Below, one piece after another: positions 1 through 25,064 of a stretch of 25,064 bases of DNA (position 1 is its first letter; each line of letters opens with the position of its first letter). The notes beneath the pieces are model-generated. The model was not told where the DNA came from, did no database searches, and saw only the letters and a program-made list of their open reading frames with translations. Origin of the DNA: a virus; IMG/VR virus record IMGVR_UViG_3300027906_001473, positions 1 through 25,064 of that record. One strand, given 5' to 3'. A program made the translations under genes and the position numbers.

Positions 1-2
1 CT

Positions 3-1052
3 GCTCATATAGCTAATAAAAATAATGACGCTGATGCTCATATACAAAGAACCCCTGCATTTATTAGTACAATACTTAAAGAAACTGAAGGTGATGAGGC
101 TGCAAGAAATAACAGACTTATGGAACTTAAATGGGATGTAAGAAGGTTCGCATTAATGGCAACTAGAAATCCTGATAATAGTATTAAAGCAGAACTTCCA
201 GATGTAGTAGATGCAATGGGTTATGAGCTTGATGACGATAAAGATAAAATTGATAAATATGAAGCTGAGCAATTAGAAAAAATTGAGTCTTGGTTTTCAA
301 ATCATTTAACAGGTAATGTTAAAAAGATGCCTTTCTTTGATGACCAACATAAAAAATGGTTAGTAGGGGGGACTCCACCTGCGTCAGGTAATCAACCACC
401 TGCGTCAGGTAATCAACCACCTGCGTCAGGTAATCAATCAACACCAACACCAACGCCTACACCTACACCTACGCCAACGCCTACGCCAACGCCTACGCCT
501 ACAACAGGCTCAGCACCTAGTAAATTAATAACATATAAGCCAGGCGACCCTCTACCTAATAATGGGAAACAACTACATAAAGGTACAATAACAACTCAGG
601 GCAGGCTTCAACAGACAGTCTATACAGCTCAAGAAGAGGAAGATAATAACTTTATTAGGGCAGAACAGAAGAGACTTAAAGGAATAGCTAACAAGAAGAA
701 TCAACAAGCTAAGATAGATTTGAAAGCACAAACAAATATTATGAAAGATAATAGAAAAGTATTAAGTGAGGCAGGTGTATCGACTGGTTTTATTACCTCT
801 GATGTAACTAGGTCTAAACTAGGTAGATTTCAAAATAATGAATATCTTGCTGCAAGTTCTTATCAACCATTTTCTAATTGGTTACAAAGGATATATAACA
901 AAGGTAATACACAGCCTGTAAGAGTTAGAGATTTAAAAGATGATGATGCTTTAAGGGAGCAAGTATACAATGATTATCTTGACCACACTTATCAGTCATT
1001 CCTTGAAGTAGGTGTAGATGAACAATGGTTGAAGGCTCAATATGGCAAGTAG
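3..1052 (+). CDS. Phage virion/internal protein with repetitive linker, 5'-truncated by window edge
   Basis: The frame is open from base 3 with no stop before the first ATG at 120, so this is probably the 3' part of a gene starting outside the window; the ATG at 120 has no good ribosome binding site. The visible protein is hydrophilic. It has three perfect PPASGNQ heptads (bases 375-437), then ten Thr-Pro pairs (441-500), a low-complexity linker separating an N-terminal from a C-terminal part. The C-terminal part is rich in Lys, Gln and Asn and has no recognised motif. It overlaps the next gene by 11 bases and precedes a huge virion protein, where T7-like phages place internal core proteins. 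I do not recognise the family; a structural role is inferred from position only. Confidence 0.6.
   Translation, partial: AHIANKNNDADAHIQRTPAFISTILKETEGDEAARNNRLMELKWDVRRFALMATRNPDNSIKAELPDVVDAMGYELDDDKDKIDKYEAEQLEKIESWFSNHLTGNVKKMPFFDDQHKKWLVGGTPPASGNQPPASGNQPPASGNQSTPTPTPTPTPTPTPTPTPTPTTGSAPSKLITYKPGDPLPNNGKQLHKGTITTQGRLQQTVYTAQEEEDNNFIRAEQKRLKGIANKKNQQAKIDLKAQTNIMKDNRKVLSEAGVSTGFITSDVTRSKLGRFQNNEYLAASSYQPFSNWLQRIYNKGNTQPVRVRDLKDDDALREQVYNDYLDHTYQSFLEVGVDEQWLKAQYGK
375..500 (+). repeat. Coding tandem repeats: 3 x 21 bp (PPASGNQ) plus 10 x 6 bp (Thr-Pro)
   Basis: Three identical 21-bp units at 375-395, 396-416 and 417-437 encode PPASGNQ. A 6-bp ACN-CCN repeat follows at 441-500 and encodes ten Thr-Pro pairs. 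The Thr-Pro units vary at third positions while the 21-bp units do not, so the latter expanded more recently. Frame is preserved; this is likely an extended linker of variable length. Confidence 0.95.
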
Positions 1053-4000
1053 TGATAATTACTTTAGACATAAATTCTCACCTGGAACTTTAGATTATGC
1101 TCCTGCGAGAGAATATGACTTAAATGATTTAGATGTAGACGAGGAGTTTCAATCTAGAGCTTCTAGGTTTTTAGGTTCTATAGGCGAGGATGACGATATA
1201 TATGAATATTTAAGAGATTCTGATTGGAATTTATATCGTGCTGGTAAGCAAATGTATAACTCTGAGAAATGGAGCGAAGAACAAAAATCAGATTATAATT
1301 ATTTAAGAACACAATTTGATGGTGCTAACTTAGGAAGTACTAGTCAATTCTTAGAATTATTGAAAGACGCTACTATAGATATGGTTACTGACCCTACATT
1401 ACTAGCAGCCTTATTCACAACTCCTATCACAGGAGGAAGTTCTTTAGGAGCTAGAACTCTATTAGGCAAATCTACTACTGAGTCTTTAAAGCTAATAGCA
1501 AAAGGAAATTCTAAGAAAGGCCTTACTAACAAAGAAATGAAAAAAGCTATGGAGGATGGTATCTTAGAGCAGGCCGCTAAAAAAGCTACAAGAGTTTCAG
1601 CAACAGTATCTGGTATAGAGGGAGGAGCATGGATGGGTTTATACAATCATGCTAATCAAAATACTGAAATTAATACCGGGCTTAGAAGAGCTTATTCTGC
1701 TAAAGAGTTAGCAGGTAGTACAGCTTTAGGAGTACTCACAGCAGGAGTTGTAGGAGGAGGTGTGCAAAAGCTTATCAACCATCAAAATCCTCTGTTGCAG
1801 TATTCTAATAAAACGAGTAACTCAATTAATCCTGTTTCTTATTATTTTAATAAAAGTTTAGATACATTCTTAGCTAATACTGTAATGGGTAACGCTAGAA
1901 GAATGCGTCATTTAGAAAAACTAGGAGTAACTAAAGCAAAACAATTTAATGGTGTCTTAGATAATGAATCTCAATTAAAAATAGGACAAAGAAATAAAGA
2001 AGTAGTTGAGTTTAGTTTCCCAGAAAATCTTAATGGAAGAAGAGGAGATTATATATTTGAAGATGATGGTTTCTTTAAAGCTATTGAGGACCTAGCTCCT
2101 GATGGAACTTGGAAAGAGGCTGATGAACTAGCTGTAATTAGAATTTTAAGAGGTGGTAAGTTAGGAAAGAAAACTTCTAAGAAAGCTAGTAAAGCTGTTA
2201 AGAAAACCGCTGCTAATTTAAGAAAGTTATTTAATAAAGTTGCTAAGGATGCTGAAGATGCAGGTTATGGTAAGATAAAGATAGAAGATTATTTTCCTAG
2301 GGAATGGGATAGAAAAAAAATACTACAGAATAGAACTGAGTTTGAAGAAAGATTAGTTGCAAAAGGAGCAGTAGATAAAGACGAAGTGGTTGAAGTAGTT
2401 GATGAAATGTTAAATCTAAATAATCAATTATACTCTAGCCATAGTAATATATTAACACATGGTAGAAAGTTTGAGATATTAGAAGATAGTGATTTTGAAG
2501 ATTTCTTGATTAATGATATAACTGGTGTAGGAGCTACTTATTTTTTAAATGCGGCCAACACTATTCAAGCTAAGATATCTTTCTTAGGTGGTAAGAAGGG
2601 TGGTAAAGGTACTAAGATAGTAGGTCAATCTGAAACTAAAGATAAAGATGGTAAGACTGTTAAAACACTTTCTCAATTAAGACAATCAACTGAAGAGCTA
2701 TTTAGAAAAGAATGGATTGACCCTATAGATGCAGAATTAAAAGCAAAAGGTTTACCAAGATTAACAACTAAAGATAAAGAAAGAATGGTTGCCTCTTGGA
2801 AATCTGCAACAGGAGATGTTAATTTTATTAATGGTAAGGTTATACAAGGAGCCTATGACGGTTTAAAACTAGCTAACTCTATGGCTTACTATGACGGTTT
2901 AAAACTAGCTAACTCTATGGCTTACTTACCTTTAGCTACAGTATCTTCTCTATCAGAAGGACTTATAGCATTAGCTAAAGCTCCAACAACAAAAGGTTTA
3001 AAAAATATACAATATCAAATAGAGACAGCTACTAAGTTTCTTGCGTCAGATATGAAATCAACTCTCAAAGACAGAAGAGGTCTTTCAGATGTTGCAGCAA
3101 ATAGAGAAGCTAATAAAGTTTTTATTGCTGTTGATGATGTATCTGAAGATAAATTAGGTAGATTAACAGGAGATGCTTTAAGAACACCTTGGATGAATAA
3201 GGCAGCTAGGAAATATTTTAAACTTAGCTTATTAATGCCTTGGACTAAGAATGTAGAACTTGCAGCATTTAGAACTGGAAAAGAAATAATAGAAGAAAAC
3301 ATAAAAGCTTTATCCAAAATGAAGGAGAGTGGGATTAAAGTTTTTGATGATGTTGATTTATTTACAAAATCTGTTAATGAAAATGCAGGCCTTTATAAAA
3401 GAATTATTAAGGATGAGATAGAGGGAGTATATACAGGTAGTGCTAAAGATGCTTACAATCAAGTTAAATATTTAAAAGAAAGTTTATATGATTTAGGTAT
3501 AGACCCTAAACAAGGAGTGAAGTGGTTTGAAGCGGGTGCTAAAACATCTAGTAAGTTTTATAAGGATGTAAATAAAGGTGGAGGTAGATTTGCTAGGAGT
3601 GTTATTCTACCTACTTCTAGAGAATTTTCTAGAGTTCCTTGGTTTATGACTCATCCTAGATACGATATCTTAACTCAGTTTCTGAGATACCCTGCGGCTT
3701 TTAGTAATACTGTTCTTAAAAACTTTGCAAGAGATGCTCTTAATAATCCTATGACATCAGCTCCTAAAGTTGCAGCCTTTGCTGTATCTTCTACAGTTAT
3801 AGCAAGAGCTACTAATTATTGGAGAAGTAGTAAAGAAAAACAATTAGAATTAGATGCAGGTTTTGATAGAAGAAGAGAATCTACAGGCTCTGTAGGACAA
3901 GCTTTAGATAAAGCATTACCTATGAGTTGGGAAGAAAATAAAAGAGCTATGCAAAGAGTAGGATTATTTGGACCTTTAGAGTATGGAATTAGATTTATAG

Positions 4001-4800
4001 ATTCTTTTCAATATAATCAAAATACTATGGTAGGACTTTCTAGTTTAGGTGGTCCTTTATTAGGTGATATAACAGGAACTATGATATATGGAAGAGGGTT
4101 TTTTGAAACACTATCCAGGAAGACTCCATTACGAGGACTTAAAAATCCTTTAGAGAATTATCTAGGAGTTACTCCTTTTGATACTTTAGATAAAAAAGCT
4201 AGAGAGTTGGATGAGGTAGAAGTCATGCAAGAAGTGGTAGACTCATGGAGAAGAGATACCTTACATAAAGGAGGACCTGTTCATAGAAAGGCATATAATG
4301 AAGGAGGAGAAGTAATACCTCTTCCTGTAAAGCCTGATTATTCTAAGAATGTTGAATCTATTATAAATTATATGATGTCTAAGAATAACCCTATATTTAA
4401 TGAACGGTCTATTCCTGGGTTATTAGGTAATATAAATGTAGAAACTGGTGGTAGTTATGACTATCAACAACAACAAGAGAACGGAAATGCTTGGGGTATA
4501 TGGCAGTTAGACCATTCTAAAAAAGAAGATTACTTTAATTATTTAAAAGAACAAGATAAAGAAGATAGCATGGAAGCTCAGGTAGATTATGCTGAAGAAA
4601 CTATGATGACTGGTAGAAACATAGGCGGAAAAAATGCTAAGGCTTGGAGAGGTACGATGGAGAATGGTACGGTTGAAGAGATTGCTGATATGTGGGCAAG
4701 AGAGTGGGAAAGACCTAACCCAGATAGACACCCTCAATGGGAAAGAAGAATCTCAGAAGCTGTTAAACATTCTACTAAGATGAAAGATAGAAATAAATAA
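1042..4800 (+). CDS. Large virion protein (internal core / ejection type) with C-terminal lysozyme-like domain
   Basis: A 1252-aa protein. Residues 1 to about 1080 are Lys/Ala-rich and mostly helical-looking, with Gly/Ala-rich amphipathic stretches near 120-150 and 620-660, typical of very long ejection or internal virion proteins. The last ~150 residues resemble a phage tail lysozyme / transglycosylase-like domain: GLLGNINVETGG with a candidate catalytic Glu at residue 1134, then an NAWGIWQLD block and a tryptophan-rich end (MWAREWERP). This suggests local peptidoglycan cutting during DNA entry, analogous to T7 gp16, although T7 carries its hydrolase at the N-terminus. A perfect 12-residue tandem duplication lies at residues 605-628. 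Start ATG 1042 overlaps the upstream gene and has GAAGG upstream. Lysis by this protein at the end of infection is an alternative. Confidence 0.75.
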   Translation: MASSDNYFRHKFSPGTLDYAPAREYDLNDLDVDEEFQSRASRFLGSIGEDDDIYEYLRDSDWNLYRAGKQMYNSEKWSEEQKSDYNYLRTQFDGANLGSTSQFLELLKDATIDMVTDPTLLAALFTTPITGGSSLGARTLLGKSTTESLKLIAKGNSKKGLTNKEMKKAMEDGILEQAAKKATRVSATVSGIEGGAWMGLYNHANQNTEINTGLRRAYSAKELAGSTALGVLTAGVVGGGVQKLINHQNPLLQYSNKTSNSINPVSYYFNKSLDTFLANTVMGNARRMRHLEKLGVTKAKQFNGVLDNESQLKIGQRNKEVVEFSFPENLNGRRGDYIFEDDGFFKAIEDLAPDGTWKEADELAVIRILRGGKLGKKTSKKASKAVKKTAANLRKLFNKVAKDAEDAGYGKIKIEDYFPREWDRKKILQNRTEFEERLVAKGAVDKDEVVEVVDEMLNLNNQLYSSHSNILTHGRKFEILEDSDFEDFLINDITGVGATYFLNAANTIQAKISFLGGKKGGKGTKIVGQSETKDKDGKTVKTLSQLRQSTEELFRKEWIDPIDAELKAKGLPRLTTKDKERMVASWKSATGDVNFINGKVIQGAYDGLKLANSMAYYDGLKLANSMAYLPLATVSSLSEGLIALAKAPTTKGLKNIQYQIETATKFLASDMKSTLKDRRGLSDVAANREANKVFIAVDDVSEDKLGRLTGDALRTPWMNKAARKYFKLSLLMPWTKNVELAAFRTGKEIIEENIKALSKMKESGIKVFDDVDLFTKSVNENAGLYKRIIKDEIEGVYTGSAKDAYNQVKYLKESLYDLGIDPKQGVKWFEAGAKTSSKFYKDVNKGGGRFARSVILPTSREFSRVPWFMTHPRYDILTQFLRYPAAFSNTVLKNFARDALNNPMTSAPKVAAFAVSSTVIARATNYWRSSKEKQLELDAGFDRRRESTGSVGQALDKALPMSWEENKRAMQRVGLFGPLEYGIRFIDSFQYNQNTMVGLSSLGGPLLGDITGTMIYGRGFFETLSRKTPLRGLKNPLENYLGVTPFDTLDKKARELDEVEVMQEVVDSWRRDTLHKGGPVHRKAYNEGGEVIPLPVKPDYSKNVESIINYMMSKNNPIFNERSIPGLLGNINVETGGSYDYQQQQENGNAWGIWQLDHSKKEDYFNYLKEQDKEDSMEAQVDYAEETMMTGRNIGGKNAKAWRGTMENGTVEEIADMWAREWERPNPDRHPQWERRISEAVKHSTKMKDRNK
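2854..2925 (+). repeat. Perfect 36-bp in-frame tandem duplication
   Basis: Bases 2854-2889 and 2890-2925 are identical, encoding YDGLKLANSMAY twice inside the large virion protein. Reading frame is kept. Perfect identity including third codon positions points to a very recent duplication or an assembly artefact. Confidence 0.95.
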
Positions 4801-5240
4801 TGGGCTTTCCTTTTGAGATAATAACTATGTTAGCCTCTACCGTATTAGGTGGGGTTATGAGTGTATGGGCTGAGAGCCGTAAGGCTAAAGCAGAAAATGA
4901 GAAACTGCTTATAACTAGAGGAGAGTTTGAAATGAAAGCTAAGCAGCAATCTATTGATGCTGGATTAGCCGATAAAGGTTTTGCTTGGACAAGAAGAATA
5001 ATAGCTTTGACTTCAGTATTTGCTATTGTGCTTTTACCAAAGTTAGTTGCTGTATATTATCCTGATGTATCAGTAACTGTTGGTTATACTAATTGGAATC
5101 CGGGTGGTTTGTTTAGAGCAGGTAGAGAAATATTTGAATGGATAACTTTTCAAGGGCTTGTAATAACACAATTAGATACTAACTTAGTATCAGCTATTAT
5201 AGGTATGTATTTTGGTGGTAGTTTAGCAAAAGGAAAATAG
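4800..5240 (+). CDS. Putative three-TM holin
   Basis: A 146-aa protein with hydrophobic segments at about residues 6-23, 67-87 and 125-142, a charged helix between the first two (Lys/Glu-rich, 25-50) and a basic C-terminus (AKGK). The Arg-Arg before TM2 and the small-residue C-terminal segment resemble the 3-TM holins of gene-transfer agents and marine phages. Holins time lysis by opening the inner membrane to endolysin. Its start overlaps the stop of the lysozyme-domain virion gene (TAATG), and a second small membrane protein follows immediately, the usual arrangement of lysis genes. No stand-alone endolysin is seen in the window. Family assignment rests on topology and context. Confidence 0.6.
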   Translation: MGFPFEIITMLASTVLGGVMSVWAESRKAKAENEKLLITRGEFEMKAKQQSIDAGLADKGFAWTRRIIALTSVFAIVLLPKLVAVYYPDVSVTVGYTNWNPGGLFRAGREIFEWITFQGLVITQLDTNLVSAIIGMYFGGSLAKGK

Positions 5241-5528
5241 ATGAACGCAAATCAATGGCTCAATTTACTAGAAACTGTAGGCATACCAGCAGCTTTTGCA
5301 GTAGCTTGTGGTTATATGGTATGGAAACTATTTCAACATTTAATAGCAGATGTACATAAAAAATTAGATGTTCAACATGGGATGATAGTTGCATTGATAG
5401 ATAGAATAAGACAGATGGATAATGACATGATAAGAATAGACTCTATGGTACGAACCGCAATGGGAGTAACTATAGATGTTGATAGATTAGCGAGAGCAGA
5501 CGGTAAAAAAGACCAAAGAAAAGATTAA
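5241..5528 (+). CDS. Small membrane protein, holin-like (one TM plus helical tail)
   Basis: A 95-aa protein with one transmembrane segment at about residues 12-32 and a charged, helical cytoplasmic tail (residues 38-80) with spaced Leu/Ile/Met. The form is like BhlA/UviB-type holin-like proteins, but no diagnostic motif is present. The ATG follows the previous stop with no gap, preceded by AAAAGGAAA as ribosome binding site. It lies between the 3-TM holin candidate and csgF. It could be a holin, an antiholin/pinholin partner, or an accessory membrane protein. Confidence 0.5.
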   Translation: MNANQWLNLLETVGIPAAFAVACGYMVWKLFQHLIADVHKKLDVQHGMIVALIDRIRQMDNDMIRIDSMVRTAMGVTIDVDRLARADGKKDQRKD

Positions 5529-5529
5529 T

Positions 5530-6024
5530 ATGAAATTAGTACCCACATTTAAAAGTGATAAGACTGTAAGAAACTGTAAGTTTTGTATGTTCTTTTGGTC
5601 TATGTTAATTATGTTTTGGTCTGTTGATAGTATGACAGATGAAGTAGTTTTTAAATTTAAAAGTCCTAGCTTTAATGGACAAGGAACTTCAAGCCATTAT
5701 CTTACAATTCAGAACCAAGAGTTCAATCGTAAAGAAGCTCTTAAAGCAGAGATAAAAGCTCTACAAGATGAGATAGAAAGAGACAAAGAGAATACAACAC
5801 TTGCAAGATTTATAAGGAACCTAGAGTCAAGAATCTATGCACAATTATCAAGACAATTAGTAGAGAACTTGTTTGGAGAAATGCCTTCAGATAGTGGCAT
5901 ACTAGAATTAGAAGGCAATACTATTGAATATAGTGTTGTCGATGGAATAATAACTTTAATCATAACGGATTCAGATGGGAATAGCACCACGATTTCTTTG
6001 CCTATTGGCACCTTTACTTTTTAG
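5530..6024 (+). CDS. csgF: CsgF-like curli pore accessory protein
   Basis: In Escherichia coli CsgF threads its N-terminus into the CsgG pore, exposes its C-terminus at the cell surface and couples secretion to fibre nucleation. Here residues 39-50 read VVFKFKSPSFNG, matching the CsgF signature FxFxNPxFGG that binds inside CsgG. Residues 91-118 (LARFIRNLESRI then LSRQLVENLF) match the CsgF helix. The C-terminal strands (IEYSVVDGIITLIITD then STTISL) match its beta region. A hydrophobic N-terminal segment (residues 20-32) is a likely signal peptide, though the cleavage site is unclear and translation could start at Met20 (base 5587). A charged helix at 66-88 is longer than in the E. coli protein. 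The last 50 bases overlap csgG. Direct csgG adjacency makes the call strong. Confidence 0.85.
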   Translation: MKLVPTFKSDKTVRNCKFCMFFWSMLIMFWSVDSMTDEVVFKFKSPSFNGQGTSSHYLTIQNQEFNRKEALKAEIKALQDEIERDKENTTLARFIRNLESRIYAQLSRQLVENLFGEMPSDSGILELEGNTIEYSVVDGIITLIITDSDGNSTTISLPIGTFTF

Positions 6025-6835
6025 CAGTTGTGCAGTTTTAAATAGTAACTCAGATTTAGTTTTAACTAAACATATAGAGCCTACAACAACAACAGACTTA
6101 CAATCACAAAAGTTAAAGAACTTACCTCCTGCTAAAAATAAACCTACTATAGCTATATATCCTAATAGCTTTAAAGATTTAACAGGCCAAAGGAAAAGTA
6201 ATAGTACCTTTGCTTTATTTAGTACAGCAGTTACACAAGCACCTGAAGCTTTTTTAATTAGGGCTTTTAAACATACTTCGAATGGGAAGTTCTTTAGAGT
6301 TGTAGAAAGAGTAGGACTAGATGATTTAACAAAAGAAAGACAGCTTATCAGAAGTACTCGTAAAGAGTTTGCAGATGATAAAAAGATGGAGCCTTTGCTT
6401 TTTGCAGGGCTACTAGTCCAGGGAGGAGTAATTAGCTATGAAGCTAATCTTGAATCTGGAGGAGCTGGAGCTAGATACTTAGGAATAGGTAGTAGCAAAC
6501 AGTATAGAGAAGATACAGTTACCATATCATTAAGATTAGTTTCTGTGTCTACTGGAGAAGTGTTGATGGAAACTTTGGTGTCTAAAAGTTTATTATCAAC
6601 ATCAATTTCTCAGGATGTGTTTAGATTTATTGAGACTGGTACTGAACTGGTAGAGATAGAAGGAGGCATTGCTGAGAACGAGAGTGTTTCTATAGCATTA
6701 CAAAAAGCTATAGAGACTGGAGTATTAAATATCATAAATATAGGAATAGAAAGGGGCTATTGGGAATATGAAAACATTGAAATTAACAAGCCTGATTGTG
6801 CTGATGTTGAGTGCATCATTAGTATACGGGGCTGA
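5975..6835 (+). CDS. csgG: CsgG-like outer-membrane curli secretion channel (lipoprotein)
   Basis: CsgG is a nonameric outer-membrane lipoprotein pore that exports curli subunits. The 286-aa length is close to E. coli CsgG (277). A lipoprotein signal ends LLFSSC with lipid-anchor Cys19. Recognisable blocks are LFSTAVTQAP (81-90), VVERVGLDDLTKERQLIR (109-126), SGGAGARYLGIG (161-172), SLRLVSVSTGEVL (185-197), DVFRFI (214-219) and the helix ending AIETGVLNIINIGIERGYW (245-263). The pore-lining eyelet differs: aligned on LFSTAV, Phe56 of mature E. coli CsgG is kept (Phe82 here), but Asn55 becomes Leu81 and Tyr51 aligns with Ser77, with Phe79 nearby. The signal peptide is encoded inside the 3' end of csgF (50-nt overlap), and the 3' end overlaps the curlin gene by 68 nt. 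Confidence 0.93.
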   Translation: MGIAPRFLCLLAPLLFSSCAVLNSNSDLVLTKHIEPTTTTDLQSQKLKNLPPAKNKPTIAIYPNSFKDLTGQRKSNSTFALFSTAVTQAPEAFLIRAFKHTSNGKFFRVVERVGLDDLTKERQLIRSTRKEFADDKKMEPLLFAGLLVQGGVISYEANLESGGAGARYLGIGSSKQYREDTVTISLRLVSVSTGEVLMETLVSKSLLSTSISQDVFRFIETGTELVEIEGGIAENESVSIALQKAIETGVLNIINIGIERGYWEYENIEINKPDCADVECIISIRG

Positions 6836-7487
6836 TAACGAAATTTATATTGAACAAAGTGGAGATACTGCTAATCTTGATTTAGAACAATTAGGTTCTG
6901 CAAATATTATTGGCGGCCTACAATCTAGTGCCGGGTCCATGACCCCGTTAGATTTAGATGGCAGCACAATGACTTTGGACATCAATCAGATTGGAAGTAC
7001 CAATAAATTCTTGGGAGATATTTTAGCTGATAACTTTACAGGGTTCTTTGAGTTTGACGGGAATAGTAATAACTTTACTATTCAAGTAGACCCAACAGAT
7101 ACTTACGGAGCTAATGGCTCAGATGTAAATGTAGATGTAACTGGAAGTACTAATGATTTCACACTTGATTTAGGTACAACCTCTATGGCAAGTAATACAG
7201 ACTTAGACTGGATTATCAATGGAGATGATAACGATATTGATTTTGATATCAATTATGATGGTGGCACAAGCTACATGGATATTGATGGAGATTCAAATAC
7301 AGTTGATTTTGTAGGCTCAGGCTATGCAGGAGGTTACTTCTACCTTGACCAAACAGGTGATAGTAGAACATTTAACATACAACAACTAAGTACACTTGAT
7401 AATGATTGGCTTAAAATACTTTCTACTGGCGACAATGGTACTGTCTGCGTCATTCAAAATGATGGCGGAACCTCAGTCGGTTGCTAG
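6768..7487 (+). CDS. Secreted curlin-repeat (CsgA/CsgB-like) amyloid subunit
   Basis: A 239-aa protein with a clear Sec signal peptide (residues 1 to about 21, ending SLVYGA) and about eight degenerate curlin-type strand-turn-strand units, near residues 26-43, 68-83, 93-107, 119-135, 147-161, 168-182, 190-207 and 215-231. The unit resembles x-I-x-Q-x-G-x-x-N-x-x-x-I-x-Q; the gatekeeper Gln is kept best in units 1, 2 and 7 (YIEQSGDTANLDLEQ, DINQIGSTN, YLDQTGDS) and is often Asp elsewhere. The protein is very acidic. Two cysteines, 227 and 239, close the sequence. The csgFG genes just upstream suggest it is their cargo. The signal peptide lies in the csgG 3' end; AAAGGGG lies about 12 nt upstream of the ATG. 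A different beta-solenoid surface protein is the main alternative. Confidence 0.8.
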   Translation: MKTLKLTSLIVLMLSASLVYGADNEIYIEQSGDTANLDLEQLGSANIIGGLQSSAGSMTPLDLDGSTMTLDINQIGSTNKFLGDILADNFTGFFEFDGNSNNFTIQVDPTDTYGANGSDVNVDVTGSTNDFTLDLGTTSMASNTDLDWIINGDDNDIDFDINYDGGTSYMDIDGDSNTVDFVGSGYAGGYFYLDQTGDSRTFNIQQLSTLDNDWLKILSTGDNGTVCVIQNDGGTSVGC

Positions 7488-8511
7488 TGTAGGAAATATA
7501 ACAGAACTTAACGGTAGCGGAAGAGTCGTAAGGGATAAAACCTTTGACGCTTCTCTATCATTTAATATAAATAGTTTTGATAATGTCCAGACTTCTAATG
7601 GGAGACTGGGCATTACCTTCTTGGATGATAGTCAAGTTAGATTGACTGAACATTCACAATTAATAATAGATGAATTTATCTATGACCCTGACCCATCTAA
7701 ATCTAAGATGGCTCTACAGTTTGCTAGTGGAACTGCAAGGTTTATTACTGGCAAGCTATCAACAATAAACAAAGAAAACATCTTCATAAAGACTCCTTCT
7801 GCAACAGTTGGAATTAGAGGAACAGACTTTACTGTAACGGTAGATGAACTGGGCCGAAGTTTAATTATATTATTACCTGATGATGATGGATTACCTAGTG
7901 GCGAAATAATTGTTTCTACTGCTATGGGACAGGTTGTTTTAAATAAACCTTACCAAGCTACAACAGTTTCCGTATTTGAATCTGAGCCTACTAAACCAGT
8001 TATCCTTGACTTAACACTTGAGTTAATTGATAACATGTTAATCGTAAATCCACCAAAGGAAAGTATAAGTGAACAAGGAGAAGATGGAAACAATAATACT
8101 AATAGCATTCTGGATGTTGACCTTCTGGAGTTCGATGATTTAGAAGTAGATTATCTTGCCGAAGATGAGTTAGAGTTTACAGAATTAGATATTAATTATC
8201 TTGATGTAAATTTTTTGGAAGACTTGTTAGATATAATAGAAGATATTAATGAGTTAGAACAAACAGAAACTATTTTAAATACTAGCTTAGACTTAAAAGG
8301 TACTCAGCTAGGGTATGACTCTTCGACTCAAATAAATACTTTTGTTACAGATAATTTTATAACTTTCTATAAAACTCTAGAAGATACTATAAGATTAGAA
8401 CTAGATAAATCAAATGCTTACACCGTCATTATGATACAAAATGGTAAGAGTACGCAGATTATAGTTAATGGTGGTGGTAACTCTACTATCAAAATTACAC
8501 AAGGAAACTAA
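7402..8511 (+). CDS. Secreted FecR-domain protein with acidic C-terminal region
   Basis: A signal peptide (MIGLKYFLLATMVLSAS) leads into a FecR-type domain. Hallmarks are VASVGNITELNGSG, TSNGRLGITFLDDSQVRL, the IDEFIYDPDPSKSKMALQFASGTARFITG block and IKTPSATVGIRGTDF. Such exported FecR proteins commonly sit beside CHASE2-adenylate cyclase genes, which supports a pair with the next gene. After about residue 225 there is a Leu/Asp/Glu-rich acidic stretch, then a beta-type end (VIMIQNGKSTQIIVNGGGN, then TIKITQGN) resembling curlin units. The ATG at 7402 is preferred; an in-frame TTG at 7396 would add two residues. Either way the signal peptide lies within the last ~86-92 bases of the curlin gene. 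A periplasmic or surface ligand/partner-sensing role is inferred; it is not the full transmembrane FecR anti-sigma factor. Confidence 0.85.
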   Translation: MIGLKYFLLATMVLSASFKMMAEPQSVASVGNITELNGSGRVVRDKTFDASLSFNINSFDNVQTSNGRLGITFLDDSQVRLTEHSQLIIDEFIYDPDPSKSKMALQFASGTARFITGKLSTINKENIFIKTPSATVGIRGTDFTVTVDELGRSLIILLPDDDGLPSGEIIVSTAMGQVVLNKPYQATTVSVFESEPTKPVILDLTLELIDNMLIVNPPKESISEQGEDGNNNTNSILDVDLLEFDDLEVDYLAEDELEFTELDINYLDVNFLEDLLDIIEDINELEQTETILNTSLDLKGTQLGYDSSTQINTFVTDNFITFYKTLEDTIRLELDKSNAYTVIMIQNGKSTQIIVNGGGNSTIKITQGN

Positions 8512-8512
8512 G

Positions 8513-10315
8513 ATGAGATGGAATGCTTTATTAATAGGTCTATTATCTATACCATTATTATTTAATGCAGTTCCTTTAGAGATACTACGACTTAAAACTT
8601 TTGATAACTTTATAGAAACTCCTGAACCTACAGGATATTTTTCTATTCTAAATATAGATGAAGACTTTATTAATGAACAAGGAGGCTATCCTTTACCTCG
8701 TTCCGTACTTGGTGACATACACCAGGAACTACTAAGTAAAGGAGCATTAGGTGTTGGATGGGTTATGTTATTTCCTCACCCAGATAGAATGAAAGGAGAT
8801 GAGGAGTTTAGTTATTCTTTATCTTTAAGTCCTAGTGTCATAGCTATGCCTGAAGTAGATAATGGTTTATATCCTAAGACACATGGAACAGTTATTAAAG
8901 GACCATTAGTAGAGATAAACAAAGCTCCGGGCTTTCTTGAAAATATTGACATACTAAAGAAGTCTGCAAATCAAGGAGCTATATCTGCACCAGTTGAGGT
9001 TGATAATTTGGTAAGACAAATACCTCTATTGCAACAGACACCTGATGGATGGGTAGCTTCTTTTGGTACTGAAGTTTTAAAGATACTTGGTGGAGGAAAT
9101 ACTTATCAAATTATTACTAATGAAAGTGGGATAGAGATGATAAGAGTTAGAGGATTAGAACCTATACCTACAGATAGAGTAGGAAGGAAGTGGATATCCT
9201 GGGTTGATACACCACAAACAAACTTGAAAGAAATGGATGTTGCTAATAAGTTTGTATTCGTAGGCTTCACAGCAAAAGGAATATCACCTCAGTTGGCTAC
9301 ACCAGTAGGATTATTAGAGCCTCATAAAATTCAGGCCGCATTAGCTGAGAGTATATTATTACCTACTCCAGTTATTCCTGATTACAGATTACTAGCAGAA
9401 TTAACTTTACTATTAGTATCTACATTTCTTATTGGTTTTATTATAAGAGTTTCTGGAATTACGATAGGAGTAATAGGAGCAGGCTTTCTATTATCAGGCG
9501 TTGGTTATGGTGGGTATTATTTAATACAGAATAATTTATTAATAGATGTTACATGGAGTCTAATAAGTATGACACTTTTAGGTACTCAGCAATTCTATTT
9601 AAACTTTAGAAAACAATTCAAGCTTAGACAACAAATTAAAAAACAATTTGAAACATACCTAGACCCAAGACAAGTTGAAGCATTACAAAAAAATCCTGGA
9701 CTACTGAAGCTTGGAGGTGAGAGAAAAGAATTATCATTCCTCTTTACAGATATCATGGGCTTTACTCCAGTCTCAGAAGTCTTTAAAAATAATGATGACC
9801 CAGAAGGATTAGTAGAATTAATTAATACTTATCTTAATACAATGACAAATATTATATTAGCTAATGGAGGAACCATAGATAAATATATGGGTGATTGTAT
9901 CATGGCTTTTTGGAATGCTCCTATTGATTGTAAGAACCATGCAGAACTGGCAATTAAATCTGCAATAGAAATAGAAGCAGCTACGATAGAATTAAATAAA
10001 CAATTTAAAGAACAAGGATTAAAACTACCTCCAATTAATGTAGGGACTGGAGTTAATTCAGGAACTTGTATTGTTGGGAATATGGGTAGTGAAACTAGGT
10101 TTGATTATTCTGTGGTAGGGGATGCGGTGAACTTGGCCGCTAGATTAGAAGCTACGGCTGGTAGAAATGATTACAAACAATGGAAAGTAATTATATCTGA
10201 GTACACAAAAGAGTTGGCCGGGGATTGTTTTGAGTATGAAAAGATAGATAGCATACTTGTTAAGGGTAAATCAGAACCAATTACTATATATTTTCCTAAA
10301 ATGCAGGTGAATTAG
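8513..10315 (+). CDS. CHASE2-domain class III adenylate cyclase
   Basis: Makes cAMP from ATP under control of an extracytoplasmic sensor. Residues 4-22 form TM1. Residues ~25-285 are a CHASE2 domain (SILNIDEDFIN, then GYPLPRSVLGDIHQELLSKGALGVGW). Three TM helices follow (about 292-312, 314-335, 343-360). The cytoplasmic cyclase domain spans ~405-595. Catalytic residues appear complete: metal Asp413 (FTDIMGFT) and Asp461 (KYMGD), adenine-selecting Lys457 and Asp531, and transition-state Asn540 and Arg544 (GDAVNLAARLE). This predicts an active adenylate rather than guanylate cyclase. Start ATG 8513 has AAGGAAAC eight bases upstream, two bases after the fecR stop; an ATG at 8468 would add 15 poor residues. 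Last plus-strand gene before the convergent junction. Confidence 0.92.
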   Translation: MRWNALLIGLLSIPLLFNAVPLEILRLKTFDNFIETPEPTGYFSILNIDEDFINEQGGYPLPRSVLGDIHQELLSKGALGVGWVMLFPHPDRMKGDEEFSYSLSLSPSVIAMPEVDNGLYPKTHGTVIKGPLVEINKAPGFLENIDILKKSANQGAISAPVEVDNLVRQIPLLQQTPDGWVASFGTEVLKILGGGNTYQIITNESGIEMIRVRGLEPIPTDRVGRKWISWVDTPQTNLKEMDVANKFVFVGFTAKGISPQLATPVGLLEPHKIQAALAESILLPTPVIPDYRLLAELTLLLVSTFLIGFIIRVSGITIGVIGAGFLLSGVGYGGYYLIQNNLLIDVTWSLISMTLLGTQQFYLNFRKQFKLRQQIKKQFETYLDPRQVEALQKNPGLLKLGGERKELSFLFTDIMGFTPVSEVFKNNDDPEGLVELINTYLNTMTNIILANGGTIDKYMGDCIMAFWNAPIDCKNHAELAIKSAIEIEAATIELNKQFKEQGLKLPPINVGTGVNSGTCIVGNMGSETRFDYSVVGDAVNLAARLEATAGRNDYKQWKVIISEYTKELAGDCFEYEKIDSILVKGKSEPITIYFPKMQVN

Positions 10316-10406
10316 TCTAAATCCTATTAGACGAACACAGAAGCCCTTGGTTAAACTTTAATACTTTCCGAGGCCTAGGTATTACTTAGGTCCTTTCTGT
10401 TTAACC
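10315..10406. terminator. Nested hairpins in the convergent gap, likely terminator region
   Basis: Three inverted repeats: GTCTAA/TTAGAC (10315-10320 with 10327-10332, overlapping the cyclase stop codon); an outer GGTTAAAC/GTTTAACC (10349-10356 with 10399-10406, perfect 8 bp); and inside it CCTAGGT/ACTTAGG (10374-10380 with 10384-10390, one G-U, 3-nt loop) followed on the plus strand by TCCTTTCTGTTT. A T5 run at 10427-10431 follows downstream behind a weak 4-bp stem. Position between converging operons suggests transcription termination; the U-tracts are imperfect, so efficiency is uncertain. Confidence 0.55.
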
Positions 10407-10432
10407 TGAGCGATTCTATGAGGTCGTTTTTG

Positions 10433-10654
10433 TTATAAAGCTTGAATTTCTTTCTGTAAATACAAATGTAGTGGTTTTAACTTAGCATCTGCTCTTTCGA
10501 TAAGAGTTCTTATAATTTTCTTATCATGTTCCGCAAAAATACTATCAACTTTATCTGTTGGGAAGGCTGATATTTCTGAAACTATCTTTCCTTCTGGTGT
10601 TAGGAGGACTTTAAAACTAATTAAGTTCCCTTCTTCTCTTGTTCTCTTCTTCAT
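10433..10654 (-). CDS. Small hypothetical phage protein
   Basis: A 73-aa protein starting MKKRTREEG with a basic N-terminus, a short beta-type centre (FKVLLTPEGKIVSEI) and a charged C-terminal helix. No signal peptide, TM segment or known motif. It is the last gene of the minus-strand arm and overlaps the cytidylyltransferase gene by 4 nt (ATGA), so it is probably co-translated with it. Function unknown. Confidence 0.6.
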   Translation of the reverse strand: MKKRTREEGNLISFKVLLTPEGKIVSEISAFPTDKVDSIFAEHDKKIIRTLIERADAKLKPLHLYLQKEIQAL

Positions 10655-11052
10655 TTTACTTTATTCCTTAATTCAGTAGTGCTGAAATTGTGTTTTCTTT
10701 TATTATAATAAACAGAAATACCTCTAACCTTACAAATTTCTTTTCCAGTAAACCATTTATCTTTATACTCTTCTCCTATTATCCTTACATCAATAGGTAA
10801 AGTATTTAATATATCTTCTAATTCTTTTTCTGTATTGTAGACAATAGTATCATCTACCCATTTAACCGCTTTAACTTGTAGCTGTCTTTCAACTATACTT
10901 TGAACAGGTTTATTTTTATTAGGCCTGTCTACTGAGGGGTCAGTCTGTATCGCCACAAGTAAATGCTCACATTCTTGCTTAGCTTCTTCGAACATAACCA
11001 CATGTCCTGCATGTAGTAAATCAAAAGCTCCACAAGTTATCCCTCTTATCAA
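10651..11052 (-). CDS. Cytidylyltransferase-like nucleotidyltransferase (TagD/GCT type)
   Basis: A 133-aa protein of the HxGH nucleotidyltransferase family, close in length to glycerol-3-phosphate cytidylyltransferase (about 130 aa). It has CGAFDLLHAGHV with His14 and His17 for CTP phosphates, an RPNKNKPVQSIVERQ segment, IIGEEYKDK, and a C-terminal STTELR motif (residues 124-129). These enzymes activate a phosphorylated alcohol or sugar as a CDP (or ADP) conjugate. The substrate cannot be read from sequence. The start is a TTG directly after the nrdB stop, with GAGGAG about six bases before it; no ATG precedes the catalytic motif. It may feed envelope or glycan modification together with the FkbM and 2OG enzymes upstream in the operon. 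Confidence 0.85.
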   Translation of the reverse strand: MIRGITCGAFDLLHAGHVVMFEEAKQECEHLLVAIQTDPSVDRPNKNKPVQSIVERQLQVKAVKWVDDTIVYNTEKELEDILNTLPIDVRIIGEEYKDKWFTGKEICKVRGISVYYNKRKHNFSTTELRNKVK

Positions 11053-12039
11053 CTAAAACTCCTCTCCCTCTTCCATATTAGAGAAGGTTATATTATTCTG
11101 TCTACCTCTAAGCCCGGCTTTCATATAAGTGGTAGCTCTTCCCTCAAAGAAGTTCTGATGTTCTACACCCATGACTTCATCAATCCATAGTAATGGGTTC
11201 TCTCTTTGGTCATAGTTTGTTTTCAATCCTAACTGAAGTAATCTTCTATCAGCTATATATCTATTATAAGCATACATATCTTTCTTAGTTAAGCCCTGCA
11301 AATCACCCATATCAAATACTAAATCTAAAAACTTATCTTCTAACTTAACCATCTCTCTACATATTTGATATAGCTCAGCTTTAAAATCATCTGTCCATAT
11401 CTCAATGTTCTCCTGGATAAATTCTCTAAAGAGTTTAGTCATAGCTTCAACATGTAAAGATTCATCACGAATAGAATAAGTAACTATCTGCCCCATTCCT
11501 TTCATCTTTCCAAACCTTGGGAAGTTTAAGAGGATAGCGAAGCTACTAAATAATTGTAGCCCTTCCGTAAAAGCCGAGTAAACTGCTAGGGTTTTAGCAA
11601 TAGTTTTCTTATCAGATTTAAGAGGTTTAAAGTTACTAACATAATCATGCTTGTTTGACATCTCTTCATAATCTGCAAAAGCTTTATACTCATTGTCTGG
11701 CATTCCTACAGTATCTAATAATAAACTATAAGCATCCTGGTGTATGCCTTCCATGTTTGCAAAGGAACCCATCATCATCCTTGCTTCAGGCTTCTTAAAG
11801 ATAGGAATGTATTTATCAAAGTAACCGCTAGCTACATCAACATCTGACTGAGTGAACAGTCTAAATATTTGTGTTAATAAATATCTTTCCTGCTCACTAA
11901 CATCTTGCCAATCCTTAACATCTGTGTGTAACGGTACAGACTCAGGCATCCAGTGCATTTGGTTTTGTATTTTATAATAATCATACATCCAAGGGTATTC
12001 AAAAGGTTTATAATAATCCCTAGTTTTTAACAAAGCCAT
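11053..12039 (-). CDS. nrdB: Class I ribonucleotide reductase, small (beta) subunit
   Basis: Holds the diiron-tyrosyl radical needed by NrdA to reduce ribonucleotides to deoxyribonucleotides. The 328-aa length is normal for the family. Metal ligands match: Asp66, Glu97 and His100 (NMEGIH), Glu159 (FTEGLQLF), Glu193 and His196 (RDESLH). Tyr104, seven residues after Glu97, corresponds to the radical Tyr122 of E. coli NrdB, so this is a tyrosyl-radical enzyme rather than the Phe-containing class Ic type. AGGAG lies before the ATG. It is separated from nrdA by a methyltransferase and an oxygenase gene, all in the same direction. It supplies dNTPs for phage DNA synthesis. Confidence 0.95.
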   Translation of the reverse strand: MALLKTRDYYKPFEYPWMYDYYKIQNQMHWMPESVPLHTDVKDWQDVSEQERYLLTQIFRLFTQSDVDVASGYFDKYIPIFKKPEARMMMGSFANMEGIHQDAYSLLLDTVGMPDNEYKAFADYEEMSNKHDYVSNFKPLKSDKKTIAKTLAVYSAFTEGLQLFSSFAILLNFPRFGKMKGMGQIVTYSIRDESLHVEAMTKLFREFIQENIEIWTDDFKAELYQICREMVKLEDKFLDLVFDMGDLQGLTKKDMYAYNRYIADRRLLQLGLKTNYDQRENPLLWIDEVMGVEHQNFFEGRATTYMKAGLRGRQNNITFSNMEEGEEF

Positions 12040-12048
12040 AAAAATCTC

Positions 12049-12642
12049 CTATCTAAAATGTTTTCCTTCTACCCATGCAACTAAAGTTCTTCTAGTTCCT
12101 CTCACTACAGGTGTTACCCTATGTAATAAAAAGGAAGGGAATATTAAAATACTACCTTTTTTTCTTAACGAATCCCTGTCACAAGAATTTCCTGTGCCGT
12201 CATTCAATTCAAAATCTCCTCCTTCATACTCACTACCATCTGAAAGTTGAACAGTTATGCTTAACTTTCTATGATAAGCATTAGGAGTTTCAATGAAGGT
12301 ATCAATATGCCAATCATAATGGTCCCCTCCTCCTTCATAAATTGTGTATTGAACACTATCTAAATAATTTACATCGAATGCAAAGTTACTTCTATTGGCC
12401 GCATTAATAAAATTCCAAAGCTTTCCCTGGACAAATCCCCATAAATCTCTATGCTCATAGGAAGCTGAATCTATAAAACCTGTTTTACTTTTCCTTATAC
12501 TGTTTTCAACTATACCTGAAGAACTATTTGTTGTCTCTCCTACAATAGCTGACTTTATATCTAGTAATCTTTCCGCCTCATCTGCTATGAAATCACATTC
12601 TTGACTAGCTAAGCCACTTTCAAAAATCATATGACTCTTCAT
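12049..12642 (-). CDS. 2-oxoglutarate/Fe(II)-dependent oxygenase (prolyl-4-hydroxylase-like)
   Basis: A 197-aa dioxygenase with the iron triad His112, Asp114 (YDWHIDTF) and His174 (FPSFLLHRV), and an Arg in RGTRRTLVAW for the 2-oxoglutarate carboxylate. Order and spacing (YEGGGDHYDWHID, then GGDFEL, then GSILIFPS) match P4H/PKHD-type oxygenases common in marine phages. The substrate is unknown; protein side chains, nucleobases or small molecules are all possible. It overlaps the FkbM methyltransferase gene by one base (TAATG) and sits inside the nrdA-nrdB interval. Confidence 0.88.
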   Translation of the reverse strand: MKSHMIFESGLASQECDFIADEAERLLDIKSAIVGETTNSSSGIVENSIRKSKTGFIDSASYEHRDLWGFVQGKLWNFINAANRSNFAFDVNYLDSVQYTIYEGGGDHYDWHIDTFIETPNAYHRKLSITVQLSDGSEYEGGDFELNDGTGNSCDRDSLRKKGSILIFPSFLLHRVTPVVRGTRRTLVAWVEGKHFR

Positions 12643-13208
12643 TATCTAACTCCGTAAATATCATCTCTTTCTGTCCATGTCATATACCCATTACTTTGTA
12701 GTATCTGAACAGCTTTTATATCATCTATATGTTTATGTTCTATCTTTATAAATGTAGGTTTAATTCTCCAGGAATAATCTTCTAATAGATTCATCTCATG
12801 TCCTTCCATATCCATCTTTAAAAAATCTATTTCCTCTATATTGTTTTCCAAGAGAACGGTATCTAATCTTTTACAATTAACTTCTATAACCTCAGACAGA
12901 TACTCTTCCCTACTCCATAATTCATATTCAAAAATCCTACCGCCTTTATGGTTCTCATCTACTATAGAAGACATACCTCTTATAGCTCTATCAGGATAAT
13001 CTTGTTTAGATATTCCTATCTTAATTGTTCCATCATAATCTGAAACAGCGTAATCTAATGTAGTAATGTTTGAATACTCTTTCATAAACTTAACCATACG
13101 CTCATATGCTAAAGGGTTAGGCTCTATCATTAATCCTTTCCATCCTCTATCAGCTAAAGGCTTGCAAGTATCAAAGTCACATGTTCCTATTTCTATAAAT
13201 GTCTTCAT
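12642..13208 (-). CDS. FkbM-family SAM-dependent methyltransferase
   Basis: A 188-aa methyltransferase. The SAM-binding start is IEIGTCDFDTCKPLADRGWKG followed by IEPNP (acidic residue for the ribose). Later blocks are YAVSDYDGTI, CKRLDTVLLEN and DFLKMDMEGHE, the last being the FkbM signature. FkbM enzymes usually O-methylate sugars or secondary metabolites. It is short, lacking N-terminal additions. It overlaps nrdA by 4 nt (ATGA) and the oxygenase gene by 1 nt, so all three are translated from one message. A role in modifying host or virion glycans is possible but unproven. Confidence 0.85.
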   Translation of the reverse strand: MKTFIEIGTCDFDTCKPLADRGWKGLMIEPNPLAYERMVKFMKEYSNITTLDYAVSDYDGTIKIGISKQDYPDRAIRGMSSIVDENHKGGRIFEYELWSREEYLSEVIEVNCKRLDTVLLENNIEEIDFLKMDMEGHEMNLLEDYSWRIKPTFIKIEHKHIDDIKAVQILQSNGYMTWTERDDIYGVR

Positions 13209-15100
13209 CCTTCACACGCTATACATTCACTATCATCTAATTTTATTCTTGGAATTTTAATATTCACATTCTCTACATTCCGGGCCGCATTAGACCTGAA
13301 GTAATACAATGATTTTAGTTTGTGCATTCCATACCAATGAACATCATTAACATACTGCATATATTCATCATGTACTTCTTGGTCCTCAGTAGTCTTAGGT
13401 AAAGTAAAGAATAGATTAACTGACTGAGCTTGACAAATATACTGTTGCCTTTGGTGAGCATGTTCAACAATCCATATCTGATTTATTTCATTTGCTGTTT
13501 TGAAAATCTCTTTCTCTTCATCTGTTAATATATCTAACTGTTGGACTGAACCTTCATTAGCAGATATGTCCTTCCAAACTTCTTCAAGTTTTTTATGAGA
13601 TAATTTTTTAGTTTCTAATACTCTTCCCAAGTATTTATTTTTAACCTGGTAGCTACCTGAGAGAGTTTTATGAGTATATGCGTTAGCCCTAAAAGGCTCA
13701 ATGCTAGGGGAAGTACCGCTACAGATAATACCAGAGCTAGCATTAGGAGCAATAGCGAGAAGATGAGCATTCCTGTAGCCTGTGCCAAGGACATCAGGAG
13801 CCTCACCCCTTTCTCTTGCCAAGAGTCCAGAAGCTTTTGATGCTTTTTCTTTAATGTGTTTAAATGCTTTATTGTTAAAACCAACTGCGAATATCCCTTC
13901 GAAAGCAATACCTTTAGACTGGAGATAAGCATGGAACCCCATAGCCCCAAGACCAACGCTGCGTTCCCTATATGCTGAGTAAGCTGACTTAGAATATCCC
14001 TCCTTCTCGTTGTAAACATAGTTCTTAAACCTTTTAAAATCCGCACTTCTTCCTCCTAGATATGTAGTATCTACTGCGTTGTCAATATAATGTTCTAATA
14101 TATTGTCCAACATTGTTATTAAATCTTGTATAAATAAAGGATGCTCAGACCAATCATCATAATGTTCTAAGTTTACGGAGGATAAACAACAGACTGCTGT
14201 CCTTTCTTCGTTAGTAGCTAATGTTATTTCTGAACATAAATTACTTTGCTTTATTTCTAATCCTAAATCCTTTTGTGTTTTAGGCATAGCCTCATTACAG
14301 GTATCTACATTCAACATATAAGGCTCTCCTGTCTCGGCCCTGGCTAATAGTATCTGCCACCATAGGTCTCTAGCTTTAACTATCTTCACAGCTTCTTTAG
14401 TTTTAGGGTCTATCAATCTCCAATCATCATCTATCTCTACAGCTTTAAGGAAAGCATTAGTAATATTTATTCCGTTATGTAAGTTTAAACATTTCCTATT
14501 TATATCTCCTCCACTTTCTTTTCTTATATTAATAAACTCTTCTACTTCAGGATGACTTATATCTAAGTAGGCCGCATAAGAACCTCTCCTGGTAGTACCT
14601 TGGTTGAAGGCTAACATTTGAGAATCGACTACATGTAGGAAAGGAATACTTCCAGTAGAACGAGAGCCATGAGCAGTAGATATACCGTTACTCCTAACAC
14701 TTCCCCAATATCCACCAATGCCTCCACCTGAACTTGCGAGCCAAATGTTTTCATCATAATGAGCAGATAGACCACTCCTACTGTCAGGTACATGATTAAG
14801 AAAGCAACTGATAGGAAGCCCACGAGTTGTACCTCCGTTACTAAGAATAGGAGTGCTAAACATGAACCAACGATTGGAACTGTAGTCATAAAGTCTTTGA
14901 GCCAATTCAAAATCAGTCTCACCTTTGAAGGTGGCTCCGTAGACGGAGGCTCTTGCGAATGCTTCTTGTGCATGTGTTTCTCCTTCCCAAAAGTATCTAT
15001 CTTTGAGAGTATCTAAACTAAATTTATCAAAGGTTTTTTCCCTTTCATAATCTATTTCAATTCCCAAGTAGGTCTTGGTCCCTATCTTATCTTCAGTCAT
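13205..15100 (-). CDS. nrdA: Class I ribonucleotide reductase, large (alpha) subunit
   Basis: Catalytic subunit that reduces NDPs to dNDPs. Seen: PISCFLNHV (first redox Cys), NLCSEI (the Asn-x-Cys-x-Glu site with the thiyl Cys), AVCCLSSVNL (second redox Cys), SGTSPSIEPF, and a C-terminal ECIACEG Cys pair that passes electrons from thioredoxin or glutaredoxin. At 631 aa it is shorter than E. coli NrdA (761) and begins without an ATP-cone, so dATP feedback inhibition through a cone is probably missing. ATG 15100 is chosen because GGGAAAGG lies four bases before it; the ATG at 15115 would contain that site within its own coding sequence. The start overlaps the upstream gene. Confidence 0.95.
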   Translation of the reverse strand: MTEDKIGTKTYLGIEIDYEREKTFDKFSLDTLKDRYFWEGETHAQEAFARASVYGATFKGETDFELAQRLYDYSSNRWFMFSTPILSNGGTTRGLPISCFLNHVPDSRSGLSAHYDENIWLASSGGGIGGYWGSVRSNGISTAHGSRSTGSIPFLHVVDSQMLAFNQGTTRRGSYAAYLDISHPEVEEFINIRKESGGDINRKCLNLHNGINITNAFLKAVEIDDDWRLIDPKTKEAVKIVKARDLWWQILLARAETGEPYMLNVDTCNEAMPKTQKDLGLEIKQSNLCSEITLATNEERTAVCCLSSVNLEHYDDWSEHPLFIQDLITMLDNILEHYIDNAVDTTYLGGRSADFKRFKNYVYNEKEGYSKSAYSAYRERSVGLGAMGFHAYLQSKGIAFEGIFAVGFNNKAFKHIKEKASKASGLLARERGEAPDVLGTGYRNAHLLAIAPNASSGIICSGTSPSIEPFRANAYTHKTLSGSYQVKNKYLGRVLETKKLSHKKLEEVWKDISANEGSVQQLDILTDEEKEIFKTANEINQIWIVEHAHQRQQYICQAQSVNLFFTLPKTTEDQEVHDEYMQYVNDVHWYGMHKLKSLYYFRSNAARNVENVNIKIPRIKLDDSECIACEG

Positions 15101-15365
15101 TATCCTTTCCCTCATCTAATACATACATAGTTATAATAGCGTAATGTATTATTTTCATTAGCTCTCTTCTCTTATTATCTTTCTTACCAAATCTCATAGC
15201 ATATTTCATTATGTTTCCAATACCAAAACTTTCTCCATGTCCTGCATCTATAATCATATCTGTTGCTTGATATTTACCATTACCATAATGAGCATCATAA
15301 GTTCTATCTATATAAGTTCTTATGTCTCTTAATACCTGGTCCTCATTAAATTTATATTTACTCAT
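15093..15365 (-). CDS. Small conserved phage protein, SaV-like/DUF3310-like
   Basis: A 90-aa protein with an RTYIDRTYDAHYGNGKYQATD start and a GIGNIMKYAMRFGKKDNKR core, matching the G-N-I-x-KY-x-x-R-x-G-K-K pattern of DUF3310/SaV-like phage proteins, sometimes loosely annotated as nucleotide kinases. No P-loop is visible, so kinase activity is not supported. It overlaps the nrdA start by 8 nt, suggesting translational coupling and a possible link to nucleotide metabolism. Confidence 0.6.
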   Translation of the reverse strand: MSKYKFNEDQVLRDIRTYIDRTYDAHYGNGKYQATDMIIDAGHGESFGIGNIMKYAMRFGKKDNKRRELMKIIHYAIITMYVLDEGKDND

Positions 15366-15367
15366 TT

Positions 15368-15703
15368 TTATTCCTTGTATCTTTCTCCATTAAATATACA
15401 TATAAAATATAATCCTAAGTGTCCAGTATTAAATACTTTATGGAACTCTCCATCTTCAATTAGAATTAAATCACCTTCTTTTATTTTAAACCTCTCGTTA
15501 TCCACTAACATTTCACCACTACCTTTAAGAAAGAAATAAACTTCTTCTTGTCCAACATGGTTATGTCCTGTTGTAGATTTATTAGCCCTTAAAAATGTAC
15601 TACTAATTACCAAATTCTTTAATGACTTATTATCTTTAACTAAATAACTAGCGGTATCTTTTATTATATCTCCGCCTATATTATCAATAGCTAATGTTTT
15701 CAT
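15368..15703 (-). CDS. Cupin-fold protein
   Basis: A single-domain cupin of about 111 aa. Motif 1 (GHNHVGQEEVYFFLKGSGEM) supplies two His and a Glu as metal ligands, and motif 2 (EGDLILIEDGEFHKVFNTG) supplies the further His. Cupins of this size include sugar epimerases/isomerases, dioxygenases and simple binding proteins, so the reaction is unknown. ATG 15703 makes an ATGA overlap with the endonuclease I stop and is preferred; an in-frame ATG at 15712 would add three residues. The neighbouring cytidylyltransferase and FkbM genes make a sugar-related role conceivable. Confidence 0.8.
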   Translation of the reverse strand: MKTLAIDNIGGDIIKDTASYLVKDNKSLKNLVISSTFLRANKSTTGHNHVGQEEVYFFLKGSGEMLVDNERFKIKEGDLILIEDGEFHKVFNTGHLGLYFICIFNGERYKE

Positions 15704-16131
15704 AACTGCCATTCAGTAGGTAAAGTCTCTTCACTATACCAAGTAAAGTTATTTTTATCAGCCCATTCAGCGTGAGTCCTCTTAGTACCATCCTTTCTTT
15801 TCTTGGCCTGTGGCATAGGAGCGTATGGTTTTTGAAATAAGAATACTAATTCGTAGTCTTTAGGTAATGCTGAACGAATGTGTATATACTTATTATACTC
15901 CGAGTAATCCCAAAATCTACCCTTTGCCTCCAATAAGATGGTTTTATTTTCTATTGTCTTTACAAAGTCAGGTTCATAGTTATGTGAAACTGTATAAGAA
16001 ATCTTATCCCAATGATGTTTCCATGCCTGGAGTATTGTTGTATGTAGTTCTACTTCCCACAGACTATCATATCCTTTAGGAACATTAACTTTCTTTGGTC
16101 TTGGTTTTCTTGGTACTCTTCTAGGAGACAT
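15700..16131 (-). CDS. T7-like endonuclease I (Holliday junction resolvase)
   Basis: A 143-aa nuclease resembling T7 gp3, which resolves branched DNA during recombination and packaging. Conserved order: WEVEL (candidate catalytic Glu26 or Glu28), YEPDF (Asp55), LLEAKG (Glu68 and Lys70, the ExK of the PD-(D/E)XK core), KYIHIRSALP, YELVFLFQ, and the closing LPTEW, which matches LIPAEW of T7. The N-terminus is very basic. ATG 16131 has GAGGACTTTG before it; the codon just upstream is TTG and is less likely. It overlaps the preceding gene by 11 nt. Confidence 0.88.
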   Translation of the reverse strand: MSPRRVPRKPRPKKVNVPKGYDSLWEVELHTTILQAWKHHWDKISYTVSHNYEPDFVKTIENKTILLEAKGRFWDYSEYNKYIHIRSALPKDYELVFLFQKPYAPMPQAKKRKDGTKRTHAEWADKNNFTWYSEETLPTEWQL

Positions 16132-16390
16132 CAAAGTCCTCTAAAGTTATTTCTTCCAATGTCTTTCCTTTCTTCAATGCCTTTTTAATTTTATTTGTTA
16201 TCCATTTAAAAGACCAAGCTGAAGTAGTTAATTGTCCCTGGATAAAGTTATGTGTTTGAGTAGGAAGCATCCTGACAGCATCTTCAGGCCTCATCTTATC
16301 TGCTTCTTCCTTAGATACTAAAGTCTTTACCCATGCGTATAAAATAACTAAACTCTTTCTTCTAATTGCTTTTGCTTTTCTTCCGTTCAT
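16121..16390 (-). CDS. Small basic hypothetical protein in the replication cluster
   Basis: An 89-aa, strongly basic protein (MNGRKAKAIRRKS start, IKKALKKGK near the end) with several Trp. The sequence MLPTQTHNFIQGQLTTSAWSFKWI gives no known motif. It overlaps the exonuclease gene by 4 nt and endonuclease I by 11 nt. Fixed placement between the two recombination nucleases suggests a DNA-related accessory role, but function is unknown. Confidence 0.65.
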   Translation of the reverse strand: MNGRKAKAIRRKSLVILYAWVKTLVSKEEADKMRPEDAVRMLPTQTHNFIQGQLTTSAWSFKWITNKIKKALKKGKTLEEITLEDFDVS

Positions 16391-17262
16391 ATTAATACTT
16401 CCTCAACATTTGGTTCCTTAACTACAGTTGTTAGGTAAGCGTTACCTTTAGCATACTTAAATACTCTTAAACCTTTACCATCGTTTGACTCTCTATGACA
16501 TTCGAACTTGTAAGGACACCAAGTACATTGTCTAGGTAACTTCATGTTGCCACTCTTGCCTTCAGCTATGGGTTTGTAGCAATAACCAGGTGGTTCAGGG
16601 TCTGTAGTTATGGCTTTAATATTATTAATTCTATGGTTTATATTAGGCTTCTCTAGGTCATCTGGTTTAAAGAAAGTTATCTCTCCTGTCTCCTTATTCA
16701 TAACTAAGAAACCTCCTTCCTCAGTCTTCATAGCTTCTTCATAACCAGCCAACTGAGCTAAGTAACCAAAGCTATCATCCTCAGCTAAAGTTCCTTCATT
16801 GAATTTCTTGAAAGCAAAACCTGAAGCTGTCTTAACATCTACTACCTCTCCGTTAATCGTGCAATCCATGTGTCCTTTAATTCCATCTACGCTTACTTCC
16901 TTCTGCTCATTAAGAACTTCATGTCCTGCTAGCTTAACAAAGGTTAGCATAAGAACTTCTAGTAGATGGCCATAAAGAAATTTAATATACATACTAGGAG
17001 GTAACTCTTTAGTAGTTTTATCTTTAGAATTAATATCATACCAAAGCTGTCTATCAGGCTTCCCTATGTTAGACATTCTTAATCCGGGCTTAACTTCATT
17101 ACTTACCTTTTGAGGTACAGACCAATGCTTTAATGCTTCAGCCATCTCTTTACCAAAAGTTTCAAGCATCTCATCTGGTATCTTGATTTCTTTTCCTTTA
17201 GCTAAGACACCTATAGTATTATAGATATCTTCAACCAAAGTATTGTTAGTCTTTTTTTTCAT
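16387..17262 (-). CDS. RecB/Cas4-like PD-(D/E)XK exonuclease
   Basis: A 291-aa nuclease filling the position of T7 gp6 exonuclease. Motifs: Glu102 in the GHLLEVLML helix, GHMDC (Asp133), EVVDVKTAS (Asp142 and Lys144), and the QxxxY helix (GYLAQLAGY, Gln170 and Tyr174) characteristic of RecB-like and Cas4-like nucleases. Near the C-terminus is a cysteine group, GYCY plus CTWCPYKFEC, suggesting a Cas4/AddB-type iron-sulfur cluster. It would degrade DNA ends for recombination and recycle host DNA. It overlaps the gene before it by 17 nt. Confidence 0.85.
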   Translation of the reverse strand: MKKKTNNTLVEDIYNTIGVLAKGKEIKIPDEMLETFGKEMAEALKHWSVPQKVSNEVKPGLRMSNIGKPDRQLWYDINSKDKTTKELPPSMYIKFLYGHLLEVLMLTFVKLAGHEVLNEQKEVSVDGIKGHMDCTINGEVVDVKTASGFAFKKFNEGTLAEDDSFGYLAQLAGYEEAMKTEEGGFLVMNKETGEITFFKPDDLEKPNINHRINNIKAITTDPEPPGYCYKPIAEGKSGNMKLPRQCTWCPYKFECHRESNDGKGLRVFKYAKGNAYLTTVVKEPNVEEVLI

Positions 17263-17692
17263 CTAATAGTTCCTTAAAAGCTTTTATAACATCACTTGAA
17301 AATAATTTTTGTAGATTAACCAGGAACATTCTACTAGCGTTATGGTCCCCACCTGATACAGTCTTAAAAGTATCTAAGTCATCTATTATTAATCTTAACA
17401 TATCTGTATCAAAAACAAGAGTACAAAATTCTTTATCTCCAACACATAAGTTATGAAACCAGTAGTCAGATTCAGTTGCTTTAATACCAGAAGGTTTACC
17501 ATAAGACTCATACTCAATACAGATGTTACCTGTCTTCATCCACATACCTCGTTCTGATTTAACTTCTATCTTCTTACCTTCTAACATATCTCTAACTTTA
17601 TCTTCCCTTATCTCACCAAAGTTTAAATCTAAATCAAATTTCTTAAAGTCTTTTTTCTTAGGCTTTATGTTTTCTTTATTCTTGTCTGTCAT
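17246..17692 (-). CDS. Putative PD-(D/E)XK-type nuclease-like protein
   Basis: A 148-aa protein. After a Lys-rich leader, the section REDKVRDMLEGKKIEVKSE, then CIEYESYGKPSGIKATESDYW, shows a Glu, an E-x-K, and a later Glu and Asp-Tyr-Trp in the order of small resolvase-like PD-(D/E)XK folds. Related proteins lie beside DNA polymerase in several marine phages, usually without known function. It lies two bases after the polymerase gene and overlaps the exonuclease start by 17 nt. The nuclease assignment is a fold-level guess; it could have lost activity. Confidence 0.55.
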   Translation of the reverse strand: MTDKNKENIKPKKKDFKKFDLDLNFGEIREDKVRDMLEGKKIEVKSERGMWMKTGNICIEYESYGKPSGIKATESDYWFHNLCVGDKEFCTLVFDTDMLRLIIDDLDTFKTVSGGDHNASRMFLVNLQKLFSSDVIKAFKELLDEKKD

Positions 17693-17694
17693 AA

Positions 17695-19428
17695 TTAATG
17701 TGTTTCACTCCAATCGTTTCCGATTCTATACTCAGCGTCTAAAGGACACCTCATATTATAATATTCAGCAGTATCTATTATTGACTGTACTGCTACTTCA
17801 CCCACAAAATCTGCGTTCTTCTCTAATGTTTCTACCTGCCACTCATCGTGAACATTAGCTACTATCTTAAATGGAATAGCATTTAGTTTAAGTTTGTTAT
17901 CAAAAATAATTAAAGCTCTCTTCATTACAATAGCTCCTCCACTTTGCAACAAAGTATTTAAGGCCGCATGTTGATGTCTTAGTTTTATCTTCCTACCATC
18001 TAACCCTTTAAGGAATCCTTTTTTTGAAGCCGTGTCAATTCTTGTTTTAAGAGAGCTAAATGCTGAGAGACCACTAAGAAAGCGTTGTCGCATCCTTGCA
18101 CCTTCTCTTCTGCCTCCTTTAATAATGCTTCCAATCTTTTCATCTCCTGCTCCGTATATGAGGGCATAGATAAAAGTTTTTGCCTCATCTCTTGATTTAA
18201 GTCCAGCAAGCTTTTGGTTAGCTGTGTGAATGTCTCCGTTAAGTATTTCATTTGTGTACTCCTTGTCAGCCATATAGTGTGCTAACAATCTTAATTCTAA
18301 CTGACTTGCATCTATACCTACAAGTTTATTTCCTGGCTCAACGGTCCAACAAGCTCTACATTCTTTACCATAAGGATTATAAACACTAGGAATTTGAGCA
18401 ATGTTAGGATTCCTATGTGTCATCCTTCCTGTTATAGCACCATTTGAAATAACAAAACCATGAACTCTATTGTCTTCTTCAACAGCCTCAACCCAGGACT
18501 GTATTTGAGCTATCCTTTTTTGTAGTAAAAGAAACTCAGCTATTAAGTTAGCTTCATGTATATGCTCTATCTTTTTTAAAGTAGCTTCATCCACGATAGG
18601 CTGTCCTGTTGGAGTAAATCTATTAGGTTTCCACCCAAAGTCTATAAGATATTCTCCTATTTGTTTACGACTTCCTAGATTAAAGTCTACTAATTTCTTA
18701 CGCTTGAAGGTATTGTAATTCTTACTAATCAATCTATCATTGTATTCCTCTTCAGTTAATCCTCTCTTACCTAAAGTTCCGTCTTGTTTTATAAAAGGAG
18801 TTACCTCTCTAACAACTACCCATTTAGGTTTGAATTTTTCATGGACCTCCTCCTCTACTTCTTTCTTTCTTTGGTTGAGTTTACTTAATAAAAGCATGGC
18901 CTTCTGCTCATTAAAAGCAAAGCCATCCTTACGCTGTTGGTTTACTATTTTAAATACATCATGTTCTAAATTTAAAGACTCTTTGGAAAATCCTTTTGCT
19001 TCTTTAAGTAAATGTAAGTAGAGTATTCTATTTAATTTAACATCCTGGATGCAGTAATCTAACATCTCCTTATTGTATTCTGTAAAATCTTCTGGGGATT
19101 CTCCTTTCTCACACTCTAATTGAAATCCCCAATTCTTTAAGCTGTGTCCTTTCTCTTTGTTAGGATTGATAAGCCTAGATATAACTAATGTATCTAATAC
19201 TTCCTTACCTTTCTCTAAGTCTATACCTGTTAAATCTTTTATCACAGGTAAATCAAATCCTATTATGTTATGTCCTATTAAAGAGTCTGCTGAATTTAGG
19301 AAGGCTACACCCTCATCTATTTGGTGAGGCTCAAAGGTATAAACCTTATTGTTCTCATCCATAGCAACGATACACCATATCTTAGTAGCTTTAATGTCAT
19401 CTGTTTCTATATCAAAGACTAATTTCAA
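17695..19428 (-). CDS. T7-like family A DNA polymerase with 3'-5' exonuclease
   Basis: Replicative polymerase of about 577 aa, shorter than T7 gp5 (704). The exonuclease domain has FDIET (Asp6, Glu8), HNIIGFD (Asp59) and YCIQD (Asp129), so proofreading looks intact. Polymerase motifs: A, GIDASQLELR (Asp373); B, RDEAKTFIYALIYG with Lys417; C, NVHDE (His527, Asp528). The residue equal to Phe762 of E. coli Pol I is Tyr421, as in T7. Translation must begin at TTG: the TTG at 19428 overlaps the primase-helicase stop (TTGA), has GAGG about ten bases upstream and gives MKLVFDIE; a TTG at 19437 sits too close to GAGG. The exonuclease, endonuclease I and primase neighbours form a T7-type module. Confidence 0.95.
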   Translation of the reverse strand: MKLVFDIETDDIKATKIWCIVAMDENNKVYTFEPHQIDEGVAFLNSADSLIGHNIIGFDLPVIKDLTGIDLEKGKEVLDTLVISRLINPNKEKGHSLKNWGFQLECEKGESPEDFTEYNKEMLDYCIQDVKLNRILYLHLLKEAKGFSKESLNLEHDVFKIVNQQRKDGFAFNEQKAMLLLSKLNQRKKEVEEEVHEKFKPKWVVVREVTPFIKQDGTLGKRGLTEEEYNDRLISKNYNTFKRKKLVDFNLGSRKQIGEYLIDFGWKPNRFTPTGQPIVDEATLKKIEHIHEANLIAEFLLLQKRIAQIQSWVEAVEEDNRVHGFVISNGAITGRMTHRNPNIAQIPSVYNPYGKECRACWTVEPGNKLVGIDASQLELRLLAHYMADKEYTNEILNGDIHTANQKLAGLKSRDEAKTFIYALIYGAGDEKIGSIIKGGRREGARMRQRFLSGLSAFSSLKTRIDTASKKGFLKGLDGRKIKLRHQHAALNTLLQSGGAIVMKRALIIFDNKLKLNAIPFKIVANVHDEWQVETLEKNADFVGEVAVQSIIDTAEYYNMRCPLDAEYRIGNDWSETH

Positions 19429-21089
19429 AAGGGACAATCCTCATTAGTTACTTCTAAGTCAGATAAATCAGTCTCAGTTAATCTCCCTGTTTCTAAATCA
19501 TATTCCAAAGAGGTAGCCATACCTACATCGCCTGTATATCTTGACTTCAAGACTCTTAGTTTAGATGTCCGGGCTTCAAGTTCATTCGCTGACTGTTGGT
19601 TTCTCTCTATAGCTATCACACAATCAGACAGTTGGCCTATAGAGTTTGAACCTCTTAAATGTGAGAGCGATACTTCAACACCATTCTCATGTCCTTTGTT
19701 ACCATCTACTCTTCTGAGGTGAGATACCAGGATTAAACCTGCACCTGTCTCTTCAACTATACTCCTAAGCCTAGTCATTATAGAATCAATAGCTCTTCTC
19801 TCATCTCCCTCATGGACTGCACTTACTAACATATGTAGGTGGTCCACCACTACCCATTTACAATCACATCCCACAATAAGATATCTTAACTTTGCAAAGA
19901 TAGCATCTATATCGTTAGTTCCAAAATGAGCGTGAACAAAAACTCTATCGTTACTGAATGTTTTATCATACATACTTTCTAAAGTTTCTCTATCAATCCC
20001 TTCTCTTATATGGTCAATGTATAACCTGGCATTAGCTTCAATAGAAAGAACACCATCAACAGTTCTTTTCCAATCTTCCTCTAAGGCTATGATGCCTACA
20101 TTATCTTCAGTCTTATTTATAATCCAATGCTCTAGCTCTCTAGTAATACTAGACTTCCCAAGCCCTGTGCCACCTGTAAGAGTTACAAGTTCTCCTTGTC
20201 TTAAACCATATAGTTTTTTATTGAGGCCGTTCCAAGGATAAGGAACACTATCTTTCTTCTCTCTATTAAAAAATTGTTCTTTCTTTTCTGATACTCTAAC
20301 TATTCCACTTGGCGTATACACCTGAGCATCCCACCAAACTCTAGTAAACTGCTCATACTTCTTTTGTTTAAGCATATCGTTAGGGTCTTTAAATCCATTA
20401 GGTAACTGAACTATCTTAGCCTTTCCGGGCTTGATAATACTTGCAACTTCTATAGCTGCTTTCTTACCTGCTGCATCATTATCAAAACAAATAACTATAT
20501 TAGCAAAGCTTTCTACATACTCCAGGTTTTCTTTAACATCTCTAACAGCAGAGGCAGCACCTCTTTTGATAGATACACAGGCCCACTTACTACCCATAAG
20601 TTCGAAGGCCGCCATAGCATCACACTCTCCCTCAGTAATAGTAAGGAACTTACCTCCCTCTTTAAATAAATGCTGTCCAAATAATCCTGTATCTTTTATA
20701 TCTCCTTGGGTTATAAATTTTTTATCCCTAGTATATCTAATTTTATTACCAGACAATTCGTTATTAATAAAGTAAGGGTAGATATGCTGAGCTATCTCTC
20801 CCTGGCTATTGTATAAAACTTTAACGCTATACTTCTTAGCTGTCTCAATACCTATACATCTATCTGACAATGAGCCGTAAGAACTTCCATTAACATTTAG
20901 TAATGGAGATAGGTTTTCTTTGGGTGGTTCCTGATAGAAGTCATCTTCTTTATTGGTTTCATATTTAGGAAAGAATTTATCACAGCTAAAACATTTAGCT
21001 GAGCCATCTTCATTTACTGATAACGCATCACTACTCTTACATTCAGGACATGGAAGGTGATACTCTTTGAACTTGGACACTTCATTCAT
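19425..21089 (-). CDS. T7 gp4-like bifunctional primase-helicase
   Basis: A 554-aa protein (T7 gp4 is 566). N-terminal zinc ribbon with Cys14, Cys17, Cys33 and Cys36 (CPEC, CFSC); TOPRIM primase core with Glu153 (ITEGECDA) and CFDNDAAG (Asp203, Asp205); then a RecA-type hexameric helicase with Walker A GGTGLGKSS (306-314), Walker B-like WVVVDHLHML, and the SHLRGSNSIGQLSD loop. It unwinds the fork and primes the lagging strand together with the family A polymerase. GGAGAA lies six bases before the ATG, but both are complementary to sequences just upstream in the leader, which could control translation. Confidence 0.95.
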   Translation of the reverse strand: MNEVSKFKEYHLPCPECKSSDALSVNEDGSAKCFSCDKFFPKYETNKEDDFYQEPPKENLSPLLNVNGSSYGSLSDRCIGIETAKKYSVKVLYNSQGEIAQHIYPYFINNELSGNKIRYTRDKKFITQGDIKDTGLFGQHLFKEGGKFLTITEGECDAMAAFELMGSKWACVSIKRGAASAVRDVKENLEYVESFANIVICFDNDAAGKKAAIEVASIIKPGKAKIVQLPNGFKDPNDMLKQKKYEQFTRVWWDAQVYTPSGIVRVSEKKEQFFNREKKDSVPYPWNGLNKKLYGLRQGELVTLTGGTGLGKSSITRELEHWIINKTEDNVGIIALEEDWKRTVDGVLSIEANARLYIDHIREGIDRETLESMYDKTFSNDRVFVHAHFGTNDIDAIFAKLRYLIVGCDCKWVVVDHLHMLVSAVHEGDERRAIDSIMTRLRSIVEETGAGLILVSHLRRVDGNKGHENGVEVSLSHLRGSNSIGQLSDCVIAIERNQQSANELEARTSKLRVLKSRYTGDVGMATSLEYDLETGRLTETDLSDLEVTNEDCPF

Positions 21090-21180
21090 ATTGTTCTCCG
21101 TGAAAGGCGGTGCTAGTAATGAGGATTATGGAGAACATATCCCAAGTGTCTAACAGGAGAGTTTCCTTACTACTAACACC
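21076..21180 (-). promoter_or_regulatory. Structured leader that can hide the primase-helicase ribosome binding site
   Basis: In the leftward mRNA, GTTCTCC (21136-21130) is perfectly complementary to GGAGAAC (21099-21093), which contains the Shine-Dalgarno. The stem extends by ATAT/ATAT into the start codon with one bulged A. An outer helix pairs GACACTT (21150-21144 reads the complement AAGTGTC on the plus strand) with codons 3-5 (21082-21076). A rival helix can form between the leader segment at 21180-21167 and the hairpin loop TTACTAGCACC (21119-21109), pairing GGTG/CACC and TAGTAA/TTACTA. The layout is like a translational switch; the same repeats could instead be DNA operator sites. Confidence 0.5.
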
Positions 21181-21190
21181 TTAAATTAAA

Positions 21191-21215
21191 TGCTAGTTTT
21201 ACACATAGACTAGCA
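21191..21215 (-). other. 7-bp hairpin upstream in the same leader
   Basis: TGCTAGT (21191-21197) and ACTAGCA (21209-21215) form a perfect 7-bp stem with an 11-nt loop. On the leftward transcript it is followed by TTTAATTT, so it could be a weak terminator for the genes upstream. TGCTAGT also recurs at 21111-21117, so the distal arm could pair with either copy. Confidence 0.5.
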
Positions 21216-21240
21216 AACTATGACTAATTAATGGAGTAAA

Positions 21241-21528
21241 TTAGCTTTCAGGGGTTTCCTCAGTAGAGTTCTCCTCTTCTACTGCTTCTATCTCATCTTC
21301 AGATGAATCAGAATTATCTGCAACAACCATAGCTTCAGGATTATTATTGCAAATCTGCTCTAAGTTCCTTCTATGTGTTATGGTTGCCAAAGTTAATCCT
21401 TCTTTAATAGCTTCAAGGGTTGAGACTTTGTTTATGATAACTCTTGCCTCCACTCTTTGACTCTCATCTGAGATTTCATTTATGTTATAAGCTATGGTTC
21501 CGTCTTGGTTTTGAATATTAACTATCAT
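21241..21528 (-). CDS. Small acidic-tailed hypothetical protein
   Basis: A 95-aa protein: a beta-type start (MIVNIQNQDGTIAYNI), a helical middle (residues ~20-62), and a final ~25 residues almost all Glu, Asp, Ser and Thr. The first two parts loosely resemble a small phage family (DUF6447-like), not confidently. It lies one base from SSB, which also ends in an acidic tail. The acidic tail may bind replication proteins or mimic DNA. Function unknown. Confidence 0.6.
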   Translation of the reverse strand: MIVNIQNQDGTIAYNINEISDESQRVEARVIINKVSTLEAIKEGLTLATITHRRNLEQICNNNPEAMVVADNSDSSEDEIEAVEEENSTEETPES

Positions 21529-21965
21529 TAAAATTCCTCCCCACCTTCAATAGCTTCAAACTCTTCACCATCTGCTGACTCGAAAGATACTAAGTCCAGG
21601 ACTTGTATACCTTTGAAATCTAACCCTTTGAAATCACCATACTTATTTGATGTTTCCCATTCTTTATATTGGACAATGACTCGACTGCCATTTCCAATCA
21701 ACTCATCCATTGGCATCTTATCTTTGTCGAGACAATGTGGTGCAGGCCTAATCATTCCATTAGGACCATTCACTTTACGCTTCATGGTAATTGCCCTTCC
21801 CACTTCTTGCTCTCCAACCTTTAGGTCTTTAACTCTAAAACCTCTAGCTTGGAAGTCGTCTGCTACCTTGTCATCAACTACTAAATCTACTGTGTATGTT
21901 GGTTCAAAAGTCGTGTTAGGACTTTTTGCTGATACCCAGTATGCCGTTCCTTCTTGTATTGCCAT
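21528..21965 (-). CDS. gp2.5-like single-stranded DNA-binding protein
   Basis: A 145-aa OB-fold-like protein. It has TAYWVSAKSPNTTFEPTYTVDLVVDD at the start, GRAITMKRKVNGPNG in the middle, SRVIVQYKEWE, and an acidic tail ending EGGEEF. An acidic tail with a terminal Phe is the feature by which T7 gp2.5 contacts polymerase and helicase. It coats single-stranded DNA and organises the replisome. AAAGGAG lies before the ATG. It is the first recognisable replisome gene of the leftward transcript, ahead of the acidic small protein and primase-helicase. It is shorter than T7 gp2.5 (232 aa). Confidence 0.8.
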   Translation of the reverse strand: MAIQEGTAYWVSAKSPNTTFEPTYTVDLVVDDKVADDFQARGFRVKDLKVGEQEVGRAITMKRKVNGPNGMIRPAPHCLDKDKMPMDELIGNGSRVIVQYKEWETSNKYGDFKGLDFKGIQVLDLVSFESADGEEFEAIEGGEEF

Positions 21966-22005
21966 ATTAAATTCTCCTTTGTTGGCTAATTAAAATTATA
22001 TTTTA

Positions 22006-22212
22006 TCATGTGCGTGTTTGGGATGCAAGAATTATATCTTGTATTGTTGATACACTATCATCTATTAACTCAACCTTAAATACATCCTTACCCTTTTGAT
22101 ATTCAACAACATATCCCTCTATCAAATTAGGATTTAAACAAATATAACTACAGAAATTTCTATACTCATCATAGGATAGATAGCATGTCTCCTTTATTAA
22201 CTTAGCAACCAT
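22006..22212 (-). CDS. Small hypothetical early protein
   Basis: A 68-aa protein with two cysteines near the middle (NFCSYICLN) and a charged, hydrophilic end. No known motif, signal or TM segment. It overlaps the 70-aa gene upstream by 11 nt and is followed by a 40-nt gap before SSB, with nothing recognisable in the gap beyond the SSB ribosome binding site. Placement among early small genes suggests host takeover, but there is no direct evidence. Confidence 0.55.
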   Translation of the reverse strand: MVAKLIKETCYLSYDEYRNFCSYICLNPNLIEGYVVEYQKGKDVFKVELIDDSVSTIQDIILASQTRT

Positions 22213-22414
22213 GAGTCATGTGTTCGTATGCTTCAGGACAATCATCTAAAGGCTCACCGCATAGACACATACCATCATCTTCATACTGAGGTATATCTTC
22301 ATCGCTGTTAAGCCAGGACCTAGTTATTAATTCATCCGTGCTATCATCTACATAAACAGTCTTGCCGTTTAGATATATGTAGCAACAGTCCTTAGTTCTT
22401 ATATCAATTATCAT
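22202..22414 (-). CDS. Small Cys-rich acidic protein
   Basis: A 70-aa protein. The N-terminal part (MIIDIRTKDCCYIYLNG) is beta-type and the C-terminal third holds MCLCGEPLDDCPEAYEHMTHGC, with Cys, Cys, Cys, His, His and Cys available as metal ligands, so a small zinc site is possible. Strongly acidic. The ATGA overlap with the TonB-like gene points to coupled translation. Family not recognised. Confidence 0.6.
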   Translation of the reverse strand: MIIDIRTKDCCYIYLNGKTVYVDDSTDELITRSWLNSDEDIPQYEDDGMCLCGEPLDDCPEAYEHMTHGC

Positions 22415-23142
22415 ATCTCTATCCTTATAGGTAGTGTGCAGTTATTAATTTGAATATCTTTATTATACACGATAGCGTCTGATAAGTAATCAGTAAGGGC
22501 CTTCATTAGTTTTGAGCTAGCCCTCCCTTCTAAAATCCTGGTATCAGTAAGCACACCATCCCAAACATCATAAGAGATAACAACCCTAACACTTCTTGAA
22601 AAACTAATATTCTTAATGTAGTTTCCTAAATTAATTTCTCTATTAATTTGAGGACACTCTCTAATCGTAGTGTCTGTCTCTTGGATAGGTTGAGGCTCCA
22701 GGATTTCTTCCATCAAAGGTTCTTCTTCAACCCCTATTACAAGAGAGCCTGTCAATACTCCAAACCCACCTGTCGCAGATGTTTCTATGTCATCAATCAT
22801 TTCTGTTAATTCATTCAGTCTTTCATCAGCTTCAAGCAGTCTCGATGTCGCATCGTCTTGATGCAAAATAAAATTATCAATATTATTATTAACTGTTTCA
22901 AGCTCTATCCTTAAAGTATTAAGTGATACTCGATACATAGATAGGTTGCTAAATATTCCATCCACTCGTTCTGTCATTAGTATGTGGTCATTAGTTAAAT
23001 TTTTTATGGTGGCCGCCTGCTCGTTTAGCTGCACTCTCAACATCCGGGCATCGTCATCCACCATAGTTAATCCAACATAAGAAAATAGGAATACTCCTAT
23101 CATAATTATTAGAGTCACTACCCTGTCAATTATATTTTTCAT
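22411..23142 (-). CDS. TonB-like membrane protein with coiled-coil spacer
   Basis: A 243-aa protein: basic start, one TM segment (residues 8-27), a long coiled coil (about 33-122), a Glu/Pro-rich linker (138-156) and a folded end (163-243). The end (RVVISYDVWDGVLTDTRILEGRASSKLMKAL, read in parts, then LPIRIEI) follows the TonB C-terminal domain pattern: strand, D/DG turn, strand, SS, helix, PI strand. Cys163 and Cys235 could form a disulfide. It would reach from inner membrane into periplasm. ATG 23142 is preferred because GGAG lies just before it (AAAGGAGAAAAAAA); an ATG at 23187 would add 15 basic residues in frame. A spanin-like or unrelated periplasmic protein is possible. Confidence 0.6.
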   Translation of the reverse strand: MKNIIDRVVTLIIMIGVFLFSYVGLTMVDDDARMLRVQLNEQAATIKNLTNDHILMTERVDGIFSNLSMYRVSLNTLRIELETVNNNIDNFILHQDDATSRLLEADERLNELTEMIDDIETSATGGFGVLTGSLVIGVEEEPLMEEILEPQPIQETDTTIRECPQINREINLGNYIKNISFSRSVRVVISYDVWDGVLTDTRILEGRASSKLMKALTDYLSDAIVYNKDIQINNCTLPIRIEI

Positions 23143-23293
23143 TTTTTTTCTCCTTTGCCTTACGCATTTTTTTAATTTCATATTCATCTCTCATTAGAAG
23201 ATAACATCCGTAAGACAAGAAAGACATTATCCCTATAGAGAGTATCGTTAGTAAAACATTAATAGTTAATGAGGCCCCTTCCATTGTAATCAT
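23126..23293 (-). CDS. 55-aa single-TM membrane protein
   Basis: A short frame starting at ATG 23293: MITMEGASLTINVLL, a hydrophobic segment (residues 9-33), then a highly basic tail (KKMRKAKEKKNEK) and stop TGA at 23128-23126. The start overlaps the upstream gene's stop as ATGA, has GAGGTGG upstream, and its 3' end overlaps the TonB-like start by 17 nt. That tight fit and the positive-inside tail argue it is real. It may partner the TonB-like protein or act as an early membrane effector; function unknown. Confidence 0.7.
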   Translation of the reverse strand: MITMEGASLTINVLLTILSIGIMSFLSYGCYLLMRDEYEIKKMRKAKEKKNEKYN

Positions 23294-23529
23294 TTCACCA
23301 CCTCTAGTAGAGGTTTAATTTGGAAACCCCATGCCCAATGAGAATTACTTAGTGTGATAACAACATCTCGTTCTCTTACCATATCCCATTCTAAATTATC
23401 AACAACATATCCGTTCTCACCTTCTTCATCACATACCATGATGCTACTGACTTCAGCAATCTTAGGGCTATCATTACCCCAACTACCCTGCCACATTACT
23501 TTATCTCCTACTGTAATAAATCCATTCAT
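23290..23529 (-). CDS. Small hypothetical early protein, beta-rich
   Basis: A 79-aa protein starting MNGFITVGDKVMWQGSWGND, with many Trp and Val and a strand-rich pattern like a small SH3/KOW-type barrel, although no diagnostic motif is present. It overlaps its neighbours on both sides by 4 nt (ATGA). Function unknown. Confidence 0.6.
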   Translation of the reverse strand: MNGFITVGDKVMWQGSWGNDSPKIAEVSSIMVCDEEGENGYVVDNLEWDMVRERDVVITLSNSHWAWGFQIKPLLEVVK

Positions 23530-23783
23530 CCTATTATATCCTCAGCATCTAGCTCGTTGTAATTATCATCTAAAAAAACTATAGAAGTTGGAGACTTGCA
23601 ATCATCTTCACCATGATAATTAGGCTCAAATGTTTCTGTTGTTCCATCTTTATATATGATGTTAAGTTTGTCCCACTTAACCCAATACTCCTTCACCCTA
23701 TCCAACTTAACTCCTAAATCTTTTAAGTCAAAGTGTGAGTAGCTTGTGTATTGACACTCTAAAATAATTGTATTACTTGACAT
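23526..23783 (-). CDS. Small hypothetical early protein
   Basis: An 85-aa protein with aromatic-rich beta segments (YTSYSHFDL, KEYWVKWDKLNIIYKDGTTETF) and an acidic C-terminus. No recognisable family. It overlaps the gene before it by 11 nt and the next by 4 nt, so it belongs to the same compact early operon. Confidence 0.6.
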   Translation of the reverse strand: MSSNTIILECQYTSYSHFDLKDLGVKLDRVKEYWVKWDKLNIIYKDGTTETFEPNYHGEDDCKSPTSIVFLDDNYNELDAEDIIG

Positions 23784-24033
23784 ACTCTTTCTCCATTTGT
23801 ATTAAGTCTTTGTTAGATATGAGAAAGTGACTTCTATCCACAAAGAATTTTATTATTAAATCTCCTAGTGTATGTTCAACATCATCCTCTAAGTCCTTCA
23901 CGCTTAGCACAAAATCTATTAAGTCATCCATTAAATCAGGCCTTAAAGTTTTTAGTTCAGGCCGTGCCTCTAGGCATATTTTTATTAATTCTTGTTGTCG
24001 TTCTAACCATTCTTCTACTATGTGATTACTCAT
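23773..24033 (-). CDS. Small helical hypothetical early protein
   Basis: An 86-aa, acidic, all-helical-looking protein (EEWLERQQELIKICLEARPEL start; MDDLIDFVLSVKDLEDDVEH centre) with no TM segment or motif. Its start overlaps the methyltransferase stop as ATGA. Function unknown. Confidence 0.6.
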   Translation of the reverse strand: MSNHIVEEWLERQQELIKICLEARPELKTLRPDLMDDLIDFVLSVKDLEDDVEHTLGDLIIKFFVDRSHFLISNKDLIQMEKEYVK

Positions 24034-25064
24034 CTCATCTCCTTCATGTTGCTTAGTATATGTTTAATTACTGAGACTGTCCAACCATTACCTATCATGT
24101 GAAGCCTTCTAGTCTTAGACACTCCTTCTGTATATCCATCAGGAACAGTCTGTAATCTCTCCGCTTCTAAAGGTGTGATACATCTCCAAAACATTTCATC
24201 ATTAGGTATAGCTTCTCCAAATAAATCCATTTGGAAAAATTTATTAGGTGGATAAGGCTCAGCACTTCTACCTGTCTCACTATCTACTTTAGGTTCCCTG
24301 TTCCCACCACTACAAGTATTTAATGTAGGCGATTTACCCCACCTACTATAAATTCTTTTAAGAATATCGTGTCCGTTTATATCTGTAGCTGTCCCTATTC
24401 TTTGTGGAACAAGAGTCATCCCATTATTACCTGCACCCTTCCACATAGTAGCAGTCATACAAAGAGACTTTTCGTGTCCTTCCTTATGATGTTTAATATT
24501 TCTTTCCGTTAGTTTTGTAGGCCTAGCTGTTGGCTCGTCTTCCAATATATCCCTCAATACAATTCCCTTCTCTATAGGTTGTTGTATGTTAGGGATGTTG
24601 GTCCAATAATATCTTTGCCTTGACTGAGCAGAAAGTTTAGAACTATTTATAAGGATAGGTTCTACTTTAAGATACTCAGATATAATATCTAAATTCTCTT
24701 TCTTCATCCTTACATTCTCCAACAGAAAATACTTAGGTTTAAGTTCATCAACTAGCCTAACAAATTCAAAGAATAAGTTGGAGCGTTCTCCTTCCAATCC
24801 TTTCCCTTCTGTATTAGCAAAAGATAAATCTTGGCAAGGACTACCACCCATAATTAAATCTATCTTAGGTAAATCAATTACCTTTAAGTCCGTTATACTT
24901 CCAACTTGAATTGTATTAGGAAAATTCTTTTGAGTTATTTGTATAGCATACTTATCTATCTCACTAGCATAATAGTTGTTTACCTCTACTCCTAATTCCT
25001 TCAATGCAATTTGTCCGCAACTCATCCCATCAAAACAACTTAAAACATTCATACCTTTACTCAT
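24030..25064 (-). CDS. DNA (cytosine-5) methyltransferase, orphan
   Basis: A C5-cytosine DNA methyltransferase of 344 aa. Motif I is MNVLSCFDGMSCG (residues 5-17); motif IV GGSPCQDLSF has the catalytic Cys77; motif VI LLENV (Glu116); motif VIII SAQSRQRYYW (147-151 region); motifs IX-X near the C-terminus (MIGNGWTVSVI). The target-recognition region is about residues 165-290. No restriction endonuclease is adjacent, so it likely protects phage DNA from host restriction or marks it. The ATG sits at the window edge; Met1 or Met5 fits the family start, but the frame is open at the edge and a longer start cannot be excluded. Confidence 0.92.
   Translation of the reverse strand: MSKGMNVLSCFDGMSCGQIALKELGVEVNNYYASEIDKYAIQITQKNFPNTIQVGSITDLKVIDLPKIDLIMGGSPCQDLSFANTEGKGLEGERSNLFFEFVRLVDELKPKYFLLENVRMKKENLDIISEYLKVEPILINSSKLSAQSRQRYYWTNIPNIQQPIEKGIVLRDILEDEPTARPTKLTERNIKHHKEGHEKSLCMTATMWKGAGNNGMTLVPQRIGTATDINGHDILKRIYSRWGKSPTLNTCSGGNREPKVDSETGRSAEPYPPNKFFQMDLFGEAIPNDEMFWRCITPLEAERLQTVPDGYTEGVSKTRRLHMIGNGWTVSVIKHILSNMKEMR

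Follow-up and report, generated by a model that had tools for sequence, protein, structure and literature searches.

The DNA analysed here, referred to as the window, has 25,064 bases; it is an entire IMG/VR record and probably a fragment of a genome. Read from left to right on the + strand, virion genes, the last encoding an internal protein of 1,252 aa that includes a phage lysozyme domain, are followed by a gene for a 146-aa membrane protein and then by a series of mostly overlapping + strand ORFs that begins with a small gene, p95, and ends with a cyclase gene; replication and nucleotide genes converge on this set from the right side. The original prediction placed csgF, csgG and a curlin-repeat substrate within positions 5530-7487. 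These three overlapping ORFs (5530-6024, 5975-6835 and 6768-7487) are confirmed, as are the virion and replication flanks, but the functional set does not end at 7487: genes for a FecR-domain protein and a cyclase had been overlooked and carry it to 10315. A possible terminator on the + strand (10372-10392, a 9-pair stem followed by a T-rich tail) may separate the curli/cyclase transcript from the converging replication genes, though the 5 terminator-type sites found in the region compare with 2.6 expected by chance. No tRNA or Rfam RNA was found in the window. The DNA polymerase (polA) is 50% identical to that of Pelagibacter phage HTVC115P and close to those of HTVC103P/104P, which would place the phage near the HTVC023P-type podophages and make SAR11 its probable host, an assignment based solely on the 50% match to HTVC115P.

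The csgF product (164 aa; 5530-6024, + strand) matches PF10614 with an E-value of 9.3e-17, bearing out the predicted CsgF signature. Its N-terminal segment, F-x-(S/N)-P-x-F, is conserved, with F43, P46 and F48 invariant in phage and bacterial copies; in E. coli, the N-terminal segment of CsgF inserts into CsgG. The overlapping csgG (286 aa; 5975-6835, + strand) encodes a predicted outer-membrane export pore (PF03783, E = 2.3e-50) with the lipoprotein signal LLFSSC, whose lipobox cysteine is invariant in the CsgG alignment and common to the phage and E. coli proteins. Along its entire length the profile of the CsgG family can be aligned with the solved E. coli CsgG (6e-66), in agreement with the near full-length lipoprotein proposed earlier. 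The locus thus holds a CsgG pore lipoprotein, a CsgF with a CsgG-binding N-terminus and, at family level, a curlin substrate, on which we base its assignment to type VIII (curli) secretion. No match to CsgE (PF10627) was found in 24 records of curli phages, which include fragments. We do not take the CsgE gate as defining for type VIII secretion, since a chromosomal Hyphomonas operon described below also shows no csgE, and CsgE was not essential in experiments cited by PMC7029224. In our own small CsgG tree, which has thin sampling and long branches, podophages are not nested inside myophages; in the tree published in 2022 (PMC9599517) they are. An unannotated record of 1,499 bases named as a Salmonella phage (OR851715.1) also has a csgG match (41% identity), but its label is doubtful and it was set aside.

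The third ORF (6768-7487, + strand) encodes a 239-aa protein with a signal peptide followed by about eight degenerate curlin units. Examined as a single sequence, it falls under the cut-offs of both PF07012 (E = 0.023) and the NCBIfam CsgA model (E = 0.0014), scores no better than its own shuffles against a hand-made HMM of the canonical 24-residue curlin unit, and shows mild enrichment of GxxN (p = 0.035). As these single-sequence tests are weak, the case for a curlin rests on the family profile. PF07012 is matched by 10 of 22 members of the cargo family (best 1e-5), and the family profile retrieves 13 of the 766 ORFs from 15 bacterial curli loci at E <0.01. All 13 carry curlin-type repeats. 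Among them are E. coli CsgB and further CsgA/CsgB-type proteins of enterobacteria, together with curlins from elsewhere in the bacteria, and the Hyphomonas curlin scores best (5e-21). For none of these proteins did any of 300 shuffled versions reach the real score, which rules out composition as the source of the matches. An AlphaFold2 model of the cargo (mean pLDDT 81, pTM 0.76) is beta throughout, with a strand spacing of about 11 residues, as would be expected for curlin half-units. A Foldseek comparison of this model with the PDB gave nothing significant (best E = 0.13), and a sequence search of the PDB with the cargo profile returned chance matches only. Hence, of the repeat-bearing substrate originally proposed, curlin membership appears firm for the family and weak for the single sequence, with profile matches to curlins on one side and no significant structural match on the other. 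The cargo is richer in Asp than classical curlins, and a C-terminal Cys pair is conserved among podophage copies. Phage HTVC008M has a second curlin gene (locus L160, 8552-9874) with matches to both PF07012 (5e-8) and a PA14 domain (3e-6), a combination that hints at a fibre with a carbohydrate-binding tip.

Overlapping the cargo gene is an ORF that opens at TTG 7396, although an ATG at 7402 agrees better with relatives; from the latter (7402-8511, + strand) it encodes a predicted exported periplasmic protein with a FecR domain (PF04773, 3.3e-11). By alignment and model, this protein consists of a signal peptide, the FecR domain directly after it, a disordered acidic middle and a C-terminal curlin-like unit. 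It was rejected as an iron-dependent anti-sigma regulator of the transmembrane FecR type, in which a cytoplasmic N-terminal anti-sigma domain and one span precede the periplasmic FecR domain, given that the protein has no cytoplasmic domain and the FecR domain directly follows the signal peptide. When a profile of the last 38 residues was compared with the 766 bacterial ORFs, the top three were curlin-type proteins (7.5e-4, 0.006 and 0.015), which is suggestive, though not firm, evidence that the FecR protein ends in a curlin-like unit.

The final gene of the set (8468-10315, + strand) encodes a 615-aa protein with a CHASE2 sensor domain (PF05226, 9.8e-24), membrane spans and a class III adenylate cyclase domain (PF00211, 2.7e-19). 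The window copy has all six catalytic residues, D428, K472, D476, D546, N555 and R559, which are largely retained across 78 aligned copies, so that the two metal-binding Asp, the Lys/Asp specificity pair and the transition-state Asn/Arg of class III cyclases are in place, as read from the alignment. We sampled 79 genomes of the family to which a 'Candidatus Pelagibacter' MAG (SAR11) belongs and found that 75 of them had no CRP-type cNMP-binding domain; none was present in the 24 curli phage records either. Class III cyclases scored above cut-off in just 2 of the 79 genomes, in each case on the same contig as its CsgG, and at least one of these contigs is a phage-type module (L414). The published signalling route through CRP and CsgD is unlikely to operate in a SAR11-type host, because 75 of the 79 genomes and all 24 phage records show no cNMP-binding domain, a conclusion that covers CRP-type domains in the case of the receptor and class III enzymes in that of the cyclase.

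At the other end of the set lies p95 (5241-5528, + strand), which encodes a 95-aa protein with one predicted hydrophobic membrane span and is the first gene of the phage curli module. The original prediction regarded it as a holin, and a single span would allow this, but p95 occurs solely alongside csgF/csgG: these genes lie downstream in 74 of the 74 viral p95 loci with enough sequence, which ties p95 to the curli genes and makes holin no more than a possible label. Across 50,697 phage records, p95 together with m98, a second and similar small gene of myophage modules, was found only in 6 records, all bearing csgG (HTVC008M/Melnitz; Pelagibacter and Methylophilales phages). The protein gave no credible Pfam or NCBIfam domain match and had no match in the bacterial curli loci checked. 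The 'HK' gene described at this place in earlier modules (PMC9599517) is, judging by gene position, apparently p95; a histidine kinase was rejected for a 95-aa protein with one span, no domain and no conserved His in the alignment. These observations are best accounted for if p95 serves the phage exporter as its dedicated partner. Modules of phage type bearing p95 were also encountered on short contigs binned into bacterial MAGs (L319, L320, L322, L325, L326 and L414; Maricaulis, Pelagibacter, Flavobacteriaceae and Rhodobacteraceae), where they are a source of false 'bacterial' csgG.

A survey of related viral contigs, which had been suggested as a check on the gene order, found that the order recurs in about 155 distinct loci. 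After de-duplication, p95, the adjacency of CsgF and CsgG and the adjacency of curlin and FecR were all present at 155 of 155 testable csgG loci, and curlin lay directly after CsgG in 154 of the 155; the sampled loci are the best-scoring relatives, and distant variants are under-sampled. A curlin gene was present irrespective of whether loci were seeded with csgG (54 of 54) or with p95 (46 of 46), while a cyclase was found in 91 of 92 sufficiently long loci, on the same strand in 83 and inverted in 8. In these eight (L099, L113, L117, L122 and four more) the cyclase gene joins the nrdB/nrdA strand, and its expression can be uncoupled from that of the curli genes. In several contigs, just as in the window, the set is bordered by the virion gene at one end and by nrdB/nrdA at the other. 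A chimera at 5530 or 10315 was rejected, both junctions recurring in independent contigs. Median dN/dS values of 0.14-0.21 for p95, CsgF, CsgG, curlin (0.15) and FecR indicate purifying selection; the cyclase value of 0.5 was set aside, as 62 of 152 ORFs were short or truncated.

The module is already known, and the window is one more member. Zaragoza-Solas et al. (PMC7029224) described CsgF/CsgG in myophages, as the original prediction had noted for some marine phages, and proposed 'sibling capture'. Wittmers et al. (2022; PMC9599517) reported nine HTVC023P-type podophages with the order 'HK'-CsgF-CsgG-CsgA/B-FecR-(CsgA/B)-cyclase, 'HK' sometimes being two genes, and found the same set in myophages, widely in GOV2.0 and expressed in metatranscriptomes. 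The window shares this order, from the small upstream gene to the cyclase, and, as far as polA shows, belongs to the same phage group; it differs in having no second curlin gene and in that its upstream gene is not a histidine kinase. A phage-borne cargo gene, originally thought new, likewise has precedents in that study and in the HTVC008M and Melnitz records. HTVC008M (NC_020484, gp014-gp019) shares csgF, csgG, a cargo gene labelled 'curlin minor subunit CsgB', a FecR-type protein and the cyclase, but has in addition the curlin with a PA14 domain and two small membrane genes; CsgG and cargo of the window are 44% and 31% identical to its own. For Melnitz, Buchholz et al. (PMC9004378) denied a csgA, whereas the record itself annotates two curlin-repeat proteins, one above the Pfam cut-off.

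Bacterial counterparts exist as well. The marine Hyphomonas sp. TMED17 (L324) has a chromosomal csgF-csgG-curlin-FecR-CHASE2 cyclase operon in the same five-gene order, on a 705 kb contig among ordinary chromosomal genes; it differs from the phage module in its 504-aa curlin, a FecR protein with no curlin-like tail and the absence of p95. A gammaproteobacterial MAG has curlin-csgF-csgG-curlin-curlin-FecR. These operons, with FecR and cyclase in the former and FecR in the latter, run against the statement that both genes lie outside bacterial curli operons (PMC9599517), while three other alphaproteobacterial curli operons (L411-L413) contain neither. Relative to E. coli csgBAC/csgDEFG, the phage module shares the CsgF/CsgG exporter and the curlin family but has no CsgC, CsgD or CsgE, possesses one curlin, and adds FecR and the cyclase.

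Taken as a whole, we consider it likely that the phage equips the infected cell with a type VIII (curli) exporter, through which the phage's own curlin leaves the cell. Since the curli genes share a strand with the virion and lysis genes and come after them, they would be expressed late in infection. Sec would then carry curlin to the periplasm, CsgG/CsgF would export it without CsgE, and it would polymerise at the cell surface. The FecR protein could dock on or nucleate the fibre via its C-terminal curlin-like unit and report the export state to the CHASE2 domain, leading to cyclic-nucleotide synthesis. As a guess, the fibre coat might alter the cell surface ahead of lysis, so that siblings or progeny stay close or competitors are kept out. 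The HMM matches, the shuffle-controlled curlin homology, the alignment of CsgG with its solved counterpart, the conserved CsgG-binding part of CsgF, the recurring gene order with its strict csgG-curlin linkage, the purifying selection on the cargo, the Hyphomonas operon and the published module with its metatranscriptomic expression support export, which is likely on this evidence, and a surface fibre appears probable. Against this explanation we count the absence of CsgE from the 24 phage records, the absence of a solved-fold match, the Asp-rich cargo, a cyclase product without a known reader in the sampled SAR11-family genomes, and the lack of clumping in Melnitz infections (cytograms and TEM; PMC9004378). 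The original identification of CsgF, CsgG and cargo holds, and the export of an amyloid-like protein that was proposed with it, as a predicted fibre, is the best reading. A more elaborate form of it, which we regard as a tentative possibility, is a closed loop specific to phages, wherein p95/m98 serves the exporter, FecR acts as cap, anchor or sensor of the fibre, and the CHASE2 cyclase signals by a non-CRP route; with a host that has no CRP-type receptor, the cyclic-nucleotide signal would have to act by another route.

Other explanations accept the exporter, or part of it, and differ in what it does. The exported cargo could be a soluble or cell-bound solenoid, such as an adhesin or receptor mask, instead of an amyloid. 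Its degenerate, Asp-rich repeats and the Cys pair of the podophage copies are compatible with this, but the profile homology to CsgB and other curlins makes it unlikely. The remaining two are pore-only roles, which sit poorly with how strictly pore and cargo are coupled. For Melnitz, AlphaFold models and synteny have led to the proposal that CsgG/CsgF act as a pinholin or secretin (PMC9004378), that is, as a pore repurposed for lysis timing with the curlin genes as passengers. While the infections without clumping and the position of the window set after lysozyme and possible holin genes agree with such a role, a curlin gene comes after csgG at all loci tested and evolves under purifying selection, the Melnitz record annotates its own curlin-repeat proteins, CsgF retains the CsgG-binding segment, and the CsgG lipoprotein forms its pore in the outer membrane instead of the inner one; we therefore judge it quite improbable. 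The other proposal, made in PMC7029224 and PMC9599517 and compatible with the missing CsgE plug, is that an ungated CsgG pore lets the infected cell take up nutrients or cofactors. It is very unlikely, as the genes for CsgF, curlin, FecR and cyclase are invariant and find no explanation in it.

The two published models conflict, one with a complete curli system and the other with a lysis-timing pore, and the strict pore-cargo linkage favours export. If the module works as proposed, an amyloid beyond the means of the uninfected host would appear on infected cells of the ocean's most abundant bacteria, with effects on aggregation, re-infection and particle formation. To earlier knowledge our analysis adds the p95 family, the Hyphomonas counterpart, the curlin-like tail of FecR and the CRP-type receptor census of sampled SAR11-family genomes (75/79 without); p95 and a presumed host that seems to have no cyclic-nucleotide receptor are concrete, testable points.

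Several features of the flanking sequence deserve mention. On the virion side, the gene of one protein has, at 375-503, perfect 21-bp repeats (PPASGNQ) followed by a Thr-Pro repeat (TPTPTP), and the gene for the 1,252-aa internal protein contains an exact 36-bp tandem duplication at 2853-2924 (YDGLKLANSMAY twice). The unit is single copy in a close relative (L243), and the duplication may have arisen recently or during assembly of the reads. On the replication side, as judged by eye, a small cytidylyltransferase-like (TagD-type) sequence (10651-11052) adjoins the RNR genes, and a probable 2OG-Fe(II) oxygenase and an FkbM-type methyltransferase (12049-13208) lie between nrdB and nrdA.
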